Below the pieces are notes generated by a model, which ran no database searches, had not been told where the DNA came from, and saw only the letters and a program-made list of their open reading frames with translations. Shown here one piece after another: positions 1 to 64,000 of a stretch of DNA of 64,000 bases. Position 1 is the stretch's first letter; every line of letters starts with the position of its first letter. The position numbers were made by a program, and so were the translations under genes. The stretch is from Leuconostoc rapi (GTDB lineage Bacteria > Bacillota > Bacilli > Lactobacillales > Lactobacillaceae), in the NCBI RefSeq assembly GCF_016908715.1, contig NZ_JAFBEK010000005.1, forward strand, positions 62,001 to 126,000. The letters are read 5' to 3'.

Positions 1-929
1 AACATCAAAGCAAAACTACCACCCTGTATGGCAATACCTACAAGACTCGCTTTGAGATTTGACCAGTTTGCAAACAATTTTGTCATGGTCCCCATCAATA
101 GTACAATCAAGAAAGTATTTACAATAGTAATGACTGACAACATACGTTGTCCAAAAATGGGAATACCCATCACAGTAATGCTATGAAACGTCTGCGCCAG
201 ATGGGCTGCTAAATAATAATCTGGTGATGAGAAAATAACAACGGCGCCAATACCAGCTACCATAAACTTTAAATAACGCTTATCTGAAAATACTGTGCGG
301 TAACTTTTTAATACATCCCACACCGACTGTCCCTTACTTTGGCGTTTCTCTTTTTGAAATGTTTCAGTAATCCAAAACAAAACAATCAATAGGCTTATAA
401 TTGCACCTACTGCTGTCCCAACCAGTAATTCAAATCGTGCTGTTTTGAAGAACCAACCGCCCAATGCAGCACCAATCATAACAGAAAGGTTCACGACCCA
501 ATACATCATTGCGTATATAAACTTACGATTTTGCAATGTTGAAACATCAATCATCATCGCTTCTTCTGCCGGTGAGGCGAAGCTCATCCCCACTGTGGCC
601 AGTAGAAATCCAAAAAAAGTCACGTATGGATTAATATAAATTGGTGAATTCATAGCTGCTGCAATCGTATAGCCAATTGCCATTGCTCCGATACCGCTTA
701 ACATAACCCGTTTACGGCCCCAAACGTCAGCCAGATGTCCACCGTATAGTCCTGCAATGAACCCTGCTACTTGGACAAAAACTAACAAAATCCCCGTGAT
801 ACCGGCACCAAAATAGGCAACATAATAGATTGTCATGTTAGGACCAACAGATGATCCGATAGCAATCGTAATAAACATAATTACAATGCGTAATTGAATA
901 TTACGATCTAGTTTAAAAAAATCTGACAT
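1..929 (-). CDS. MFS transporter, N-terminal part (runs off window)
   Basis: Reading the minus strand from ATG at 929 gives about 309 residues without a stop before the window edge, so the 3' end is missing. The product is very hydrophobic, with repeated membrane segments. Residues 63-76 carry GGHLADVWGRKRVM, the MFS motif A loop between helices 2 and 3. GAGGGG sits 5-6 nt before the ATG. The family consists of proton-driven drug or solute exporters in the cytoplasmic membrane. Substrate cannot be told from the sequence; a multidrug exporter is a reasonable guess. Confidence 0.85.
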   Translation of the reverse strand, partial: MSDFFKLDRNIQLRIVIMFITIAIGSSVGPNMTIYYVAYFGAGITGILLVFVQVAGFIAGLYGGHLADVWGRKRVMLSGIGAMAIGYTIAAAMNSPIYINPYVTFFGFLLATVGMSFASPAEEAMMIDVSTLQNRKFIYAMMYWVVNLSVMIGAALGGWFFKTARFELLVGTAVGAIISLLIVLFWITETFQKEKRQSKGQSVWDVLKSYRTVFSDKRYLKFMVAGIGAVVIFSSPDYYLAAHLAQTFHSITVMGIPIFGQRMLSVITIVNTFLIVLLMGTMTKLFANWSNLKASLVGIAIQGGSFALM

Positions 930-1087
930 GAAAATCCCCTCATTATCTAAGCTTGATTCTATCATCTCATTCCAATAAAGTATGACTATTTTCTTATTTT
1001 AAAAGCCATGCATATGAAGCTTATCATATCAAATTCCACAGTAATTTACAATATAAATACGACCTATCATTACTTCTGGTTTCATCA

Positions 1088-1612
1088 TTAAAACAGTAAG
1101 GCTTGCGCTCGAGTTAATAAGGTACTGTCGTTTACATCATTATAATTATTTATTTTTATGGCTTCCTCTAAGGACGTCCAGCGTACCGCTTCAATCTCTG
1201 AACTTTGATAAACTAAATTGGTCAATGATGCGTCAATACACACTGTAAACCAATCTTCAATCCAATCGGGATACTTGATTGAATTAACAAATTGTAAGCG
1301 ATCCGACGTAACCAATAAATTTAATTCTTCTGATAATTCACGCATTAAAGCTTGTCTGCTGCTCTCGCCAGTCAGGGCAGACCCACCTGTAGCCGATGTC
1401 CATACACCTGGGTAGCTCATTTTATTGAATGATCGTTGTTGCATTAATATTTGACCATCAACATTAAAAATCAAAGCATTGACTACCAGGTGATAGTCCC
1501 CATTACCTAGTTTACGTCCTCTTAAATGTTTACGCCCTGTTAAATGTCTATTTGCATCATAAATATCCCAGATTTCACCTAATTTATCTGCACGCTCATC
1601 TTTTTTATACAA
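1088..1612 (-). CDS. Nudix hydrolase (isopentenyl-diphosphate isomerase/YfcD-like)
   Basis: 174 residues. The Nudix box spans about residues 77-99: G77, E83, R91-E92, E95-E96 are in register, with N98 where the consensus has Gly. Such proteins hydrolyse nucleoside diphosphates linked to another group, or (isomerase branch) rearrange isopentenyl diphosphate; the surrounding sequence (HLVVNALIFN, GVWTSATGG) resembles the YfcD/IDI-like branch. The start codon is TTG, with AAGGA about 8 nt upstream. A strong terminator separates it from xpkA upstream, so it has its own transcript or depends on read-through. Substrate is unknown. Confidence 0.8.
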   Translation of the reverse strand: MYKKDERADKLGEIWDIYDANRHLTGRKHLRGRKLGNGDYHLVVNALIFNVDGQILMQQRSFNKMSYPGVWTSATGGSALTGESSRQALMRELSEELNLLVTSDRLQFVNSIKYPDWIEDWFTVCIDASLTNLVYQSSEIEAVRWTSLEEAIKINNYNDVNDSTLLTRAQALLF

Positions 1613-1659
1613 ATCCGTGTCCTTTTCCTAATTCAATTAACAGTCTAATTACCAAGACA

Positions 1660-1695
1660 TAAAAAAGTGAACCAAGCGTGTGCTTGGTTCACTTT
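1660..1695 (-). terminator. Rho-independent terminator of xpkA
   Basis: Arms 1664-1677 and 1682-1695 are fully complementary (14 bp, 4-nt loop). On the minus strand the hairpin is followed by a T run, just after the xpkA stop codon. Confidence 0.9.
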
Positions 1696-1747
1696 ATTTA
1701 CTAGCGAATTAAATCATACAATGATTCAGGCTGGCCTTTAAATTAAA

Positions 1748-4201
1748 TTACTTCAAAGGTGACCAGTTCCAATCAGTGAATTCTTCAATATCACGTCCTT
1801 CGTTACGAGTAACTTCGAAATGCTTTGCAAGCGTTGCATCCATCTTTTCAATAAATGTATCCGCAGCAGCTTGGTCAATTGTACCATTAGCTGACAAAAC
1901 TTCGGCTGCTTCTTTAGCTTGATGGAAACGATCCAAGTGTGAATAAACACGCATATCGTAAGTTGTTGTGATATCACCATCTTCACGATAACCGTGAACA
2001 TAAACATCACCCTTGAACTTGCGTTCGAAGAAGAATGATTCAATCAAGTTTTCGTATGCATGGAAACCAAAGATAACTGGCTTATCAGCTTGGAAATACT
2101 TACCAAATTCTTCATCTGACAATTCACGTTCGTCATTCATGTTAGGTTCTGACTTCTTTTGCAAACGTAGCAATTCAACAACGTTAACATAACGGAACTT
2201 AACTTCTGGGAAGGCTTGGTTAATCAACCACAATCCAGCTAATGTTTCGATCGTTGGTTCTGTACCAGCAGATGCAAACGTGATATCAACATCACCAGAA
2301 GGTGCAGTAGAAGCCCAATCAATGATCTTCAAACCTTCGTTAGCTAATACATCAGCTTCATCAGCAGTAAACCATTGTTGACGTGGTTGCTTTGAAGCAA
2401 TCAACAAGTTAACCTTGTGACGCTCTGAGAAAGCACGTGCTTGAACAGCTAACAATGAGTTACCATCGGCTGGCAAGTATTCACGAATAAAGTTAGACTT
2501 CTTCTCAGCCAAGTGAGTCAATAGACCTGGATCTTGGTGAGTATAACCGTTATGATCTTGTTGGAACGCAGTTGACGTTGCAATCAAGTTCAATGATGGA
2601 TAATCATTACGCCAAGATTGCTCTGAAGCATGACGCAACCACTTGAAGTGTTGTGTAATCATTGTGTCCACAACACGTAAGAATGATTCATAAGATGCAA
2701 AGATTCCTACACGACCAGTTAATGTATAACCTTCTAACCAGCCTTCTGCTTGATGTTCTGATAATTGCGAATCAATAATACGGCCTGCAGGACCGACATA
2801 TTGGTCGTTTGGTTCTTTAACTTCTTCCATCCATTGACGGTTAGTTGTGTTAAAGAGACTCCACAAACGGTTTGACATTGTTTCATCAGGACCAAACACA
2901 CGGAATGACGTTGGATTCAACTTCATAACTTCTTCCAAATAATTTGAAAGGGTTGTCATATCCATATTTTGAGTAACTGTTGCAAATTCATGTCCACGAT
3001 TTTCATTAGTAATATCGTTTGTGAATTTACGCCAGTCAGGCAATGTCAAATCTTGCGCCTTTTCACCACGACGGCGACCACCGTTAGCAATAGGGTTAGC
3101 AGACATACGCTTGTCACCCTTAGGAGCAATCGCCTTCAATTCATCTTTCAATGAACCATCAGCATTGAACAATTCTTCAGGCTTATACGAATTCATCCAC
3201 TCTTCAAATTGATCCAAAGTTGACAAATCGTGTTGTTCCAAAGGCAATGGTACTTGGTGAGCACGGAATGAATCCTCGATTGGGTTACCCTTTGCATCGA
3301 TTGTTGGACCACCCCAACCCTTTGGCAAGCGCGCAATAATCACAGGCCATGCAGGGATTGTACCATCTTCGTATTTACCGTTTTCACGAGCATCTTTTTG
3401 GATAGCTTGGATATCTTCAATAGCTTGATCAAAGATTTTAGCTGCTAATTCGTGATATGCAGCATAATCATGAATATCATCATTTTCAATAAAGCGTGGT
3501 GAATATCCCAATCCTTCAAAGAACTTTGTAATTTCTTCATCACTCATACGTGAAAAGAGTGTTGGGTTTGAAATTTTAAAACCATTCAAATCCAAAATTG
3601 GCAATACAGCACCATCGTTCTTAGCTGATAAGAACTTTGTTGAATGCCATGAAGTCATTGATGGCCCTGTTTCGGCTTCACCGTCACCTACAACAGCAAA
3701 AGCGATTTGTTCTGGATTATCCAAAACGGCACCGAATGCGTGTGATAGTGAGTAGCCTAATTCACCACCTTCGTGTAATGAACCAGGTGTTTGAGCGGTC
3801 ATGTGCGATCCGATTCCACCAGGGAATGAGAAACGCTTGAACAAACGGCTCATGCCTTCCAAATCTTGTGTGATTTCTGGGTAATCTTCAGTATATTCGC
3901 CATCTAAGTAGGCGTTAGTAACCATAACTTGGCCACCGTGTCCTGGACCACCGATATAGAACATGTTCAAATCATACTTGTTGATCAAACGATTGGCGTG
4001 AGCATACAAGAATGTTTGTCCTGAAATTGTTCCCCAGTGACCAATTGGCTTAACTTTAACGTCTTCAGCTTCGATTGGTGTGTTAGTAACTGAGAACAAC
4101 GGGTTGCTCTTCAAGAAGATCATCCCTGCTGACAAATAGTTGGTAGCACGCCACCACTTATCAACGAGTCCCAAGTACTCTTTTGAATTAAAATCTACCA
4201 T
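1748..4201 (-). CDS. xpkA: Xylulose-5-phosphate/fructose-6-phosphate phosphoketolase
   Basis: 817 residues, the usual family length. It cleaves xylulose 5-phosphate with phosphate to acetyl phosphate and glyceraldehyde 3-phosphate (some also use fructose 6-phosphate): the key step of heterolactic fermentation. It is a cytosolic ThDP enzyme. Seen: IGGPGHGG at 83-90 and GDGEAETGP at 172-180 (ThDP/Mg binding), plus [12 protein letters not shown] in the middle region. AAGGAG lies 11 nt before the ATG. It is monocistronic, with its own promoter (TTGAAC-N17-TATACT) and terminator. The next gene upstream is a GntR regulator that shares a candidate operator motif with this promoter region. Confidence 0.97.
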
Positions 4202-4270
4202 GAGATTTAATACTCCTTATTTTTTGAGAGAATCGTAAACCGCGAACTTTTCTCCGTTATTTACTCTTCA

Positions 4271-4299
4271 AGTATAACTGATTATCATGTTTTGTTCAA
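4271..4299 (-). promoter_or_regulatory. xpkA promoter
   Basis: On the minus strand TTGAAC (4294-4299) and TATACT (4271-4276) are separated by exactly 17 bp, about 70 nt before the xpkA ATG. This is a near-consensus vegetative promoter, fitting a highly expressed gene. Confidence 0.7.
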
Positions 4300-4319
4300 G
4301 GGAATAGTTTTGATTGGTT

Positions 4320-4336
4320 CACGTCTGTCTGACGTG
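4320..4336. repeat. Inverted repeat upstream of xpkA promoter
   Basis: CACGTC-N5-GACGTG, a perfect 6-bp inverted repeat about 20 nt upstream of the xpkA -35 box. It could be a regulator binding site. Which protein would bind is not known. Confidence 0.4.
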
Positions 4337-4355
4337 TGGTTGACTCGCTATAACC

Positions 4356-4367
4356 ATTGGTACGACC
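4356..4367. promoter_or_regulatory. Candidate GntR operator upstream of xpkA
   Basis: ATTGGTACGACC matches ATTGGTCTGACC at 5216-5227, in the promoter of the adjacent gntR gene, at 10 of 12 positions. GntR/HutC regulators commonly bind GGTN(2-3)GACC-like dyads. The link is inference. Confidence 0.4.
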
Positions 4368-4465
4368 CAATTCGATTTGATAATCGTCTGTCTTTTTTTA
4401 TGTGTTTTAATGCAGTCAAAAATAGTTCTCACGTCACCATACAATGACATGAAAACTAGTTGTTA

Positions 4466-5194
4466 TTATTCAGTATCTAGACTGACAAACGCATTATATC
4501 TCAAGTATTTATAATGTAAACGCATTGTCGAAAATTCTAAAGGTGTGCCATCATCCATGAAAAAAATACCTTCCATAATTCCTACTGGCTCGTTAGACTT
4601 CAACTCTAACAGTGTTTGATCTTCGGGCGTTGAGGGTTCAGCCATAATGGTCATGAATGATTTTGTAACCGTACGATGTTTGGTTTTTTCAATGTATTCA
4701 TATACTGATCCTGAAACAATTTCTTTATTCAGCCCTGGTACAACTGCAATTGGCACATAACCCCGTTCAATCATAAATGGCACACCTTCCAAACGACGTA
4801 GTCGTTTGATCTCGTATACAAAATCACCATCATTCAAAAACAATGCTTGTTGTTGTTCCGGTGTCGCTGGAATAACTTGGAAATCAAGCAATTCAATACT
4901 TGGTGCTTCACCCGCCACACGAAACGAATCCGAGACACCTAAATTCGATCCTTCATGTTGAAAAATAGCATTGTTCTTCAAATAAAGTGGGTTAACAAAC
5001 GTCCCACTTCCTCGTTTTTTAAATATAACACCTTGCTGTACTAGCACATTAAGTGCGCGTTTGATTGAAGAGCGCGACACATCATATTGCTCTGCAAGTG
5101 ATCTTTCATCAGGTAATTTTAGGTTAGGAAATTTACCTTGGTAAATTTTTTGTTTAATATCCGCTTGCACGGTGACATAAATGGCTTCTGACAT
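4466..5194 (-). CDS. GntR-family (HutC/UTRA) transcriptional regulator
   Basis: 242 residues. The N-terminal winged helix-turn-helix (about 1-70) contains LPDERSLAEQYDVSRSSIKR and GVIFKKRGSGTFV, typical of GntR. Residues from about 90 to 235 form a UTRA ligand domain (YEIKRLRRLEGVPFMIERGY). This subfamily usually represses sugar or amino-sugar genes and releases DNA on binding a phosphorylated ligand. It lies directly upstream of xpkA on the same strand. A GGTC-type dyad in its own promoter also occurs upstream of xpkA, suggesting autoregulation and control of phosphoketolase (inference). The -10 box ends only about 9 nt before the ATG, so the mRNA is probably leaderless or nearly so. Confidence 0.9.
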   Translation of the reverse strand: MSEAIYVTVQADIKQKIYQGKFPNLKLPDERSLAEQYDVSRSSIKRALNVLVQQGVIFKKRGSGTFVNPLYLKNNAIFQHEGSNLGVSDSFRVAGEAPSIELLDFQVIPATPEQQQALFLNDGDFVYEIKRLRRLEGVPFMIERGYVPIAVVPGLNKEIVSGSVYEYIEKTKHRTVTKSFMTIMAEPSTPEDQTLLELKSNEPVGIMEGIFFMDDGTPLEFSTMRLHYKYLRYNAFVSLDTE

Positions 5195-5203
5195 AATGTT
5201 AAA

Positions 5204-5227
5204 ATTATATCACAAATTGGTCTGACC
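5204..5227 (-). promoter_or_regulatory. gntR promoter -10 and overlapping operator candidate
   Basis: TATAAT on the minus strand at 5204-5209 is just upstream of the gntR ATG (5194). The dyad ATTGGTCTGACC at 5216-5227 lies in the -10/-35 spacer, a typical repressor position. It is also just upstream of the divergent promoter at 5259-5264. Confidence 0.55.
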
Positions 5228-5258
5228 GCGCGACTTTTTGGTTGTTCCAATTTTATGG

Positions 5259-5264
5259 TAAAAT
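5259..5264 (+). promoter_or_regulatory. -10 box of the YbaK-like gene, giving a nearly leaderless mRNA
   Basis: TAAAAT at 5259-5264 with a T-rich -35 region about 17-18 bp upstream (around 5235-5241). The expected transcription start (about 5271) is only a few nt before the ATG at 5274, and no Shine-Dalgarno sequence is present. Confidence 0.5.
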
Positions 5265-5273
5265 AAACTTATT

Positions 5274-5774
5274 ATGGCAAAGAAAAAAATTAAAAAAACA
5301 CTTCCAGAACAAATCATGGATAAACATGATATTACATATGAATCATTGACATTAGATATTTTAGATAAGACTGAAGCAGAACGTCAGGCAATACTTCATG
5401 CATTCAATATTAAACATGATGATATCTATAAAACGCTTGCGGCATTTGGCGACAAAACAGGTCCAGTCGTTGCGGTTTTGCCGATCACAAAACATTTATC
5501 AATGAAAAAACTTGCAGCGGCATCCGGTAACAAAAAAGTGACCATGTTGCCCTTAAAAGATTTAAAAAAAACAACTGGCTATGTTCACGGCGCCAATAAT
5601 CCAATAGGTATTTGGCAAAATAAACACTACCCTATTTTTATTGATGCAATTGCCGAGCATGCTGACTATTTTTTGGTTAGTGGCGGCGAACTTGGTCGTT
5701 CAGATAAAATAAAACCCGCTGACGTGTCTTCGATGATTGGTGCGCCATTTGCAGATTTATCAGAGCACGATTAA
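5274..5774 (+). CDS. ybaK: YbaK/EbsC-family aminoacyl-tRNA deacylase (Cys-tRNA(Pro) deacylase type)
   Basis: 166 residues with the YbaK/ProX-like editing fold: YTVDIL-like start (YESLTLDIL), FGDKTGPVVAVLPI, LAAASGNKKVTMLP, TTGYVHGANNPIG and a C-terminal SGGELGRSDKIKPADV. The family hydrolyses mischarged Cys-tRNA(Pro) and related aminoacyl-tRNAs in the cytosol. It is divergent from gntR. The start has no Shine-Dalgarno and lies a few nt after the predicted transcription start, so it is probably translated from a leaderless mRNA. Substrate specificity is family-level inference. Confidence 0.88.
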   Translation: MAKKKIKKTLPEQIMDKHDITYESLTLDILDKTEAERQAILHAFNIKHDDIYKTLAAFGDKTGPVVAVLPITKHLSMKKLAAASGNKKVTMLPLKDLKKTTGYVHGANNPIGIWQNKHYPIFIDAIAEHADYFLVSGGELGRSDKIKPADVSSMIGAPFADLSEHD

Positions 5775-5846
5775 CCTATTACCTCAGTTCCCAGTAACAA
5801 TCGCTTTTAACCATTAAAATTATATCCATATTTTGATTGTTATTAA

Positions 5847-5875
5847 TTGCTAATTTTTTGACTTTATCATAAAAT
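5847..5875 (+). promoter_or_regulatory. ridA promoter
   Basis: TTGCTA (5847-5852) and TAAAAT (5870-5875) separated by 17 bp, just ahead of the ridA AGGAGG. Confidence 0.5.
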
Positions 5876-5896
5876 ATTTGGCAGGAGGACATATCC

Positions 5897-6289
5897 ATGT
5901 CAAAAAAAGTCATTGCAACAACACAAGCGCCAAAAGCACTTGGTCCTTATTCTCAAGCTATTCAAACTGACCATACGCTCTACATTTCTGGTCAAATTGG
6001 TATTGACCCCGAAACTGACATGTTTATTGGTCACACAACGATAGAACAAACACAACAAATATTTAAAAATATCGATGCCATTTTACACACGGCTGAATTT
6101 TCACGAGCAGACGTTGTCAAGGCTACATTATTCTTCGAAGACCTCACTGATTTCGCTAGTGTTAACAAGCTTTACGAAACCTATTTTGGTGCTAACGCAA
6201 TTGATGCATTACCAGCACGAACAGCCGTTCAAATAGCTGCCTTACCCAGACAGGCTAAAATTGAAATCGAAATTATTGCAACAAAATAA
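5897..6289 (+). CDS. ridA: RidA-family 2-iminobutanoate/2-iminopropanoate deaminase
   Basis: 130 residues, standard for the YjgF/YER057c/UK114 family. Seen: APKALGPYSQAI near the N-terminus, ISGQIGIDPET, VVKATLFFEDL and PARTAVQIAALP, the last holding the conserved Arg that binds the substrate carboxylate. It hydrolyses reactive enamine/imine intermediates made by PLP enzymes such as threonine dehydratase, protecting other PLP enzymes. It works as a cytosolic trimer. GGCAGGAGG precedes the ATG at good spacing. It is monocistronic, ending in a shared bidirectional terminator. Confidence 0.95.
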   Translation: MSKKVIATTQAPKALGPYSQAIQTDHTLYISGQIGIDPETDMFIGHTTIEQTQQIFKNIDAILHTAEFSRADVVKATLFFEDLTDFASVNKLYETYFGANAIDALPARTAVQIAALPRQAKIEIEIIATK

Positions 6290-6333
6290 TCATTTTTTGC
6301 TCGATTATTCTACTAAAAGGGCTTACTGGTAAC

Positions 6334-6378
6334 ACAACAAAAAAGTGACTATCAAATTGATAGTCACTTTTTTGTTGT
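6334..6378. terminator. Bidirectional terminator between ridA and dnaB
   Basis: A perfect 22-bp inverted repeat (6334-6355 and 6357-6378) with A/T tracts at both ends. It can stop ridA (plus) and dnaB (minus), which converge here. Confidence 0.92.
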
Positions 6379-6401
6379 TATCATACCATCGTTATTTTTT
6401 G

Positions 6402-7862
6402 TTACCAACCAGCAGTACCATTTGGTCCTGCATTTGGATCGTTTCTAAATAAAGGTGCCATAGGACTAAATTTAAAGGTTGGTTTGTTAAACATTAACTT
6501 GGCAGTTCCTCGCGCTCCTGCACGATTTTTTTCCAAAATAATTTCGATTGGGACTGACTCTTCTTCATCACGTGGATCGCTATCATCCTCATCACCATCA
6601 TTACGATAATAATCATCTCGATATAAGAAGGCGACAATATCAGCATCCTGTTCGATAGAGCCTGATTCACGCAAATCAGACAATACTGGGCGTTTGTCTG
6701 TTCGCTGTTCAACACCACGACTCAGCTGTGCCAGCGCTAAAATAGGTGTATGCAACTCTTTTGCTAACTTTTTAATTGAACGTGATATTTCGGAAACCGC
6801 TTGTTGGCGACTTTCCTTATTATTAGATTCGATTAACCCAAGATAATCAATAATTACCATACCTATTGGATGTGGATTATTAATTCGCTGGTCAGGTTTC
6901 ATATCACTGACAATATCTTTTTCAAGTTTTCGCAATTTTGCACTAATTTGGTTAATTTTAATACCCGGTGTGTCGTCCATATAAATCTGCATATTAGCTA
7001 AAGATTGCATAGCTAACGTGAGCGATTGCCAATCTTCTTGCGTCATTTGTCCAGTTGTCAAATGATTTGAATCAATTGCACCCTCTGCAGCGACTAGACG
7101 CGTCACTAAATCAACTGCACCCATTTCCAAACTAAACACAACGACAGGAACTTGTTCAGATTTTGCAACATTTTTTGCAATATTTAGGACAAAGGCTGTT
7201 TTTCCCACGGCTGGCCGCGCACCAAGCACAACCATCTGATCTTCTCGGAATCCGTGCGTTAATTTATCAAATTCTGGATATCCTGTCGCTAGACCAACCA
7301 CGTCATTATCATTTTCAACAGCACTATCTAAGTTAGATTGAAATTCTTGCAAGACATCTTTTATCTTTTGAAAATCTTCGTCCCCGCGATTTTCAGCCAA
7401 GCTGTCCAAATTACGATTAAGTGCGTCTAATATTTCTTCGCTGGGCTCTGATGCGTCATAAGCTAATGACATGCTCCGTGTTAATGTGTCAATCATACGT
7501 CGTAAAATGGCTTTTTCACGCACAATGTTTGCATAATGCTTTAAATTAGCAGAAGAAGCCGATGACTCAGATATTTCTGCCAAATAAGCCATACCACCAA
7601 CATTATCTAGTTGTTGCATACTGTTGAGTTTATCCTGCAACGTGAGCATATCAATCGGGCGCTGTTCATCAATCAATTGCTGCATAGCTTTAAAAATGGT
7701 TTGATGTGCTTGCCTGTAAAAATCATCCGCTTCTATAATCGCACTGGCGGCAACCACCGCATTATCTGATTTAACATCGAAAAAAATGGCACCGAGTACC
7801 GCACGCTCTGCATCCACATCCTGTGGTACTTGCCTGTATTCGTATGATCCCGGATTATCCAT
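6402..7862 (-). CDS. dnaB: Replicative DNA helicase DnaB (DnaC in Bacillus)
   Basis: 486 residues. It is the hexameric helicase that unwinds the fork 5'-3' and recruits primase. The N-terminal domain (about 1-150) starts with VPQDVDAERAVLGAI. The RecA-like ATPase carries Walker A GARPAVGKTAF (about 215-225), VVIIDYLGLI (Walker B) and LAQLSRGVEQR. GAGGG lies 7 nt before the ATG. The gene begins 2 bp after rplI ends, so rplI-dnaB are translationally close; it is the last gene of the gdpP-rplI-dnaB operon. Confidence 0.97.
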   Translation of the reverse strand: MDNPGSYEYRQVPQDVDAERAVLGAIFFDVKSDNAVVAASAIIEADDFYRQAHQTIFKAMQQLIDEQRPIDMLTLQDKLNSMQQLDNVGGMAYLAEISESSASSANLKHYANIVREKAILRRMIDTLTRSMSLAYDASEPSEEILDALNRNLDSLAENRGDEDFQKIKDVLQEFQSNLDSAVENDNDVVGLATGYPEFDKLTHGFREDQMVVLGARPAVGKTAFVLNIAKNVAKSEQVPVVVFSLEMGAVDLVTRLVAAEGAIDSNHLTTGQMTQEDWQSLTLAMQSLANMQIYMDDTPGIKINQISAKLRKLEKDIVSDMKPDQRINNPHPIGMVIIDYLGLIESNNKESRQQAVSEISRSIKKLAKELHTPILALAQLSRGVEQRTDKRPVLSDLRESGSIEQDADIVAFLYRDDYYRNDGDEDDSDPRDEEESVPIEIILEKNRAGARGTAKLMFNKPTFKFSPMAPLFRNDPNAGPNGTAGW

Positions 7863-7864
7863 AT

Positions 7865-8317
7865 TTAACCCTCACTGACATGTACACGTAAGTTTGCTGT
7901 CACTTCGCGATGTAACTTTAATGGCACGTCTGTATATCCAAGTGAATGAATTGGTTGATTGAGACTAAGCTTACGCTTGTCTATTTTAAGTTGTTTTTGT
8001 TCGGCTAATGCTGCAACAATTTGTTTCGTAGAAACTGCACCAAATAAACGACCATCAGCACCAGACTTACCTGTTAATTCAACGACGAAGTTTTCAGCCT
8101 CAATTTTTGCCTTCAAAGATTCTGCAGCTGCCAAATCCTCTGCCGCCGCTTTTTCTTCTGCCTTTTGACGTCCCTTAACGGCACCTAAATTTTTACCAGT
8201 GGCAGGTTCTGCTTTCTTATTTTTGATTAAAAAGTTGTTTGCATAACCATCGGGTACCTCTTTAATTTCACCCTTCTTACCACGACCCTTAACATCTTCT
8301 AAAAATACAACCTTCAT
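7865..8317 (-). CDS. rplI: 50S ribosomal protein L9
   Basis: 150 residues, the usual length for L9. The N-terminal rRNA-binding lobe [19 protein letters not shown] and [13 protein letters not shown] are characteristic, followed by the long Lys/Ala/Glu-rich helix (about 45-75) and the C-terminal lobe. GGGAG precedes the ATG. It sits between gdpP and dnaB, the conserved order in Firmicutes. Confidence 0.97.
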
Positions 8318-8363
8318 GTCTTCATTCTCCCATTTATCTTATTAATTCGTGCGTAATCACAGT

Positions 8364-10394
8364 TTACGTTTCTTCAATATTTTCAGCTAAAATATGTTGT
8401 AGCTGTGCCGTGACTTCTTCTGTCGTCATATCTGAAATTTGTGTCGCCGCATTGGACAAGTGTCCACCGCCACCCATAGATTCCATCACACGTTGCACAT
8501 TATGTTGCCCTGTTGAGCGAGCCGACACACCAACTCGACCATCCTGACGCTTAGTAATAACATATGAGGCATCCACCCCACTTATCTGTAGTAATTCATC
8601 CGCAGCCTGTGCGGTAATTAAACCAGAATAAGTTGTGTTATTTTCACCCGTAGCAATTGCACTACCAGCATGAACAATTGCAAGATTGATTAAGTGTGTT
8701 CGCGCCTTAAAATCAGTAAACTTCTCCTTCATAAAGGACTGAATTAGGTTACTATCCGCGCCGTTTGCACGTAAATAACTTGCAGCATCAAAAGTTCTTG
8801 ATCCCGTACGCAAAGTGAAGTTTTTAGTATCAATTTGTATACCACCAAGCATCGCAGTCGCCTCTAATTTAGTAATTGGTGCATGACTTTGATCTTGGTA
8901 CTGCAACATTTCTACCACAAGTTCCGATGTCGATGAGGCATACGGTTCAACATAACTGAGTAAAGGTTTTTCTGCTAAACTTTTTTCTGCTAAACGGTGA
9001 TGATCAATAACAACCACACGATTAGCCAGCTTTTCTAGTAAATGCGGCGCACTGGTAATCGCTGCATTCGCATGATCAACCAAAATCAATAACGTATTTT
9101 CTCGGACAAGTTTTAACGCTCTTGCCTCGTCAACAATGGAATCGTTAATGTTTGACCCAGGTGCCACAATGTCTGGCGGATTTTTACGAATTTCTTCCAG
9201 AAGTAACGTAATATCACTATAAACCGTTTTCTCATCAATAATAACAAAGGCCGATTTATTTTTAGTTTGGGCCATTCGCCAAATACCAAGACCTGCACCA
9301 ATAGCATCTAAGTCTGGCGTAGCGTGTCCAACAATCATAATATTATCTGATTGTTCCATCAACTCGGCAACAGTTTGTGAAATCATACGAGCACGAACTC
9401 GGGTTCGTTTCTCCATCGGATTGGTAGCACCACCATAAAAACGAGCTGCCGCTTGATTTGATTTCACAACAACTTGATCCCCACCACGTCCCAAAGCCAA
9501 ATCCAAGTTTGTTTGAGCTATTTTAGCAAGATCTATAATGTCCTTTTCACCATAGGATATACCCATGGACAAAGTAACCGGTGAATTTTGTTGTGCTGTA
9601 GCTTCACGAATGGATTTTAGAATTGAAAATTTATCACGTTCAGCCTCTTGCAAAGCAGTTTGATACCCAAACATGACATAATGAATTGTGTTTAAGCGCC
9701 GCAAATAGATGTGGTGCGCAGTGGCCCAATCACCAAGTGCGCCAGTAACATAGGTACGTAATGTCGATGTCTCTGACTCGCTCATCCCCTCCGTAACTTC
9801 CTCATAATTATCTACAGAAATCAAGCCACTAAATAACTGGTGATTCTCATATTCTTGAGCGATGGCCGCGTACTCACTAATATCCATCATATAAATCACA
9901 CGTAAATTTTGTTGCACATAGAGTGAAAATTGTTTACCTTGCCAAGTAATCGTGTTTGTGACTTTAGCATCTGAATAACTTTTAACATCTGCAGCCAGGC
10001 CTTTATCAAATTCAGCCAATGTTAATCCAAGTACATCTCGCTTATCTAAATAGGCCTGCATATAGGGATTGATCCAGTCGATTTTTTCAACCTCATTTAA
10101 TAAAACGATACCGATTGGCATACGAATCAACGCTTCTTGTTCACTTCGAGAGATACGGTAACCTAAACCTGATAAATATTCTTGCGCATTTTCATTGACT
10201 TCTTTCAACGCTTGCGCTGAATAAACCAGACCAACGACAACAACAATCACCCATATTAGACCAAAAACCCAATTTGTCAGTAACGCAAAAATAACACTCA
10301 TACCGCTTACCAAAATCAATAGCAATGTGACTGTGCCTAATTTTGAGTTCTGAAAAAAAATGGGTAATGTTTTAAAATTAAATAGTTTTTTCAC
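8364..10394 (-). CDS. gdpP: Cyclic-di-AMP phosphodiesterase GdpP
   Basis: About 676 residues. GdpP degrades c-di-AMP to pApA and so influences wall, osmotic and potassium homeostasis. Order: two N-terminal membrane helices (about 15-60), a PAS-like region, a degenerate GGDEF domain, then DHH and DHHA1 domains. DHH motifs seen: VGHATPDLDAIGAG, ILVDHANA, VVVIDHHRL, and GGGGHLSNAA near the end. I chose the GTG at 10394 because GAGG lies 6 nt upstream; the reading frame extends to another GTG at 10418, but that has no Shine-Dalgarno. A perfect 22-bp palindrome lies in the leader. First gene of the operon with rplI and dnaB. Confidence 0.93.
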   Translation of the reverse strand: MKKLFNFKTLPIFFQNSKLGTVTLLLILVSGMSVIFALLTNWVFGLIWVIVVVVGLVYSAQALKEVNENAQEYLSGLGYRISRSEQEALIRMPIGIVLLNEVEKIDWINPYMQAYLDKRDVLGLTLAEFDKGLAADVKSYSDAKVTNTITWQGKQFSLYVQQNLRVIYMMDISEYAAIAQEYENHQLFSGLISVDNYEEVTEGMSESETSTLRTYVTGALGDWATAHHIYLRRLNTIHYVMFGYQTALQEAERDKFSILKSIREATAQQNSPVTLSMGISYGEKDIIDLAKIAQTNLDLALGRGGDQVVVKSNQAAARFYGGATNPMEKRTRVRARMISQTVAELMEQSDNIMIVGHATPDLDAIGAGLGIWRMAQTKNKSAFVIIDEKTVYSDITLLLEEIRKNPPDIVAPGSNINDSIVDEARALKLVRENTLLILVDHANAAITSAPHLLEKLANRVVVIDHHRLAEKSLAEKPLLSYVEPYASSTSELVVEMLQYQDQSHAPITKLEATAMLGGIQIDTKNFTLRTGSRTFDAASYLRANGADSNLIQSFMKEKFTDFKARTHLINLAIVHAGSAIATGENNTTYSGLITAQAADELLQISGVDASYVITKRQDGRVGVSARSTGQHNVQRVMESMGGGGHLSNAATQISDMTTEEVTAQLQHILAENIEET

Positions 10395-10427
10395 AAGTAA
10401 CCTCAGTTTTTTATACACTATGGTAGT

Positions 10428-10449
10428 ATTTTGATGTATACATCAAAAT
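10428..10449. repeat. Perfect 22-bp palindrome in the gdpP leader
   Basis: The half-site ATTTTGATGTA is followed directly by its reverse complement. It starts about 10 nt after a minus-strand TATAAT (10459-10464), so it is at the transcription start or the extreme 5' end of the mRNA: either an operator or a 5' hairpin. Confidence 0.6.
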
Positions 10450-10496
10450 GCATTCCATATTATATTTTACCACAGTTGTAGTTTGTCCAATAAGAC

Positions 10497-10527
10497 AAAA
10501 AAACTCAGGTAGATAACCTGAGTTTTT
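10497..10527 (-). terminator. Terminator of rpsF-ssb-rpsR
   Basis: Stem ACTCAGGT/ACCTGAGT with loop 10511-10515, extended by A/T pairs and followed on the minus strand by a T run. Confidence 0.85.
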
Positions 10528-10543
10528 GGAGATTATTAAATGC

Positions 10544-10828
10544 TTAATCTTCTGTAACGAATGGCAACAAAGCCATGATACGAGCGCGTTTAACAGCAGT
10601 CGTAACTTTACGTTGGTTCTTTGCTGAAGTTCCAGTCACACGACGTGGCAAAATCTTACCGCGTTCTGAGATGAAACGTTCTAGCAATTCTGTATTCTTA
10701 TAGTCGATATACTCAATATGGTTAGCTGCAATAAAGTCAACCTTACGACGACGACGTGGACCGCCTTGGGGGCGACGCGAGCGTTGTGGACGTTCTGAGT
10801 TTTGTGGACGTGAATTTTGTTCTGGCAT
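10544..10828 (-). CDS. rpsR: 30S ribosomal protein S18
   Basis: 94 residues from ATG at 10828, chosen because AAAGGAG precedes it; an earlier in-frame ATG at 10846 overlaps this Shine-Dalgarno. The core ([47 protein letters not shown]) is standard S18. The first 30 residues form an Arg/Pro/Gln-rich extension, making it longer than the roughly 79-residue Bacillus protein. S18 pairs with S6 on the 30S platform, matching the operon with rpsF. Confidence 0.95.
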
Positions 10829-10864
10829 GATTAAAGCTCCTTTCATAACGTTTTATTTATTTTT

Positions 10865-11407
10865 TTAAAATGGTAAATCATCATCTGATATATCAATTTC
10901 TGTTTTGCCGCTAGTCGCAAATGGATTAGCTGCTTCATTTGTTGCAGTTGATTGCGTGTTTGAATTTTGACTCGCACTAGCAAATGGATCAACGCCACTA
11001 AATGCATTGTCACTTGGCGCGCTGAAGCCGCCACCATTATGTGATGAATCAGACGTCCCATTTTGGGCGCGTCGCTTATCACTTTCAGAACGTGACTCAA
11101 GCAGTGAAAAATTATCAACAACAACTTCGGTAACGTAAACTCGTTGCCCTTGGTTGTTTTCGTAATTACGTGTTTGCAATCGACCTTCAATAGCAACTAG
11201 TGCACCTTTTCCAGTAAAATTAGCAAAATTTTCAGCTGATTTACGCCAAATCACAGCGTTAATAAAATCAGCCTCACGTTCACCAGCTTGATTTGTAAAC
11301 TGGCGGTTAACCGCCAAACTAAACGTGCCGACCGCTGTACCCGATTGCGTATAGCGTAATTCCACATCACGGGTCAATCGCCCAATCAATACTACTCGAT
11401 TAATCAT
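10865..11407 (-). CDS. ssb: Single-stranded DNA-binding protein
   Basis: 180 residues. The OB-fold (about 1-105) begins [20 protein letters not shown] and includes [16 protein letters not shown] Ser/Asn/Gln-rich linker follows. The acidic tip DISDDDLPF is the conserved tail that recruits repair and replication partners. GGAGC precedes the ATG. It is the middle gene of rpsF-ssb-rpsR. Confidence 0.97.
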
Positions 11408-11440
11408 ATTAAAAGCTCCTTCACCAGTGGAATTTCAGAA

Positions 11441-11737
11441 TTATTCTGCGTCGCGCTTAACGATCATGTGACGTAAGATATCTTGTGAAATCTTTGCCAA
11501 ACGATCAAATTCGTTGATAGCATTGTCGTCTTCTGCAGTGAAATTAATAATGTGGTATACGCCTTCGCGGTATCCAGCAATTTCATATGCAAAACGACGT
11601 GTTGCCCAGTCAGCTGACTTAGTAATTGTTGCCCCGTTATTCGTCAAGATGCCATCAAAGCGCTCTACGAGTGCCTTCTTTGCATCTGATTCTAAATCAG
11701 GACGAACGATATAAGTCATTTCGTATGATGTAGCCAT
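11441..11737 (-). CDS. rpsF: 30S ribosomal protein S6
   Basis: 98 residues, family length. The N-terminus [16 protein letters not shown] and [20 protein letters not shown] are diagnostic. AAAGGAGG precedes the ATG. It is the first gene of the operon. The leader holds a GC-rich hairpin (GCAGCC/GGCTGC, about 11764-11777); S6:S18 autoregulation through the rpsF leader is known in bacteria, but the CCG-containing motif I would expect is not evident here. Confidence 0.96.
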
Positions 11738-11903
11738 GTGTTATTTCCTCCTTTTGGTCTCTGGCAGCCTTGGCTGCAAGGAGTGAACATACTTTTGTAT
11801 ACTCACAATTATTAATGATACTACAAAGCGACCTAACATTTCAAGTGTTTCGTAGAATTTTCCATCTGGTTCTTCAATAATACGTTACAAGAACAACATC
11901 TAC

Positions 11904-12209
11904 TTATTGTTGTTCATCAAATGTGACCTCTTCTAACATCTCGTTAAGCGATTCTATAAAATCTGCATCTGCCAATTGTTTTAAAATATCAGCGTCTGGA
12001 TACCCTTGCATACTAACCAAAATATTTGCAATAATTTGTTCCCACATAGCATCCGCTTCACGCTCGAGCTTCACAGTCCCATATTGTGCGCGCGCTTTTC
12101 TTACTTGATTTTTTGCGTCTTGAAAGGTGTATGCCTTCATCAAAACATCGTCAACAATTTGTACTGGTAATACTTTTTCTAATGCCTGTCTAAAGATTGG
12201 TAATTGCAT
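11904..12209 (-). CDS. Small protein of unknown function
   Basis: 101 residues from ATG at 12209 (GGGAG 7 nt upstream; an in-frame start at 12233 has no Shine-Dalgarno). I do not recognise the family. The product is soluble and predicted mostly helical, with an acidic tail (LNEMLEEVTFDEQQ). No cysteines, signal peptide or membrane segment are visible. It lies downstream of pepV on the same strand and upstream of the rpsF leader region, probably with its own transcript. Confidence 0.7.
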   Translation of the reverse strand: MQLPIFRQALEKVLPVQIVDDVLMKAYTFQDAKNQVRKARAQYGTVKLEREADAMWEQIIANILVSMQGYPDADILKQLADADFIESLNEMLEEVTFDEQQ

Positions 12210-12282
12210 ATGTTTCTCCCTGTTGAAAAACAAGATTATCTACAACTCAAATTATGCGAACGCTTGTTCGTTTTGTCAAGAA

Positions 12283-13728
12283 CTACTTTGCTAACTCATA
12301 TAACGCTTGTGCAAATATCGCTTGTGCCCTTGGGATATTATCTAACAACACATATTCATCAGGCTGGTGACTCATCACTTCAACATCTGGAAATTGTCCA
12401 CCAAATGCCACGCCACGTTTTAACAGTCTCGCATATGAGCCGCCATTCGATATTTTATAGGTTTTTTGCGTATGCGTATGTTGCGCATAGACATCTTGTA
12501 ATGTTTTAACAATTGGATCATTAAGGTTAACCATATGTGGCTGATTACCAAATTGCGACTCTTTAAAAATTTTCGCGTCCAAATCACCCATATGTCGTTG
12601 CACCTGTGTCAATATTGCTGTCTCCGTTATGCCGATAGGAAACCGAAATTGGATACGAATTTGACCGGCACGACTTTTTTCATAGTGCATCACACCAATA
12701 TTCATTGTTAGATCACCCATGATTGCATCATGGAAAATAAGACCTAATTTTTCGCCAAAAACATTTTGATGATTATCATCTCCTAAAAAAGTCAAATAGG
12801 CATGTGCCTGACCCTCAAAAGCAAATTCGTTCAGAAAATGTGCTAAATAGGTTCCCGCATTAATCCCATCTTCGGGATACGCACCATGAACTGACTTACC
12901 GTACAGCGTTAGTAAAATATTGCCGTCATCATATTGACCGATACCGGTGATTAATGGTGTTTTGGTAACATACTGTTCGTAACGCGCTAGAAACAAGTTA
13001 ATATCATAATGACTCGGTAACCGAACCAATGCTTTGGCAACACCTGGGACCACATTATCTCGCTCCCCAGCATCAAATTTAAGCAACTGCCAGTGATCTT
13101 CGTGTACGTTTTCTCCTTCAAATTGGATCACAATGGTCTGAACACCCTTTTCGCCAGGTACTACGGGAAACGAGCCGTCTGGGGAGAATCCAAGGGTCGG
13201 TTCCCCAACCTGCGCTAAATACGTTTTCATATCACGCCAATCGGATTCCTCATCACTACCAAAAATCAAACGAATTTTACGCTTAGGTAAAAAACCGCTA
13301 TCTTTTAATTGTTTTAACGCATAATAGCTTGCAATGAGGTCAGCTTTCATGTCATGACTGCCACGTCCATAAAGGCGTTTGCCAACAATTTTAGGGCTAA
13401 ATGGTAACGTGACGTGCCAAGCATTATCATTACCAGGGACAACATCAACATGTGACAAAACGCCTAGTGTTTCCGTTGCATCCTCAGGCCCATAATCAAC
13501 AACAACAACCATGTTGTCAGCCACGCGTGTCACTTTAAATCCATCACGCTTGGCTATATCAACCAAAAATTGCAGCGCTGTTTCAATGCCAATGCCAAAT
13601 GGCCTTTGGAACGTCGCTGTTTCTGGTGCCAACACTGATGGGATAGCCAAAAATTGTAACAAATCCCTTTGTAGTGCCGGTTGATATTTTTGGGCATTTT
13701 CTTGCCATTGTCTTACCGTTTCAACCAT
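12283..13728 (-). CDS. pepV: Dipeptidase PepV (M20 family)
   Basis: 481 residues. This cytosolic di-zinc dipeptidase cleaves dipeptides from the Opp system and other importers. Metal and catalytic motifs: SHVDVVPG at 92-99 (His93, Asp95), GRGSHDMKAD at 121-130 (Asp126), GSDEESDW at 157-164 (catalytic Glu160 and metal Glu161), and the lid domain between. AAGG lies 6-7 nt before the ATG. It fits the peptide-scavenging theme with oppABCDF and pepO in this window. Confidence 0.93.
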   Translation of the reverse strand: MVETVRQWQENAQKYQPALQRDLLQFLAIPSVLAPETATFQRPFGIGIETALQFLVDIAKRDGFKVTRVADNMVVVVDYGPEDATETLGVLSHVDVVPGNDNAWHVTLPFSPKIVGKRLYGRGSHDMKADLIASYYALKQLKDSGFLPKRKIRLIFGSDEESDWRDMKTYLAQVGEPTLGFSPDGSFPVVPGEKGVQTIVIQFEGENVHEDHWQLLKFDAGERDNVVPGVAKALVRLPSHYDINLFLARYEQYVTKTPLITGIGQYDDGNILLTLYGKSVHGAYPEDGINAGTYLAHFLNEFAFEGQAHAYLTFLGDDNHQNVFGEKLGLIFHDAIMGDLTMNIGVMHYEKSRAGQIRIQFRFPIGITETAILTQVQRHMGDLDAKIFKESQFGNQPHMVNLNDPIVKTLQDVYAQHTHTQKTYKISNGGSYARLLKRGVAFGGQFPDVEVMSHQPDEYVLLDNIPRAQAIFAQALYELAK

Positions 13729-13782
13729 ATGCTTACCTTATTATGATAATGTTTTCACCACAACACAACCATCTATGCTCCT

Positions 13783-14607
13783 TTACTTGAATGGATTATA
13801 CAAGCGACCACCATTTTGAACGAAGAGTATCGCACCAATAATGACAACAGCGGCGGCACCCAAAATCATCATAATGTCACGTGTTGCAAATGCTTGTTCT
13901 TGGTACCAAGAACGTTTCTTTTCACGGCCAAAACGTCTAAGTTCCATCGCTTGACTGATTGTTTCAATACGATTTAAGCTGGCAAATACGAGTGGTAATA
14001 TAATTTGCACAGCACCCTTTGAACGCGCCAGCAAGGGCGCTTTTTTGGATATTTCATAACCTCTGGCTTGTTGTGCCAAGCTAATTGTTCGATAATCACT
14101 TTGCACATCAGGAATGTAACGTAGCGTAATAGCAAATGAATACGCAATTTTGTAAGGCACGCCAATCTTATTTAAACCAGCAGCAAATTCACTTGGGTTG
14201 GTTGTAAAAAGCAAAATAATTGCCAAGGGAAGCGAAAATAAATATTTCAATAATAAATTAAATTCATAAAAAATTTGTTCTTGTGTCATCGTCCAGTAAC
14301 CTGTACCAAACAAGACATGGCGCGTACCATATAGTTGAACACCATATTGTGGTGCAAGAACAGCTACCATGACTAAGTTGATGATTGCAAAAATAATCAC
14401 TAATTTAGCCATTAGTGCATATTCGCGATATTTAATTTGTGCCATCTGCATGAGTACAATTGCCAAAACAACTAAGCCAAGCAAAAAGCGTGTATCGTAG
14501 GAAATCATTCCCATCGTTGATAATGCCAAAAAACCTATTAATTTAGCCGTACCCGTTGTGTGATTAATCCAAGTATCTCGTTGTTTATATCCAAATAAGT
14601 TGTTCAT
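13783..14607 (-). CDS. ecfT: Energy-coupling factor transporter T component
   Basis: 274 residues from ATG at 14607; an in-frame GTG at 14631 would add 8 residues. The membrane protein couples two ATPase domains to the substrate-binding S component. Seen: several membrane segments and the two coupling-helix motifs, QQARGYEIS and MELRRFGRE, followed by a last C-terminal helix. Neither start has a good adjacent Shine-Dalgarno; GAAGGGA lies about 70 nt upstream of 14607, and the RNA between can close through ACGC/GCGT. Last gene of the T-box operon (SAM hydrolase, S, A1A2, T). Confidence 0.85.
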   Translation of the reverse strand: MNNLFGYKQRDTWINHTTGTAKLIGFLALSTMGMISYDTRFLLGLVVLAIVLMQMAQIKYREYALMAKLVIIFAIINLVMVAVLAPQYGVQLYGTRHVLFGTGYWTMTQEQIFYEFNLLLKYLFSLPLAIILLFTTNPSEFAAGLNKIGVPYKIAYSFAITLRYIPDVQSDYRTISLAQQARGYEISKKAPLLARSKGAVQIILPLVFASLNRIETISQAMELRRFGREKKRSWYQEQAFATRDIMMILGAAAVVIIGAILFVQNGGRLYNPFK

Positions 14608-14702
14608 AGTTATGACGCTAATTTTGTGCACATCTCATATCATTTAAATGCAGCATTGCCCACACATATCGCGTATTCCCTTCAAAATATTAAAAATAAA
14701 AA

Positions 14703-16382
14703 TTAGTTATGGACAATAGCTGCATTCAGTTCCTCTGGATGCGTGATATCCAATCGGTTTGCTAACTGATAAACACTTGTTGTACGTAAGCTTGCTAATT
14801 TAACTAATGCCTCATTAGCCAATAATTCAGAAGGCGTTGTGTCCGCAAGCAATTGACCATCAACGATAACTAAGGCACGTTCGACAAAATTTGCAAGTAA
14901 ATGCATATCATGTGTAATAATGACAACAGTTGTTTTTTCCTGCTGATTGATTTTAGTTAAAAATTGTAATAGTTCATTTGTATGTGTTGCATCTTGTCCT
15001 GCAGTTGGTTCATCTAAAATCAAAATTTGTGGTTTTAGAACCAAAACAGCAGCAATTGTTAGACGCTTTTTTTGACCAAAACTTAGCGCAGCTATAGGCC
15101 AATGACGCATGGCGTCCAAATCAATTAGTTTTAAAATTTCTCGGACACGTTTTTCAATATCATCAGATGACACATGCCGCAAAATTAATCCACTAGCAAC
15201 TTCATCAAATACCGTAGCTTTAGTAATCATATGGTTTGGGTTTTGCAAAACGTAACCAATATTGTCGGCTCTTTCTTTGATCGATTGCTGAAGTACAGAT
15301 TCACCATCCAATATAATATCGCCAGTATCCGGCACTAAAAATCCTGTTAATAAGTGTGACAAGGTTGTTTTACCAGAACCATTTTTACCAACGATACCAA
15401 GAATTTCGCCTTGGTTGATGACTGTGTTAAGCTTCTTAAACAGTGGACTATTTTTATCATAACCAAAATCAAGATCTTTAACCACTAATTTAACTATTTG
15501 ATGCGTGTTACTTTTAACTGGCTTTTTAAGCGATTCAATAGCCGTCTTTTGTTCTACTACATCAATTTGATTAACATTTGCAACATGCGACAAACGGCTC
15601 ACATCAATATGCGCTTGACGCAATAGTTGAACGTACAATGGTTCATCCAAACCATTTTCAGGCAAAATGCCCGCTTTAATAATTTCAGTTGGCGTACCAT
15701 TAGCAACAATTCTGCCACCAGCCATCACAATAACACGATCAACATTAGCCCGAAGTACTTCCTCAATGCGATGTTCAATGATGACCACCGTTAAATCACG
15801 CTCAGACTGTAGTTTGTCAATCATATCCATTGCCACCACACCTGCCGCTGGGTCCAAGCTTGCTAAGGGCTCATCAAACAATAGTAACTTACCATCATCA
15901 ACGAGCACACCAGCCATAGATGTTCGCTGTTTTTGCCCACCTGATAACACTTGTGGCGCGAGATTTAAACGATCACCCAGACCAAAACGCGTTGCCCATT
16001 TTGCAACTTCTGCTTTAATATGCGATACGGGTTGATGATCATTTTCTAAAGCAAAAGCAATATCTTCCGCTACTGTCAATCCAACAAACTGTGCATCAGA
16101 GTCCTGCAACACTGTGCCTGCTTGTAGTGATAGCTCAAACAACGTCTGGTCAAGAATATTTTTGCCATGCAACGTCAGTGTACCTTGCGTATCGCCAGCA
16201 TATGCTTGTGGAATCAAACCATTTAACAAACGTAACAGCGTTGTTTTGCCTGATCCTGAGGCGCCAGCGATTAACACCTTTTCACCTGGATAAATTTGAA
16301 AACTAATATCATTTAGCGTTGGCTCAGCCTGCGCGTGGTATTTAAATGTCACGTGTTGGAAATCAATTATTGGGGCTGTCAT
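14703..16382 (-). CDS. Fused ECF transporter ATPase (two ABC domains, EcfA1A2-like)
   Basis: 559 residues with two full nucleotide-binding domains in one chain. First: Walker A GASGSGKTTLLRLL (about 35-48), signature LSGGQKQR, Walker B LLLFDEPLASLD. Second (from about 295): GKNGSGKTTLSHLL, LSFGQKKR (variant signature), ILILDEPTAGQD. Stand-alone ECF systems usually use two separate ATPase genes; a fused YkoD-type chain is typical of the group whose S gene is UPF0397. AAGGAAG precedes the ATG. It powers the neighbouring S and T proteins. Confidence 0.92.
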   Translation of the reverse strand: MTAPIIDFQHVTFKYHAQAEPTLNDISFQIYPGEKVLIAGASGSGKTTLLRLLNGLIPQAYAGDTQGTLTLHGKNILDQTLFELSLQAGTVLQDSDAQFVGLTVAEDIAFALENDHQPVSHIKAEVAKWATRFGLGDRLNLAPQVLSGGQKQRTSMAGVLVDDGKLLLFDEPLASLDPAAGVVAMDMIDKLQSERDLTVVIIEHRIEEVLRANVDRVIVMAGGRIVANGTPTEIIKAGILPENGLDEPLYVQLLRQAHIDVSRLSHVANVNQIDVVEQKTAIESLKKPVKSNTHQIVKLVVKDLDFGYDKNSPLFKKLNTVINQGEILGIVGKNGSGKTTLSHLLTGFLVPDTGDIILDGESVLQQSIKERADNIGYVLQNPNHMITKATVFDEVASGLILRHVSSDDIEKRVREILKLIDLDAMRHWPIAALSFGQKKRLTIAAVLVLKPQILILDEPTAGQDATHTNELLQFLTKINQQEKTTVVIITHDMHLLANFVERALVIVDGQLLADTTPSELLANEALVKLASLRTTSVYQLANRLDITHPEELNAAIVHN

Positions 16383-16434
16383 AATACTTCCTTGGGTTTA
16401 ATTTTATGTACGCAAGCAGTTGCTTGCTTAATGC

Positions 16435-17001
16435 TTATTCACTTCGAAGACTGCTCTTCTTAGGGCGTGACTTGACATACGCTACCAATAGCAGTGAGCC
16501 AATAATTGCAACTGATAATGTATTAACTAAGGCTGTGACGGCACCTTGAAGGAACACTTTTTGTGCTGGTTCTTTATAGATCAGAATATCACCAATTGGT
16601 GCAATGATAATCCACACAAGGATATTTGAAATTGCTTGCCAGATATTAAATTGAACGAGCTTTTTAGTCGATAAGTCACCGTATTCAAGGGCAAGGTATC
16701 TTTTACCAAAGCCTAATAATAGGCCAAAAATAGCATCAGCAATCACCCATGACCACCATGGTGAACCATACGTTACGGCATCATTTAGCGTATGCCCTAT
16801 AAAGCCAACTAACAGACCAACGATTGGTCCAAACAAACTGGCAATTAAGGCCAACCAACCTTCAGCCACATTAATGGTTGTATTTGGTATACCAGTTGGA
16901 ATTGCAATGAACTTCATTAATACAAAAAATACTGCTGCACCAATACCTGTTGCCACAACTGAACGTACTGAAAACGTCTCTCGTTTTTTTCTATCATTCA
17001 T
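16435..17001 (-). CDS. ECF transporter substrate-binding S component (UPF0397-like)
   Basis: 188 residues, hydrophobic, with about six membrane segments and a short basic C-terminus. The pattern [50 protein letters not shown] matches my memory of the UPF0397 S proteins. It captures a small substrate at the outer face of the membrane. Substrate is not known; the Met-type T-box and SAM-hydrolase neighbour suggest a methionine- or SAM-related compound (inference). GAGGAT precedes the ATG. Confidence 0.82.
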
Positions 17002-17038
17002 ATCTATATCCTCATACTCACTATATCGTAGCGATTGT

Positions 17039-17899
17039 TTACTGTTCTTTTGTTATCACAACTGACCACTCTTGACCGGCACCGACGTGATACATTTGTT
17101 CAAAATTACCTGTGTGTACACCAAAGGCTACAGTGTAAACAGAATTAATATATATTAGCGGTTCACCAGGGTTAACATCAGTAAATGTATGCATGTAGGG
17201 TAGATTATCATCAAACAGTATTTGATCAAGATGTTTGATTTGAACACGTAATTTATCCCCGTAGGTTACATTAAGTTTCTCAAACTCACTAACCAAAATA
17301 TTTGACCACAATGATCCAAAGTTAACATCCGTGATGTCAATATGTCCCACTAATTGTGCCTTACCATCATCTGTTTGCTGATACTTACCAGGACGGATTG
17401 GCAATTGTACCAATTCATCTGGTGTTAATTCTTCTCCGTAATCCTCATAGTGCGTTGCACCGCTCGCAAGTTTTGCACCATTGAAGGCGTAAATATCACG
17501 ACCATGGAAAGTAGAAGACTTTTCAGATCCTGGTAATCTTTGTGTATCTTCATCAATTACTCTAGCACTTTCAATCAAATCGTGTGCTAATAAATGTGAC
17601 AATGTACCATTATCCGGTGTGACAATGTAGTGTCCTGCCGTTGTTTTGGCAATAATGGACAAGCGCTTTGAACCCACGCCTGGGTCAACAACAGAGACAA
17701 ATACCGTCCCTGGCGCCCAGTAATGGACTGTTTGCAAAAGGCGAAATGAGCCTTCAAAAATATTGAATGGTGTGATACCGTGTGTCAAATCACTTACCAC
17801 AATATCATCGGCAACACTATAGGCCACGCCACGCATTGAGCTTACTGCACCATCTTGCAAACCAAAGTCTGTTTGTAAAACGAGGTGTTTATTTGTCAT
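17039..17899 (-). CDS. SAM hydroxide adenosyltransferase (SAM hydrolase, DUF62 family)
   Basis: 286 residues. The family splits S-adenosylmethionine into adenosine and methionine using water; chlorinase and fluorinase are relatives. Seen: [12 protein letters not shown] (Asp11 region), [21 protein letters not shown] and [17 protein letters not shown], all conserved stretches. First gene of an operon with ECF S, A and T genes, under a T-box with a likely Met specifier. There is no Shine-Dalgarno next to the ATG; AAAGGAG at 17972-17978 is 72 nt upstream, and the RNA between forms a hairpin that would place it close to the start. Confidence 0.9.
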
Positions 17900-17900
17900 A

Positions 17901-17969
17901 TTATCGGTATGTTCTCGCTAAGGTAGCATATATATCACATAAATGTACATTGCTTCTATATCGGAACAT
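17901..17969 (-). CDS. Possible 22-codon leader ORF before the SAM hydrolase
   Basis: ATG at 17969 follows AAAGGAG by only 3 nt, which is short for normal initiation. The frame runs 22 codons and its TAA ends one base before the SAM-hydrolase ATG (TAATATG), an arrangement suited to coupled translation. It may equally be a by-product of the hairpin between Shine-Dalgarno and start. No homologue is recognised. Confidence 0.25.
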   Translation of the reverse strand: MFRYRSNVHLCDIYATLARTYR

Positions 17970-17994
17970 ATCTCCTTTCGAATGTTATGTTAAC

Positions 17995-18247
17995 AAAAAA
18001 GTCCCTGTTAATCATAATGATTAACAGGGACGTAAAACGTGGTACCACCCAATTTTAATTCAAACCAAACAACACTGATTTGATTTAAATACTCTTGGTC
18101 TATAACGGCGCCCACCGAGCAAATAGCTTTCACCATTTGCCTCATCCACGTTCATCTTCAATATATTGCATCGTACCGGCTTGCACTATTCCGACTCGCT
18201 ATTTCGACGCGTTATACTTACTCTTCGCTTCATTGATTTATTAACAT
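17995..18247 (-). ncRNA. T-box riboswitch leader, probable Met specifier (ATG)
   Basis: The conserved T-box sequence GGGTGGTACCACG lies at 18038-18050 (minus strand), followed by a perfect terminator (arms 18001-18015 and 18017-18031) and a T run at 17995-18000. Upstream are a long stem I with GAGTAAGTA on its 5' side and GAAG-ATG-A on the 3' side, placing the candidate specifier ATG at 18153-18155. Uncharged tRNA(Met) would stabilise the antiterminator and switch on the SAM-hydrolase/ECF operon. The T-box call is firm; the specifier reading is less so. Confidence 0.92.
18001..18031 (-). terminator. T-box regulated terminator
   Basis: 15-bp perfect inverted repeat starting GTCCCTGTTAATCAT, then T6 on the minus strand. 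It competes with the antiterminator formed by the T-box sequence. Confidence 0.9.
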
Positions 18248-18253
18248 AACACT

Positions 18254-18282
18254 ATATTAATACAAAATTGATTACGTGTCAA
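18254..18282 (-). promoter_or_regulatory. Promoter of the T-box operon
   Basis: TTGACA (18277-18282), 17-bp spacer, TAATAT (18254-18259) on the minus strand. The start point (about 18247) is just before stem I of the T-box. Confidence 0.8.
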
Positions 18283-18296
18283 TCCTTTTTAATTAG

Positions 18297-18839
18297 TCAG
18301 TCTGGTAAGATAATTTGGGTTGAAGGACCTTGAGGTGCTGGTGTGTCTTGCTGTTCTTGAACAAGGTAACTTGGGAATAATGTTAACGATTTCTCTTCAA
18401 AACCAGCAACTGAAGACCCCAAAATACGGGTAACTAATTCGAGCAATCTTTCTTCAAAAGTGTCTTTCTCGATTTCTTCAATTGCCTGCTTCAATGCTTG
18501 TTGGTACATATTGATATGAACATGAGGCATCAAAGCATAATCACGCCCAATGAGCGCCGCCCATTCCTCAAATACTTCCTCAGGAACCTCATCATCGTCA
18601 TCTGTGATTGGCATGAAATTAACACTGAATGTATTATTTGCCTCACCTTCTTTGTCAAAATCTGCCTGCGTGATATGACCATCGGTCAATTCCAGCGCAT
18701 AATCAAAATCAAAGGGGCGCCGTTCATCAAAAATATGGATAAACCCTGCAGTTGCTTGTGATTCATCAGCTGAATCAACCACGCGTAGAATACGGTCTCT
18801 TTGCCCGTTAAAAAGTTGTTGCGTAAAATATGCCATCAT
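18297..18839 (-). CDS. Unrecognised acidic protein, 180 residues
   Basis: I do not recognise the family. It is soluble, with an acidic middle (PITDDDDEVPEEVFEEW at about 77-93) and a Pro/Gln-rich C-terminus. No signal peptide or membrane segment. The N-terminus YFTQQLFNGQRDRILRVVD looks like a folded beta-rich domain. It ends inside the T-box promoter region. Two possible ribosome sites exist: GAGGG 9 nt before the ATG, and a stronger GGAGG 53 nt upstream with an intervening 9-bp hairpin. It starts ATGATG; either could be used. Confidence 0.75.
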   Translation of the reverse strand: MMAYFTQQLFNGQRDRILRVVDSADESQATAGFIHIFDERRPFDFDYALELTDGHITQADFDKEGEANNTFSVNFMPITDDDDEVPEEVFEEWAALIGRDYALMPHVHINMYQQALKQAIEEIEKDTFEERLLELVTRILGSSVAGFEEKSLTLFPSYLVQEQQDTPAPQGPSTQIILPD

Positions 18840-18995
18840 TTATCAGTGCCCTCATTCTAATAACGCTCACGTCATCAGCTACAGGTGCATTTCCTCCAAT
18901 ATATTTGTTACCCAATTCTAACACAAGCCACCGGCAATCACCATAATCACAAACTGAGGATTGGTGGATGAATCACTTCAATTATGACGTCATAC

Positions 18996-19026
18996 AAAAA
19001 CGCTTAGAACAATGATTCTAAGCGTT
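18996..19026 (-). terminator. Terminator of the zinc alcohol dehydrogenase gene
   Basis: Stem AACGCTTAGAA/TTCTAAGCGTT (18999-19009, 19016-19026), loop of 6, then T5 on the minus strand. Confidence 0.88.
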
Positions 19027-19034
19027 AAATCAAT

Positions 19035-20090
19035 TTAAAGTGTTGTAAAGTCAAATACTTTACGACCAGTAATACTACCAGCTTTCATTTCATCAATAAC
19101 GTCGTTCATATCCTTGAAATCAACTTTTTCAACAATTGGCTTAACCTTTCCTTCGGCGCCAAATTGGAAAGCTTCCTTCAAATCAGCACGTGTACCTACC
19201 AATGAACCACGCACTTCAATACCATCTAAGACCGTTTTAGCGATGTTTAATGCCATATCACCTTCTGGCAAAGCAACGGCGACTAACTTTCCCATTGGTC
19301 GTAGTGAATTAACAGCTTGGTTGAAAGCCGCTGCATTAACAGCTGTTACCTGAGCATTGTGCACCCCACCAGTAGCTTTTTGTACTTCAGCAGCAACATC
19401 ATCGACCTTCTTACGATTAATCAAGACTTCTGCACCATTGGCATGTGCCGCTGCAAGTTTATCATCATTACCATCAATAACAGCAACATGGGCACCAAAT
19501 ACATTATGCGCATATTGCACAGCCAAGTTACCTAGTCCTCCGGCACCATGGACTGAAACCCATTGCCCAGGCTTAGTTTCACCAACTTTAAGTGACTTAT
19601 ACATTGTGACACCAGCACATGTAATTGATGTGGCTTCAAGTGGATCTAAACCTTCTGGTACTTTCACTGCGTACTTAGCATTCACAACTGCTTGTTGTGA
19701 CATGGCACCATCAACCGTATAACCAGAATTACGCACATTGCGACAGAATGTTTCATTTCCTGATACACAGTAATCACAAACGCCACAAGCATCATAAAAC
19801 CAAGCGATCGACACACGATCACCAATCTTTAAATAATCACCAGCGCCTTCAGCTAATTTAGACACACGGCCAACGCCTTCATGCCCAATTACGCGGCGAA
19901 AATCGCCATTACGTTGCCCTAATTTATTAGGGTTGCCAAAATCTGCCCCAGCAACATGCAAATCCGTGTGGCATAAACCAACATATTCAACATCTACGAG
20001 CGCTTCACCAAAAGTTAGCGTTCTTGGTTGCCAATTGTCAATTAAATCAACATAACCATCGGGTGTTTCACGTACAACTGCTGCTTTCAT
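19035..20090 (-). CDS. adhP: Zinc-dependent alcohol dehydrogenase (AdhP-like)
   Basis: 351 residues from the third of three consecutive ATGs, which best fits the AGAGG spacing. It interconverts ethanol or other short alcohols and aldehydes with NAD(H), a redox sink of heterolactic fermentation. Seen: GLCHTDLH (catalytic Cys), GHEGVGRV (zinc His-Glu), [15 protein letters not shown] (structural zinc cysteines), [11 protein letters not shown], and the Rossmann [13 protein letters not shown]. It has its own promoter (TTTACA-N17-TACAAT) and terminator. Confidence 0.93.
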
Positions 20091-20138
20091 CATCATACCT
20101 CTTTTTATCTTTTTTTATGTGAATTATTTTACAAATAT

Positions 20139-20167
20139 ATTGTACTCGTTTTTATAATAATTGTAAA
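20139..20167 (-). promoter_or_regulatory. adhP promoter
   Basis: TTTACA (20162-20167), 17-bp spacer, TACAAT (20139-20144) on the minus strand. Confidence 0.6.
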
Positions 20168-20205
20168 GATTTTAAACAGATTTAAATGTATTCTCGCACG
20201 AAAAC

Positions 20206-20219
20206 GTGATAACTATCAC
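20206..20219. repeat. 14-bp inverted repeat upstream of adhP
   Basis: GTGATA-AC-TATCAC, about 40 bp upstream of the adhP -35 box; a candidate regulator site. Confidence 0.4.
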
Positions 20220-20231
20220 TTTAGTGTCTAA

Positions 20232-20261
20232 AATAAAACTACGTGTCATGACACGTAGTTT
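20232..20261 (-). terminator. Terminator of the quinone oxidoreductase-like gene
   Basis: A 26-bp perfect palindrome with half-site AAACTACGTGTCA (20236-20261), followed by TATTTT on the minus strand. Confidence 0.85.
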
Positions 20262-20266
20262 GACAA

Positions 20267-21169
20267 TCATTCAAAAGTTAACACAAGCTTGCCTAAGACA
20301 TGTTTTAATGCCTGAAATTTTTTCAAGTTTTCAACATTGAATGGCGCAACTTCAGCAATGACTACTTTAATTTTAGCATCTGATATCAATTTAAGTAGTG
20401 CCTCTAGTTGTGCGCCATTTGAACTCAAATACGTATTAGTGACGCGCGCATCATCAGCGTTACCAGCAATTGATACTAATCGACCGGATGGTTTCAAAAC
20501 GCCTAGAGATTCAGTAAGACTCGCCCCACCAATAGGATCTAAAATCGCATCGACACCATCTGGTATAGTAGTCGTCAACGGTTGCGCATGTGAATCAATA
20601 ACATGAATCGTGTCATCAAAGGACTTAAGGAACGCAACACCAGCACCGATAGCAGTAGTATAGATATCACTTGCACCGCGTAACTTTGCAACTTGTAGCG
20701 CTGTTAAACCAACCGATCCAGATCCACCTAGTATCAGAACAGACTCCTCTGGCTTAATATCTAGATCTTTCGTTACAACTTGATAGCCGGTTTGCGCGCC
20801 CAATACCACAGCGGCAGCCTGTGGATAACTCACATTTTCTGGTATCTTAGCCACAGATGAACGACCCAACGCAACATATTCCGCATAACTTTTCAAATGA
20901 GGCGAAGCAGCGACACGATCACCTATCGAAAAACCAGTAACCTCTGCTCCCAGCGCGACCACTTCCCCAGCAACAGAAGAGCCTGGAATTAAAGGCACTT
21001 CACGATCACTACCCATTAACCCCTGTCTGAATTTGACATCGTAGGGATCAATTGCCGTCGCATGCTGCTTAACTAGTAATTGATTTGGCTTGATTTCTGG
21101 TTTAGGCGCTGTTTTTGTTTCAACTAAAACACCCACATCCCCATAATTATTCATTTCAATCGCATACAT
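20267..21169 (-). CDS. Zinc-free MDR-family oxidoreductase (quinone reductase-like)
   Basis: 300 residues. GroES-like N-terminus (AIEMNNYGDVGVLVE, AIDPYDVKFRQG, PGSSVAGEVVALG, FSIGDRVAA), then a Rossmann fold with ILGGSGSVGLTALQVAKLRGA and LDPIGG. The zinc-binding Cys/His set of alcohol dehydrogenases is absent, as in NADPH:quinone reductases. It is probably an NADPH-dependent reductase of quinones or activated alkenes; the true substrate is unknown. The upstream ribosome site is weak (AAGAAAG). Confidence 0.88.
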   Translation of the reverse strand: MYAIEMNNYGDVGVLVETKTAPKPEIKPNQLLVKQHATAIDPYDVKFRQGLMGSDREVPLIPGSSVAGEVVALGAEVTGFSIGDRVAASPHLKSYAEYVALGRSSVAKIPENVSYPQAAAVVLGAQTGYQVVTKDLDIKPEESVLILGGSGSVGLTALQVAKLRGASDIYTTAIGAGVAFLKSFDDTIHVIDSHAQPLTTTIPDGVDAILDPIGGASLTESLGVLKPSGRLVSIAGNADDARVTNTYLSSNGAQLEALLKLISDAKIKVVIAEVAPFNVENLKKFQALKHVLGKLVLTFE

Positions 21170-21255
21170 TTTTTCACACTTTCTTGTCTGTTTTGAACAT
21201 GATTATCTAATTCTATTGTATGGCAAATCACCTCAAAAGTGTTTATTTACTACTC

Positions 21256-21305
21256 AAAAAAAATCATCTGTCAATCGCCTGTACACGCGAAAAAACAAAT
21301 GATAC
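21256..21305 (-). terminator. Probable terminator of gltX
   Basis: On the minus strand ATCATTTGT pairs with ACAGATGAT (one G-T pair) across a roughly 23-nt loop containing CGC/GCG, followed by T8. Confidence 0.6.
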
Positions 21306-21315
21306 TTTTACGACA

Positions 21316-22812
21316 TTAAACTAAGTATTTAGCCTTAACGTCAGACATTGTTTGTAAGACTTGTGCTTTATCCAATACAACTAGCATCTCTGGTAAGTTT
21401 GGTCCTTGAATTTCATGTGTTGTCGCGATACGAATAGGATTCCATAGATTGCGACCCTTGATCTCAAGATTATTTTGAATTGAGCGAATGGTCGTCATAT
21501 AATCTTCTGCAATTGCTGATTCTGGTAGTGCTGTATAAGCTGATTCCCATGCGGAAAAGACTTTACGTCCATCCTCTGATGTCAAATAATCAACCATTTC
21601 ATCAGTGATATTTCCTAATTCAAAGAATGGTCGACGCACCAATTCAACAACTTCGCGCGTATAAGAAATACCTTCCACACCCGCAACCTTGATCACCTCA
21701 GCAAGCCATTCCTTTTTAGTTTCTGCATCACTTGCGGAAACAAAGTCAGCGTTGACTAATTCTTGAATTAATTGTGGCATCACGTGATCTAAATCACGGC
21801 GCATCCACTGGTTGTTGATCCATTCCAACTTCTTTTGATCAAATTTAGCATTTGCCTTCGATAAACGTGTCTCGTCAAACATTTCTTTAAACGCTTCAAG
21901 CGAGAAAATTTCGTCCTCACCCTTTGGTGACCAACCAAGCAAACCAATAAAGTTTACCATGGCTTGTGGTTGGTAGCCCAATTCATGATATTGTTCGACG
22001 AATTGTAACAGATTTTCATCACGTTTTGATAACTTTTTACCTGTTTCACCGTTAATAATTAACGCCATGTGCCCAAACTTTGGCACATGCCAACCCAGTG
22101 CCTCAAAAATCATGATTTGCTTTGGTGTGTTTGATACATGATCATCACCACGTAGTACATGAGAGATTTTCATCAAATGGTCATCTACCACGACGGCAAA
22201 GTTATAGGTTGGCATCCCATCAGCTTTTTGAATAACCCAATCGCCACCTACTTCTTTAGCACCAATTTCAATATGCCCTTTAACAATATCATCCCAAGCA
22301 TAAACTTTTTCTTCAGGTACACGGAAACGCACAACTGGTTTTAAGCCTTGCGCCTCAAATTCAGCATACTTAGCCTCACGTTCGTCATTCGTTAGACCTT
22401 CATACTCATAAACATAGTGTGGTGCTTGCTTTGCTGCTTGTTGTGCTTCACGCTCAGCGGCAATTTGATCCGTTGTCTTATATGACTTATAGGCAAGCCC
22501 TTTGGCTAACAGCTCGTCAATAAAGGGTTGATAAACACCTTGTTCGTTGCGTTCTGACTGACGATATGGCCCATATTCACCAGGGTTTGCTGGTGATTCA
22601 TCCCAGTCCAAACCAAGCCAAGCTAGGTTGTCCAGTTGTGATTTTTCACCGTCAGCAATGTTACGTGCTGTATCGGTATCTTCAATACGGATAATGAATT
22701 TGCCGTTATAATGACGCGCAAAAAGCCAGTTAAAAATTGCTGTACGTGCATTTCCAATATGTAAGTGGCCCGTTGGTGATGGTGCATAACGAACACGAAT
22801 TTCTTCAGTCAT
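21316..22812 (-). CDS. gltX: Glutamyl-tRNA synthetase
   Basis: 498 residues. Class I synthetase charging tRNA(Glu), and in bacteria lacking GlnRS also tRNA(Gln). Seen: YAPSPTGHLHIGNARTA (HIGH motif 16-20), FIIRIEDTD, and KKLSKRD (KMSKS loop). No Shine-Dalgarno is next to the ATG. AGGAGG at 22853-22858 is 40 nt upstream, separated by a perfect 9-bp hairpin. An in-frame TAA precedes the ATG, so the gene cannot start further upstream. Monocistronic. Confidence 0.97.
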   Translation of the reverse strand: MTEEIRVRYAPSPTGHLHIGNARTAIFNWLFARHYNGKFIIRIEDTDTARNIADGEKSQLDNLAWLGLDWDESPANPGEYGPYRQSERNEQGVYQPFIDELLAKGLAYKSYKTTDQIAAEREAQQAAKQAPHYVYEYEGLTNDEREAKYAEFEAQGLKPVVRFRVPEEKVYAWDDIVKGHIEIGAKEVGGDWVIQKADGMPTYNFAVVVDDHLMKISHVLRGDDHVSNTPKQIMIFEALGWHVPKFGHMALIINGETGKKLSKRDENLLQFVEQYHELGYQPQAMVNFIGLLGWSPKGEDEIFSLEAFKEMFDETRLSKANAKFDQKKLEWINNQWMRRDLDHVMPQLIQELVNADFVSASDAETKKEWLAEVIKVAGVEGISYTREVVELVRRPFFELGNITDEMVDYLTSEDGRKVFSAWESAYTALPESAIAEDYMTTIRSIQNNLEIKGRNLWNPIRIATTHEIQGPNLPEMLVVLDKAQVLQTMSDVKAKYLV

Positions 22813-22858
22813 GTTTTATGACGTGCTTACTCAAACAAAATTAAGCACGTTTCCTCCT
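22813..22858 (-). promoter_or_regulatory. gltX ribosome-binding site split by a hairpin
   Basis: Minus-strand order: AGGAGG (22858-22853), AA, ACGTGCTTA (22850-22842), 12-nt loop, TAAGCACGT (22829-22821), CATAAAAC, ATG. With the 9-bp stem formed, the unpaired spacing from AGGAGG to ATG is 10 nt. Confidence 0.6.
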
Positions 22859-23013
22859 AATTACGCGGTTTTACCGCAATTATTTACATGTTCTATTGTA
22901 CATATTATAACTGTTCATTTCAAATCATTGCGATAACGTGCATAAAAGATTAGACTGATTCATTCATTATTCTTCAGTTAGCTCATTTTTTGATAACTGA
23001 ATTAGGCTCATAA

Positions 23014-23046
23014 TAAAAAAGCACTCAACTGACTTCAAGCGCTTTT
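23014..23046 (-). terminator. Terminator of the secreted-protein/small-protein operon
   Basis: On the minus strand AAAGCGCTTGA pairs with TTGAGTGCTTT (11 bp including three G-U pairs), loop of 6, then TTTATT. Confidence 0.7.
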
Positions 23047-23096
23047 TGCCATGCTTATAACCAATATTTTCATAGGTTAATGAGCTAAAAAATGAA

Positions 23097-23261
23097 TTAT
23101 TTCTTTTGTATTTTTTTAATTACAATAATACTAGTTATTCCAATTACAAAATACAAAATAGTCCACAACCACATTAACCTCGGTAGCTTGTCAAATAATA
23201 GACGGAGTGGATACATTAACACGAAAATAGGTATAAGGACTTGCAATAATTCTTTTTTCAT
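23097..23261 (-). CDS. 54-residue two-helix membrane protein, immunity-like
   Basis: ATG at 23261 with GAGGTGAT 6 nt upstream. It reads MKKELLQVLIPIFVLMYP... and ends KKIQKK. Two hydrophobic segments (about 6-23 and 30-48) are separated by a basic turn (FDKLPRLMW), with a Lys-rich C-terminus. It begins 16 bp after the stop of the frameshifted secreted-protein gene and shares its terminator. Size, topology and position fit a bacteriocin immunity protein, but there is no recognised family match; function is inference. Confidence 0.65.
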   Translation of the reverse strand: MKKELLQVLIPIFVLMYPLRLLFDKLPRLMWLWTILYFVIGITSIIVIKKIQKK

Positions 23262-23277
23262 AAAAGGATCACCTCAA

Positions 23278-24118
23278 TCAATTAGTTTTATAATAGTTTG
23301 GCACATTTCTATTATTGACTGTACGTTGATAAATGCCAATCCAACCATTATGATTTGTGTCAAGTTTTGAAGCAAGATAAGTTCCAGGACTTTTAACCGT
23401 GGCAAGATACCCAAATCCAAAACCAGTTGTCGTACTAACGATGCTTCTCATAGCCGCAGTTGAGACACCGAGAGCAGTTGCTGCGGCAGCTGGCAGTGCA
23501 GCGGCTACTGCGGCTGTCCCAAGTCCCACGACAGCTGTATCAACACTGTACCCAAATGCTCTAGTCCCTACAGCCAAATTCGTGTATCTCCAACCAGTAC
23601 TAACATTTTCAACGCCAATATTACTAGTATTTACATTAAATGTACTTGACTCTGTCTTATAGAGACCTGAATTAGATTCTAGCATTATTTTAGTAACTAT
23701 TAGCTTGCCATCATTATTAACAATAGAAACTGTCTGATCATTTTCTGAATCAACAACCTTAACTCCAGCAATTGATTGGTCATCATTGTTAACTGCTGTT
23801 GTAACTTTAACACCGTCTAACGATTCAGACGTGGCTGTTGTATCAACAGAATCTGCAACCTCATTAAACTCTTTATCTATTGGTGATTGAACAGTGGTCG
23901 CTGTTTTAATCACCTTGATCTCATCATTGTTATGCTTTGAATTACCATTTTCAAGCATAACATTGTTATCAGCCTGCTTTAAAGGTTTAGCATTTAAAGC
24001 ACTGTATCTAGCGTCCGATAGTTTATTAGTATGCGGTCTTATAGAAGTTAGTAACTGTTGTTGCAATAATCCCAGTTACAACTGCTACGCTAGCTAATAC
24101 TGTCATTCCTTTATTCAT
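23278..24118 (-). pseudogene. Secreted protein gene with a frameshift after the signal/anchor peptide
   Basis: ATG at 24118 (AAGGGAAG 4 nt upstream) encodes MNKGMTVLASVAVVTG..., a signal or anchor helix, then stops after 30 codons (TAA). The downstream frame, offset by one base, is open from 24075 to 23278 for about 265 codons and has no usable start of its own (only TTG at 24066 with no ribosome site). One extra base between 24075 and about 24029 would explain it. The body has a polar Asn/Asp/Thr-rich region, then an Ala/Gly-rich hydrophobic stretch (GLGTAAVAAALPAAAATALG) and a tail rich in Asn and Tyr. No known family recognised; it could be a large bacteriocin precursor. Sequencing error or programmed shifting cannot be excluded. 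Confidence 0.6.
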
Positions 24119-24161
24119 GTACTTCCCTTTGAAATTATATTTAATATGCTTCTTAAATATA

Positions 24162-24191
24162 ATTAAATCATGAATGACTGACGCTTGTCAA
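24162..24191 (-). promoter_or_regulatory. Promoter of the secreted-protein operon
   Basis: TTGACA (24186-24191), 18-bp spacer, TTTAAT (24162-24167) on the minus strand. Confidence 0.5.
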
Positions 24192-24219
24192 TTAATTTGT
24201 GAAAATATATACTTTTCAA

Positions 24220-24249
24220 CTATGGAAATATCATATGATATTTCCATAG
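24220..24249. repeat. Perfect 30-bp palindrome
   Basis: Half-site CTATGGAAATATCAT followed directly by its reverse complement. It lies between the tetR stop and the promoter of the secreted-protein operon. No T run follows on the minus strand, so it is a poor terminator; an operator or an mRNA-end hairpin is possible. Confidence 0.65.
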
Positions 24250-24282
24250 GCAAGCTGCTCTTGACACATAGACATCTTAATA

Positions 24283-24870
24283 TCACTGCAAACTCCTAGC
24301 AAAAAAACGAATTTGCTTATTGTAAAATTCGTTTGGTGTCACCAACAAGTTAGGATTGCTAAACCGAATACCGGATATAAAATAGCCAAAATTTAACCAG
24401 ACAAAATTCATCGTAGCAGCTTCCGTATCAATTGTAGCTGCTATTTTTTGTTGACGCTTCATCTCATCAAAGTAGGCCAATAAAATTGTTTTAAATTGAA
24501 TCGGTATATCTTCAACAGCTTTCGCAATGTCCGGTCTTTTGAATGATTCCTGAAAACCCACCACGACGATTTCTTGGTGTCTCAATTGAAATTCTTGATA
24601 TATTTTAGACATCGTTACCAAGTCATTTTCGATATTTCCTGTAACTGAAAAATCATCGAATATTGTTGATAAATCTTGCAAGTGCCTATCAATCACAACA
24701 TCTAAAAGACCTTCTTTATCTTTGAATTTTCTAAAGACTGTGCTCGGATTAACATGAGCAGCCTCAGCTATTTTATTAATTGTTGTCGCCTGATAACCCA
24801 CCTGAATGAGTAAAGACACAAAGGCATTTAAAATCAATTCATAGTTCTTATCTTCATTTTCTTTAGACAT
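24283..24870 (-). CDS. TetR-family transcriptional regulator
   Basis: 195 residues. The N-terminal helix-turn-helix (about 10-55) contains TTINKIAEAAHVNPSTVFRKFKDKEGLL, typical of TetR; the rest is a helical ligand-binding domain. It is divergent from an ABC-2-like exporter, with inverted repeats in the shared promoter, so it probably represses that gene and itself until a toxic ligand binds. AGAGGTG precedes the ATG. The ligand is unknown. Confidence 0.92.
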   Translation of the reverse strand: MSKENEDKNYELILNAFVSLLIQVGYQATTINKIAEAAHVNPSTVFRKFKDKEGLLDVVIDRHLQDLSTIFDDFSVTGNIENDLVTMSKIYQEFQLRHQEIVVVGFQESFKRPDIAKAVEDIPIQFKTILLAYFDEMKRQQKIAATIDTEAATMNFVWLNFGYFISGIRFSNPNLLVTPNEFYNKQIRFFARSLQ

Positions 24871-24941
24871 AGCAACACCTCTTTGTAGTTATATTAACAT
24901 AATATTGTACCAATGACAGTTGCTCTCATACATTTTTATAA

Positions 24942-24961
24942 ATGCAAGCATTCACTTGCAT
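24942..24961. promoter_or_regulatory. Candidate TetR operator
   Basis: ATGCAAG-N6-CTTGCAT is a perfect 7-bp inverted repeat. It overlaps a plausible -35 (TTGCAT, 24956-24961) of the plus-strand promoter (TAAGCT 17 bp on). A second overlapping dyad TTCAC...GTGAA follows (about 24951-24972). Confidence 0.55.
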
Positions 24962-25013
24962 GCACTTGTGAAAAGTGTTAAGCTTTTGTCAGCAAAATAA
25001 AAGGAGAAATAAC

Positions 25014-26252
25014 ATGTCTTTTAAAAAATTTTTACAAAGCAAAGGTGTCATCGGATCTTTGATTATTATATTGTTTTATGGTCTACTCATGGTGGGTGTT
25101 TACTTTTCTGGTTATCAAGCAATTCCCAATAAAGTGGACCAACTTCCCGTTGCTATTGTTAATCAAGATTCTGATAGTCGACCATTGACGACTCAAATGA
25201 AAGATAAGTTACCATTCAAACATATCAAAACCAATCTAACGCTAAGTGAAGCAAAAGCGCAATTAAGAGATCGCAAAGTTTATCTCATTATTAATGTGCC
25301 TGAACATTTCAACAATAACATTAAAGATGTCACGCACAATAGTACCGCTAGTCTCAAATTTTATATTAACTACTCTAATCCAACAACTGTGACAACAACT
25401 ATGGAAACTGCCTCAAAAGCATTGGGTAGTCAAATTCAAAAAAGTGTTTTGTTAAAGCAGGGTCAAGGTATTTTAGCTGCCGCTGAACTCAATCAACTAC
25501 ACAAAGAAGTCACAGAGGCTGTTACAGCTAATCCTGACCAACAAGAAAAAATATTAAAACAAGCAAACACAACAAAAGCTGAGACTGTTGATCAGATTAA
25601 CAGTACTTATGGCAAGATAGCTAACTCATATAAAGACAGTATTATTAAAATCAATCCTGTTCCCTTAGGCATGCATCACAGCATGGCACCATTTTTTCTA
25701 ACCTTATCATTCTATATTGGTTCCATGATTGCTGCGATGTTGATTGTCACAAGTTATAAGTCATTTGCACCATTAATCGGTCGCTGGCGTGCCTATCTAT
25801 ACACTGAAATAACAATTGGCCTCTTATCACTTCTCGCACCATTAATCATCGTGGGCTTGGGTAAATACATGTTGAACTTTAATACCAGTACCTATTGGCA
25901 GCTATGGCTAACACATAGTATTGAATTATTTAGCGCATTAAACGTTAACCTCATTTTTTCCTTAATTTTAGGACAACTTGGTATCATGGTTAACATGCCA
26001 TTTATGCTTATACAGGTTATTTCAGGCGCTGGTATGATACCACAACGTATATTGCCAGATTTCTTTAAGCTAATGAGCTACATCTCGCCTAGTTTCTACG
26101 CGATTCAATCTGATTTTAATATTTTATATGGTGGTAACGGCACACAAACCTTATGGCTACAACTCCTGATGATTGGAATCGTTGCAATCGCACTTCATTT
26201 GGTGATTGTCGCTTTTCAAAAAAATAATTCTGGTATCATCAAGCCGAGTTAA
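25014..26252 (+). CDS. YhgE/Pip-like ABC-2 membrane exporter protein
   Basis: 412 residues from ATG at 25014 (AAAAGGAG upstream; the frame extends to 24975 without a ribosome site). Order: one N-terminal membrane helix (about 14-34), a large extracytoplasmic region with VAIVNQDSDSRPLTTQ and LIINVPEHFNNNI, then about five helices in the C-terminal half. This resembles the ABC2_membrane_3/YhgE-Pip group. Divergent TetR control is common for such exporters. No ATPase gene is adjacent, so an ABC partner would have to be elsewhere. Substrate unknown. Confidence 0.82.
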   Translation: MSFKKFLQSKGVIGSLIIILFYGLLMVGVYFSGYQAIPNKVDQLPVAIVNQDSDSRPLTTQMKDKLPFKHIKTNLTLSEAKAQLRDRKVYLIINVPEHFNNNIKDVTHNSTASLKFYINYSNPTTVTTTMETASKALGSQIQKSVLLKQGQGILAAAELNQLHKEVTEAVTANPDQQEKILKQANTTKAETVDQINSTYGKIANSYKDSIIKINPVPLGMHHSMAPFFLTLSFYIGSMIAAMLIVTSYKSFAPLIGRWRAYLYTEITIGLLSLLAPLIIVGLGKYMLNFNTSTYWQLWLTHSIELFSALNVNLIFSLILGQLGIMVNMPFMLIQVISGAGMIPQRILPDFFKLMSYISPSFYAIQSDFNILYGGNGTQTLWLQLLMIGIVAIALHLVIVAFQKNNSGIIKPS

Positions 26253-26300
26253 CTTATAACAGGCCAACAGAAGAAACTGAATGCGTCATGAATCGCGCAA

Positions 26301-26335
26301 AAAAGCCAATTACCTGATGTGGTAATTGGCTTTTT
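26301..26335. terminator. Terminator of the YhgE-like gene, usable from both sides
   Basis: Stem GCCAATTACC/GGTAATTGGC (26305-26314, 26321-26330), loop of 6, A4 before and T5 after. Confidence 0.9.
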
Positions 26336-26413
26336 CGTTTGATTATTACTTTTGTTACAATGCACATATATATGATAACAATTCTTAAATCCATAAATGA
26401 CACATCATACCAG

Positions 26414-27049
26414 TTAAATGATATGATTTCTCACTGCTAATGCAATCGCTTCGACACCACTGGATACATTCATTTTATCATAAACTACAGTCAAGTAATT
26501 TTTGATAGTTCTTTCAGACAAATGTAACTTGAGGGCGATGTCTTTAATTTTGGAACCCTGGCTAATTGCACTAAGTATTTCAACTTCCGTAGGATTCAAA
26601 TTGAATATATTTTCATTGTTTTGCGTTTCATATAGCTCATCATTTGAAATTATTTCTGTAATTTTATTTTGTAAGATTGTATTTCCTTGGATAGCATTGA
26701 TGACTGTATTAGAAATCACCGCAGTGCTAGCATCCTTTAATAAATATCCTTTAGCACCCAGTGATAACATTTTTTTGATATTTTCACCAGTGTCTACTGT
26801 CGTTAAAACGACAACCGGAATTTCTGGACAATATTGATTCACATAAGTCATAACGCCAAACCCATCAATATTTTCCATTATAATATCCAACAATATTAAA
26901 TCCGGTTTTTTATTTTTTAGCATATTAATCGCTTCTTGACCGTCATTTGCCTCATAAATGACATCAAAATCATCAATACTTTCGAAAATTAACTTTAACC
27001 CTTCCCGAATAATAAAATGATTATCAACTACCATAATCTTTTTAGTCAT
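26414..27049 (-). CDS. NarL/LuxR-family response regulator
   Basis: 211 residues. Receiver domain (1-120): VVDNHFIIREG, phospho-acceptor Asp in LILLDIIMEN (about residue 54), VVVLTTVD and YLLKDAS. The LuxR-type helix-turn-helix (about 150-210) contains LNPTEVEILSAISQGSKIKD and LSERTIKNYL. It overlaps the kinase gene by 8 bp. By analogy with the B. subtilis YdfHI pair beside the MMPL gene ydfJ, it probably controls the MMPL gene next door. Confidence 0.94.
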   Translation of the reverse strand: MTKKIMVVDNHFIIREGLKLIFESIDDFDVIYEANDGQEAINMLKNKKPDLILLDIIMENIDGFGVMTYVNQYCPEIPVVVLTTVDTGENIKKMLSLGAKGYLLKDASTAVISNTVINAIQGNTILQNKITEIISNDELYETQNNENIFNLNPTEVEILSAISQGSKIKDIALKLHLSERTIKNYLTVVYDKMNVSSGVEAIALAVRNHII

Positions 27050-28247
27050 TTTGCCACCTTAATTTTTGTGGGATTTTTACTTGAATTCTAGTCCCTTCAC
27101 TGACATGACTATCAATATAGACCTTTCCTTTCAACTTTTCCACTCTTTCATAAATCGAATTCAAACCAAAATGATTCTTTTTGCTCTCACCTGCACGTAC
27201 ATTAAACCCAACACCATAATCGATGATGTCAATATTAAGAAAATCATCCAGACTAATTTTAACAATAGCAACATCTGTTTTTGAATGTTTAACAACATTA
27301 GTTAATGCTTCTGAAATAATTCTTAATATTTCGTCTAATGTTGCCTGTGGTAATGTCATGTTAGCACTAACTTTTATATTCACACTTAACCCATAATTTT
27401 CATAAAACACTTTTGTTAATTTATCTAGCCTATTATACAAATCCACATCTTTTGTTTTGGTTTGACGCATTTCATAAACTGTTGTTCTGGCATCGACTAA
27501 AGAAGTTCGCGATAAATCAATTGTTTTATCAATTTCTGTCATTACCCGATCAATTTTGCCATTGGCCAATAATGCTTTAATGCCTTCTAATTGCATAGTA
27601 ACACCAGCCAAACCTTGCATCAACGTATCATGCAAATCACGACCGATACGATTTCGTTCATTTTGTTGTGAAATTTCTTTAACTTCAGTATAAGTAATCT
27701 GTAGTTCTTGAAGAATATGTTCTGTTTTAACCATTTGACTGACTTGCTGATGATAAAAGTGCCAAGCATAGAAAAATACAACATTCAAAAATAAAGATGC
27801 TTCTGCAGCCATTAAAGCTAAAAAGAATCCACTATTGATCATTTGAATGACAATAACAATTATTTGTGCTGGTGCTAATAGCAATAGTAAGGTTTTTAAC
27901 CTTATATCAAATAAAGACATGATTTGTATACTAAGTACCGGTAACATACTCAGATACAAAATAATTTCTCCTGGAGAAATCAGCATACCTGCACCAATAA
28001 TAATGATGATTTGGAGTAAAATATAAACTGATTTATTGAAGTTTATAAATTTAATATTGTTAAAATTTACAAGTGCCTGTATAAAGAACACGGTAAAAAA
28101 CATTGCCGAGTTGACATTACTCAATGTACTCTGTTCAGTTCTTAAATAAAAAGATAAAAAATACATCATGAGACTCCAAAAAATCATTGGCCATCTATAA
28201 AGTATTAAAGAATGATTTCGTATTTCTGCTTTAATGTCAGTCTTCAT
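27042..28247 (-). CDS. NarL-type sensor histidine kinase
   Basis: 401 residues. About five or six N-terminal membrane helices (20-170), a short coiled linker, then a HisKA_3 domain with RNRIGRDLHDTLMQGLAGV (phosphorylated His) and a HATPase domain (NVVKHSKT, IDYGVGFNV, GLNSIYERVEKLKG). There is no large extracellular domain, so it may sense membrane stress or a membrane-embedded compound. GAGG lies 8 nt before the ATG. Pairs with the overlapping response regulator. A terminator separates it from the MMPL gene upstream. Confidence 0.93.
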   Translation of the reverse strand: MKTDIKAEIRNHSLILYRWPMIFWSLMMYFLSFYLRTEQSTLSNVNSAMFFTVFFIQALVNFNNIKFINFNKSVYILLQIIIIIGAGMLISPGEIILYLSMLPVLSIQIMSLFDIRLKTLLLLLAPAQIIVIVIQMINSGFFLALMAAEASLFLNVVFFYAWHFYHQQVSQMVKTEHILQELQITYTEVKEISQQNERNRIGRDLHDTLMQGLAGVTMQLEGIKALLANGKIDRVMTEIDKTIDLSRTSLVDARTTVYEMRQTKTKDVDLYNRLDKLTKVFYENYGLSVNIKVSANMTLPQATLDEILRIISEALTNVVKHSKTDVAIVKISLDDFLNIDIIDYGVGFNVRAGESKKNHFGLNSIYERVEKLKGKVYIDSHVSEGTRIQVKIPQKLRWQND

Positions 28248-28265
28248 ATTTATTTCCTCTATGGC

Positions 28266-28306
28266 AAAAAAATCTAAGCTTATTTTATTATAGCTTAGAT
28301 TTTTTT
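28266..28306 (-). terminator. Terminator of the MMPL gene
   Basis: Arms 28266-28280 and 28292-28306 are fully complementary (15 bp, AAAAAAATCTAAGCT half), with A/T tails on both sides. The kinase starts just beyond, so it may be fed by read-through. Confidence 0.88.
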
Positions 28307-28309
28307 CAA

Positions 28310-30421
28310 TTAATCAATTTTAATATTTGGCAATATTTTATCTAACCACTTTGGCAGATACCAACTCGCTTCGCCAAATAGAGATATTGTTGCAGGTACT
28401 AAAATGAGTCTTACAAGTATCGCATCAAACAAAATTCCTGACGTTAATACAAGCCCCATAGATTTAACAATAGCATCACTAGCAAATATAAATCCTGAGA
28501 ACACAACCATCATGATGAGTGCCGCCGCTATAACTGCTGGGCCACTATCTTTCATACCTGCTATCACTGCTTGTTTAGTATTATGTGATTTCATGTATTC
28601 TTCTCGAATGCGACTGACCAAAAATACTTCATAATCCATTGCGAGACCAAACATAATACCAATTACTAGTACGGGTAAAAAGTTAAGTATTGCACCTTTT
28701 GCCGGTATACCAAAGAAATCTATAAAATGGCCATCTTGTGCAATAAATACAATAGTCCCTAAGGTTGCGCCTAATGATAATATAAATCCAGCAACTGCCA
28801 CAACAGGTATTAATAATGATCTGAAGACAACAGTTAGAAGGATGAAGGCAAAGAGCACAATTAGAATAGCAAACTTAGGTAAAGCTTTCATCAAAGCATC
28901 CGACATATCAATATTGATTGCTGTTGCGCCAGTGACAAATATCTCAGGTAGATCATTTTTCTGATGCAAATGACGAATATTTTGGACTAGTTTTTTGGTC
29001 TTTACTGCATTAGAATCTGTACCAGGCTGTATAGTAATCATCTGATAATCTTTATCTTTGCTTGGTGTTGCTCGTGAAACTGATACAACATTACTTAAAT
29101 CATTAATATTTTCGGTAACTTTTTTTATCTCTTGTTGGCTATCAGTTTTAGCTAACACAACAAGTGTTGCCTGACTACCTTGCCCATAACCTTCAGTTAA
29201 TAAATCATAGGCACGTCTTTCAGTCAATTTTTCTGATTTAACTGAATCGTTAGGTAATCCAAGATTAATATGAGCAAAAGGTGTTGCTGCAACAGCCAAA
29301 ATAGCGACTGTTACAACAGTCAAGACAAATTTATGCTTAGTGACTACTTTACCCCAACCACCTTTTACGCGCAACGAACTCAATAGATAGAGAGCGCGGT
29401 TAGGTCGTTTTCCTGTCACACGATCGCCCAACACCACAAGCATAGCTGGAACAAATGTTAATGATGTTAAAATGGCTGTCAATATCGACATGGCGGCCGT
29501 AATTCCCATAACAGATAACATATCGATTCCAAGAACTGTCATGCCTAGTAGTGCCACGATGACCGTAACCCCTGCAAAAATAACTGACGTTCCAGCGGTT
29601 GACATTGCTGTCATCAAGGCCTCTTTTTTATTTTTGTTTTGTAACTCCTGACGATATCGGGAAATCAAGAATAAGGCATAATCAATACCAACAGCCAAAC
29701 CCATCATACCAACCAATGACATTGAAAATGTTGCAACAGAAAGAAAGTTTGTTGAAATCAACACCAACATCATACCTGCAATCAGTCCAAGAATAGCCGA
29801 TACAATTGGAATACCTGCCACAATTAATGATGCGAATGTGATTGCGAGAATGACAAACGCAATTGCTAAACCAACTATTTCTGCTTTTTCGCCATTATCC
29901 ATACCTGAAATTGTCACATCGTGAGATGTTAATTCAGTTTGGATACTCTCAGCACGCGTTATTTTAATTGATTTTTCTAATTCTTTGATAGTTTTAGGAG
30001 AGACAGCCTCTCCTTTTTGTTTATACATTACTCTAGCAGTAGCTGTCATGTTATTTTTACTAAAACTTTGTAACATTTGTGGTACAACAACCATTTTGAC
30101 ATGTTTATTTTTTTTCACATCTTGAAACATATCATTCATGGCTTTTTGATTCTCAGCCGTAGTCAATGCTTCACCATTATTAGAATGCAATACAATTTGT
30201 ATTTGTCCACCATCTTGCTTCGTATTAGGAAATTCTTTTTCCATCAACTTGTTCGCTTTTTCTGATTGCGATCCTTGAATCGACATACCAGCACTATCAA
30301 AGTTAATTCCCATACTTAACGCCGCAACAACAGAAATAATGACTGTTATAATGAACCCAAATATTGTTATTTTTGCATGACCGTCAATCCATGCACCTAA
30401 TTTTGCAAGTAACTTGCCCAT
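28310..30421 (-). CDS. MMPL/RND-family transporter (YdfJ-like)
   Basis: 703 residues. One N-terminal helix, an extracytoplasmic domain (about 45-185), a block of five helices (LVGMMGLAVGIDYALFLISRYRQE), a second extracytoplasmic domain (about 385-515) and a second block (IGIMFGLAMDYEVFLVSRIREEY). The two GxxxDY-FL-S-R-R/I-E repeats are the MMPL proton-relay signature. It is a proton-driven exporter of lipids or amphiphiles. AAGGAG precedes the ATG. The tandem 12-mers upstream and the NarL-type kinase/regulator pair downstream suggest inducible expression. Confidence 0.93.
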   Translation of the reverse strand: MGKLLAKLGAWIDGHAKITIFGFIITVIISVVAALSMGINFDSAGMSIQGSQSEKANKLMEKEFPNTKQDGGQIQIVLHSNNGEALTTAENQKAMNDMFQDVKKNKHVKMVVVPQMLQSFSKNNMTATARVMYKQKGEAVSPKTIKELEKSIKITRAESIQTELTSHDVTISGMDNGEKAEIVGLAIAFVILAITFASLIVAGIPIVSAILGLIAGMMLVLISTNFLSVATFSMSLVGMMGLAVGIDYALFLISRYRQELQNKNKKEALMTAMSTAGTSVIFAGVTVIVALLGMTVLGIDMLSVMGITAAMSILTAILTSLTFVPAMLVVLGDRVTGKRPNRALYLLSSLRVKGGWGKVVTKHKFVLTVVTVAILAVAATPFAHINLGLPNDSVKSEKLTERRAYDLLTEGYGQGSQATLVVLAKTDSQQEIKKVTENINDLSNVVSVSRATPSKDKDYQMITIQPGTDSNAVKTKKLVQNIRHLHQKNDLPEIFVTGATAINIDMSDALMKALPKFAILIVLFAFILLTVVFRSLLIPVVAVAGFILSLGATLGTIVFIAQDGHFIDFFGIPAKGAILNFLPVLVIGIMFGLAMDYEVFLVSRIREEYMKSHNTKQAVIAGMKDSGPAVIAAALIMMVVFSGFIFASDAIVKSMGLVLTSGILFDAILVRLILVPATISLFGEASWYLPKWLDKILPNIKID

Positions 30422-30485
30422 TAATGTTTCTCCTTAAAATTGGTATATGTCTAATATATCAACTTATGTCACAAGAATCATTGTA

Positions 30486-30518
30486 CTATGGGGCAGTGTT
30501 GTTGCCCTATCGGGCAGT
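30486..30518 (-). promoter_or_regulatory. Tandem 12-mer repeats, candidate response-regulator sites
   Basis: On the minus strand ACTGCCCGATAG (30518-30507) and ACTGCCCCATAG (30497-30486), 21 bp apart, so on the same helix face. They lie about 65-97 nt upstream of the MMPL ATG, where no good -35 box is visible, as expected for an activated promoter. Confidence 0.6.
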
Positions 30519-30651
30519 CTTTTTCAAAAAAACATAAGATTTGGTGATGACTTAACTTATTTTTCATACTATGTATGACATCGATACAAGTCGATAAGTG
30601 AATTAAAGGAAACCCCCTCATACATTTTCAAGAACCCGTACGGTTAACAAT

Positions 30652-30879
30652 GTGTCATATAAACAAGGTTACTTCACAATCAATGATGACCTCATTACCT
30701 ACAAAAATCAAGGAACACGTGTGTCAGGTGCAGCGCAAGATGCTGGTGCAGAATTATTAGGCACAAAAAGTTTAAAAACACTTTATATGCAATATAAGAA
30801 TGATCCGAAATTTGAACAAATTAAATCAAGGATACTAAACAAAGCATTTAATAGGAAAGACGTTTACTCAAAGCACTAG
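30652..30879 (+). CDS. Small protein of unknown function, start codon uncertain
   Basis: The frame is open from 30607 to 30879. The only standard start (GTG at 30652) has no Shine-Dalgarno, while AAAGGA at 30605-30610 is followed by no ATG, GTG or TTG at workable distance. The residues before the GTG (HTFSRTRTVNN) look protein-like, hinting that the original start was lost or is non-standard. The product is hydrophilic and basic (DDLITYKNQGTRVSGAAQDAG; tail KDVYSKH). No family recognised. It is followed by a good terminator. Confidence 0.5.
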   Translation: MSYKQGYFTINDDLITYKNQGTRVSGAAQDAGAELLGTKSLKTLYMQYKNDPKFEQIKSRILNKAFNRKDVYSKH

Positions 30880-30917
30880 TAACCTATAACCGCGATTAAT
30901 TTTAATTGCTTGATTCC

Positions 30918-30952
30918 ACAAAAAGACTACCAAATTCAATGGTAGTCTTTTT
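30918..30952 (+). terminator. Terminator after the small plus-strand gene
   Basis: AAAAAGACTACCA pairs with TGGTAGTCTTTTT across a 7-nt loop. Confidence 0.85.
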
Positions 30953-30976
30953 CTAGAATCTTATTTTTAGTACGTA

Positions 30977-31315
30977 CTAAACAATGCCATCTTCTTGGTT
31001 GATTCGTTTAGCAACCAATCGACCTGATTCATCCTCTTGCTGAGTCAATTGGTATAATAACTGCCCCCAGCGAAAAAAGACGAACCCAATACCTGTCATA
31101 ACAACTAATAATAGCACAGATAACGCAATTTTCCCCGTAACAAATAGTGTTGTCGCTGTTACTGTTAATACGAGTAACCATATAGTCCCCATAGTTAAAA
31201 TTAAAAGTATACTCGAAAAAAGTAACCCAAACCACCATCTCAAACTATAGGCTGTCCCACGTGAAACGTAATTATAAAACCAAAACACAAAATCAAATAA
31301 AATCTCTATACCCAT
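30977..31315 (-). CDS. Small membrane protein of unknown function
   Basis: 112 residues with two or three hydrophobic segments (about 8-20, 25-60 and 65-85) and a polar, charged C-terminal tail (LTQQEDESGRLVAKRINQ). GGGGGAG precedes the ATG. It is the last gene after radA on the same strand, 24 bp from it. No family recognised. Confidence 0.7.
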   Translation of the reverse strand: MGIEILFDFVFWFYNYVSRGTAYSLRWWFGLLFSSILLILTMGTIWLLVLTVTATTLFVTGKIALSVLLLVVMTGIGFVFFRWGQLLYQLTQQEDESGRLVAKRINQEDGIV

Positions 31316-31339
31316 TAGTCTCCCCCATTTTTATAACTT

Positions 31340-32707
31340 CTAATCCAAAGCCAATTTCAAAGCTTCACTCAAGGTTGTCACCCCAACCACTTGAATACCT
31401 GCGGGTAATTCGACACCATTTAAATTGTTTTTAGGCACAATGGCACGTTTAAATCCGAGTTTACGCGCTTCCTTCAATCGTCCCTCAATATCAGCAACAC
31501 TTCGTACTTCACCGGTTAATCCTATTTCGCCAACAAAAACATCACTCGGACGTGATTCTTTGTCATGATATGAACTAGCTAACGCGACAGCAATTGCCAA
31601 ATCAATCGCTGGCTCATCTAGTTTAACCCCACCCGCTGCTTTTAAATAGGCATCTTGATTTTGTAACAACAAATTCGCGCGCTTTTCCAGCACCGCCATA
31701 ATCAATGAGACACGATTACGATCTAATCCCGAAGCAGTTCGTTGTGCATTCCCAAACACGGTTGGTGTTACCAAAGCTTGCAACTCCACCAAAATCGGTC
31801 GTGAGCCTTCAAGTGCAACAACAATTGCCGAACCAGTTGCACCAGCCAACCGCTCCTCTAAGAAAATTTCAGAGGGATTCGCTACTTCAATTAAACCACC
31901 ATCGCGCATTTCAAAAATACCCAATTCGTTGGTTGCGCCAAATCGATTCTTCACCGCACGTAAGATACGATATTTATAATTACTATCGCCCTCAAAATAA
32001 AGTACCGTATCAACCATGTGTTCCAATATTTTAGGCCCTGCAATCGCACCATCTTTGGTCACATGTCCGACAATAAAGACAGAAATATTATTTGTTTTGG
32101 CAATTTGTAAAAGATCTGCCGTCACTTCACGAATTTGTGATACTGATCCAATAGCAGATGTGACATCTGGCTCTTGCATCGTTTGCACGGAATCGATTAC
32201 GACAAAATCAGGTTGTAATTCATCAATCTGTTTTTTAATAGCCGTCATATCAGTTTCTGGATACAAGTAAAATTCATCGTTTCCGACACCCAAACGGTCA
32301 GCTCTCAACTTAACTTGTGTGGCTGATTCTTCACCGGTAACATACAAAACACGGCCCTCATGTGCCAATTGTCCCGAAACTTGTAGCAAAAGTGTTGATT
32401 TTCCAATACCAGGATCGCCACCAATTAACACCATGGAGCCCGGAACAACACCGCCACCTAAAACACGATTAAGTTCTTTCAGATTTGTTGCCACGCGTGG
32501 TGTCTCTTCAGAAGTAATCTCGTTAATTTTCTCAACTTTCGCCGTGCGACCATCAAGGCTCACGCGACTTTTACGATCATTAACTTCGGGCGCAATTTTT
32601 TCTTCAATAAATGTACCCCACTCACCACAGTTTGAACAACGCCCAAGATAACGTGCCGACGTGAAACCACAGTTCGAACAAATAAATTGTGTTTTAACTT
32701 TAGCGAT
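31340..32707 (-). CDS. radA: DNA repair protein RadA/Sms with an apparent ATC start
   Basis: 455 residues, the normal RadA length, if translation starts at ATC (32707). Zinc finger [21 protein letters not shown] (split here: C-S-N-C at 12-15, C-S-N-C at 29-32), Walker [12 protein letters not shown], the RadA motif KNRFGATNE, and a Lon-like C-terminal domain. RadA is a branch-migration helicase in recombination. AAAGGAG sits 7 nt before the ATC, exactly where ATG is expected (ATC-GCT-AAA-GTT for M-A-K-V). The first ATG/GTG/TTG in frame (32563) would delete the zinc finger. The ribosome site overlaps the end of the metallophosphatase gene. Confidence 0.9.
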
Positions 32708-32709
32708 AA

Positions 32710-33570
32710 TTATTCTCCTTTAAGTTGTTGATAAAATGCTTTAGCTTGGGCCTGATATTCAGGAAAACGCTTATCCGCTGCCAAACTATCAGCGTCACGT
32801 GTGAATTGGCCCGTTTCTAACATACGAACATATGCCTCGTAAAATGGCCAATCAACTTGTCGGGCAAGTGCAATTTCTTGGGCTGTATCATAATTAACGC
32901 GACGAAAATCAGCACTCGCCACGCCAATATCATCATCTAATGTTAGTAATAAATACTGCGCCACCATCCCCATTTTGGTAAGTTGGTAGGATTGACCTAC
33001 TGTACCAGTATTCAAGATCCGATGCATGCGGTACGGTTCATATGTAATATTGTCCGAACGCATAATTTGTGCATGAATATGCGCGTAAATCGCCATATCA
33101 GCGTCAATATCATGGAATACATTGTTAAAATTAGTTTGTGGCGCGTCCGGTGATAAATCACTACCATAATTTTTATTAGGCTGATTGTGCATGAGTTCAA
33201 TCGTGAGACCGGCCCGTTGCACTTGGCACTTCATCGGCAACTGTCTAATTGCCGCAATTTCTTCATTAGTAAAGTTACTATAATCGTGGGCCATCCAATC
33301 AAGAAAAGCAATATCCGACGCATCATTAAAGTTTACATCCGCACCTGTTTCAACTTCGAAATATGAAGATTCCCAGTTACCTTGCAAAAAAATGGTCGTA
33401 TTTTCCTGCTTAAGCAGACGATAACTCGCCACCGTACCAGGACCATAGGTTGCAATATCACCCAACGACCAAAATTCTGTTACACCATTTGCTTTGGCAT
33501 CAGCAATAACGGATTTTAATGCCGTCAAATTGCCGTGTACATCTGCTAAAACCCCAATTTTTTGTTGCAT
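32710..33570 (-). CDS. Metallophosphoesterase (YfcE/MJ0936-like)
   Basis: 286 residues of the calcineurin-like fold: [32 protein letters not shown], then MHNQPNKN and YAHIHAQIM, supplying the metal-binding Asp, His and Asn residues. Such enzymes hydrolyse phosphodiesters or phosphomonoesters; the physiological substrate is unknown. GGAGAG lies 11 nt before the ATG. Probably one operon dut-nudix-metallophosphatase-radA, with 4-bp gaps or overlaps. Confidence 0.88.
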
Positions 33571-33574
33571 GTTA

Positions 33575-34048
33575 TCAATTACTCTCCAAATCTCGATTCA
33601 TGAGGTGGACTGGTGTCACTGGTAAACTGCGCATGAACGGCTGTAGAACCACTGGCTTAAAATCTGATAAATCAGTCACATCTCGCCATGACACTTCTTG
33701 TTCCCAACCATCTTTAGCAAATAATGTCACTTGATCAATTTGTTCAACAAGCCAAGTGAAATTAACTTCATTTGTATGCTTGCCGTCCCATTCAAATAAA
33801 TTTTCTGTCACAGCAATCAAACGCTTGGCTTTGACACGAATCCCCATCTCCTCAACAAATTCGCGTTCAATCGCAGTTTGACTGGTCTCATCGAATTTGA
33901 TTTTGCCACCTGGAAGTGCCGAAAATTTGTTGTCCTTACTCACATTCACCGCCATTTGATGTTTGTCATTGAACAAAACACCTGTCACGCGTAATTTAAA
34001 ATCATGTTGATTTCCTCGCCAAACAATGTCTGTTTCCTCATCAGCCAT
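33575..34048 (-). CDS. Nudix hydrolase
   Basis: 157 residues. The Nudix box runs from GGKIKFDETSQTAIEREF to VEEMGI with all consensus positions present. Sequence before and after (VTGVLFNDKHQMAVN, EVNFTWLVEQ) suits a nucleotide-pool or NADH-type hydrolase. The ATG overlaps the dut stop codon (ATTAATG), indicating translational coupling with the dUTPase: a nucleotide sanitation pair. The exact substrate is unknown. Confidence 0.88.
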   Translation of the reverse strand: MADEETDIVWRGNQHDFKLRVTGVLFNDKHQMAVNVSKDNKFSALPGGKIKFDETSQTAIEREFVEEMGIRVKAKRLIAVTENLFEWDGKHTNEVNFTWLVEQIDQVTLFAKDGWEQEVSWRDVTDLSDFKPVVLQPFMRSLPVTPVHLMNRDLESN

Positions 34049-34587
34049 TAATTTTGACCAGTTGATCCAAAGCCACCATTTCGTTGCGCCTTAGTATCAC
34101 TTTCATCCCCATCAGCCAACAAGTAAGGTAAGAAAATACCTTGACCAATACGCTCACCTTTTTTAATGTGCACATCTTTCATACCAAAATTAATGAACTG
34201 AAAGAAAATCTCGCCTTCATTTGAGGGATTATTGTAATAATCAGCATCAACAATGCCGACAGCATTAGGCATCATTATCCGTTTTTTAATCGGACCACTT
34301 GAACGTGATACAAGTTGCAAATATTCCCCTTCCGCCATATACGCCTTGATACCTGTTGGAATCAATACGGGCTTGAGCATATTTTGCAAGTCAGTATTAT
34401 CACGAACACCCTTTAATTTTCCTAATGATAAAATACTTAATCCTTTAAAAAATGGATTACTTGTGGCACTTGGAATAATCATATCTTCTGAAGCCTCAAA
34501 ATCATATCCCGCTGCTGCTTGTGTACTACGTTTTGGTAAATTAAGACCTGCACTGGCCTTAGTTGAAACAATTTCAAATCCGCGCAT
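34048..34587 (-). CDS. dut: dUTP diphosphatase
   Basis: 179 residues. It hydrolyses dUTP to dUMP, keeping uracil out of DNA. Motifs: AAAGYDFEASED, VSRSSGPIKKRIMMPNAVGIVDADYYNNP (in parts), GERIGQGIF and the C-terminal GGFGSTGQ that closes over the substrate. A middle insertion (about residues 45-65) makes it longer than the 150-residue minimum. No Shine-Dalgarno is adjacent to the ATG; GGAGG at 34634-34638 is 46 nt upstream, with a G-U-rich hairpin in between. Confidence 0.92.
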   Translation of the reverse strand: MRGFEIVSTKASAGLNLPKRSTQAAAGYDFEASEDMIIPSATSNPFFKGLSILSLGKLKGVRDNTDLQNMLKPVLIPTGIKAYMAEGEYLQLVSRSSGPIKKRIMMPNAVGIVDADYYNNPSNEGEIFFQFINFGMKDVHIKKGERIGQGIFLPYLLADGDESDTKAQRNGGFGSTGQN

Positions 34588-34839
34588 ATTATATCAAAGT
34601 ACAACTCAAACAGTCCGTCAAAGCTATACGTTTCCTCCATTTATAGTTAATCTTTCTTTTCTATTATACGGTAAAAACCAGTTGTTTTTAAAAGAGATTT
34701 CATAACGCTTTGAAATTGTATTGATTTGATCAAAATATCATGCTATCAATCGCTAAGCATCACATTATGCGGTACAATGAAAGTATCAATAACTATCATT
34801 GAATAAGTTGTGCTATCGCAACGGAACGGAGAAAAAATT

Positions 34840-35121
34840 ATGGACTTTCAACATGAACCAGGACGTTATTTTTTGCAAGACAATGACAAAACATTAGCCG
34901 AAATCATTTATACTACTATTAATGATGGACAAACATATTCTATTAACGCAACACGTGTTGATCCTTCTCTACGTGGGCAAGGTATTGCTGCCATGCTCCT
35001 TGATACTGTCATCAAAGACGCGCAAGACAATCATATGACAATTAAGGCAGTCTGCCCCTATGTTAAGAAAGCTTTTGCCCAAAATCCCGCTAAATATCAG
35101 GAGATTGAATACAAATCATGA
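34840..35121 (+). CDS. GNAT-like small N-acetyltransferase (YjdJ type)
   Basis: 93 residues from ATG at 34840 (CGGAG upstream). It carries VDPSLRGQGIAAMLLDTVI, the acetyl-CoA loop, and CPYVKKAF typical of the minimal GCN5-related group. The acceptor substrate is unknown. Its stop overlaps the rpiA start (ATGA), so both are co-translated; this pairing is seen in other lactic acid bacteria as far as I recall. Confidence 0.85.
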   Translation: MDFQHEPGRYFLQDNDKTLAEIIYTTINDGQTYSINATRVDPSLRGQGIAAMLLDTVIKDAQDNHMTIKAVCPYVKKAFAQNPAKYQEIEYKS

Positions 35122-35801
35122 GCCAAGAGTTACAAAAAATCATTGCTGGCCGACGCGCCGCTGAATTCGTCCAAAACGGTATGGTTGTGGGTATTGGTTC
35201 AGGATCAACAATTGCTCATGTCATTGATGCTCTTGGCGAGCGAGTAGCCAAGGAAAACTTAAAAATTGTTGGTGTGGCAACCTCTGAAAAAACACGTCGA
35301 AATGCTGCGCAGCTTGGCATTCCAATGTACAATGTTGATGATATTGATAAAATTGATTTAACAATTGATGGGGCTGATCAAATCGCTGATGATTTTTCAG
35401 CGATCAAAGGTGGTGGTGCCGCCTTACTTTGGGAAAAAATCGTTGCTTTCAACTCACGGCAAAACATTTGGGTCGTTGATTCAACAAAACGGGTCCCAAA
35501 ACTGAATCAATATTTGCCAGTTGAGATTATTCCATATGGCTCAGATCAACTTTTTAAACGCTTTCAAGCTGATGGTTTTCATCCGACATGGCGTTTAGAT
35601 CAGAATGGTAACCCCGTACGTACCGATTCTGCAAACTTTTTGATTGACCTACATTTACCGCTAATTGACAATCCTCGTGAACTTGGGGATGAGCTGATTA
35701 AAATGGTTGGTGTTGTTGAACATGGTTTATTTACAGATGTTGTTGATCGCGTGGTTATCGGTGAGGATGATCACACTGTTCAAGTACTAGATATTAATTA
35801 A
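35118..35801 (+). CDS. rpiA: Ribose-5-phosphate isomerase A
   Basis: 227 residues. It interconverts ribose 5-phosphate and ribulose 5-phosphate, feeding the phosphoketolase pathway encoded by xpkA in this window. Seen: VGIGSGSTIAHVI, DLTIDGADQI, and AIKGGGAALLWEKIV with catalytic Glu in the last. The start overlaps the GNAT stop. A terminator follows. Confidence 0.97.
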   Translation: MSQELQKIIAGRRAAEFVQNGMVVGIGSGSTIAHVIDALGERVAKENLKIVGVATSEKTRRNAAQLGIPMYNVDDIDKIDLTIDGADQIADDFSAIKGGGAALLWEKIVAFNSRQNIWVVDSTKRVPKLNQYLPVEIIPYGSDQLFKRFQADGFHPTWRLDQNGNPVRTDSANFLIDLHLPLIDNPRELGDELIKMVGVVEHGLFTDVVDRVVIGEDDHTVQVLDIN

Positions 35802-35805
35802 TGTA

Positions 35806-35838
35806 AGAGACGTATATCGTAAAGGTATACGTCTTTAA
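35806..35838 (+). terminator. Terminator of rpiA
   Basis: AGACGTATA pairs with TATACGTCT across a short loop, followed by TTAATTT. Confidence 0.7.
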
Positions 35839-35980
35839 TTTGGATCACTATTTTAACTATCCTTCTTATAAAATCTTATATATCAATGATCAAGCCATGT
35901 CAAGATAGGTAACATATTTAATTGGTCTAGTCGAAACAAGAGATAAAATAAGCATATAATATTTTCATAAGGAGCATACC

Positions 35981-37405
35981 ATGCGCACTGAATCTGACTC
36001 ACTCGGCCAGCTAAACATCTCAAAAACTGCCTACTATGGGATTCACACCCAGCGTGCGCTAAATAATTTTCCTATTTCTTCGCAACCGACACATCCAGAA
36101 TTAATTCGCGCCTTTCTCGAAATCAAACAGGCCGCTGCTAAAACTAATGCAACGTCAGGTATTCTCGACCGTTCCCTTGCAAAACATATCGTTAGCGCCA
36201 CTAAAACGCTTTTAAGCAATCCGATTGATGTTACTATGTTTCCTGTTAGTGATATTCAAGGTGGTGCAGGCACATCAACTAATATGAATGTTAATGAAGT
36301 GATTGCGAATATTGCTTTAGAACAGACCGGCCGGCCGTTGGGTGACTATGATTATATCAATCCAAATGATCACGTGAATTTGGCACAAAGTACTAACGAT
36401 ACCTACCCCAGTGCGGGTAAAATTGCTTTATTGCGATTACTTGATCCCTTATTGCTTGAATTGAATGACTTAGTTGATGCCTTAGGCAATAAAGCAGACA
36501 CATTTTCTACGACTTATAAAATGGGCCGGACCCAGTTACAAGATGCTGTGCCCACAACACTAGGCAATAGCTTTCACGCCTGGCTCAAACCATTACGGCG
36601 CGACAGCATACGTATTAAAACGGCACGTGAAGCCTTATATTCACTCAATCTTGGTGGCTCAGCGATTGGTTCGGGCATCAATGTGAGTTACCACTATCAG
36701 GTTCATATCGTGCCAAATTTAGCTGGTATTACAAAATTGCCTTTGATACAGTCACATGATTTATTCGATGCAACACAAAATCTTGATGGTCTGGTTGCCT
36801 TATCAGGGACTTTAAAAACATTGGCCATGAGTTTATCAAAAATAGCCAACGATTTACGTTTATTAAGTTCTGGTCCACGCTCTGGTTTACTTGAAATTAA
36901 CTTACCCGCAAAGCAAGCAGGATCATCCATTATGCCAGGTAAAGTCAACCCTGTGATTCCGGAAGTCGTGAATCAAGTTGCTTTTGAGATGTTTGGTTTT
37001 GATGCGACAATTACTGCTGCTGCTGAAGCTGGTCAGTTAGAGCTTAATGCCTTTGAACCAATTATTTTCCGCTCACTTTTTGCTGGTATTGAACATCTCA
37101 CAGCTGCGATGAATACACTAAGGCTTAATGCTATTGATGATATTACTAGTAACAAATCACGACTCGCACAAGACATTGATTTATCCGTCAGTTTTGCTAC
37201 TGCTATGACCCCAGTTATTGGTTACCAAGAAGCGTCCAAATTAGCAAAAGAATCTATTCGTACCGGTAAATCGTTACGACAAATTGCTGAGAAAAAGGCA
37301 TGCTTTACACCTGATCAATTAACACATATTTTCAAGATAGAAGATATTGTTATTAACGCGCGGACACCAGAACATGGATTAGTACTGCATCCACCAAAAA
37401 AATAA
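35981..37405 (+). CDS. aspA: Aspartate ammonia-lyase
   Basis: 474 residues, fumarase/aspartase superfamily. It converts aspartate to fumarate and ammonia. Seen: YYGIHTQRALNNFPIS, QGGAGTSTNMNVNEVIAN, MGRTQLQDAVPTTLG and the flexible loop GSSIMPGKVNPVIPEV with the catalytic Ser. YYGIHTQRA and NFPIS favour aspartase over fumarase. AAGGAG lies 7 nt before the ATG, with TATAAT further upstream. Monocistronic. Confidence 0.92.
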   Translation: MRTESDSLGQLNISKTAYYGIHTQRALNNFPISSQPTHPELIRAFLEIKQAAAKTNATSGILDRSLAKHIVSATKTLLSNPIDVTMFPVSDIQGGAGTSTNMNVNEVIANIALEQTGRPLGDYDYINPNDHVNLAQSTNDTYPSAGKIALLRLLDPLLLELNDLVDALGNKADTFSTTYKMGRTQLQDAVPTTLGNSFHAWLKPLRRDSIRIKTAREALYSLNLGGSAIGSGINVSYHYQVHIVPNLAGITKLPLIQSHDLFDATQNLDGLVALSGTLKTLAMSLSKIANDLRLLSSGPRSGLLEINLPAKQAGSSIMPGKVNPVIPEVVNQVAFEMFGFDATITAAAEAGQLELNAFEPIIFRSLFAGIEHLTAAMNTLRLNAIDDITSNKSRLAQDIDLSVSFATAMTPVIGYQEASKLAKESIRTGKSLRQIAEKKACFTPDQLTHIFKIEDIVINARTPEHGLVLHPPKK

Positions 37406-37411
37406 ATAGCC

Positions 37412-37450
37412 AAAAAAAGAGTCCGATCAAATTTGATCGGACTCTTTTTT
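37412..37450 (+). terminator. Terminator of aspA
   Basis: An 18-19-bp near-perfect inverted repeat with core GAGTCCGATCAAA, followed by T6. It may also terminate the tRNA transcript from the other side. Confidence 0.9.
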
Positions 37451-37457
37451 GCTTTTA

Positions 37458-37529
37458 TTGCCCCTGCTGGATTCGAACCAGCGCATATCGGTACCAAAAA
37501 CCGATGCCTTACCACTTGGCGAAGGGGCA
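37458..37529 (-). tRNA. trnQ: tRNA-Gln (anticodon TTG)
   Basis: 72 nt folding into a cloverleaf: acceptor TGCCCCT/AGGGGCA, D arm GCC...GGC, anticodon stem TCGGT/ACCGA with loop TTTTGGT (anticodon TTG), T arm GCTGG-TTCGAAT-CCAGC. CCA is not encoded. Confidence 0.95.
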
Positions 37530-37568
37530 ATAGTTAATCTTTTTAGCCGTTAACTATTAAATCGGCTA

Positions 37569-37651
37569 TGGGAGCGGTAGGATTCGAACCTACGAACCCG
37601 AAGGAACGGAGTTACAGTCCGTCGCGTTTAGCCAGACTTCGCTACACTCCC
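37569..37651 (-). tRNA. trnY: tRNA-Tyr (anticodon GTA)
   Basis: 83 nt. Acceptor GGGAGTG/CGCTCCC, anticodon loop CTGTAAC (GTA), a long variable arm (TCCTTCGGGTT) as expected for class II bacterial tRNA-Tyr, T arm GTAGG-TTCGAAT-CCTAC. Transcribed before tRNA-Gln. Confidence 0.95.
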
Positions 37652-37671
37652 ATATCTCAAACAACTATATA

Positions 37672-37700
37672 ATAATACCAAATTTCAAGACACTTAGCAA
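37672..37700 (-). promoter_or_regulatory. Promoter of the tRNA-Tyr/tRNA-Gln unit
   Basis: TTGCTA (37695-37700), 17-bp spacer, TATTAT (37672-37677) on the minus strand, 20 nt before tRNA-Tyr. Confidence 0.6.
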
Positions 37701-37705
37701 GACCC

Positions 37706-38599
37706 TTAGTGGTTTTTTTTTAAATTAGATTTATACGAATCACGTAATAATCCGACTATCGTCCAAAGCGACACCACTATAATCAGTTTCTTAAGTAACG
37801 CAACATCTAAGCTTGTAAAGAATTTAGCTGCGACCATAACGCCTAGCACACCGCCAATTGCTACACCTGCATAACCAGTCCATGAAATGCGCTTCATTTT
37901 AATGACATTCAATGCTGTGGTTGGCATAATTAAAGCTGCATCTAACATCATCACAGGAAAAGCAACAGCAGGATTAACACCCATCAAAGAGAAGAAAATC
38001 AATTCAGGGGCATAATTACCCAATCCCATTGTCATTAATATACCCACACCTAAATTAAAAACAATACCTAAGACCAACCACCAGCCTTGTAATCCATGAA
38101 CCGTTAAAGCATTGTTTGAGCCTGGTGTTGTTATCATTCGAATAATCATAATCACTACTGCAATAAATAATGCGCCTGCCATCACACGCTGAACCGTTGG
38201 TGCATGCCAATTTTTCGTCACATGCGTGCCAACATAGGCACCAATAACTGCAGCTGTTGTCATTGGAATCAAAGTCATGAGTTCAACTTTAACTGCCGTG
38301 ATAAAAAACAGAGCCTCTATAATTACTGGTATCGCATGCATTGTATTGAGTGTTCCTGGTAATTGACGATCATCTTTAACATACCTCGTCATACGAAAAG
38401 CGGCTGTTGTTGTTGCAAATGATCCAATACCTAGTGTGTCACCAAAATCAGTGACAAATCCAATAAGCATCCCCAAACCGAATCGCTTAAAAAGCGGTTC
38501 TTTGTGAACGACATAAGCTCTAGTCACAGTGATAATCATCACTAACATCACCAATACTAATACGATTTGAATCATTAATAACACAAGTTTTTCTGACAT
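37706..38599 (-). CDS. TauE/SafE-family membrane carrier
   Basis: 297 residues with about eight membrane helices and the duplicated family pattern (GFVTDFGDTLGIGSFA in the first half, GLGNYAPELIFFSLMGV in the second). Family members move sulfite, sulfonates or other small organic anions across the membrane; the substrate here is unknown. AAGTGAG precedes the ATG. Its 3' end is next to the tRNA promoter. Confidence 0.88.
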   Translation of the reverse strand: MSEKLVLLMIQIVLVLVMLVMIITVTRAYVVHKEPLFKRFGLGMLIGFVTDFGDTLGIGSFATTTAAFRMTRYVKDDRQLPGTLNTMHAIPVIIEALFFITAVKVELMTLIPMTTAAVIGAYVGTHVTKNWHAPTVQRVMAGALFIAVVIMIIRMITTPGSNNALTVHGLQGWWLVLGIVFNLGVGILMTMGLGNYAPELIFFSLMGVNPAVAFPVMMLDAALIMPTTALNVIKMKRISWTGYAGVAIGGVLGVMVAAKFFTSLDVALLKKLIIVVSLWTIVGLLRDSYKSNLKKNH

Positions 38600-38696
38600 A
38601 TCATTTGCTCACTTCAAAAATACAATACCTATTATTGTATCAAAATTTACCAATAATTTCTTATTTTTTTACATGACTTATGACTTGTATTACCTG

Positions 38697-38750
38697 TAAA
38701 AAAAACGGTTGGCTAAATTAGGCTCTCATGCCCTTTGTTTAGCCAACCGT
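38697..38750 (-). terminator. Terminator of the large membrane-protein gene
   Basis: ACGGTTGGCTAAA/TTTAGCCAACCGT (38705-38717, 38738-38750), 20-nt loop, T8 on the minus strand. Confidence 0.88.
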
Positions 38751-38770
38751 GTCGCTTTACTGATACGATT

Positions 38771-40513
38771 TTAATTGCGTTTATTTTTGATCCTAACTAC
38801 CAAACTTCCCAGTAACATACCTACTAGGGTTAATCCAGAAACCCAAATAGCCAATCGATGATATAAGGTCTTATGATACTTGAGTTTAATAGTTCGACTT
38901 CCCTGTGGTGTCACGGCCAACTTACCTTTGACAGTCTCAATCGGTAAGTTTTGACCGTGACTGCCAGTAGCTTGCCAGCCTTCATAATTTGTCATTGGTA
39001 GGCGTACTTGCGCAGCGGATGTTGGTAAATTCTCAACATTAAACGTATAGCCTTGATGCGTTAACTTTAAAGAACTAAGTTTGCCATTAACATAAATTTG
39101 TGTTGCATCCTTTGTATCGCCCCAACTAGCAAACTGGTAACCATTAACAAATCGGACACGTTCCTTACCGAGATAGTCTTTACTACCCAATGGTAGCTGA
39201 TAGTAATGGGTAATTTGATACACAAAATTCTTATTAGAAACTGTTTTTGGAAATGGTCGGTTATTTTTTTGATAGTTTGCTATATCGTTATTTGCGGTGT
39301 AATATGTTGTTGCTTGCATGCGCCAAGCACTCAATAATGCAAGTAAAATACCAACACCAAAAACTAAATTTAACGTTTTAAATCGTAATAATCCAATTTC
39401 ATAAAAATGAACTAGCCCTTCTACTACAAACAACACCGCCAGCATCATAATAATCGGATAAAATCGTCCCATCATTTGAAAAACATGTAATGGTGTTCTC
39501 ATTAGAATATCAGTCGGCGTATAGAAAATAATAACAATGCTAACACCTAACCAACCACCAATCCGCTTCATTTGGTTAGAAAATGATTTCAAGTATAACA
39601 AGCCCAATAGGACCACAATGCTCATTATAAATACAAATACGCCTACCGGTATCACCGTCCAATTAAGGGTCGCTTGGTTGTTAAGGGACGCAGCAACTGA
39701 ATCCCAGATAGACACTGTTCCCCATATTTTATTAGCACCAGCAACATGATCCATTAGTAAATGCTGTGCTAGCGGGACAATATAAAAGGCAGACAATAAT
39801 AATGACAATATACCCGCCTTGATAAGTTGACTTATTTTTGCACGACTAATTTGTTTTTGATATAAGAAAATGACAAACATGACTACTAAAATAATAATTA
39901 ATAGAAGCGTTGATAATACATGATTAGTTACGGTTATGGCAGTGACTAATCCAGCAAAAATCCAACTTTTACGATTCTCGGTGAACATAATACTATAAAA
40001 AGCTGCTACAACCGCTGGGAATAACAAAATACCAATTAATTCACCAGGTAATCCACGAACTTTAATTTCACCAAAAGTGACTGGCGCCAAAACATACAGT
40101 ATACTAAATACAACAGATTTTAACCGTGCATAGACACCTTTAAAGAATAAAGATCCTGCATAGTAGTTAATAGACATAGCTAACGTCAATAAAATAACAT
40201 AGCTCACTAATACCGCAGTAACTGCCTGATGTGTTAAAAAATAAATCAATGAAACAAGATAAGTGAATGAATAGCCATAAAAGAAATTAACGCCATAACC
40301 ATTCTCACCAAACGTATAGGCTGATACGTCGGGTAACCATTGTCCGTTTTCAAACCCCTTTGTTATTTCATATACACGAGACAAGTGGAAAGGTACATCC
40401 CATGAGTTAATATACATGGTTTGTTTAAGCAATTGTGGTGTCAAAAATATAATAGCCAGTAACATAAAAACTAGTATTAGTTGCCACCCAGTTAATTTTT
40501 TAATGTTGTGCAT
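38771..40513 (-). CDS. Large polytopic membrane protein (GT-C/YfhO-like)
   Basis: 580 residues from ATG at 40513 (GGAAG 7 nt upstream; the frame extends to 40573 without ribosome site). About 12 membrane helices in residues 10-430, a C-terminal extracytoplasmic domain (NYEGWQATGSHGQNLPIE) and one last helix before RIKNKRN. This layout matches membrane proteins related to GT-C glycosyltransferases such as YfhO, which add sugars to wall polymers. An early extracytoplasmic loop has acidic residues, as in GT-C enzymes. Function is inferred from layout only. Confidence 0.75.
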   Translation of the reverse strand: MHNIKKLTGWQLILVFMLLAIIFLTPQLLKQTMYINSWDVPFHLSRVYEITKGFENGQWLPDVSAYTFGENGYGVNFFYGYSFTYLVSLIYFLTHQAVTAVLVSYVILLTLAMSINYYAGSLFFKGVYARLKSVVFSILYVLAPVTFGEIKVRGLPGELIGILLFPAVVAAFYSIMFTENRKSWIFAGLVTAITVTNHVLSTLLLIIILVVMFVIFLYQKQISRAKISQLIKAGILSLLLSAFYIVPLAQHLLMDHVAGANKIWGTVSIWDSVAASLNNQATLNWTVIPVGVFVFIMSIVVLLGLLYLKSFSNQMKRIGGWLGVSIVIIFYTPTDILMRTPLHVFQMMGRFYPIIMMLAVLFVVEGLVHFYEIGLLRFKTLNLVFGVGILLALLSAWRMQATTYYTANNDIANYQKNNRPFPKTVSNKNFVYQITHYYQLPLGSKDYLGKERVRFVNGYQFASWGDTKDATQIYVNGKLSSLKLTHQGYTFNVENLPTSAAQVRLPMTNYEGWQATGSHGQNLPIETVKGKLAVTPQGSRTIKLKYHKTLYHRLAIWVSGLTLVGMLLGSLVVRIKNKRN

Positions 40514-40638
40514 ATTCATTCTTCCAATCGTCATAGTCAAAACACAATTATACACGAAAAATAACTGTAACAAACAATAATTACAGTTTCATACGATAAA
40601 AATTACCAATTTTATACATTCAACAGAAAGATTTTTTA

Positions 40639-40673
40639 TAAAAAAGCGCTAATTATAAGTGATTAGCGCTTTT
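40639..40673 (-). terminator. Terminator of pepO
   Basis: AAAGCGCTAAT/ATTAGCGCTTT stem with 8-nt loop, T-rich tail on the minus strand. Confidence 0.88.
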
Positions 40674-40682
40674 GAATATACC

Positions 40683-42575
40683 TTACCAAATTTGAACACG
40701 TGATTCTGGTGATAACCACATTTTATCATCCGCATTAACATGGAATGCGTCAAAAAAGTCATCAAAATTTTTAACCTGCACATTAACACGCAATTCAGCT
40801 GGACCATGTGGGTCAGCAGCTGCAAGTAATCTCATATATTCTGGACGTGCTTTCATACGCCAAATCGTTGCCCAACTATCAAAAAAGTCGGTCACAGAGA
40901 AATCTGAATCTAATTTAGCTGCTGCTAAGGCTGCTGCAAGGCCACCCAGATCAGCCACGTTTTCAGATACAGTTAATTTACCATTCACTTTTGCACCATA
41001 GGAATCCAGGCCATCAAATTGTTTAACGACCTTATCTGTGCGCTCATGAAAAGCCGCAAAATCATCATCAGTCCACCAATTATTAAGACTACCAAATTCA
41101 TCAAAAGATGCGCCATTGGTATCAAAGGCATGTGATATTTCATGGGCAATCACCGCACCAATGCCACCGTAGTTAGCTGATGACGACTGTTTTAGACTGT
41201 AGAATGGCGCTTGCAAAATTGCTGCAGGAAATACAATTTGATTTTGTTGTGGGTCATAGTAAGCATTAACCAGATGCGCAGGCATATGCCACTCACTACG
41301 ATCGACAGGTTGTTGCCACTGAGACCATGAATAGGCAATTTCAACCTGCCTTAACTGCGTAGCCACTTCAAACAATGTCTTTTCTGGTGACACGACCTTT
41401 TGATATAATCTAGCTGGTAATTTCTCGGGATAACCAATGTGTGGCACAATCGTATTTAGTTTAACAATTGCTTTTTGCTTGGTTTCTTCATTAAGCCAAT
41501 CGTTTGATTGCAATCGCTGTTTAAAGACATCAATCATTGTTGCTACTTTGGCTTCAACATCTGCTTTTGCTTCTGGTGAAAATTTTTGTTGTGCGTAATA
41601 ATAACCAATAGCTTGGTTAAATGGCTGTGCCGCCAAATAAACAGCCGCCTTCTCTGTATGCATTGCTTCTGGCAAACCAGTTAATTCTCGTTGATATTGC
41701 CCACCTAAAATACGAATTTCATCAGACAAATAACCAGTAAATTGGTTAGCAACTGTCACAATCAAATACGCCTTTAACAAAGGCCAAGCTGATTCTGAAT
41801 AGAATTGATCAGCTGCTGCCCAAAAGCGCTCCTCAGGCACAATAATTTTATCTGGACGTTGACCTATCAAGTCAGTTAAAATATCATCTAATGGCAATTC
41901 TGGCACTAATTTTGTGAACTTTTCCCAGTCATATGGATGATACAATTTCGCATATTCATGGTTTTCTTCTTGACTCAAGACAACCGCTGCTGCTCTCGCA
42001 TCAAGTGCTAAATATTTATCAATTAAATCAGTCGTCTCTGCCACTGAAAAACCAAAATATGGTAATAATAATTCTTGCTCTTCACGGAACTTTTTTAACA
42101 AGGTTTGTCCCTGTTCGTGCCCTTTTTCGTAATATGTTGTATCAGGCAAAAGCAAACTTAGAGCCCCAGCCCACAAAACATTCGTCTGTGCATCTTTAAA
42201 ATCTGGTTCAACACCCAAAGGCAAAGCATTTGGGAAGCCAGATTTTTCTAGTGCCACAATATGTTTCGAAAATTCAGCAAAAGAATTAAAACTCTGATAT
42301 TGTGCGATAAGCGGTAATACAGGCTTGACGCCCAACTCATCACGTGTTTTCGTATCTGCAGTTAGACGATGATATGCTACAAAATTCTTCAAAATTGTAT
42401 CTTCAGGCAGATCGTTTCCTTGTTGCCAACCCTTGCTTGTTGCAATTAACCACTGTTCAATGTCATCAGACAAATCACTGAATCCACCTGTCCGTGGTTT
42501 ATCGTTAGGAATAACGGCTGTTTTTTCCCATTCCCCATTAATCGCTTCATAAAAATCATCTTGTAATCGAACCAT
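40683..42575 (-). CDS. pepO: Endopeptidase PepO (M13 neprilysin family)
   Basis: 630 residues from ATG at 42575; an in-frame GTG at 42581 is possible. A zinc metallopeptidase cutting oligopeptides inside the cell. Seen: VIAHEISHAFDTNG (HExxH zinc site), ENVADLGGLAAAL (third zinc ligand Glu) and VNAYYDPQQNQIVFPA, a family hallmark. No signal peptide. It lies directly upstream of the oppF end and belongs functionally to the peptide-uptake system, but has its own terminator. Confidence 0.95.
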   Translation of the reverse strand: MVRLQDDFYEAINGEWEKTAVIPNDKPRTGGFSDLSDDIEQWLIATSKGWQQGNDLPEDTILKNFVAYHRLTADTKTRDELGVKPVLPLIAQYQSFNSFAEFSKHIVALEKSGFPNALPLGVEPDFKDAQTNVLWAGALSLLLPDTTYYEKGHEQGQTLLKKFREEQELLLPYFGFSVAETTDLIDKYLALDARAAAVVLSQEENHEYAKLYHPYDWEKFTKLVPELPLDDILTDLIGQRPDKIIVPEERFWAAADQFYSESAWPLLKAYLIVTVANQFTGYLSDEIRILGGQYQRELTGLPEAMHTEKAAVYLAAQPFNQAIGYYYAQQKFSPEAKADVEAKVATMIDVFKQRLQSNDWLNEETKQKAIVKLNTIVPHIGYPEKLPARLYQKVVSPEKTLFEVATQLRQVEIAYSWSQWQQPVDRSEWHMPAHLVNAYYDPQQNQIVFPAAILQAPFYSLKQSSSANYGGIGAVIAHEISHAFDTNGASFDEFGSLNNWWTDDDFAAFHERTDKVVKQFDGLDSYGAKVNGKLTVSENVADLGGLAAALAAAKLDSDFSVTDFFDSWATIWRMKARPEYMRLLAAADPHGPAELRVNVQVKNFDDFFDAFHVNADDKMWLSPESRVQIW

Positions 42576-42663
42576 AATCACTCGCTTTCTTAATTAACAT
42601 TTCATTAATAACTGATTACAATTATACACATTTTTTATTTGAATTTCACGCCGACACTGACCA

Positions 42664-42706
42664 TAAAAAAACTATGCACCATAATGTTATGGTGTATAGT
42701 TTTTTA
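42664..42706 (-). terminator. Terminator of the opp operon
   Basis: ACTATACACCATAA pairs with TTATGGTGCATAGT (13 of 14 pairs), T7 on the minus strand, right after oppF. Confidence 0.88.
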
Positions 42707-42711
42707 TTGAC

Positions 42712-43647
42712 TTAGATTTGTTGTGATTTATAAGTAGCAGCTTCTTCTGCTGTTGCCAAAACAAAATGTCCTGGATTAACTTCAATCATCTGTCGGTCTT
42801 TGCCATCTGTTTCAATAGTTGTGTCATATGCAACGTGTTGACGCAAACTTTCAACTTCGGGATCAGGTACTGGAATAGCTGACAGCAAGCTTTTAGTATA
42901 AGGATGCAAAGGATGATTATATACAGCATCCGCTGAACCAATCTCAAGTAGCTTACCCCAATGCATCACGCCTATACGATCAGAAATGTACTTCACCATT
43001 GACAAGTCATGTGCAATAAACAAATACGTCAGTGAATGTTTTGTCTGCAATTCTTTCATAAGGTTAACAACTTGTGCTTGAATCGAAACATCTAGTGCTG
43101 ATATTGGCTCATCGGCAATAATAAACTTCGGATCAACTGCCAATGCACGTGCGATACCAATTCTTTGCCGTTGTCCACCAGAAAATTCGTGTGGATAACG
43201 TGTTGCATGATCTTCATTCAGCCCCACAAGCTTAAGTAGTTCTTGAACTTTAGCATTACGTTCTGTCTTATTCTTTGCTAATTTATTAATATCAATACCC
43301 TCAGCAATAATGTCACGTACTTTCATACGTCCATTTAAACTTGCCTGCGGATCTTGAAAGATCATTTGTGAGTCTTTACGGAACTCAGATAAATGTTTGC
43401 CTTTCAAGTGTGTTACATCTTCACCGTTAAATAAAATTTCACCAGCAGTCGGCTCATGTAATTTTAAAATCGTACGCCCAATGGTTGTTTTACCTGAACC
43501 TGATTCGCCAACCAACCCAAATACTTCACCTTCATAAATATCAAAAGTGACATGATCAATCGCACGAACTTCATTGGCCTTACCTTTGTTAAAATAAAGT
43601 TGTAAATCTTTCAGCTCAACTAACTTCTTTGGTGTGCTTTCAGTCAT
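42712..43647 (-). CDS. oppF: Oligopeptide ABC transporter ATPase OppF
   Basis: 311 residues from ATG at 43647, chosen because AGGAGG is 7 nt upstream; an ATG one codon earlier overlaps the oppD stop. Walker A GESGSGKTTIGR, signature FSGGQRQRIGIARAL, Walker B FIIADEPISALD, and the C-terminal peptide-family extension (NHPLHPYTKSLLSAIPVPDP). It energises OppBC together with OppD. Confidence 0.95.
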   Translation of the reverse strand: MTESTPKKLVELKDLQLYFNKGKANEVRAIDHVTFDIYEGEVFGLVGESGSGKTTIGRTILKLHEPTAGEILFNGEDVTHLKGKHLSEFRKDSQMIFQDPQASLNGRMKVRDIIAEGIDINKLAKNKTERNAKVQELLKLVGLNEDHATRYPHEFSGGQRQRIGIARALAVDPKFIIADEPISALDVSIQAQVVNLMKELQTKHSLTYLFIAHDLSMVKYISDRIGVMHWGKLLEIGSADAVYNHPLHPYTKSLLSAIPVPDPEVESLRQHVAYDTTIETDGKDRQMIEVNPGHFVLATAEEAATYKSQQI

Positions 43648-43649
43648 CA

Positions 43650-44699
43650 TTAAGCCTCCTGCCCTTGAATTTCTTGCCAACGTGCCCAGCGCTTTTGAAT
43701 CTGTAATGGCGGCGTTACTTTCGGCGCGCGTTCGTCAAGCAACCAAGTCGCAGCATAATGTGTGTCACTTACTCGGAAAAACGGTGGTTCTTCTTTTGAA
43801 TCAATTGCCAAAGCATACACATTACGTGATGCAAACGCATCCCCTTTGGGTGGCATTAACAAATCAGGCGGTGTTCCTGGAATAGCTTCCAAAGAACCAA
43901 CTTGTGTATCAGTTGTCGGCATAGAGTTTAACAGCCCCCACGTATAAGGGTGTTGTGGATTAAAGAAAATTTCATCCACTGTGCCATACTCAACAATTTT
44001 ACCAGCATACATCACTGCCACACGGTTAGCCATACCTGCTACAACACCCAAATCATGGGTAATGAAGATAATTGAACTACCAGTTTCTTTTTGCAGATCT
44101 TTCATCAAATTTAGAATTTGAGCTTGAATCGTCACATCAAGTGCTGTCGTTGGTTCATCAGCAATCAAAATTTCTGGATCAGCAGCTAATGCAATAGCAA
44201 CCACTGCACGCTGACGCATACCACCAGACCACTGATGTGGGTAGTCATTGATATGCCCTTCAGCATTAGGAATGCCTACGCCCTTCATTAATTCCAAGGC
44301 TCTAGCCAATGCATCTTCTTTTTTCATTTGACGATGTTTAATTAACGGTTCAGCAATTTGCATACCGATTTTCATCGTTGGATCTAAACTTGTCATTGGA
44401 TCCTGAAAAATCATAGCAATTTCATTCCCACGAACTGATTGCCACTCAGATTCTTTCAAATCTAATAGATTACGATCTTTAAATAACAAACGTGAATTAT
44501 CCGGAATTGAAGCATTTTTGGCATTGAGTCCCATCAATGTCTTGGTCGTTACTGATTTACCAGAACCGGATTCACCGACAATAGCCAATGTCTCCCCCTC
44601 GTTTAAATCAAAGGATACATCACGAATTGCTTGCACTGTTCCTGCATACGTATTGAAGTTCACGTGCAAATTTTCAACTTTTAAAATTGGATTACTCAT
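43650..44699 (-). CDS. oppD: Oligopeptide ABC transporter ATPase OppD
   Basis: 349 residues from ATG at 44699 (AGAGG upstream; a GTG three codons earlier is less likely). Walker A GESGSGKSVTTK, signature WSGGMRQRAVVAIAL, Walker B ILIADEPTTALD, and the extension NPQHPYTWGLLNSMP. Partner of OppF; the two genes overlap. Confidence 0.95.
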   Translation of the reverse strand: MSNPILKVENLHVNFNTYAGTVQAIRDVSFDLNEGETLAIVGESGSGKSVTTKTLMGLNAKNASIPDNSRLLFKDRNLLDLKESEWQSVRGNEIAMIFQDPMTSLDPTMKIGMQIAEPLIKHRQMKKEDALARALELMKGVGIPNAEGHINDYPHQWSGGMRQRAVVAIALAADPEILIADEPTTALDVTIQAQILNLMKDLQKETGSSIIFITHDLGVVAGMANRVAVMYAGKIVEYGTVDEIFFNPQHPYTWGLLNSMPTTDTQVGSLEAIPGTPPDLLMPPKGDAFASRNVYALAIDSKEEPPFFRVSDTHYAATWLLDERAPKVTPPLQIQKRWARWQEIQGQEA

Positions 44700-44713
44700 A
44701 ATTTGCACACCTC

Positions 44714-45745
44714 TTAGTCTTCACTCGCACGTGGGTCAAAAGCATCACGCAAACCATCACCCAATAGAATGAAAGCCAATGATACCAAAACCAACACTGC
44801 AGATGGAATTAATACTTGATAGGGATAGAACTGTAACATCGCTTGGGCATCTGAAATTAAAGAACCCAGTGAAGCAGTCGGTGGTTTAACACCTAAGTTA
44901 ATGGCTGATAAGACTGCTTCAAACATAATCGCAGTTGGCACCGTCATCATGATTTGCACAATAATAGTGCCTGCCATGTTTGGAATTAGATGTTTCACGG
45001 CAATCTTGAATGAACTTTCACCCAATGATTGTGCCGCTAATACATAATCACGTTCTTTTAATGTTAACGTCATGTTTCGAACTTGTCGCGCCATACCTAA
45101 CCAACCTGTCATAGCGATGGCTAAAATAATAGATAACACACCGCCGCCTAATAACAGACCAAGCATCGTCACAATAATCAAGTTCGGAATGGATGATAGA
45201 ATTTCAATGATACGTTGCATCACATTGTCAATCCAACCACCTTTCCAACCAGCAAAGACACCGTAACCAACACCAACAACCAAATCAATCAATGTCGCAA
45301 CAATGGCTACTAATAATGAGATACGCAAACCAACAGTGACACGCTTTGCAACTGAGCGGCCAATATTGTCAGTCCCTAAAATGAATTTTTTATTTTCCGG
45401 TACACCTTGTGATTCATATACATCTGTTGCTGTTGTGTCACCAGGTGCTTTTATTTTGCCGTTCCAGCCCGGAATTGGCAAGCCTGAATTTGGTGGCAAG
45501 TTTTTGTAAACACCAACTTTATCAGAATTAAATGCATTTGCTTGTTTTTGTGGCACAAAGAAATTTGACAAGACTGCAAATGCCAAAATAATCACTAAGA
45601 ACCACATTGAAATTACTGCAAGTTTATTAAGTTTGAGTCGACGCCAGGCATCTTGCCAAAAAGACAAGGCTGGTTTTGAGATATGCTCGTTGGCTTCAGA
45701 GCTTTGTGCGCCAACGATGACAAAATCTTGAGTATTTGCTGCCAT
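44714..45745 (-). CDS. oppC: Oligopeptide ABC transporter permease OppC
   Basis: 343 residues from the second of two adjacent ATGs (AAGGAGG 6 nt upstream). N-terminal cytoplasmic stretch, one helix (about 40-60), a periplasm-side region with KKFILGTDNIGRS (family motif), then five helices with the EAA loop around RDYVLAAQSLGES. Forms the channel with OppB. Confidence 0.94.
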   Translation of the reverse strand: MAANTQDFVIVGAQSSEANEHISKPALSFWQDAWRRLKLNKLAVISMWFLVIILAFAVLSNFFVPQKQANAFNSDKVGVYKNLPPNSGLPIPGWNGKIKAPGDTTATDVYESQGVPENKKFILGTDNIGRSVAKRVTVGLRISLLVAIVATLIDLVVGVGYGVFAGWKGGWIDNVMQRIIEILSSIPNLIIVTMLGLLLGGGVLSIILAIAMTGWLGMARQVRNMTLTLKERDYVLAAQSLGESSFKIAVKHLIPNMAGTIIVQIMMTVPTAIMFEAVLSAINLGVKPPTASLGSLISDAQAMLQFYPYQVLIPSAVLVLVSLAFILLGDGLRDAFDPRASED

Positions 45746-45756
45746 CATAAGCCTCC

Positions 45757-46674
45757 TTATTGCAAACGAACACGCGGATCAATAATTGCTGTCAAAATAT
45801 CCGTTATCAAAATCATAACCATCAACATTGCTGAATAAACAATTGTTGTACCCATAATCACTGGAAAATCTTTTGATGGAATTGACAAGACAAACTGTTG
45901 ACCGATACCAGGTATTGAAAAGATTTGTTCAATCAATGTCGACCCTGTTAGTAATCCAGCAGCCATCGGCCCAATTAAAGTCAATACTGGAATCATAGAA
46001 TTACGATAAGCATGTTGGTTAACAATTTCTTTGGCACTTAATCCTTTGGCTTTAGCTAATTGTACATAATCAGATCCTAGAGATTCAATCATTTCAGACC
46101 GTACAAATCGCGTCGTGACTGCTGCTGGACTTACAGCAAGTGCAATTGTTGGTAGTATCGTTTGTGAAAATGAATCACCCCAACCAGAGACTGGGAACAA
46201 TGGCCACTTGAACCCAAATACGTAGACCAAAACAATACCCAAAATGAAACTAGGGATTGAGATACCCAACGTTGAGATGACACCCAATGTTCCATCAATT
46301 TTGTTATTCTTGTTTCTTGCTGATGCAGCACCCATAAATAGACCTGCAATGACACCGACAACTAATGCCTGTGCGCCCAATTGGGCAGACACTGGCAGAC
46401 GTTGTCCGATTAACATACTAACCGGTTGGTTTTGATATTGGAATGATGTCCCAAAATCACCGTGCGCTGCGCCAATCAGATAATTTAAATATTGTTGCCA
46501 CAACGGTAAGTCTAATCCGTATGTTGTCTTTAATTGTGCTAGCGCTTCAGGCGTTAACTTAGGATTATTGAACGGTGTTCCTGGCATAATTTGCATCAGG
46601 AAAAATGTCACCGTAATCACTAAGAAAAGCGTGAAAATAAGTAACAGCAATCGTTTTAAAATATATTTCCACAT
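45757..46674 (-). CDS. oppB: Oligopeptide ABC transporter permease OppB
   Basis: 305 residues. N-terminal helix (about 9-30), MPGTPFNNPKL, GDFGTSFQYQNQPV, then five helices with the EAA loop (SDYVQLAKAKGLSAKEIVNQH). Start ATG with only a weak upstream AAAGATG. The hairpin at 46692-46725 lies between oppA1 and this gene and could lower expression relative to the binding proteins. Confidence 0.94.
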   Translation of the reverse strand: MWKYILKRLLLLIFTLFLVITVTFFLMQIMPGTPFNNPKLTPEALAQLKTTYGLDLPLWQQYLNYLIGAAHGDFGTSFQYQNQPVSMLIGQRLPVSAQLGAQALVVGVIAGLFMGAASARNKNNKIDGTLGVISTLGISIPSFILGIVLVYVFGFKWPLFPVSGWGDSFSQTILPTIALAVSPAAVTTRFVRSEMIESLGSDYVQLAKAKGLSAKEIVNQHAYRNSMIPVLTLIGPMAAGLLTGSTLIEQIFSIPGIGQQFVLSIPSKDFPVIMGTTIVYSAMLMVMILITDILTAIIDPRVRLQ

Positions 46675-46691
46675 AACATCATCTTTCTAAA

Positions 46692-46725
46692 CAAATAAGA
46701 ATCGATTTACGTTAACTCTTATTTG
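46692..46725 (-). repeat. Intercistronic hairpin oppA1-oppB
   Basis: CAAATAAGA/TCTTATTTG (46692-46700, 46717-46725), loop containing GTTAACG-like sequence. The sequence AAGAATC...ACGTTAA...CTTA recurs after oppA2. No T run, so likely an attenuating or mRNA-stabilising hairpin. Confidence 0.55.
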
Positions 46726-46751
46726 AAATTAAATATTTTTACGACCTATTG

Positions 46752-48386
46752 TTACTTGCGATACGCATATTTGAAGTCTTGGAGCAAACCTGTTGTGTTT
46801 GTTACAACAGCTTTGACATCCGGATTTTGCAAAGCGTAATGCGCCCTGAACATCAATGGACTATAGTTAGCATTCTCAAACAAAGATTTTTCTGCATTTT
46901 TATAGTCTGTATCTCGACTTTTCTGGTCTAACGCATCTGTTGTTTCAGCCTTATTAACAGCATCAGTATAGGTGTCATTGATAAACTTACCATCATTATA
47001 AGCCCCATTATTTTTAAATAGGTCATAGAAAGTTGACCCTTCAGGATAATCACCACCCCACGCCGTTAGCAAGATTTCAAAATTTTGATTCTGAGCATCT
47101 TGTAATCTTTGCTTAAATGGTACAAATTTTTGATTGATTGTCAAACCAGGCAGTGCTTTTTCCCAAGAACCTTGCAAATAATCAACAACGACTTTGTTTG
47201 CAGGTTGGTCTGAAGCCGCTTCAATCGTTAAATTAGCTTTGGTTTCGCCAATTTCTTTCAATCCTTCAGCAAATAATTTAGCTGCTTGATCTTTATCATA
47301 CGTATATCCAGGTGCCACATACTTAGCTAAGTCAGTACCACTTGCTGTTTTAGCTAACCCTGTTGGTACGATAGCTGTTCCAGCTGTAGATACGCCACCA
47401 GTCACTTCTTTAACAAGTTCCTCACGATTTGTAGCCAAATTCAAAGCCTGTCGAATTTTAGTATTAGCTAAAAATTTATTGGTTCCTGTCTGATTATACT
47501 CAATGTAATCTGTTCGTGCTTCTGGTACTTTAACACTGTTCTTATTGCCCTTGTTTGCACTATAAAGCTCCGTTGTGGTTAATGGTGCTTCATCTAATTT
47601 GCCTTGCTTGTAGAGTTGAACAGCTGTCTCAGGCTTCTTGACCACTTGATAGGTTAATGTTTGTGTTTTGACGCGCTTAGCATCCCAATAATTTTTGTTC
47701 TTCACAAGTTCAAATGTACCATTCGTGCCATTCCAACCCTTAAAGGTGTAAGGGCCTGAGTACAATTGTTTATCAGATGTTGTGCCATATGTCTTCCCTT
47801 GCTTAGTAACAAACGATTCCTTTTGAGGCATGAAATTTGAAAAAGTGAGTAGGTATTCAAAATGTGGCATTGGATGTTCTAAATTGAAAGTCACTGTGTT
47901 GCCTTTGGCGGTCACCCCTAAATTAGCTACCTTTTCTTTACCCGCAACAATTTTATCTGCATTCTTCACACCTGATGCTAGATAAGCATATTGTGAGGCG
48001 GTTTTAGGGTTAACAATACGCTGCCATGAATAAACAAAGTCTTGCGCTGTTAACTTTGATCCGTCCGACCACTTTAGCCCATTACGTAATGTAGCAGTAT
48101 AAGTTAAGCCATCGCTCGACGCTTTAACAGACGTCGCAAGGTCAGGAATTGCCTTCCCCTTAGCATCGACTCGCAACAAGTTAGAACCTGAATTACCAAT
48201 AATTTGATTAGAATATTGATCAGTATTTTTTGAGATATCTAACGTTTGAATATCTGTTGGCAATGAATAATTTAATGTGCTCTTTGCAGCAGTTTTTTCA
48301 CTGCCCCAAAGTCCTGCAACGCGTGTGCCACCGGCGACAACAACAACCGCTGCTGCACCGATAGCCACCTTTTTCCATGTATCCAT
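46752..48386 (-). CDS. oppA: Oligopeptide-binding protein OppA (copy 1)
   Basis: 544 residues from ATG at 48386 (GGGAGG 8 nt upstream; the frame extends to 48470). N-terminus MDTWKKVAIGAAAVVVVAGG is a single hydrophobic helix with no lipobox Cys, so anchoring is by an uncleaved helix rather than by lipid. Seen: LRNGLKWSDGSKLTAQDFVYSW and YLLTFSNFMPQ, the SBP family 5 hallmarks. Captures oligopeptides for OppBCDF. Close paralogue of the next gene. Has its own promoter (TTGTAT-N17-TATAGT). Confidence 0.94.
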   Translation of the reverse strand: MDTWKKVAIGAAAVVVVAGGTRVAGLWGSEKTAAKSTLNYSLPTDIQTLDISKNTDQYSNQIIGNSGSNLLRVDAKGKAIPDLATSVKASSDGLTYTATLRNGLKWSDGSKLTAQDFVYSWQRIVNPKTASQYAYLASGVKNADKIVAGKEKVANLGVTAKGNTVTFNLEHPMPHFEYLLTFSNFMPQKESFVTKQGKTYGTTSDKQLYSGPYTFKGWNGTNGTFELVKNKNYWDAKRVKTQTLTYQVVKKPETAVQLYKQGKLDEAPLTTTELYSANKGNKNSVKVPEARTDYIEYNQTGTNKFLANTKIRQALNLATNREELVKEVTGGVSTAGTAIVPTGLAKTASGTDLAKYVAPGYTYDKDQAAKLFAEGLKEIGETKANLTIEAASDQPANKVVVDYLQGSWEKALPGLTINQKFVPFKQRLQDAQNQNFEILLTAWGGDYPEGSTFYDLFKNNGAYNDGKFINDTYTDAVNKAETTDALDQKSRDTDYKNAEKSLFENANYSPLMFRAHYALQNPDVKAVVTNTTGLLQDFKYAYRK

Positions 48387-48441
48387 ACTACTATCCTCCC
48401 AAGATATGTCAGTCCTTTTTAAATACATATTAGTAAATAAT

Positions 48442-48470
48442 ACTATATCACTTAGCATTATCATATACAA
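48442..48470 (-). promoter_or_regulatory. oppA1 promoter
   Basis: TTGTAT (48465-48470), 17-bp spacer, TATAGT (48442-48447) on the minus strand. The -35 and downstream TTGTATATGA matches that of oppA2. Confidence 0.6.
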
Positions 48471-48590
48471 CTAATACTTAGTCGTTATATCTCATAATAT
48501 GATTTTATGATTACAGCCATAAATAGTTTGAGCAGGAATGTTAATCGCTTGAATATTATTATATGCTGCCTGACATTACCTTCTTAAATA

Positions 48591-48623
48591 AAATAAGAAT
48601 CAACTAACGTTAATTCTTAATTT
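48591..48623 (-). repeat. Intercistronic hairpin oppA2-oppA1
   Basis: AAATAAGAATCAAC pairs with GTTAATTCTTAATTT with one bulge. Related in sequence to the hairpin after oppA1. Confidence 0.5.
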
Positions 48624-48656
48624 ACTCATTCAACTTGATTTTTTTGTTTCACGCTA

Positions 48657-50294
48657 TTACTTCTTAACAGCTGATTTCCAGTCTTGGTTCAGACCTGTTG
48701 TATTAAGAATAATACCTGTCACGTTAGGATTTTGCAAAGAGTATCCTGAACGGAAGTACAATGGGTTAATATTATTATCCTTAAACAATGCTGCTTCGGC
48801 GTTCTTATAATCTGTGTCACGTGCTGCGTCATTCAAAGCATCGGTTGTTTCTGCCTTTTTAACTGCAGCATTGTAGGCAGCGTTTTTGAATTGACCGTTG
48901 TTATATGATGCCCCATCTTTAAACAAGTCATAGAACGTTGAACCTTCAGGATAATCACCACCCCAAAGTGTCACGACAACATCAAAGTTTTGTGTCTGTG
49001 AGTCCTTTAGACGTTGTGAAAATGGTACTAATTTTTGGTTAACTTTCAAACCTGGTAATGCTTTTTCCCAAGAACCTTGTAAGTAATCTACAGTTGATTT
49101 TGCAGCAGGTGAGTCAGCATCAGACGTAATTGTGATCGTTGCCTGAGTTTCACCTAATTCTTTCAAGCCCTCTTGGAAAGCGGCCTTGGCAGCAGTCGCA
49201 TCAAACTTGTATCCTGGTGCTACAGTTTTAGCTAGATCTTTGCCAGATGCTGTCTTAGCTAAGTCTTCCGGTGCTAAACCAGTTGCAGGTGTTGAAATAC
49301 CAGCTGTTACCTGATCTGTCAATTCTTTACGATTTGTAGCTAAGTTTAAAGCTTCTCGTATCTTAGCGTTAGCCAAGAATTTATTCTTACCCGTTTGATT
49401 GTATTCTATAAAGGACGTTGTTGCTTCAGGTGCCTTCACAACATCTTTATTATTTTTGTTTGCCTTGTATAATTCAGGTGTATTAGCAATGGAAACACGG
49501 TCAATTTTACCTTGCTTATACAATTGCACAGCTGTTTCTGGTTTCTGAACAACTTGAATGTCAATTTGCTTTGTTTTAACATTCTTGGCATCCCAATAAT
49601 TATCGTTTTTAATTAACTTAAAGCTGTTGTTAGTACCATTCCAACCTTCAACCTTATAAGGGCCAGAATAAAGCGATGTTTTCGAAGTTGTCGCATATTT
49701 TTTGCCTTCCTTATTAACATAACTTTCTTTTTGTGGCATAAAGTTAGCAAATGTTAACAAGTATTCGAACTGCGGCATTGGTCGTTCAAGTTCAAAAGTG
49801 ATTGTATCACCCTTTGCTGTTACGCCAAGCGTATCAACAGCTGCCTTGCCTGCAGCAATTTTATCTGCATTTTTAACACCAGATGCTAGGTAAGCATATT
49901 GTGATGCTGTTTTAGGGTTAACAATACGTTGCCATGTATAAACAAAATCTTTAGCAGTCAATTTTGATCCGTCTGACCACTTCAAGCCATCCTTCAAGAC
50001 AACGGTGTAGGTCAAACCATCTTTTGAATGTTTCACAGACTTAGCCAGTTCGAGCTGCGCCTTACCCTTTGAATCAACACGCATTAAGTTTGCACCAGAG
50101 TTACCAATGATCGTGCCGGAATAAGTATCCGTATTCTTAGAAATATCCAATGTCTGAATTGGTGTGGGCAACTGGAATGATAGATTTTTACTATTTCCTG
50201 CTGAACTACCACCCCAAAGACCTGCTGCGCGTGTACCGCCACCGACAACAACAACTGCTGCTGCACCAATGGCCACTTTCTTCCATGTTTCCAT
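48657..50294 (-). CDS. oppA: Oligopeptide-binding protein OppA (copy 2)
   Basis: 545 residues, closely related to copy 1 (VLKDGLKWSDGSKLTAKDFVY; shared WQRIVNPKTASQYAYLASG). N-terminus METWKKVAIGAAAVVVVGGG again lacks a lipobox Cys. GGGAGG lies 9 nt before the ATG. First gene of oppA2-oppA1-oppBCDF. The two copies differ most in ligand-side loops, suggesting different peptide preference (inference). Confidence 0.94.
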   Translation of the reverse strand: METWKKVAIGAAAVVVVGGGTRAAGLWGGSSAGNSKNLSFQLPTPIQTLDISKNTDTYSGTIIGNSGANLMRVDSKGKAQLELAKSVKHSKDGLTYTVVLKDGLKWSDGSKLTAKDFVYTWQRIVNPKTASQYAYLASGVKNADKIAAGKAAVDTLGVTAKGDTITFELERPMPQFEYLLTFANFMPQKESYVNKEGKKYATTSKTSLYSGPYKVEGWNGTNNSFKLIKNDNYWDAKNVKTKQIDIQVVQKPETAVQLYKQGKIDRVSIANTPELYKANKNNKDVVKAPEATTSFIEYNQTGKNKFLANAKIREALNLATNRKELTDQVTAGISTPATGLAPEDLAKTASGKDLAKTVAPGYKFDATAAKAAFQEGLKELGETQATITITSDADSPAAKSTVDYLQGSWEKALPGLKVNQKLVPFSQRLKDSQTQNFDVVVTLWGGDYPEGSTFYDLFKDGASYNNGQFKNAAYNAAVKKAETTDALNDAARDTDYKNAEAALFKDNNINPLYFRSGYSLQNPNVTGIILNTTGLNQDWKSAVKK

Positions 50295-50351
50295 TGCTCA
50301 TATCCTCCCGAGATATATTTGAGTGTTTTAAGTTTCTAATTAACAGATATT

Positions 50352-50380
50352 AGTATACCATGTGTGTTTCTCATATACAA
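50352..50380 (-). promoter_or_regulatory. oppA2 promoter
   Basis: TTGTAT (50375-50380), 17-bp spacer, TATACT (50352-50357) on the minus strand. Confidence 0.62.
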
Positions 50381-50470
50381 CTCATTATAACTGGTAATAT
50401 TTTATGGTTAAAAAACAATCAATAACTATCTCATTTGCTAGTTTTTGATTAAATATCCGAGCATACCAGG

Positions 50471-51130
50471 CTATGCCAACTTATGATCAGCCCATCTTGC
50501 GATAAGTGACAAACCATAATTCAATAAGAAGTAAACTAATGTAATTGCAATTAAGACTGGTATGATGTAAGTTGAATTTTGTGCATAAACAATTTGACCA
50601 CGATACGTCATTTCGGCTAATACAATGCCTAATGCCAAACTTGTATCCTTTACCAATGAAATCAACTGTGAAATAATTGGCGGAATCATTCTTTTATACG
50701 CCTGGGGTAAAATAATATAAATCATCGTTTGCATATTACTTAAGCCGTTTGCACGCGCACCTTCAAACTGCCCAATATCAACCGATTCAAGCCCACCACG
50801 GACGATTTCTGCTAACATGGCTGATTCAAAAGTACTCATAGCAATCACAGTTGCCCAAAAAATAGGTAAGTGGATGCCAATTTTTGGTAATGCAAAGTAG
50901 ACAAAGAAAATGATAAGTAGTAACGGCAAATTACGAATAACGTTATTAATTGTCCCAACAAACTTAGAAAAGAATGGTAAACGTTCAAATTGAATGATAC
51001 CAACAACCGAACCAAAGATAAGGCTTAAAATCACCGATATGACCGATACGCCTACTGTAATACCCAAGCCGCCCAATAGGTAAAGGACGTTTTGTGGTGT
51101 AAAGGCACTAAATATTCCTAATGTAACCAT
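50471..51130 (-). CDS. Amino-acid ABC transporter permease
   Basis: 219 residues of the HisM/GlnP type with about five helices, SVVGIIQFERLPF early and the EAA-loop sequence EIVRGGLESVDIGQFEGARANGLS (in parts). Pairs with the next permease. AAGGAGG precedes the ATG. Last gene of the operon glnQ-glnH-permease-permease. Confidence 0.93.
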   Translation of the reverse strand: MVTLGIFSAFTPQNVLYLLGGLGITVGVSVISVILSLIFGSVVGIIQFERLPFFSKFVGTINNVIRNLPLLLIIFFVYFALPKIGIHLPIFWATVIAMSTFESAMLAEIVRGGLESVDIGQFEGARANGLSNMQTMIYIILPQAYKRMIPPIISQLISLVKDTSLALGIVLAEMTYRGQIVYAQNSTYIIPVLIAITLVYFLLNYGLSLIARWADHKLA

Positions 51131-51139
51131 AATTCCTCC

Positions 51140-51781
51140 TTACGCTGCGTGCTTGAGCTTACGCTCAAGGTGTTGCATATAGTAACTCAAAGGCAATGTG
51201 ATAACTAAATAAAATATTGCCACAATGATGTAGGTGCTAAACGTATCAAATGTATTGGCAGCAACCATGTTACCTTGATACATCAAATCTAAACCGCCAA
51301 CAAAGGCCAGAATAGATGAATTTTTCACTAAGTTAATAAACTGGTTTCCCAATGAGGGTAGTGAAATACGAAATGCCTGCGGTAATACGATATGCTGCAT
51401 GGCTTGTGCAAATGACAAGCCATTTGCACGTGCACCTTCCATTTGTCCAGAATCAACAGATAAGATACCGGCACGTACTGTTTCGGCTATAAAAGCTGAT
51501 GTATATAACATCAAAGCGACTGTTCCTGAAGTAAAGCCACTCATCTTAATATATTTGGAAACAACAAGGAAGAAAAAGAAAGTAATAATCAACAAGGGAA
51601 TATTTCGGAAAACTTGCACATAAACATTACCAATCTTCCGAGCCCATTTTTGTGGCACAATTTGCATAATCGCAAATCCAGTACCAAGTATCATTGATCC
51701 AACTAATGCAATCACGCTTGAAAGCAATGTATAACCAAATCCTTGTAAGAATGTTGGGAAATTATCTTGTAATAAATTCAT
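51140..51781 (-). CDS. Amino-acid ABC transporter permease
   Basis: 213 residues, same family (FRNIPLLIITFFFFLV, ETVRAGILSVDSGQMEGARA, FVGGLDLMYQGNMVA). The start overlaps the binding-protein stop by one base. With the other permease it forms a heterodimeric channel for a polar amino acid, probably Glu, Gln or Asp (inference from family). Confidence 0.93.
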   Translation of the reverse strand: MNLLQDNFPTFLQGFGYTLLSSVIALVGSMILGTGFAIMQIVPQKWARKIGNVYVQVFRNIPLLIITFFFFLVVSKYIKMSGFTSGTVALMLYTSAFIAETVRAGILSVDSGQMEGARANGLSFAQAMQHIVLPQAFRISLPSLGNQFINLVKNSSILAFVGGLDLMYQGNMVAANTFDTFSTYIIVAIFYLVITLPLSYYMQHLERKLKHAA

Positions 51782-52647
51782 TATTTCGCCTCCAAACTAT
51801 GCCAATCAAGCCCGGGTACATTGCTAAACCACTTCTTGACGAGTTTATTATAAACACCATTTTCTTTAATGGTAGCTAGCGCCTTGTTTGTTTCATCTAT
51901 CATAGGCTTTTGATTATTATCAAATGCTATACCATACGGACCGTGTGTAAACGCCTTACCAGCGATATGGTATTCAGGGTTTTCTGTGGCGAACCCATAC
52001 AAGATGGCATTATCCGTTGACATTGCCTGACCTTGACCACTCTTTAATGCCTGCATGCCTGTCGCATAATCCTGCACAGCAAGCATTTTTGCCTTAGGCG
52101 CAAACTTTTTTAATTCGGTCGCGGCAGTTGTACCAACGACAACAATTACCGTGTATTTTGAACTATTCATGTCTTTAATTGAACGAATGCCTGAATCCTT
52201 TTTAACCAGAATAGATTGTCCAGCATCAAAGTATTGATTAGTAAAATCAATGATCTTTTCACGTTCTGGCGTGATGGTCATTGTCGAGACAGAACCATCA
52301 ATGTTGGTGTTTTTGATTAATTGCATCTTTGATGATGATGATACTGGCACAAATTCTGCTGACATGGGTACACCCGTTTGTTTGGATATTTGAACCGTAA
52401 TCGCTCGCGCAATATCAATATCAAATCCTTGGGAGATACCAGTTTTGGTATCCATTAGCCCAAATAAACGTGTATCCGCTTTAACACCCCATACAATGCG
52501 ACCGAGTTTTTCTACTCGGGCTAACGTATCTTGATGTTCTTCGTTTTTCTTAGCAGTTGCTGTTGCCCACATTAAACCGAGGACAATAACGGCAGCCAAG
52601 ACAATTGTGGCAATAATACCAAACTGTCGTTTTTTAGCTTTTTCCAT
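51781..52647 (-). CDS. Amino-acid-binding protein of the ABC importer
   Basis: 288 residues, SBP family 3: IVWGVKADTRLFGLMDTKTG, GFDIDIARAIT, TITPEREKIIDFTNQYFDAGQSI and YGIAFDNNQKPM. N-terminal helix (about 10-30) without lipobox Cys, so probably membrane-anchored by the helix. No Shine-Dalgarno is next to the ATG; GGAGG at 52706-52710 is 58 nt upstream, with a hairpin between. Two tiny ORFs (52686-52703 and 52653-52685) lie in that stretch. Confidence 0.93.
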   Translation of the reverse strand: MEKAKKRQFGIIATIVLAAVIVLGLMWATATAKKNEEHQDTLARVEKLGRIVWGVKADTRLFGLMDTKTGISQGFDIDIARAITVQISKQTGVPMSAEFVPVSSSSKMQLIKNTNIDGSVSTMTITPEREKIIDFTNQYFDAGQSILVKKDSGIRSIKDMNSSKYTVIVVVGTTAATELKKFAPKAKMLAVQDYATGMQALKSGQGQAMSTDNAILYGFATENPEYHIAGKAFTHGPYGIAFDNNQKPMIDETNKALATIKENGVYNKLVKKWFSNVPGLDWHSLEAK

Positions 52648-52710
52648 AATGTTTATACGTCAACACTAGTATGCACAACTTTCATTCATACTGGCAAACG
52701 CATTTCCTCC
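52648..52710 (-). promoter_or_regulatory. Split ribosome-binding site of the amino-acid-binding protein gene
   Basis: GGAGG, AA, then a hairpin from ATGCGTT (52703-52697) to GACGTAT (52661-52655), 7 outer pairs including two G-U, and an inner 6-bp stem AGTATG/CATACT; then AAACATT and ATG. Unpaired spacing is 9 nt. Alternatively, the start ATGs of the 5-codon and 10-codon ORFs may be used for coupling. Confidence 0.5.
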
Positions 52711-52716
52711 ATAATC

Positions 52717-53454
52717 TTAATGATGTTCAACTTGACTCAAAAACTTTTGTGCACGAACTTCCTTTGGTTTTTCAAAGAATTCCCTGGTAGTGCTATCTTC
52801 CAATACCTCGCCATCAGCCATGAAAATAACACGGTCGGCAACTGCCTTAGCAAAGCTCATTTCATGAGTAACAACTAGCATTGTCATTGATGAGTCTTTG
52901 GCAATATCACGCATGACATCCAAAACATCACCAACCATTTCAGGATCCAAAGCAGATGTTGGTTCATCAAACAACAGAGCTTTTGGACGCATTGCCAAGG
53001 AACGCGCAATTGCTGCACGCTGCTTTTGACCACCAGATAGTTCTGAAGGCATATTAGCCGCTTTATCAGCTAAACCAACTTTTTCTAGCAACTCCATTGC
53101 AATTTTTTTATTTTCAGCTTCGTCACGTTTCAAAACTAACCGAGGTGCTAACATAACGTTTTCTAACGTCGTTTTGTTGTCGTATAAATTAAAATGCTGA
53201 AAAACCATACCAACATTTTTTCGCATACGGTTCATATCTGTTTTAGGATCATGTAAATCAAAACCATTAACTAGTAATTGGCCTTCTTGAATCTCTTCCA
53301 GACCATTAATTGTACGAATAAGTGTTGATTTACCTGAACCGGAAGGGCCAATCAAAACAACCGTTTCACCTTCATCAATTTTTAAATTGACATGTTTGAG
53401 TGCATGGAAGTCACCGTAGTACTTCTCGACATTTTTGAATTCAATCATTGACAT
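52717..53454 (-). CDS. glnQ: Amino-acid ABC transporter ATPase
   Basis: 245 residues. Walker A GPSGSGKSTLIR, signature LSGGQKQRAAIARSL, Walker B ALLFDEPTSALDPE, His switch VVTHEMSFA. First gene of the operon. AAGGAGA precedes the ATG. Powers the two permeases and the binding protein downstream. Confidence 0.95.
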   Translation of the reverse strand: MSMIEFKNVEKYYGDFHALKHVNLKIDEGETVVLIGPSGSGKSTLIRTINGLEEIQEGQLLVNGFDLHDPKTDMNRMRKNVGMVFQHFNLYDNKTTLENVMLAPRLVLKRDEAENKKIAMELLEKVGLADKAANMPSELSGGQKQRAAIARSLAMRPKALLFDEPTSALDPEMVGDVLDVMRDIAKDSSMTMLVVTHEMSFAKAVADRVIFMADGEVLEDSTTREFFEKPKEVRAQKFLSQVEHH

Positions 53455-53675
53455 GCTTAAATCTCTCCTTATTCATGTATGTCTACTGTAGCGCATACAT
53501 ATATTAACGTTAAAAGGGTCGCGACTGTGTTGCTTGAAAATTTTATAGTCTGCTCACCTAATTATGTTCTATAATCTATTGTACTCGTTTAGAATCATCT
53601 TCGTCAAAGTTATGGCAGAAAACATAACATGATAATGTGAAAACTTTAACATTTATAAACAAATACTTACAATTA

Positions 53676-55478
53676 TTATTCCGTCGCTGTATCTGTTTGT
53701 GTGCCCTGCAAACGGTATAAATCATAGTAGCGACCATGTTCTTTAAGCAATTCATCGTGCGTACCACGTTCAACGACTTGACCTTTATCTAACACCAAAA
53801 TGAGATCTGCATCTTTTATCGTAGACAAACGGTGAGCAATGGCTATTGTTGTGCGATTTTGACGCATTTTTAATAATGACTGTTGAATAAGTGATTCCGT
53901 TTCAGTATCAACATTGGCCGTTGCCTCATCCAATATCAATATTTTAGGATCTCTAACAATCGTTCTAGCAAAACTAATTAACTGTTTTTCCCCTGCAGAA
54001 AATCCTGAACCACCCTCTTGTACTTGGCTGTGATAATCATCTGGTGTGTCCATAATCAATTTATCAGCACCAATAAATTTAGCAGCAGTCACCACTTGTT
54101 GATCGGTAATTGATTCATCGTACATGCGTATGTTAGAAGCAATATCACCGAAAAACATAAAAGGCTCTTGTAACACCAATCCCATTTTTTGGCGTAAATC
54201 GTCTCGTTTGATGTCCCTGATATCATGACCATCAATTAAAATTTGACCCGCTTGAAAATCATAAAATCGCATCAAAGCATTAATAGTCGACGATTTACCT
54301 GATCCTGTATGACCCACTAAAGCAACAGTATCTCCGGGATTTGCTGTAAAGGTGAGATCTTCTAAAATTTTATGCTGACCGTCATAGCTAAAATCAACAT
54401 GCTTAAATTCAATTTTTCCTTCTGTAATGATTTTATTGGCAGTTTCATTTTGCTTGGGTGCATCAGTATCTTCCGCCAAAATACCTAAAATTCGATACCC
54501 AGAAACCATGCCTTCTTGGAAGGGACTAAATAGGTTCATCACACTTTCTAGTGGGCTAAAAATATTATTTAAATAAGTCGTAAAGGCATAGATGACACCA
54601 GCTGATACAACCGTTGTCATGGACAAAACACCGAAGTACCAAAATACGAGCACCGTTGCTGCGCCGAGTAACAAATCAATCATGGGCTCTAGTAATAACG
54701 CATCTGCTTGAATCATTCGAAAACGTGCGTTGAAATATTCCCCATTTACTTTAGCAAATGATTTCTTAAAGCGCTCCTCTTGATAAAATTCTTGAATAAC
54801 GTCAATGCCTGTGATACTCTCTGCTATTTTGGCATTTAAGTGTGACAAACGCTCGCGCATATGGCGAAACAAGCGCGATGAAAAACGTTGATATATCAGC
54901 ACAGAACCGATAATAAAGGGTACAAAGACAAGCATTAGAAAAGTCGCTTTCACACTAACCGTTAACATACCAACATAAGCGCCAATCATGCTCATGGCAA
55001 CAAATGTTAGTTCCATGAAAAAACGCCAAAAATCAGCAAGCGAGGCTGTATCATTATTGACACGTGTTACCAGTGACCCTGCTGGTACTTGGTCAAAATA
55101 ACGCATCCCCAAAGTATGTAACTTTCGAAACACTTTAACACGTAAGTCTTCTAACGCATATTCAGCTGCCACGGTAAAATAATAAGCGTTCAAAAAATCT
55201 GTTACAGCCTGTCCTAAACGAATAACGACAACTAATATGGCGAAACTAAGCATCACCTGAAACGTCACATGATTATTTTGTTGTAAATAATCCGTCATAT
55301 AATAAGCAATAATGCGTGGTGCAGCAGCCTGAAGTAAAGCAAAGACTGCGCCAAAGGCCAATGCCCAAAAAAACATTTGTCGAAAGGGTTTAGCTGTCCT
55401 AATCAATGTCACGATGACATGAATTTGCTCTTTCAACGGAATACTCTTTACCCAAATAGAATCCTTTTTTTCAGCCAT
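53676..55478 (-). CDS. Heterodimeric ABC exporter subunit, canonical Walker B (LmrD/YheH-like)
   Basis: 600 residues: six-helix membrane domain (about 35-320) plus ATPase. Walker A GHTGSGKSSTIN, signature FSAGEKQL (degenerate), Walker B ILILDEATANVD with catalytic Glu, IAHRLST. The degenerate signature here and the degenerate Walker B in the partner leave one consensus ATP site, the known asymmetry of LmrCD/BmrCD-type exporters. Stop of the partner overlaps this start by 8 bp. Exports drugs or lipids; substrate unknown. Confidence 0.93.
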   Translation of the reverse strand: MAEKKDSIWVKSIPLKEQIHVIVTLIRTAKPFRQMFFWALAFGAVFALLQAAAPRIIAYYMTDYLQQNNHVTFQVMLSFAILVVVIRLGQAVTDFLNAYYFTVAAEYALEDLRVKVFRKLHTLGMRYFDQVPAGSLVTRVNNDTASLADFWRFFMELTFVAMSMIGAYVGMLTVSVKATFLMLVFVPFIIGSVLIYQRFSSRLFRHMRERLSHLNAKIAESITGIDVIQEFYQEERFKKSFAKVNGEYFNARFRMIQADALLLEPMIDLLLGAATVLVFWYFGVLSMTTVVSAGVIYAFTTYLNNIFSPLESVMNLFSPFQEGMVSGYRILGILAEDTDAPKQNETANKIITEGKIEFKHVDFSYDGQHKILEDLTFTANPGDTVALVGHTGSGKSSTINALMRFYDFQAGQILIDGHDIRDIKRDDLRQKMGLVLQEPFMFFGDIASNIRMYDESITDQQVVTAAKFIGADKLIMDTPDDYHSQVQEGGSGFSAGEKQLISFARTIVRDPKILILDEATANVDTETESLIQQSLLKMRQNRTTIAIAHRLSTIKDADLILVLDKGQVVERGTHDELLKEHGRYYDLYRLQGTQTDTATE

Positions 55479-57249
55479 CTATACCCGCCTTTCCGTTACC
55501 TTTTTTGACTATTTCAGTAACTAACTGTTGTTGACGGAACATTTTGGCATACCAACCATCCATCTCGATTAAGGTCTCATGAGTCCCACGCTCTTTAATT
55601 TCACCGTGATCAAGAACAATAATTTCATCAGCAGTCATCACGGAACTAATGCGATGTGCTGCAATAATCGTTGTTTTATCTGCTCTTTGCGTTTTTAGTA
55701 CGCGCAAAATATTCTTTTCTGTACGCGCATCCACGGCTGATAAGGCATCATCTAAAATTAAAATTTCAGGGTCATTAATTAAAGCACGCGCAATCGCTAA
55801 ACGCTGTTTTTGCCCACCTGATAAGCTAACACCGTGTTCCCCAACTTCCGTGTCATAACCTGCTGGTAAGGATAAAATATCATCATGAAAATCAGCTTGT
55901 TTAGCAGCAAATGCAACATCTTCTTGGCTTTTATTCATATCAGAGAATCGAATGTTATCTCGTATTGTTGTTGAAAATAAAAAGTTTTCTTGCGCAACAT
56001 AGCCAATCGCCTGCAAGTAAGCCTTTAATGTGTAATCTTTAATGTTGACGTTCCCAACACGAATAACGCCAGAATAGCCATCAAATTGTCGCAATAACAA
56101 TTTAATTAATGTTGTCTTACCAGACCCAACACGACCCACTATGCCAACCGTACCGCCAGATTTCACTGAGACATGAATGTTTTTTAACGTTGGTTCTTGG
56201 TTGTCAGTATCTGGATAGGTAAATTGATTAATTTGAATAACTAAGTCACCCTTGGCAGGTTCTACAACACCATTTTCAGCTTCACTAATGGCAGATTTTT
56301 CGGACAATATGTTTTGTACACGTATATATGATGCATTACCACGTTCGAGTACATTAAATAGTTGTCCTAAGCCAAACATCGGCCAAACAAGTAACCCTAA
56401 ATACGTTGAAAATGATACTAATTGACCAATCGTAATTGCTTTATCAATTACCAGTGATCCACCATATGTCATCATAATGACATAGCTTAATGTCATGATG
56501 ACCGTAGCCATTGGACCAAATAGCGCATCAATCCGCGCAACCCGCTTATTCACTTGAATCGCATCTTTAACTTGTATTTCGAAGGCTTCAACATCTGCTG
56601 ATTCTTGCCCCAAAGTCTTGATCGCCTTAATTCCAGCAATAGATTCTTGAGATTTATTGGATAAACGTGAAAATGCTTCCTGTGACTGCGTAAATGCTGC
56701 CCGAATTTTGGGTGATAAATACCATACACCAATTACCAAAAGTGGTAACGGTAATACACCGATTAGTGTTAATCGCCAATCAACGACAATAATCATAGAT
56801 ATCACAGTAAAAATGATGACAACAACTGAATCAACTAACATTAGAATACCGCCCGAAGCCACACGCTGTACCGCCGATAAATCGTTGGTTGCATGCGCCA
56901 TCAAATCCCCTGTCCGATGCCGTTGATAAAATGTGGTATCCATGATCATATAATGATCAAATAACTGTTGTCGCAGTGTTTTTTCAAGCAGCGCAGAACC
57001 CTGGAAAATGTTGGTAATCCAGGCATATCTAAACACATACATGAGTAATGAGAATAGCAAAATGCCACCAGCATACAAAAATATTTTTTCAATGGTTAAT
57101 GTTCTGGAAACAACCTCATCTGTAAAGCGGCCGACCAGTGCTGGTGAAACCATCTGGGATATTTCCGTTAAAAATAAAAACGACAAGCCTAAAGCATAGA
57201 GCCGTTTATGAGTACGAAAAAACCACATTAATTTTCCAAAAATAGTCAT
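55471..57249 (-). CDS. Heterodimeric ABC exporter subunit, degenerate Walker B (LmrC/YheI-like)
   Basis: 592 residues: six-helix domain then ATPase. Walker A GRVGSGKTTLIK, signature LSGGQKQRLAIARAL, Walker B ILILDDALSAVD with Asp in place of the catalytic Glu, AAHRISS. This is the partner with the degenerate Walker B. GGGAGAG precedes the ATG. Operon of two genes; first gene. Confidence 0.93.
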   Translation of the reverse strand: MTIFGKLMWFFRTHKRLYALGLSFLFLTEISQMVSPALVGRFTDEVVSRTLTIEKIFLYAGGILLFSLLMYVFRYAWITNIFQGSALLEKTLRQQLFDHYMIMDTTFYQRHRTGDLMAHATNDLSAVQRVASGGILMLVDSVVVIIFTVISMIIVVDWRLTLIGVLPLPLLVIGVWYLSPKIRAAFTQSQEAFSRLSNKSQESIAGIKAIKTLGQESADVEAFEIQVKDAIQVNKRVARIDALFGPMATVIMTLSYVIMMTYGGSLVIDKAITIGQLVSFSTYLGLLVWPMFGLGQLFNVLERGNASYIRVQNILSEKSAISEAENGVVEPAKGDLVIQINQFTYPDTDNQEPTLKNIHVSVKSGGTVGIVGRVGSGKTTLIKLLLRQFDGYSGVIRVGNVNIKDYTLKAYLQAIGYVAQENFLFSTTIRDNIRFSDMNKSQEDVAFAAKQADFHDDILSLPAGYDTEVGEHGVSLSGGQKQRLAIARALINDPEILILDDALSAVDARTEKNILRVLKTQRADKTTIIAAHRISSVMTADEIIVLDHGEIKERGTHETLIEMDGWYAKMFRQQQLVTEIVKKGNGKAGIDG

Positions 57250-57336
57250 GTGTCTCTCCCATATCTTATTATTGCGATTGTAAGTCCTCTCACTAAAACA
57301 TTACTTTTCACACAGTAGAGTAATTATATCACACAC

Positions 57337-58290
57337 TCAACCGATAATAATGCCATTAACAATCAAGGCAATAGCCAGCCAAATCAGTCCCCATATAATT
57401 TGTTGTCTTTTATTAATATTCATTACCCCTGCAAATTCACGAAAAAAAGCAGGTATACGATAGCTCAGAGATACTGAGCCCCCGCGGCCGCGTGCCATAA
57501 TATGCTGCTTTTGTGCTAGTAAAACGCCACGAAAAACATGATAGTTACTCGTATAAAATGTAAAGGGTTTGCCGTTCAATAACTGCGAGGTGTATTTTAT
57601 ATTTTGATAAGTATTATGTGAGCGGTTTTCTAACATCGTATGGTCACGTGGCACATCATATGTTAATACAGCCCAATCTCGCATAGCTTCAGCCTCACTG
57701 ACCAGCTGATTTTCTCCTTGGCCTCCAGAAAAAATTAGTGTTGGGTATTCTGACATCTGCCGAGCATCTCTAACAGCTGCTTGAATACGTTGATCAACGA
57801 TGTTTCCAACACGATATCCTGCCGCTAACCCACCACCTAAAACAACTAGGGGCCCTTTCTCAGGGGCTTTGGTCACATATTTATAAACCATGCTACTCAC
57901 AGTAAAACGAATAAATTGCCACACAAAATATAACATCAACCAAGGTGCACTTAAACGCCAAAGAGGCCAATTAAATCCCACAATTAAGCTGAAAAAATAG
58001 CCAAACACAAGTAGCGGCAATAATATGTCGTGTGATCTTTTCCAACTGTGCCTTACCATACTTAACATGAGTACTACACCGAAAAAAGTTCCAATCACAA
58101 AACCATATTTTAGGACCACATTGATACTTTCACTTGTGGTATGGATCACGTGCATGATTGACCAAAAAGTTCCCAATACAATAAAAATCCCATACGTACC
58201 GATTCTCATCGTCGCGGGATTTTGCTTGACTTGATGTAATAATGCCACCAATATTAAAATAATTGTTAAGACTAAGATTATTGTTTCCAT
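57337..58290 (-). CDS. DUF218/YdcF-family membrane protein
   Basis: 317 residues. Five or so N-terminal helices (about 1-140), then a DUF218 domain: VVLGGGLAAGYRVGNI, PTLIFSGGQGENQLVSEAEAM, ENRSHNTYQNI and TFYTSNYHVFRG, and a final helix. SanA/ElyC/YdcF proteins are linked to wall-precursor or envelope handling; the reaction is unknown. AAGG precedes the ATG. Confidence 0.88.
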   Translation of the reverse strand: METIILVLTIILILVALLHQVKQNPATMRIGTYGIFIVLGTFWSIMHVIHTTSESINVVLKYGFVIGTFFGVVLMLSMVRHSWKRSHDILLPLLVFGYFFSLIVGFNWPLWRLSAPWLMLYFVWQFIRFTVSSMVYKYVTKAPEKGPLVVLGGGLAAGYRVGNIVDQRIQAAVRDARQMSEYPTLIFSGGQGENQLVSEAEAMRDWAVLTYDVPRDHTMLENRSHNTYQNIKYTSQLLNGKPFTFYTSNYHVFRGVLLAQKQHIMARGRGGSVSLSYRIPAFFREFAGVMNINKRQQIIWGLIWLAIALIVNGIIIG

Positions 58291-58307
58291 AACCTTATTG
58301 TAACATG

Positions 58308-59405
58308 CTATGCCTCTATAAATTTAGCCGCCGCACCTGCTGGTACACAAACGAGATTTAATGCCACCAGGCGCTCAGCGATTTGAACAGTGTTCCACGC
58401 TGCACCCTTCAGCAAATTATCGGACACAACCCACATATGAAATGAATCATCATTTTCAAGATCTGGACGGACGCGTCCTACAAAAGTCTCACGCTTACCT
58501 TCAGCATTGATTGGCTGTGGATAAAGTTGCGTTTTAGGGTCATCTTCCAAAATAACACCATCAGCTTGACTTAAAGCTTTTTGAATGCCAGCAGTCGTTG
58601 CACCAGTATTAGGATCAGTTTCAAAATAAACCGTTTCACCATGACCAACGGGCACTGGCACGCGGACTGCTGTTCCAGTCACTTTAACTGACTTAGAATT
58701 TTTATCACCAAACATGATTTTCTTAGTTTCATGAATCATTTTCCATTCTTCGTGAGTATAACCATCATCTTCGAAGATGTCAATTTGTGGCAATAGATTA
58801 TATGCTAGTGGATAGTGTTTGTCAGCACCTTTTACTGGCAATATATTGGCTACCATTTTCTCACCTGCATTATGTGCAGTCGTTTGCGCTACCAATTCTT
58901 CCCATGCTGATTGTCCAGCGCCGGAGGCTGCTTGGTATGTTGAAACGATCACACGACTTAGCCCATAAGCACGACGAATCGGTTCAAGTGCAACAACCAT
59001 TTGTGTTGTTGAACAGTTCGGATTGGCAATAATACCATTATGTGCTTGCAAGTCGGCTTCGTTCACCTCTGGCACAACTAAAGGCACATTATCATTCATT
59101 CGCCAGTAGCTTGAGTTATCAACAACAACAGCACCACGCTTAACTGCTTCAGGCGCAAATTTATGAGAGACAGAACCGCCCCCTGACGCCAAGACCAAAT
59201 CAATGCCATCAAAGCTTTCTGGTGTTGCTTCTTCAACAATGATATCTTGCCCTTTGAATGTTAATTTTTTGCCCGCTGACTTGGCAGATGCGAGTAACCT
59301 TACTTGATTAACTGGAATTGTTGATGTCTCAAGTTGTTCAATTAATCGGGTACCAACCGCACCCGTTGCGCCAAGAATTGCAATATTATACGTCCGCTCT
59401 GTCAT
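58308..59405 (-). CDS. asd: Aspartate-semialdehyde dehydrogenase
   Basis: 365 residues. Converts aspartyl phosphate to aspartate semialdehyde, the entry to lysine/diaminopimelate, threonine and methionine. Seen: [29 protein letters not shown] (catalytic Cys), [14 protein letters not shown], and [21 protein letters not shown] precedes the ATG. Follows alr, both downstream of the lysine riboswitch. Confidence 0.96.
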
Positions 59406-59460
59406 GTTTATTTCTCTCCTAATATTCTAACGATGATACTTTAAATGATTTAAAACAAGG

Positions 59461-60573
59461 TTAATCTACCAAAACACGATGTAATCTGTCCTGCATGCCT
59501 GTCATAATCTCCCAAGGAGCTAATCCAGCATGTTGCGCGACATCTTCTATGGTATTTTCTAGACCACCATCTTTTCCAATAAAAGTCACTTTCGTGCCTA
59601 CTGGATATTGGCGTGGTAATCTGATCATCAATTGATCCATGGCAACTTGACCAACAATTGGTGCGTATTGACCATCAACAATTACCTTAAATCCAGTCAT
59701 TTTACGCAACCAGCCATCTCCATAACCAATTGGCACAGTGCCAATCCATTCATCACCAGTGGTTGTGTATTTGTGTGAATAGCTAATTCCCTCACCAGCT
59801 GGTAACTGTTTCACAAAATTCATTTCGCTACGTAACGCCATGACAGGCTGTAAGTTTTTGCCGTCTGCTAATTCACCACGAGAAGGCTCCACGCCATATA
59901 AAACAGTGCCTACACGTACGACTTCATGAGGTACTTCATCTGCGTGATACATTGCTGCACCAGAGTTTGCAACATGGTAAAATTCAGGCTCTGGTAACCC
60001 ATCTGTAATATCGTGCCATCGTTTAAGCTGCATATGGAAATAATCTGTATCAGTAGAATCTGATTCCGCAAAATGCGTTGCCAAACCAACGTAGTCAAAT
60101 AGATGACTATTATCTTGCAAATAGGTAATCGCTTCAGCAAGTGACTGTCGATCACGAAAGCCAATGCGACCCATACCTGTATCGACACCTAATGACACGT
60201 GTAACCGTTGTTCGCCACTCAAATATTGCGCTGCTTCTTTTAGCCATGACAACGACACAACCGTTGTCAAAATATGTTGTACTGCCATAAGTTCAGCATA
60301 TTTGGCTGGTGATATACCTAAAATCAAAATTGGCGCAGTCACCCGCTCATGACGTAATGCCAACGCCTCATCAATGATGGCTACCGCCAAACCATACACA
60401 CCACCAGCTACTGCTGCCTTAGATGTTGGAATCAACCCGAGGCCATAAGCGTTTGATTTAACAGCTAAAAATATTTTATCAGCACCAGAAGTATTTTTAA
60501 CCACTTCTGTATTATGCTTTAAAGCTTTCTTAGAAATTTCAATTTGCGTTGGCCGCGTTATTGCCTCTACCAT
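59461..60573 (-). CDS. alr: Alanine racemase
   Basis: 370 residues from ATG at 60573 (AAGGGTG upstream). The open frame continues to 60687, but that part is the riboswitch. PLP enzyme making D-alanine for peptidoglycan. Seen: AVKSNAYGLGL with PLP Lys39, MGRIGFRD, HVANSGA, and ISYSHKYTTTGDEWIG with the catalytic Tyr. Its position behind a lysine riboswitch, with asd, is notable. Confidence 0.95.
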   Translation of the reverse strand: MVEAITRPTQIEISKKALKHNTEVVKNTSGADKIFLAVKSNAYGLGLIPTSKAAVAGGVYGLAVAIIDEALALRHERVTAPILILGISPAKYAELMAVQHILTTVVSLSWLKEAAQYLSGEQRLHVSLGVDTGMGRIGFRDRQSLAEAITYLQDNSHLFDYVGLATHFAESDSTDTDYFHMQLKRWHDITDGLPEPEFYHVANSGAAMYHADEVPHEVVRVGTVLYGVEPSRGELADGKNLQPVMALRSEMNFVKQLPAGEGISYSHKYTTTGDEWIGTVPIGYGDGWLRKMTGFKVIVDGQYAPIVGQVAMDQLMIRLPRQYPVGTKVTFIGKDGGLENTIEDVAQHAGLAPWEIMTGMQDRLHRVLVD

Positions 60574-60592
60574 AGTTACACCCTTTTCAAAT

Positions 60593-60633
60593 AAAATAAA
60601 AATCCGTGATTGCCGGATGTGGCAGTCACGGAT
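60593..60633 (-). terminator. Riboswitch-controlled terminator
   Basis: AATCCGTGATTGCC and GGCAGTCACGGAT (60601-60614, 60621-60633) pair, with a T-rich tail on the minus strand. Confidence 0.88.
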
Positions 60634-60825
60634 CGCTATAAAACAATCGTTTCTGTCATAGCACCCCGCACAATCGCGACAGTCCAATAGTTCTTAACTA
60701 TTGGCCCAGTTAACTGATATGATAGCATCAGCACTTCGGCCACACCCCCTTTTGTTCGTTTCACAGTATCTATCAATACTCCACGAATGACTCTTGGTTA
60801 TGGCAACCTCTATGATTTTCTCATG
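60593..60825 (-). ncRNA. Lysine riboswitch (L box)
   Basis: Leader of alr-asd. Minus-strand consensus pieces in order: AGAGGTTGCC, GGAGTATTGATAGATACT, AAAGGGGGTGTGGCCGAAGTGC, CCAATAGTT...AACTATTGG (a stem), ACTGTCGC, GGGGTGCTATGACAG. The AAAGGGG...GGCCGAAG stretch is the L-box hallmark. The 3' end is the terminator hairpin, so lysine would switch transcription off. Confidence 0.93.
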
Positions 60826-60831
60826 GTTTTT

Positions 60832-60860
60832 ATTTTATTCTAATTTTTATCTTTTGTCAA
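60832..60860 (-). promoter_or_regulatory. Promoter of the lysine-riboswitch operon
   Basis: TTGACA (60855-60860), 17-bp spacer, TAAAAT (60832-60837) on the minus strand. It overlaps the 3' end of the P-loop gene. Confidence 0.8.
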
Positions 60861-61322
60861 ACCTTTTAAATCATCACAGACCGTTACTTTAGACTGATAC
60901 GCTCGTAATAAATCAAAAACTTCCGCTCGATGCGTATTTTTCCAATTTTTTTGCCAATGCAAAAAAATACGTAATTGATGATATTGTGGTGGTCCACTAA
61001 ACAAAAAATTTTTAATCCAGCGTTTGATGATATACACTGTATTTCGCCAATAGAGTGGATCTAATACAAATATTTTATCTGCATTTTCAAAAAGTGCTTG
61101 CCCTTCCCGATATTGTGCCCCTTCGATAATCCAACTGTCATGCTGTAACACTTCATTGATCAACAATTGCCTTTCAGGTACTGTACGATGTCGATCACCG
61201 TCAACCGATCGAATCCAATTCAGATCATCCAATGATGTCACTGGCACATTCACACGGTTACTAAGTTGATGAGCAAACGTCGTTTTACCGCTCCCTACTG
61301 GACCAATAATTCTAATTTTCAT
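60840..61322 (-). CDS. P-loop kinase-like protein (FlaR/adenylate-kinase-related)
   Basis: 160 residues. Walker A IIGPVGSGKTTFA at the N-terminus, then LDDLNWIR and SWIIEGAQYRE; the last is close to the pattern of the 'topology modulation' FlaR-like group. Substrate unknown; a small nucleotide or shikimate-type kinase is possible. GGTGA before the ATG is a weak ribosome site. Sits between bioY and alr. Confidence 0.82.
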   Translation of the reverse strand: MKIRIIGPVGSGKTTFAHQLSNRVNVPVTSLDDLNWIRSVDGDRHRTVPERQLLINEVLQHDSWIIEGAQYREGQALFENADKIFVLDPLYWRNTVYIIKRWIKNFLFSGPPQYHQLRIFLHWQKNWKNTHRAEVFDLLRAYQSKVTVCDDLKGLTKDKN

Positions 61323-61360
61323 TTTTTCACCACTGAAATCATTTAGTCTACCTATTTTTA

Positions 61361-61897
61361 TTAAAATGCCAGTAAAGTACGTGACTGTACCTGCCTAATT
61401 GCTAGGGCAACAATCACTACAATAACAATTTTAAGGCTACTTGACAAAATAAATGGTGTCACGCCAGCAGCCATTGCCGCTTGAGCCGACATATGTGTAC
61501 TGATACTAAGCCAAATCGTCCCAAATGTCAGATTGAGAATCGTTGCCACACAATTTGTCACTATTAAACCTGTAACCGTCCGCCACTTTTTAAACGATAA
61601 ACCAATAATTGGTGAAAAAAGTAAGAATGACCATAGGTAGCCACCTGTTGGTCCAAAAAATAATACAATGCCACCTTTAAAACCTGCCAAAACAGGTAAT
61701 CCCAATGCACCCAATAGTAAATACAACCCAATTGCAGTCAGGCTAACTCGTGTTGACGACACTGAAGCGACTAAGGCAATAATCAGTGTTTGTAAGGTCA
61801 TGGGTATTGGACCGATATTAATTGCTAAGGGACCGACTGCTAATAGTAACGCTGTGAGTACCGCAGTAATGGCAATACGTTGTGTATTTGAATTCAT
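61361..61897 (-). CDS. bioY: Biotin transporter S component BioY
   Basis: 178 residues, six helices: IAITAVLTALLLAVGPLAI, GPIPMTLQTLIIAL, GFKGGIVLFFGPTGGYLWSF, all family hallmarks. Captures biotin at the membrane, usually with an ECF module. TTAGGAGA precedes the ATG. Downstream of birA, so expression is probably repressed by BirA-biotinyl-AMP. Confidence 0.95.
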   Translation of the reverse strand: MNSNTQRIAITAVLTALLLAVGPLAINIGPIPMTLQTLIIALVASVSSTRVSLTAIGLYLLLGALGLPVLAGFKGGIVLFFGPTGGYLWSFLLFSPIIGLSFKKWRTVTGLIVTNCVATILNLTFGTIWLSISTHMSAQAAMAAGVTPFILSSSLKIVIVVIVALAIRQVQSRTLLAF

Positions 61898-61932
61898 TTC
61901 TTATCTCCTAATCATTATCTAAATTGTAAAAC

Positions 61933-62913
61933 TCAGCCCTTATAAACGTTGTCTGGTAAATTAACTTTCAATACCTCACCGGAATCAATCGTCATCACAT
62001 CGTTTCCCATATCGAGTATTAGGTGTCCTTGTTGATCAATGTTCCTAGCAATTCCCATTACCACATCATGACCATATTTAACCGACACATTTTGACCAAT
62101 AACAATATTATGCGCACGATATTGCGGTAAAAACTGTCCTGTTGTATAGGTAGCATACATTTGTGTGAATTCATCTTGTATGGCCGCGATGATTGTATTA
62201 CGCGACACAACCAAATTTTCAACCATACCACCAACTTTTTGTTCAAGTGAACCATCTAAATTTTGGGGACGTAATAAATTCAATCCAATCCCCACCACAA
62301 TGGCCGAAACCTGTTGACTTTCAAAATCCATCACACCTTCTGTTAAAATACCACCAACTTTACGTGAGTTAACTAGCAAATCATTGACCCATTTAAAATC
62401 CAAATCAATAGCCAATGTTCTTTTAATCGCTCGCGCCACGGCAACGGCAGCACCAGTTGTCAATAACCCTGGTATTACAGACGTTCCAACTGCCAACGGC
62501 AACGCAAAAGAGATGTACAATCCATGATCTGCAGGTGATAAAAAGACACGACCCAAACGTCCTCGACCATTTGTTTGATGATTGGCAACAATCATAGTTG
62601 GTTCGGTTATATCACCAGTCATCAATGCTTCTTTTGCATAAGTATTCGTTGAATCGACGACATCAAGTAAGCGAATCTGCCAATGCGTGTTTGCTAATTG
62701 TGATATCATAGGTGCGCTTAATACGTGACCACTTTGATAAAGATAGCCCACATGATGTTGACTTGTAATGTGATGTCCCTGTTCCGTTAACTTCTTAATC
62801 ACCTTCCATACGGCAGCTCGGCTAATATCTAAATTTTGAGCTAGTGTTTCGCCACTTAAATAGTCTCCCTCATGTTCAGCAAAAAATTGCAATATACGTT
62901 CATCTGTTTTCAT
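61933..62913 (-). CDS. birA: Biotin ligase/biotin operon repressor BirA
   Basis: 326 residues from ATG at 62913 (TAGGAAA upstream; the frame extends to 62946). N-terminal winged helix (about 1-60, SGETLAQNLDISRAAVWKVI) then ligase domain with GRGRLGRVFLSP (biotinyl-AMP loop) and FKWVNDLLV. It biotinylates acetyl-CoA carboxylase and represses biotin uptake. A BirA-type operator overlaps its own promoter. Confidence 0.95.
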   Translation of the reverse strand: MKTDERILQFFAEHEGDYLSGETLAQNLDISRAAVWKVIKKLTEQGHHITSQHHVGYLYQSGHVLSAPMISQLANTHWQIRLLDVVDSTNTYAKEALMTGDITEPTMIVANHQTNGRGRLGRVFLSPADHGLYISFALPLAVGTSVIPGLLTTGAAVAVARAIKRTLAIDLDFKWVNDLLVNSRKVGGILTEGVMDFESQQVSAIVVGIGLNLLRPQNLDGSLEQKVGGMVENLVVSRNTIIAAIQDEFTQMYATYTTGQFLPQYRAHNIVIGQNVSVKYGHDVVMGIARNIDQQGHLILDMGNDVMTIDSGEVLKVNLPDNVYKG

Positions 62914-62950
62914 GTTTTTTCCTAACCAATTAACGTCATTAATCATCTCA

Positions 62951-62981
62951 TAGTAAACTTATTTATAATTATGGTTTACTA
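62951..62981. promoter_or_regulatory. BirA operator
   Basis: TAGTAAAC-N15-GTTTACTA, a perfect 8-bp inverted repeat closely matching the Gram-positive BirA box (GTAAAC-N15-GTTTAC core). It covers the -10 of the birA promoter. Confidence 0.85.
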
Positions 62982-62996
62982 ACAGCGAATTGTCAA
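62968..62996 (-). promoter_or_regulatory. birA-bioY promoter
   Basis: TTGACA (62991-62996), 17-bp spacer, CATAAT (62968-62973) on the minus strand, overlapped by the BirA operator. Confidence 0.75.
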
Positions 62997-63008
62997 CCTT
63001 CAGCACAT

Positions 63009-63032
63009 AAAAAAAGCCTTTCGGCTTTTTTT
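63009..63032 (-). terminator. Terminator of the ABC-F gene
   Basis: AAAAAGCC-TTTC-GGCTTTTT hairpin with T tail on the minus strand. Confidence 0.85.
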
Positions 63033-63039
63033 GTAACTA

Positions 63040-64000
63040 TTATTCTGTGTCTTTCTTAAAGGAAAGCGCAGCAACGTTTAACTCACGATCGCCTAATCCC
63101 TTAGTAAAACTCACTTCGTGGGAAACAATGATAACATTTCCTGGAAACTTGTCGATAGCTGCACGTAATGCATTTTTAGTGCCTTCATCTAAGTGATTTG
63201 TTGGCTCATCTAAAATCAAGAAATTACTAGGTTTCATTTCCATAATTGCAAGTTTAACCTTGGTTTGTTCACCACCTGAAAGTTGCTGTAGTGGTTTTTG
63301 CGCATTTTCAGAGTTAATACCAGCAGCAGCTAAACGTGTCCGCAATGCCTTAGGTTCCAGCGTTGGGAAATGATCTTGCATTTCCTGCAGTGGTGTTTTA
63401 GTGTCATTATCCCATTCTAAATCTTGATCAAAATAATTAACAATTGCTGAAGGAGAAAATTCCGCATCACCATGCAAAGCAGGTATCAGGCCTAAAATGG
63501 ATTTAATCAGTGTGGATTTACCTGCACCGTTGAAGCCTTTAAACACAAGTTTCTGCCCAGTTGTGATTGAGAAGGTGACTGGTTCCAAAACTGGTGTGAC
63601 ATAACCAACAGATAAGTCATTCACTGACAATGCATTGGCCGATTGCGAATTCACGTAAGGAAAGTTAAACTTTGCTTGTAGTGCTTCAGATGGCGGATCA
63701 ACCTTATCCATACGTGCCAGCATCTTCTCACGTGATTTCGCTTGCTTAGACGTTGACGCACGCGCTTTATTTTTTGCAATAAATTTCTGTGCTTTTTCAA
63801 TCTCGCCTTGTTGTTTCTCATATTGACGCAATTGCTGTTCAGCACGTTCATCTTTTTGGCGCATGGCTTTTTTAAATGAACCACGAAACTTAGTGATCTT
63901 CCCAAACGATAAATCAATAATCGCATTCGTGACCTTATCTAAAAAGTCAAAATCGTGAGAGATAATCATCGCTGAGCCCTCATAATTTTGCAAAAAGTCC
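63040..64000 (-). CDS. ABC-F family ATPase, C-terminal part (runs off window)
   Basis: About 320 C-terminal residues; the N-terminal ATPase is beyond the window. It begins in the first domain's His switch (MIISHDFDFL), then the inter-domain linker with a basic coiled coil (about 63680-63900), second Walker A GFNGAGKSTLIK, signature LSGGEQTKVKLA and Walker B FLILDEPTNHLD. ABC-F proteins act on ribosomes, some giving antibiotic protection; the YbiT/YkpA group is the nearest by layout. Cytosolic. Confidence 0.9.
   Translation of the reverse strand, partial: DFLQNYEGSAMIISHDFDFLDKVTNAIIDLSFGKITKFRGSFKKAMRQKDERAEQQLRQYEKQQGEIEKAQKFIAKNKARASTSKQAKSREKMLARMDKVDPPSEALQAKFNFPYVNSQSANALSVNDLSVGYVTPVLEPVTFSITTGQKLVFKGFNGAGKSTLIKSILGLIPALHGDAEFSPSAIVNYFDQDLEWDNDTKTPLQEMQDHFPTLEPKALRTRLAAAGINSENAQKPLQQLSGGEQTKVKLAIMEMKPSNFLILDEPTNHLDEGTKNALRAAIDKFPGNVIIVSHEVSFTKGLGDRELNVAALSFKKDTE

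What the first reader, a model, noticed from the sequence alone, without database searches (positions are those of the whole stretch)
23097..24118. Frameshifted secreted protein plus 54-residue two-helix protein: possible undescribed bacteriocin-like pair
A signal/anchor peptide with a good ribosome site is one base out of frame with a long body that has a polar middle and an Ala/Gly-rich hydrophobic stretch, followed after 16 bp by a small two-helix protein missed by size filters, and a shared terminator. The layout fits a large secreted antimicrobial and its immunity protein. The frame break may be a recent loss, with the immunity gene kept, or an error.
Basis: partly seen in the sequence, partly recalled or inferred. 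Interest (0 to 1): 0.7.

Follow-up and report, generated by a model that had tools for sequence, protein, structure and literature searches.

The report
Broken bacteriocin gene, immunity gene kept
A lactic acid bacterium carries a damaged gene for a secreted protein that probably kills rival bacteria, next to an intact small gene that probably protects against it, and both belong to a family found across related bacteria that the protein databases searched here do not name.

Summary
On the minus strand a signal peptide (from 24118) lies one frame away from a 262-aa body (24066-23281). A 54-aa hydrophobic two-helix protein (23261-23097) follows after 16 bp, then a hairpin. Intact versions exist: genome G015 of the same genus has two pairs, each toxin one open frame. 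The family is in 19 of 395 Lactobacillales genomes (own included); its E. faecium form is on 130 Enterococcus plasmid records. No library model reached its cut-off. Of 35 loci, 18 have an intact secreted protein, all with the small membrane gene; in 17 it is broken, and 16 of these keep the small gene; the reverse was not seen. On related small E. faecium plasmids the pair fills the slot that elsewhere holds a class II bacteriocin plus immunity gene, or bacteriocin 51. Best reading: a Sec-secreted bacteriocin family (precursors about 170-285 aa) with a small membrane immunity protein; here the killer gene is broken and the immunity gene kept. It resembles dysgalacticin/DysI and Bac51 in layout but meets neither the EntV nor the Bac51 model. 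Killing, target and immunity are inferred; assembly error is not excluded.

The parts
24026..24118 (-). 5' piece of the broken gene: start codon and signal peptide, 30 codons, then stops
   Evidence: by eye it begins MNK and ends near an FY as the G015 signal peptides do; ribosome site AAAGGGAAG upstream
23278..24066 (-). 262-aa body of the bacteriocin-like protein, out of frame with the signal peptide
   Evidence: 42% and 40% identical to the two intact G015 proteins
23281..23604 (-). conserved C-terminal domain: YT..AV strand, Ala/Gly-rich hydrophobic helices, PG...A..D.N.NGW.G.Y strand
   Evidence: alignments A3, A4; model with block pLDDT 62-84 from residue 161 on
24029..24066 (-). stretch in which the reading frame breaks
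   Evidence: no run of one base longer than 3
23097..23261 (-). 54-aa two-helix membrane protein, proposed immunity protein
   Evidence: ribosome site GAGGTGAT at 23268-23275
24169..24191 (-). conserved promoter block TTGACAnnCGTnnnTCATTCATG
   Evidence: searched without its first two bases, found in 4 of 19 genomes of the genus (up to 1 mismatch), at these toxin loci or before another secreted-peptide pair; 0 hits with the reversed control pattern
23016..23047 (-). probable terminator hairpin with T-run after the small gene
   Evidence: -14.6 kcal/mol, z -1.94; not listed by the scan

Best explanation
The pair is a decayed member of a bacteriocin family of Lactobacillales. The intact protein is exported by Sec (signal peptide seen in intact copies; export inferred). 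Its roughly 100-aa C-terminal domain, hydrophobic helices flanked by beta strands that end in a D.N.NGW.G.Y motif, acts at the membrane of related competitors (inferred). The small two-helix membrane protein made from the next gene protects the producer, probably by blocking the domain or its receptor in the membrane (inferred). In this genome the killer gene has lost its reading frame just after the signal peptide, so no secreted product is expected, while the immunity gene is intact and probably still protects against producers. The confidence given is for the bacteriocin-plus-immunity reading; that the break is real and not an assembly error I put at about 0.8.
For: Two intact pairs in the same genus. 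Family across the order: 19 of 395 genomes, own included; only the own genome among 398 drawn from the phylum. Small gene next to 18 of 18 intact and 16 of 17 broken toxins, never toxin intact with small gene lost; 16:0 discordance has chance 0.011 if genes break by length (200 and 65 codons assumed), and 1 of 35 small genes lost against 6.8 expected has chance 0.005. Four toxin subtypes (sorted by eye), each with small proteins of its own size: 54-62, 62-81 (one lengthened to 119), 86 and 114-124 aa. In E. faecium plasmid L038 similarity to a class II bacteriocin plasmid (L074) and a bacteriocin 51 plasmid (L077) stops about 150 bp before the toxin and resumes 44-74 bp after the small gene, so the pair lies where they carry their bacteriocin genes (L077 BacA scores 181 bits on NF041453, cut-off 150). 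A plasmid with a lactococcin 972 family gene (L076) shares the upstream side. Similar promoter block before another Sec-leader peptide pair in G014. Domain at the C-terminus of a 799-aa secreted protein of Listeria grandensis, again with a small gene next to it.
Against: No activity has been shown. No hit above the cut-off of any Pfam or NCBIfam model for the toxins scanned. Small genes of lineages with broken toxins are conserved (dN/dS 0-0.24 for the pairs in which both toxins are broken), but toxin remnants are too (0.06-0.12 in four comparisons, 0.65 in G373/G434), so this does not show selection after the loss; G156/G208 (intact/broken) gives about 2 for the small gene. G171 and G008 show that the small gene can also decay. 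Among broken loci alone, per-codon decay predicts about 3 of 17 small genes lost and 1 was (chance 0.13), so retention is not decisive on that count. The rule asked for a hydrophobic ORF, not for homology. The slot evidence comes from a 177-aa enterococcal relative, not from the window. The 71-aa partner in G092 has a weak Pfam hit to the transporter family TauE (E 6e-4, 19.9 bits, cut-off 32.6).
Confidence: 0.85

Rival explanations
1. The gene is intact in the organism and the frame break is an assembly error; the window then holds a working bacteriocin pair. (This rival concerns the break only and agrees with the bacteriocin reading.)
For: One single break in an otherwise open 262-codon frame; draft genome of 24 contigs.
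Against: No run longer than 3 bases near the break; the near relative G005 lost the same gene by deletion and 17 of 35 loci are broken, so loss is common.
Confidence: 0.2
2. The secreted protein is a surface or matrix protein (adhesin-like), and the small membrane protein helps its export or anchoring.
For: Beta-rich middle region in the window model; fusion to repeats with a fibronectin type III hit below its cut-off in L. grandensis.
Against: An export helper should be useless without its client, yet 16 of 17 broken loci keep the small gene; small proteins of different size go with toxin subtypes; bacteriocin slot on plasmids.
Confidence: 0.07
3. Toxin-antitoxin or plasmid-stability pair acting inside the producer, the small gene being the antitoxin.
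For: Plasmid location in enterococci; antitoxin-like retention after toxin loss.
Against: Signal peptide on the toxin; the slot is that of annotated bacteriocins; membrane-type partner. The two ideas overlap, as secreted bacteriocins may also stabilise plasmids.
Confidence: 0.05

Closest known systems
Bacteriocin 51 (BacA, NCBIfam NF041453)
   Same: 144-aa precursor with an N-terminal hydrophobic leader, a 57-aa hydrophobic ORF 20 bp downstream (BacB as the immunity protein is recalled), same slot on related small E. faecium plasmids. Bac51 acts on E. faecium, E. durans and E. hirae and sits on a 6.0-kb plasmid (PMC8532689, passages)
   Different: No sequence match; intact members of this family are mostly 170-285 aa
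Dysgalacticin / DysI, streptococcin A-M57, EntV
   Same: Dysgalacticin: 220-aa Sec-type precursor, disturbs membrane potential, membrane-associated immunity factor DysI (PMC8308785, passages). Grouping EntV with these two is recalled
   Different: EntV model NF058576 gives 12 bits against a cut-off of 130; no conserved cysteines, while EntV needs a disulphide (PMC6606811, passages)
Geobacillin 26 / alicyclobacillin 24
   Same: Sec signal, 238-245 aa, predicted C-terminal transmembrane helix, membrane-associated action (PMC13176240, outline with abstract, passages and section 3.3)
   Different: No Geo26 sequence was at hand; the word immunity does not occur in that paper's main text
Class II bacteriocin with immunity gene on plasmid L074 (layout like the bac43 plasmid pDT1; identity not tested)
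   Same: Same plasmid slot and two-gene cassette (pDT1 layout from PMC11275671, passages)
   Different: 74-aa precursor there; ours are far larger

Membership tests
Sec-secreted bacteriocin with adjacent immunity gene (general kind) | Sec signal peptide on the structural gene | tested here: met
   Hydrophobic N-terminus in all 18 loci called intact, but the calling rule required it; for L. grandensis the rule picked an internal start, the full 799-aa frame begins with a signal peptide; window signal peptide is out of frame. No dedicated signal-peptide predictor was available
Sec-secreted bacteriocin with adjacent immunity gene (general kind) | Small membrane protein gene directly downstream | tested here: met
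   34 of 35 loci
Sec-secreted bacteriocin with adjacent immunity gene (general kind) | Kills related bacteria; partner protects | not testable with these tools
   no assay
Bacteriocin 51 family | Match to NF041453 above its cut-off | tested here: not met
   No NF041453 hit at E<=1 for the toxins scanned: window, two of G015, G092, pA3895, L041, L042, L043, L054; BacA itself scores 181 bits; no BLASTP or hhalign match
EntV / dysgalacticin / SA-M57 | Match to NF058576 (EntV family) above cut-off 130 | tested here: not met
   Among the same toxins only L043 is listed, 12 bits, residues 9-107
EntV / dysgalacticin / SA-M57 | Disulphide-forming cysteine pair (shown for EntV) | tested here: not met
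   13 of 14 proteins have 0 or 1 Cys; one (G015a) has 2
Geobacillin 26 family | Sequence or fold relation to Geo26/Ali24 | tested here: inconclusive
   Ali24 plasmid record not held; no Geo26-type model among NCBIfam hits, but whether such a model is in the library was not established
Class II bacteriocin | Mature peptide under about 10 kDa (recalled) | tested here: not met
   Intact precursors about 170-285 aa, 799 aa in L. grandensis; unknown later processing could change this
Modular polymorphic toxin | Same toxin domain on unrelated N-terminal delivery parts | tested here: inconclusive
   One case, L. grandensis 799-aa protein with repeats

The most novel reading that the evidence does not exclude
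A bacteriocin family without a name in the libraries searched, defined by a C-terminal membrane domain with no PDB match at the sensitivity used. It is used both as a free Sec-secreted killer and as the tip of a large secreted protein, is paired with at least four sizes of immunity protein, and its E. faecium toxin gene sits on 130 Enterococcus plasmid records, called hypothetical or left unannotated in the 60 rows shown. Killer genes decay often while immunity genes stay as shields.
Probability: 0.6. Interest if true: 0.68.

Novelty: new variant of a known kind. Interest (0 to 1): 0.56.

Why it matters
It would give a function to a hypothetical toxin gene found on 130 Enterococcus plasmid records (its partner gene was looked at in four plasmids only) and present, whole or as a remnant, in 7 of 15 genomes of one enterococcal genus group, and to orphan small ORFs in food bacteria that size filters drop. 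The frequent pattern of dead killer and living immunity gene makes the cheater-with-shield idea testable in natural strains, and the variable small proteins give a set for mapping immunity specificity.

Tried and rejected
Family libraries: for the window toxin and small protein Pfam and NCBIfam gave nothing above a cut-off, PHROGs nothing better than E 0.1, PADLOC nothing at E<=0.1; Rfam gave nothing in 22800-25000. PDB sequence search with profile A3: best E 0.084 to ribosomal L10, taken as chance. Fold searches: no PDB or BFVD match with E <= 0.001 for the Trichococcus model, best Z 3.2; for the window model best Z 6.8, over residues 59-147 only; all taken as non-informative. Single-sequence scan of genome contigs: 66 pattern matches, no relative; the profile scan found 13 loci. 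No match in phages or viral contigs. The window chunk 1-24000 has no close plasmid match.

Considered and rejected: programmed frameshift (the intact G015 relatives are one frame; no slippery run); adhesin or TA pair (see rivals). The dN/dS argument for selection after loss was dropped because toxin remnants give similar values. The TetR gene upstream (24283-24870) was not tied to the pair: it is not among the ORFs listed beside the G015 pairs.

Literature: ten searches in an open-access library only. The Bac51, Bac32 and Tedim papers are not held. The Tedim database (76 bacteriocins; nine putative new ones, called bacAS, were found with it in the strains of PMC11008740; passages) may already contain the E. 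faecium plasmid member; I could not check. So 'undescribed' means only: not named in the libraries and records seen here. Passages of PMC4490491, PMC11784074, PMC5702455 and PMC10710834 were also seen and add little.

Full report
OBSERVATION. ATG 24118, preceded by AAAGGGAAG, opens a 30-codon frame with a signal-peptide-like hydrophobic core. The long body, 262 codons from TTG 24066 to the stop at 23278, is in another frame. The 54-aa ORF starts 16 bp after the body stop. A hairpin with a T-run follows (10 of 200 shuffles fold as well, and the scan does not list it). The longest one-base runs around the break are three.

RELATIVES IN THE GENUS. The body finds only itself in its own genome. Of 150 relatives searched, the own genome and three others match. 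G015 has two neighbouring intact genes of 277 and 285 aa (42% and 40% identity), each followed by a small ORF of 57 or 62 aa. G005 keeps the promoter, the start of the signal peptide, a short C-terminal tail and an intact 54-aa gene at 93% identity, with the middle of the toxin deleted. G092, of another family, has a 195-aa gene and a 71-aa partner. The window's small protein is found in 4 of 60 relatives: own, G005, G015 and a decayed copy in G008, in which one search found no toxin.

FAMILY. A profile of the C-terminal domain (A3) hits 19 of 395 genomes of the order, own included, and among 398 genomes drawn from the phylum only the window's own; deeper looks with profile A4 gave 7 of 15 and 4 of 18 genomes in two groups. 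Named hosts are Trichococcus alkaliphilus, Enterococcus durans, E. villorum, E. ratti, other Enterococcus, Carnobacterium jeotgali, Ligilactobacillus animalis and Listeria grandensis. A relative of the G092 protein is on 155 plasmid records, all Enterococcus; a relative of the longer G015 protein on 13. The E. faecium form (177 aa) is on 130 records, 117 of them at 99% identity or more. In the rows shown the genes are called hypothetical protein or are not annotated. Phages and viral contigs gave nothing.

TOXIN AND SMALL GENE STATES. Left out: further identical copies in G126, loci that repeat a genome already counted, a second small match in G384, the decayed orphan of G008, and all other plasmid records, some of which match in two pieces and may be broken. 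For L. grandensis (G287a) the rule picked an internal start; the full frame of 799 aa starts with a signal peptide. Result: 18 intact, all 18 with the small gene; 17 broken, 16 with the small gene (G171 lost it). The reverse state, toxin intact and small gene lost, was not seen. The discordant 16:0 has a chance of 0.011 if genes break in proportion to length (200 and 65 codons assumed), and 1 small gene lost of 35 a chance of 0.005, while the count among broken loci alone (1 of 17) is not significant (0.13). dN/dS of small genes between two broken loci is 0-0.24, but toxin remnants give 0.06-0.12 in four comparisons (0.65 in G373/G434), and the small gene of G156/G208 gives about 2, so I do not use it as proof of selection. 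Toxin subtypes, sorted by eye, and small-protein sizes go together: Leuconostoc-like with 54-62 aa; the WG.W.YT type with 62-81 aa (one lengthened to 119 aa); the type with a Q(H/Y)(R/K)T tail with 114-124 aa; the G133/G147 type with 86 aa.

PLASMID SLOT. The strongest functional clue is on small E. faecium plasmids. With part of L038 (6096 bp, toxin 177 aa plus 68-aa partner) as query, 512 plasmid records share stretches of it. I opened four. In L074 (6173 bp) the slot holds a class II bacteriocin and a bacteriocin immunity protein. In L077 it holds bacteriocin 51 BacA, followed 20 bp later by a 57-aa hydrophobic ORF. L075 has the same 57-aa ORF without a listed BacA frame. In L076 the shared upstream side is followed by a helix-turn-helix gene and then a lactococcin 972 family bacteriocin. 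Alignment of the rotated L038 ends about 150 bp before the toxin and resumes 44-74 bp after the small gene for L074, L075 and L077, at 75-92% identity; for L076 only the upstream side aligns (92%) in the stretch fetched. So the pair behaves as a bacteriocin cassette. L077 BacA scores 181 bits on NF041453, and our toxins share no detected sequence similarity with it.

OTHER CLUES. The promoter block TTGACAnnCGTnnnTCATTCATG (searched without its first two bases) occurs, with up to one mismatch, in 4 of 19 genomes of the genus: at the toxin loci of G000, G005 and G015 (twice), and, with one mismatch, in G014 before another Sec-leader peptide followed by a 122-aa gene. A 122-aa ORF that looks homologous by eye lies beside the G015 pairs; neither has a Pfam or NCBIfam hit. 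In L. grandensis the domain ends a 799-aa protein with a signal peptide and repeats (fibronectin type III hit below its cut-off), again followed by a small membrane gene, with a second stub and its own small gene nearby.

STRUCTURE. The Trichococcus protein models well over its C-terminal domain (block pLDDT 78-95 from residue 101 on; mean 71.6): a strand, four helices, then two strands. The window body gives a weaker model (mean 56.4; blocks 62-84 from residue 161 on) with a similar order, plus a beta-rich middle. No informative PDB or viral match was found. The D.N.NGW.G.Y motif recalls calcium-binding loops; this is recalled and untested.

MECHANISM. Shown: gene order, signal-peptide-like starts, conservation, decay pattern, cassette slot. 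Inferred: export, membrane action, immunity, and that the window allele is dead with the shield kept.

KNOWN KINDS. It works like dysgalacticin with DysI (PMC8308785, passages), EntV (PMC6606811, passages), Bac51 (PMC8532689, passages; the primary paper was not held), and geobacillin 26/alicyclobacillin 24 (PMC13176240, outline with abstract, passages and one section). The EntV and Bac51 models were tested and not met; Geo26 could not be tested. I file it as a new variant of a known kind. The papers seen do not tell whether the E. faecium member is among the putative bacAS bacteriocins of Tedim and colleagues (PMC11008740, passages).

Noticed in passing
L058:1574-2234 (G014): Another Sec-leader peptide, perhaps itself out of frame near its end, with a 122-aa partner and nearly the same promoter block as the window toxin; a 122-aa ORF that looks homologous by eye is at L006:7098-7466. 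Possible second undescribed bacteriocin pair.
   Followed up: partly
L007:6353-8135 (G005): Two ORFs that look by eye like an ABC transporter pair lie between the small gene and gltX in G005 and are absent from the window.
   Followed up: no
L055:3204-5603 and 1946-2395 (Listeria grandensis): Large secreted repeat protein ending in the toxin domain, with a second toxin stub and its own small gene downstream, like a toxin-module array.
   Followed up: partly
L075:102-275 (E. faecium plasmid AP026591): A relative of the bacteriocin 51 plasmid in which the 57-aa partner ORF is intact while no BacA frame of 45 aa or more is listed in the slot: the same dead-killer, living-shield pattern in another family.
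   Followed up: partly
window 24283-26252: TetR-type regulator divergent from a large membrane protein (type not tested), both also beside the pair in G005.
   Followed up: no
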